Shown in pieces: positions 1 through 7,285 of a stretch of 7,285 nucleotides of DNA (within the stretch, counting starts at the first letter, position 1; each line of letters opens with the position of its first letter). Position numbers and translations under genes: made by a program. Source of the stretch: Candidatus Zhuqueibacterota bacterium. Lineage in GTDB: Bacteria; SM23-31. The notes beneath the pieces are model-generated. The model was given only the letters and a program-made list of their open reading frames with translations, searched no databases and was not told where the DNA came from. The DNA is taken from NCBI GenBank assembly GCA_022562855.1, contig JADFON010000085.1:1-7285 (forward strand). Direction: 5' to 3'.

Positions 1-73
1 TATACCTCCAATTTTTATTTTTTAATTCTTTCATTTCTTTATTCCATGGTTTATGATTTTTTTTAAATACCAT
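1..73 (-). CDS. start of a small Lys/Asn-rich ORF, possibly a phage NUMOD/HNH-type endonuclease (partial, runs off left edge)
   Basis: Reading leftward from an ATG at 73-71, 24 codons are open to the window edge. They begin MVFKKNHKPWNKEMKELKN. The ATG overlaps the TAA stop of the upstream virus-like gene by one base (TAATG), and a Shine-Dalgarno match, AGGAG (81-77), lies just ahead, so translational coupling is likely. The HKPWNK stretch resembles the short PWNK-containing motifs near the start of many phage HNH/GIY-YIG endonucleases (NUMOD3-like DNA-binding repeats). That is recognition of a short motif only; no catalytic part is visible. A second SD-like GGAGG lies at 9-5 near the edge. 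The real downstream gene could therefore start just outside the window and this could be only a short leader peptide. Confidence 0.4.
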   Translation of the reverse strand, partial: MVFKKNHKPWNKEMKELKNKNWRY

Positions 74-1338
74 TATCTCCTTTCTCCCCAAGTTAAACTA
101 CTAATCACATTTGCATTTGCATTAGAAGATCTAGCAGCCACAGTCAATTTATCACTTGAATTACCAGAAGCATTTAAACTTAAACTTATTGATTCTGGAT
201 TAGATAATGATGTAATAGTTTCAGTCATTTGACCATCTTTTCCAACAGTGAAAGAAAGTAAAGGTATTCCTCCACCAAATGTTCTTGATCCTATAATTAT
301 TTCTGCAGAACTATTAATTGGATCTACTGCACTAAATGTTCCTGAAATATTTGAATTAAGTAATATTCTAAAAGTTGATTGTTTTAATTCAGATGCTGCT
401 GAGATAATTTGAGGAAGTAATTGACTTCTATTTACTATTCCGTTAAATGTTCCACTCAATTTAATTGAATATAAGTGTTCTTCAGTTGTAGTTATTCCTT
501 GTTCTACTAATAATCCTCCAGTAAAAACAGTCATTTCAGGAGATTCTCCACCGAGCACACTCACACTAGAGCAAATAGCTTTATAAGTTGATTGTTCAGA
601 ACCATCATCAACAACTTCTTGTTCATATCTTAATGGTAAATTAGCTGTTTTCATGTATGGACCAGAAAAAGTATTTGAATTCTCCATAACATGTAATGTC
701 TTTTTTCCTATATCAATTTCATCCACATCAACTGAGAATGAAACTCTCCCTGCTGATAACCATTGAAATTCTATTCCATAAATATTATTTTTAGTAACAT
801 CTAAATTAAATCTAGAAACACCACTTCCATTTAGAGTATCTTTATTCCAATTTGATTGTTCAATTCGATTGTTCACTACAGTACCATCTGTAGAGGTTCT
901 TCTTACTACTGCTAACGCATTTCCACTTAATTCAAAAAATAATCCATCATCTTTATCAAAATAACCCCATCTCCTTATAGTTCCATTCATAATACTACCA
1001 ACTGCACCAGTCATAACAATACTCAAACTTCTACCAGCTTGATAAATATTGTGTTTTCTCTGAGAAAAAATTACACTATCACCACTTGCAGAACCACATA
1101 CAAGATTTACTGCAGATTCATTTGTTAGATGTACAGTTTCAGCACTTCCAAGAGCTATAGTATCCCAAAAAAACGGTTTTTTATCATATCTAATAATATT
1201 ATCAGAGATAGCAAAAGGATGTGCCGTTTTTGTTCTACCAAAAACATCTGACTGAGTTAAAACTTTTAATTCTCCTTCTGCTGTCGCTTTAACTTGATTT
1301 GTCCAACCACTTCCTACTATTATTACTTGGTGAGCCAT
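73..1338 (-). CDS. virus-like virion structural protein (marine phage type)
   Basis: A 421-residue protein with no signal peptide or membrane segment that is mostly predicted beta structure. Several blocks recall a structural-protein family common in marine tailed phages and some large DNA viruses: VFGR near residues 32-35 followed by a DNIIRYDKKPFFWDT block (46-60), WGYFDKDDGLFF (124-135), FQWLSAGRVSF (191-201), PYMKTANLPLRYE (227-239), and a Ser/Asn-rich beta-type C-terminus ending in LTWGERR. In such proteins the central GRV.F...PYMKTANLP.RYE region is the most conserved. The role (capsid decoration, fibre or head-associated protein) is unknown. The start is the ATG at 1338; no Shine-Dalgarno is visible and the upstream DNA is very AT-rich. 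GC is about one third by eye, well below the plus-strand genes to the right, which fits viral origin. It is translationally coupled to the ORF at the left edge. The family assignment is from memory of conserved blocks, not a search. Confidence 0.65.
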   Translation of the reverse strand: MAHQVIIVGSGWTNQVKATAEGELKVLTQSDVFGRTKTAHPFAISDNIIRYDKKPFFWDTIALGSAETVHLTNESAVNLVCGSASGDSVIFSQRKHNIYQAGRSLSIVMTGAVGSIMNGTIRRWGYFDKDDGLFFELSGNALAVVRRTSTDGTVVNNRIEQSNWNKDTLNGSGVSRFNLDVTKNNIYGIEFQWLSAGRVSFSVDVDEIDIGKKTLHVMENSNTFSGPYMKTANLPLRYEQEVVDDGSEQSTYKAICSSVSVLGGESPEMTVFTGGLLVEQGITTTEEHLYSIKLSGTFNGIVNRSQLLPQIISAASELKQSTFRILLNSNISGTFSAVDPINSSAEIIIGSRTFGGGIPLLSFTVGKDGQMTETITSLSNPESISLSLNASGNSSDKLTVAARSSNANANVISSLTWGERR

Positions 1339-1504
1339 GTTTTTATTAATCTAAATGAATTTAAATATATTTCCAGTTTGATATATTGATTTTCCCAGAC
1401 TGTTATATGCTTACTGGTTTTTTGTCCGGCTACTCACAGGTAACCTTTTTCCCGAAGAATCTACCGGCATTACATCTTGTTTTATGTGTATTACTTTATC
1501 TACG

Positions 1505-1526
1505 TGTTGACACTTTTACATGTTTG
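1505..1526 (+). repeat. upstream degenerate copy of IS left-end motif (copy 1)
   Basis: TGTTGACACTTTT at 1505-1517 matches TGTTGGCACTTTT at 1584-1596 at 12 of 13 positions. Similarity continues with small gaps into ACATGTTTG versus GTACTGTTTTG, which is the start of the IS inverted repeat. It may be a remnant end of an earlier related element, or an extra transposase-binding site if the true IS boundary is further left. It also contains a consensus -35 hexamer, TTGACA (1507-1512), with TTTAAT 19 bp downstream (1532-1537). That spacing is longer than optimal, so promoter function is doubtful. Confidence 0.5.
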
Positions 1527-1540
1527 AGGTTTTTAATGTA

Positions 1541-1566
1541 CAAGGGATAGGCAAGCCTATCCCTTG
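1541..1566. repeat. perfect 11-bp stem-loop upstream of the IS
   Basis: CAAGGGATAGG (1541-1551) is followed by a 4-base loop (CAAG) and its exact complement CCTATCCCTTG (1556-1566). No T-run follows on either strand, so it is not a standard intrinsic terminator. It lies between the two copies of the TGTTGRCACTTTT motif and 28 bp from the IS left end. It could insulate the transposase from outside transcription, be a leader structure, or be part of a larger transposon end. Confidence 0.6.
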
Positions 1567-1593
1567 AGAATCGCTTGCATAATTGTTGGCACT

Positions 1594-1610
1594 TTTGTAC
1601 TGTTTTGTTA
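1594..1610 (+). repeat. left terminal inverted repeat of the IS
   Basis: TTTGTACTGTTTTGTTA pairs with the right-end repeat at 2642-2658 with two mismatches (positions 10 and 16). It lies outside the transposase coding region and 26 bp before the chosen start codon. Confidence 0.65.
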
Positions 1611-1625
1611 CCACACAAAACATAT

Positions 1626-1630
1626 GGAGG
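1626..1630 (+). promoter_or_regulatory. ribosome binding site that fixes the transposase start
   Basis: GGAGG lies five bases before the ATG at 1636. The reading frame is open further upstream, to a possible TTG at 1564, but that start would lie outside the IS inverted repeat and inside a hairpin. The ATG at 1636 is therefore preferred. Confidence 0.8.
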
Positions 1631-1635
1631 TGCCT

Positions 1636-2628
1636 ATGACAAGCAATACTCAAATGTACGTTGACAGACTGCATATAATCAAGTATTATTTACGTCATCG
1701 AATCAGTGTAACGGCGTTATGCAAACGGTTCAATCGTTCTCGAACGTGGTTCTATAAATGGAAACATCGGTATGATGCATATGGAGCCATCGGTTTAATG
1801 AACATCTCTCGCGGCGCTCCGGCACAACCGAATCAGACGCCAATGGATGTTGAGACTAAGATACTCGAATTCATCGAAGCCTTTCCTTCATACGGTCAGG
1901 TACGTATAGCAAACGAGCTTAACCGTAAGCAGGTCGTTGTAACATCTTCAGCAATCTATAACGTGTTGAGACGAAACAACTTAAACACCCGTAAGATGAG
2001 GCTCGAACATATCAGGATCAAAAGTGGTATCGTTACAACACCCTCCGATCTTGAACGTGCAAAAAACAGAGCAAAAACGCAGTCGCTGGATACCCGTTAT
2101 CCCGGTCATATCATCGGCATGGACGTCTTTTACGTCGGCACGCTCAAGGGTGTTGGGCGTATCTTTCAGATCACTGCCATTGACACCTACTCTTCGTATG
2201 CCTGGGCAAAGCTCTATACGGACAAATCAGCGCTCTCTGCTTGTGACTTTATGATTCATGTGCATAACAACAGCCAGGATATTCCAATTGAGTCAGTCTT
2301 GACCGATAACGGTCTTGAATTCACTACACATCATGCGTCAAAGAACCACAGTTTCGAACGGCTGCTGAGTGAACTCAACGTCAGACACCGGCTAACGAAA
2401 GTACGCCACCCGTGGACAAACGGCGCATGTGAACGGCTCAACCGAACCATACTCGAAGAGTTCTATCAACTTGCATTCAGAACAAAAATCTATGAAACGC
2501 ATGAGCAACTCAACGATGACTTAGAAAAGTACTTGAAGATATACAATTACCAAAGAACACATCAAGGCAAAAGAACAAATGGTAGAGTGCCCGCTGAACT
2601 CTATCTCTTACATAAAAAATCAGCCTAA
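1636..2628 (+). CDS. IS481-like family transposase (DDE, rve core)
   Basis: A 330-residue protein that should cut and join the element's ends with an RNase H-fold DDE active site. The N-terminal winged-helix/HTH region (about 11-54) contains VTALCKRFNRSRTWFYKWK. A second HTH-like segment (about 72-119) includes SYGQVRIANEL. The integrase core (about 156-285) carries the candidate catalytic residues D163 (IGMDVFYVG), D224 (LTDNGLEF) and E266 (NGACERLNRT). The C-terminal YNYQRTHQGKRTNGRVPAE block is typical of the family. The second Asp and the Glu are separated by 41 residues, longer than the roughly 35 usual in IS481-type enzymes. The core looks intact, with no frameshift or stop, so the protein may be active. 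Start chosen from the strong GGAGG and the IS boundary. Confidence 0.9.
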   Translation: MTSNTQMYVDRLHIIKYYLRHRISVTALCKRFNRSRTWFYKWKHRYDAYGAIGLMNISRGAPAQPNQTPMDVETKILEFIEAFPSYGQVRIANELNRKQVVVTSSAIYNVLRRNNLNTRKMRLEHIRIKSGIVTTPSDLERAKNRAKTQSLDTRYPGHIIGMDVFYVGTLKGVGRIFQITAIDTYSSYAWAKLYTDKSALSACDFMIHVHNNSQDIPIESVLTDNGLEFTTHHASKNHSFERLLSELNVRHRLTKVRHPWTNGACERLNRTILEEFYQLAFRTKIYETHEQLNDDLEKYLKIYNYQRTHQGKRTNGRVPAELYLLHKKSA

Positions 2629-2640
2629 ACTGTAAACACC

Positions 2641-2668
2641 TTGACAAAGCAGTACAAATAATTACATT
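2641..2668 (+). promoter_or_regulatory. possible hybrid promoter at the IS right end
   Basis: A perfect -35 hexamer, TTGACA (2641-2646), lies at the inner edge of the right inverted repeat and points outward. After 16 bp, TACATT (2663-2668), in flanking DNA, matches four of six -10 positions. Insertion sequences often create such promoters and could in this way influence nrnA. The -10 match is weak. Confidence 0.3.
2642..2658 (-). repeat. right terminal inverted repeat of the IS
   Basis: TGACAAAGCAGTACAAA is the inverted partner of 1594-1610 (15 of 17). It begins 13 bp after the transposase stop. Confidence 0.65.
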
Positions 2669-2725
2669 TATCTCAATTTAAATAAGCCATAATATACCCA
2701 GGATTAATTGAAAAGCAAACTAATA

Positions 2726-2753
2726 TTGACCAATTTTATGCATTGCATTTAAT
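2726..2753 (+). promoter_or_regulatory. candidate sigma70-like promoter of nrnA-folE
   Basis: TTGACC (2726-2731, five of six to consensus) and TTTAAT (2748-2753, five of six) are spaced 16 bp apart in an AT-rich stretch. Transcription would begin around 2760, giving a leader of about 60 bases before the nrnA start. It lies outside the IS, so it probably predates the insertion. If the host uses a divergent Bacteroidetes-type sigma factor, this assignment would not hold. Confidence 0.4.
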
Positions 2754-2820
2754 TTGAATAATCTCTACATTGTCACGCAGATTTTAACTTTGTTTTCTTC
2801 TTCAACGAAATTTTACTTTT

Positions 2821-3846
2821 TTGCCTTTCGTGAAAGATTCTACTCAAGAAATAGACAAAATACTTGACACAATCCGTGAATACCGGCGGTTTGTCCTTAC
2901 CTCCCACATTAATCCGGATGGAGACGGTTTAGGTTCAGAACTTGCATTGTACCACTTTTTGAATAATCAACAAAAAGAGGTAATGGTATTGAATGATTCC
3001 CCGGTTCCTGCAACCTACCGTTTTATGGATTTGGAAGAAAATATTTTCAAAAGATATGGGAGCGAATACAAGGAAGATATTATCAAAGCCGATGTGATTT
3101 TTATATTGGATATTGCGGAGTTGAGCCGGCTTGGAGCGCTGAGGGGTGCGATTGAGGAGAGTCCGGCAAAAAGGATTTGCATTGACCATCACGTTTCGAA
3201 TAACTTTCCGGGCGATATTCTATATGCGGACGAGGCGGCGGCAGCTACTGGAGAAATGATAAAAAAACTGATTGACCGGAGCGATGAGAAACTAACTGTT
3301 GAGATGGCTGAGGCTCTTTACATTGCTCTTTTGTCGGACACCGGGTGTTTTAGATTTTCCAATACCAATGCGCGCGCGCATCAGTTAGGATCGGATCTTT
3401 TGAAGGCGGGTGCAAATCATCAGAGGATCTTTCACTATCTGTATGAAAATAATTCCTGGGAGAAAACAAGATTATATTCTCAAGCGCTGTCGACGTTAAA
3501 ACAGGAAGCGGATGGAAAGATTGCGACAATGATAATAACCCGGGATATGCTCAAACAATCCGGAGCTGCATATGAAGACATCGAAGGGTTTTCCGATTTT
3601 GCGCGGAACATAAAAGGTGTATTACTTTCGATATTATTTGTTGAATTGAAGAATACGAATATAAAAATCAGTTTTCGTTCCGGGAGTGATGTACTGGTAA
3701 ATAAGCTTGCAGGAGAACTCGGAGGAGGAGGTCATAAAAATGCCTCAGCGTCGGTTATTAAAGATCTATCTCTGGATGAAACGATAAGAAAAGTCCTGAA
3801 TATCGCAATTACTTATGTAAAAGTAAGTAACTTTAATCAATTATAA
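2821..3846 (+). CDS. nrnA: DHH/DHHA1 phosphoesterase, NrnA-type oligoribonuclease and pAp phosphatase
   Basis: A 341-residue soluble protein of the usual family length. NrnA enzymes degrade two- to five-nucleotide RNAs from the 3' or 5' end and dephosphorylate 3'-phosphoadenosine 5'-phosphate, using two metal ions (normally Mn). The N-terminal DHH domain shows HINPDGDGLGS (H29, D33, D35), DIAE (D97), the signature DHH at 122-124 and LSDTGCF (D173), together the expected metal ligands. The C-terminal DHHA1 domain carries GGGGHKNASA (301-310), which binds substrate. No ATG is available: the frame has a stop at 2785-2787, then TTG at 2821 and GTG at 2830, both without a clear Shine-Dalgarno, so the exact start is uncertain. 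It is probably co-transcribed with folE 32 bp downstream. It is the first host gene after the insertion sequence. Confidence 0.92.
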   Translation: MPFVKDSTQEIDKILDTIREYRRFVLTSHINPDGDGLGSELALYHFLNNQQKEVMVLNDSPVPATYRFMDLEENIFKRYGSEYKEDIIKADVIFILDIAELSRLGALRGAIEESPAKRICIDHHVSNNFPGDILYADEAAAATGEMIKKLIDRSDEKLTVEMAEALYIALLSDTGCFRFSNTNARAHQLGSDLLKAGANHQRIFHYLYENNSWEKTRLYSQALSTLKQEADGKIATMIITRDMLKQSGAAYEDIEGFSDFARNIKGVLLSILFVELKNTNIKISFRSGSDVLVNKLAGELGGGGHKNASASVIKDLSLDETIRKVLNIAITYVKVSNFNQL

Positions 3847-3878
3847 TTCTTTGCAAAGTATAAATTTGAAGGTGTGGA

Positions 3879-4436
3879 ATGGAAGATTTAATAAAAGATC
3901 TGCTTGTTAAAATTGGCGAAGATCCAGACAGGGAAGGTTTGCAGAGAACTCCGAAAAGAGTTTCAGAAGCGTTCGAGTTTTTAACAAAGGGTTATAGTGA
4001 AAATCTCGAAAGCCTGGTGAACAATGCTATTTTCAAGGAAAATTATGACGAAATGGTTCTTGTCAAAAACATAGATATTTTCAGCATGTGTGAGCATCAT
4101 TTATTGCCGTTCGTCGGCGTTTGTCACGTTGGATATATTCCAGATGGGAAAATTATCGGACTTAGTAAAATACCGAGAATTGTTGAAATGTTTTCGAGGC
4201 GGTTGCAGGTACAGGAGCGATTGACAGATCAGATAGCGGAATCGATCGACAGTGTTTTAAAACCGAAAGGAATCGGGGTGGTAATAAACGCACGACATCT
4301 CTGTATGATGATGAGAGGTATTGAAAAGCAAAACACGGTTGTAACCACAAGCAGTATGTTGGGTTCATTCAAGAAAAATCAAAGAACCCGTTCGGAATTC
4401 CTTAGTTTAATAAACCAGGTAAATACAACTTTTTGA
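3879..4436 (+). CDS. folE: GTP cyclohydrolase I
   Basis: A 185-residue cytosolic enzyme that converts GTP to 7,8-dihydroneopterin triphosphate, the first step of tetrahydrofolate (and other pterin) synthesis, acting as a homodecamer. [15 protein letters not shown] (14-28) is the family N-terminal signature. The zinc ligands are C71 and H74 in [10 protein letters not shown] and C142 in [10 protein letters not shown]140 is the likely counterpart of the catalytic histidine. VQERLT (111-116) and the [12 protein letters not shown] block also fit the type I enzyme. The retained cysteines and histidine mark it as the Zn-dependent FolE (type IA), not FolE2. Length is as expected for the shorter bacterial forms. 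A moderate Shine-Dalgarno, GAAGG (3868-3872), precedes the ATG. It lies 32 bp after nrnA, probably in one transcript. Confidence 0.97.
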
Positions 4437-4471
4437 GAATATTCAAATATTGTATTTACATAATCTTGCAG

Positions 4472-4510
4472 TAATTTTCCGGATTTTTTCGAAAGAGCGT
4501 CGGAAAATTA
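4472..4510. repeat. 10-bp perfect inverted repeat downstream of folE
   Basis: TAATTTTCCG (4472-4481) and CGGAAAATTA (4501-4510) are exact inverted copies separated by 19 bases that themselves contain a small TTTC/GAAA palindrome. The right arm is followed by an A-run, not a T-run, so a classical plus-strand terminator is not supported. It lies 36 bp after the folE stop and could be an mRNA 3'-end structure. The rest of the gap to the next gene (4437-4707, 271 bp) is AT-rich, with no other clear feature apart from the RBS. Confidence 0.45.
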
Positions 4511-4694
4511 AAAAAAATCTTGTAAAAGTCTATTGATATGATTATTTTCGTTCAATTATCATAAATTTTCTTGTTTTAAGTTGTTATTAATTATTGTGAT
4601 AATTGCACAATATATTGATTATTTGGAAGTTAGTAATAAACAGTTGCTGCATTTATTATTTAGCATAAATCTGGTTACGTGCAAATATTAATTC

Positions 4695-4699
4695 AGGAG
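4695..4699 (+). promoter_or_regulatory. ribosome binding site that fixes the start of the small conserved gene
   Basis: AGGAG ends eight bases before the ATG at 4708. The alternative in-frame GTG at 4699 overlaps this site, so it is unlikely to be the start. Confidence 0.7.
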
Positions 4700-4707
4700 T
4701 GAAAGTC

Positions 4708-5010
4708 ATGGGAAAAGTTATTTTCTCCGTTAGTTACGAAATTATTCCTGAGAAAAGGGATAATTATTTGGTGCTCATGAAGAAGATTAAGGAACAGATA
4801 AAGAGTTCCGAAAATCAGGATTATACTTTGTACGAAGACGCCGAGCGTCCTAATCTTATGACAGAGGTATATTTTCTTCAGAATAAGGGTGATTCGACTG
4901 ACAAAAAAAAGATTCAGGATGAGCAAACCGAATCCCTGTTGGGTCAAATCGAGCAATTTGTCGTTAACCAGGAGCAGGTCGCCATCAGGACCTTCAAAGA
5001 AATTATTTAA
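4708..5010 (+). CDS. conserved small protein of unknown function, possible dimeric alpha/beta-barrel (ABM-like) fold
   Basis: A 100-residue soluble protein, MGKVIFSVSYEIIPEKRDNY at the N-terminus, charged and rich in Lys, Glu and Gln, with no signal peptide, membrane segment or metal motif. The layout is an opening beta strand (VIFSVSYEI), a long helix (EKRDNYLVLMKKIKEQI), two strands (YTLYEDA, LMTEVYFLQ) and a second helix. That recalls ferredoxin-like proteins of the antibiotic-biosynthesis-monooxygenase superfamily, which usually dimerise. It resembles short hypothetical proteins I associate with Ignavibacteria and relatives, but I cannot assign a function. The start is set by AGGAG at 4695-4699. 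It sits alone between folE and ligA, with a 271-bp AT-rich upstream gap, so it probably has its own promoter. Confidence 0.75.
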   Translation: MGKVIFSVSYEIIPEKRDNYLVLMKKIKEQIKSSENQDYTLYEDAERPNLMTEVYFLQNKGDSTDKKKIQDEQTESLLGQIEQFVVNQEQVAIRTFKEII

Positions 5011-5127
5011 TTCCTTTGCTTACCAATGGAACTTTCAACGCAGTATGTTGTCGTTTTTACTCCCCTTACCTCTTATCGAAGCTTTCTCGGTTAACCGGTT
5101 TATCTCAACTGTTTATGAGGCTGTTGA

Positions 5128-7167
<2,040 letters not shown>

Positions 7168-7285
7168 AATCCGATCAAAATCTGCACATTCCGGAGAAAC
7201 CCTGTAGGGGGCAGGCTAATACATATTTATTAATTCTGTATGGTATTTATGTGGTAAGTCCTTAATGTGTACCTTTTTATCAGTG
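7168..7285. other. right-edge non-coding stretch after ligA
   Basis: The 118 bases after the ligA stop show only a very weak stem (CCTG at 7201-7204 with CAGG at 7212-7215) without a T-run. No terminator, promoter or gene start is convincing. Confidence 0.4.

Follow-up and report, generated by a model that had tools for sequence, protein, structure and literature searches.

How did an AT-rich, virus-like block come to abut an insertion sequence (IS) and a row of housekeeping genes in a bacterial assembly, and is the join a property of the chromosome or of the assembly? We examined this in the whole of contig C91 (the window, 7,285 bp), which belongs to a metagenome-type assembly (MAG) of Candidatus Zhuqueibacterota with 491 contigs, 2.5 Mb and 79.6% completeness. 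The window held the following features.

1-74, minus strand: start of a further gene (MVFKKNHKPWNKEMKELKNKNWRY...), truncated by the contig end and coupled by TAATG to the structural gene.
73-1338, minus strand: intact gene for a 421-aa tailed-phage virion structural protein (PHROG 1645), with a predicted concanavalin/GH16-like beta-sandwich (residues about 40-263) and a C-terminal beta domain.
1339-1408, no strand: AT-rich stretch (20% GC) upstream of the phage gene, with the putative end of another phage ORF (AYNSLGKSIYQTGNIFKFI*).
1409-1486, no strand: 78-bp spacer from the phage block to the IS, at 42% GC similar to the host in composition and without a second copy in the MAG.
1487-2656, plus strand: IS481-family insertion sequence with TGTA...TACA ends, imperfect inverted repeats and no target-site duplication.
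1636-2628, plus strand: IS481 transposase (330 aa), above the NF033577 cut-off.
2821-3846, plus strand: DHH/DHHA1 phosphoesterase, NrnA-like, a host gene with 59% identity to the nearest relative genome.
3879-4436, plus strand: folE, GTP cyclohydrolase I, by family match.
4708-5010 (ORF from 4699), plus strand: gene for a small protein of about 100 aa, lying between folE and ligA; its weak similarity to the C-terminus of MFS_3 stays under the Pfam cut-off.
5134-7167, plus strand: ligA, NAD-dependent DNA ligase, by family match.

The 421-aa protein was searched against viral and bacterial data. It matched PHROG 1645 (virion structural protein) with an E-value of 5.5e-71 over profile positions 34-439 of 440, and the gene is a further member of an already known virion protein family. 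Its assignment to the virion is the annotation of that family, and presence in the particle is predicted. By tblastn, PHROG 1645 relatives were found in 171 phage records, mostly from Synechococcus phages and other cyanophages and all at less than 60% identity, and an alignment-based scan found family members on at least 551 IMG/VR contigs. The alignment-based scan of 84,980 species, with one genome per bacterial or archaeal species, returned only three genome contigs: a phage contig in a Verrucomicrobiota MAG (the neighbouring genes encode virion, tape-measure-like and ejection proteins), a 5 kb Gracilibacteria contig, and a locus (L124) in the closed chromosome of Candidatus Uabimicrobium amorphum. 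Within its own MAG the gene occurs as a single copy, and it was absent from five other genomes of the phylum. At the DNA level there was no match for positions 1-1600 in phage records and none for the whole window in plasmids. The first-pass annotation, made from the sequence alone, had proposed a viral origin for this block, and the almost exclusively viral homologues bear it out. The ORF is intact and undecayed. On the sequence evidence, the left block is well supported as a fragment of a tailed-phage virion module.

The narrower description of the gene as marine-virus-type did not hold, since relatives occur in cyanomyoviruses, in a podovirus from spring water and on many IMG/VR contigs. 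A tree of 41 relatives placed the window protein by itself on a long branch, which implies no particular phage type or host and leaves the word marine unjustified. Single-sequence patterns found no close relatives in IMG/VR. The PHROG 1645 proteins of T4-like cyanophages (Syn33_107 of Prochlorococcus phage Syn33 and SCREM1_178 of S-CREM1) were homologous to the window protein over almost the full length, including the C-terminal LxWxExR end, and in S-CREM1 the gene is followed by an overlapping next gene, as in the window. However, the cyanophage proteins showed about 29% identity to the window protein, another N-terminus (first ~30 residues) and other neighbouring genes. Podoviridae sp. ctYwJ313 (MW202701, Manatee Spring) and related IMG/VR contigs carry the same family with an overlapping next gene, but the ctYwJ313 protein was 28% identical to the window protein, which lies on a separate branch.

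The overlap in the window is a TAATG that contains the stop of the 421-aa gene and the start of the next minus-strand gene, with only about 24 codons before the contig start. The coupled neighbour seen in the first pass is therefore real. Its 24-residue peptide matched no Pfam family and had no convincing relative. On the other side, the in-frame AYNSLGKSIYQTGNIFKFI* peptide was not confirmed as the C-terminus of a phage protein known to be encoded upstream; upstream genes differ widely among relatives.

We modelled the 421-aa protein with AlphaFold2 (mean pLDDT 80, pTM 0.78; residues 1-30 unreliable). The model was nearly all beta. Residues ~40-263 aligned with GH16 glucanases (Z 19.0, rmsd 2.4 over 170 residues to 3d6e_A) and in the structure search also resembled concanavalin-like lectins, and the predicted model, at its pLDDT of 80, has the GH16 beta-jelly-roll fold. 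The GH16 catalytic ExDxxE motif was present in none of 38 aligned sequences (the window protein and 37 relatives); the protein shares the predicted fold of GH16 glycoside hydrolases but not their motif. No solved structure was reached by sequence search. The whole model matched uncharacterised proteins of uncultured tailed phages with a TM of 0.85. A GH16-type fold without the catalytic motif makes a sugar-binding virion decoration or fibre likely; a non-catalytic role of this kind is our best guess from the model, a shared fold alone being no proof of function. Such a protein, with its lectin-like domain, would decorate the particle or bind surface sugars at adsorption.

The model also resembled proteins of haloarchaeal tailed viruses and of giant viruses (Mimivirus, Bodo saltans virus, Pyramimonas orientalis virus and Pithovirus). 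These predicted likenesses suggest a very widely shared lectin-like virus module.

The base composition of the block was compared with that of the rest of the MAG. The lower GC noted in the first pass was confirmed, at 0.32 in the ORF at 73-1338 (minus strand) versus 0.39-0.45 in the right-hand genes. Raw GC as low as this occurred in 1 of 374 gene-sized MAG windows, rare yet not unique, and the decisive measure was GC at third codon positions (GC3). GC3 of the virion ORF was 0.109, against a mean of 0.453 (sd 0.047, minimum 0.337) for 55 ORFs, each 200 aa or longer, on the contigs sampled from this MAG (about 95 kb), and several viral relatives were equally low (0.075-0.124). The comparison of tetranucleotide profiles proposed in the first pass gave a matching result: about 0.5% of MAG windows were at least as distant as 1-1266, and the profile was ordinary for the MAG everywhere right of ~1800. 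The DNA of the left block is foreign to this bacterium, and the right-hand block (IS481, DHH/NrnA-like gene, folE and ligA) is ordinary host DNA.

The first pass had placed the change of composition near 1390, close to the IS. The closeness stands, but the point itself lies nearer 1408, about 78 bp before the IS: GC was 20% in 1339-1408 and 42% in 1409-1486, and the IS begins at 1487. Host intergenic DNA is also AT-rich (24-25% GC at 2659-2820 and 4437-4698), so the edge is located only to roughly 1338-1486. No second copy of 1380-1478 was found in the MAG, and a search of six genomes of the phylum for a second copy or parent gene of 1409-1486 gave chance-level matches only, two of them to signal-peptide-like starts. 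The exact junction and IS strings had no match in IMG/VR. Gene order upstream of the DHH gene is not conserved in related genomes, so no empty site could be read.

The element itself was assigned to IS481 by its transposase (263 bits to NF033577, cut-off 224) and by its ends at 1487 and 2656 (TGT...ACA, inverted repeats), which are common to other copies in the MAG. Pieces of the IS lie on six other MAG contigs and, on three of these, at or close to the contig end, the pattern that a repeat should leave where it interrupts an assembly. A complete sister copy on contig C77 has TATT on both flanks. In the window copy, by contrast, no direct repeat of 4-26 bp was found at the ends. Target-site duplications of about 4, 15 or 25 bp have been reported for IS481-type elements, on the eukaryotic branch (PMC10045372), and missing duplications have been ascribed to IS-IS recombination, to adjacent deletion or to insertion in the course of a rearrangement, this last case having been observed for an IS481 (PMC11708052). 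A duplication is an accessory feature that marks the insertion event and not the element, and single copies lacking one are documented (PMC11708052), so transposase and ends still place the element in IS481. With TATT at C77 and no duplication here, the two flanks of the window copy are probably of different origin. They probably did not start out together, which is compatible with a chimera through the IS as well as with a rearrangement in vivo.

The window copy (2267-2662) and that of contig C287 (3418-3813) shared 396 bp at 94% identity overall. The first and last ~100 bp of this stretch were identical and the part between was divergent. This mosaic may have arisen by gene conversion, or because the assembly switched from one copy to the other.

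The nature of the join, as distinct from the identity of the gene, we infer from these results taken together. The explanation that we place first, at an even balance of belief, is that positions 1 to ~1408 are a stray fragment of a tailed-phage virion module in an artefactual join, and not a stable prophage boundary. The fragment would have been joined to the host IS481 and the nrnA-like, folE and ligA genes while the library was prepared or the reads were assembled, in a region rich in repeats. The extreme GC3 mismatch, the undecayed gene, its single occurrence in the MAG and the unmatched IS flanks support a stray piece. Integrase, tRNA and att-like repeat were all absent from the 7.3-kb contig, in which only one edge of the phage block is visible. 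A search with phrog_2 matched 13 of 14 control genomes and was uninformative as a phage test; it led to contig C138 of the same MAG (L159, 1194-5415), which encodes small and large terminase subunits and a portal protein at a host-like GC3 of 0.42-0.49. C138 is likely to be a phage of this host, integrated or free. A phage binned with the host can thus share its composition, but the fragment in the window does not.

A chimera formed through the repeated IS, one of the options raised in the first pass, was upheld in part. The IS is multi-copy, its pieces lie at contig ends, and the duplication seen at C77 is missing here. However, the composition breaks ~78 bp outside the IS, in sequence that is not repeated in the MAG, so a chimera purely through the IS is not a full explanation. 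If two contigs had been merged inside the IS, the left one would still have phage DNA 78 bp from the host's IS. A false join of phage and host would have to sit at ~1408; otherwise phage and IS are true neighbours and the doubt falls on the right flank alone.

The main rival is a real chromosomal join, in which the edge of a recent prophage or a captured phage fragment received an adjacent IS481 insertion and the flanks were reshuffled by IS-IS recombination or deletion. We regard it as a serious contender that falls somewhat short of even. The IS family belongs to this MAG, the ~78 bp that separate the phage block from the IS are host-like, and no shared k-mer or repeat was found at the break. 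A relative of the virion gene sits in the closed Uabimicrobium chromosome amid virus-looking genes, and the lack of a target-site duplication also arises in vivo, including at an IS481 (PMC11708052). These points count against an artefact. Weighing on the other side are a GC3 mismatch without any amelioration, the lack of an integration gene or att repeat in view, the lack of relatives of the virion gene in the phylum and the lack of a direct repeat around the IS. In its specific form, with a distant tailed-phage structural module in the chromosome of a little-sampled phylum, fixed beside a resident IS481 by IS-driven rearrangement, the idea is unlikely, if far from negligible. Taken together, the various forms of a real in vivo join come close to half of the probability, and we slightly favour the artefactual join over them, at roughly an even chance.

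Insertion of IS481 into a phage or phage-plasmid of this host, with the right flank joined later through the IS, would explain an IS without target-site duplication, and the last ~100 bp, identical to the C287 copy, would permit copy switching. We consider this very improbable, as a conserved 40-nt IS string had no exact match in IMG/VR and the 78 bp adjoining the IS are host-like. That the left block is an ordinary, non-viral host gene of unusual composition is scarcely credible, for although AT-rich DNA also occurs in host intergenic regions, the homologues are nearly all viral, the viral library yielded phage and other virus proteins as the closest structural matches, and no close homologues were found in syntenic positions of related host genomes.

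If the artefactual join that we favour is correct, a phage gene has been wrongly counted in this MAG and could be misused for a phage-host link or as a case of gene transfer. A real join would hint at the host of a divergent branch within a virus protein family that is very common, and a true chromosomal module would link a distant phage lineage to a host. Hardly any links of the PHROG 1645 family to bacterial hosts came out of the genome collection searched. The locus in Uabimicrobium amorphum (L124, 60-10033) places a PHROG 1645 gene amid unassigned, virus-looking genes in a complete planctomycete chromosome. Its neighbours include several small proteins with C-terminal membrane-like segments and one transglutaminase-domain protein, and the locus may be an integrated virus of a kind not yet described.
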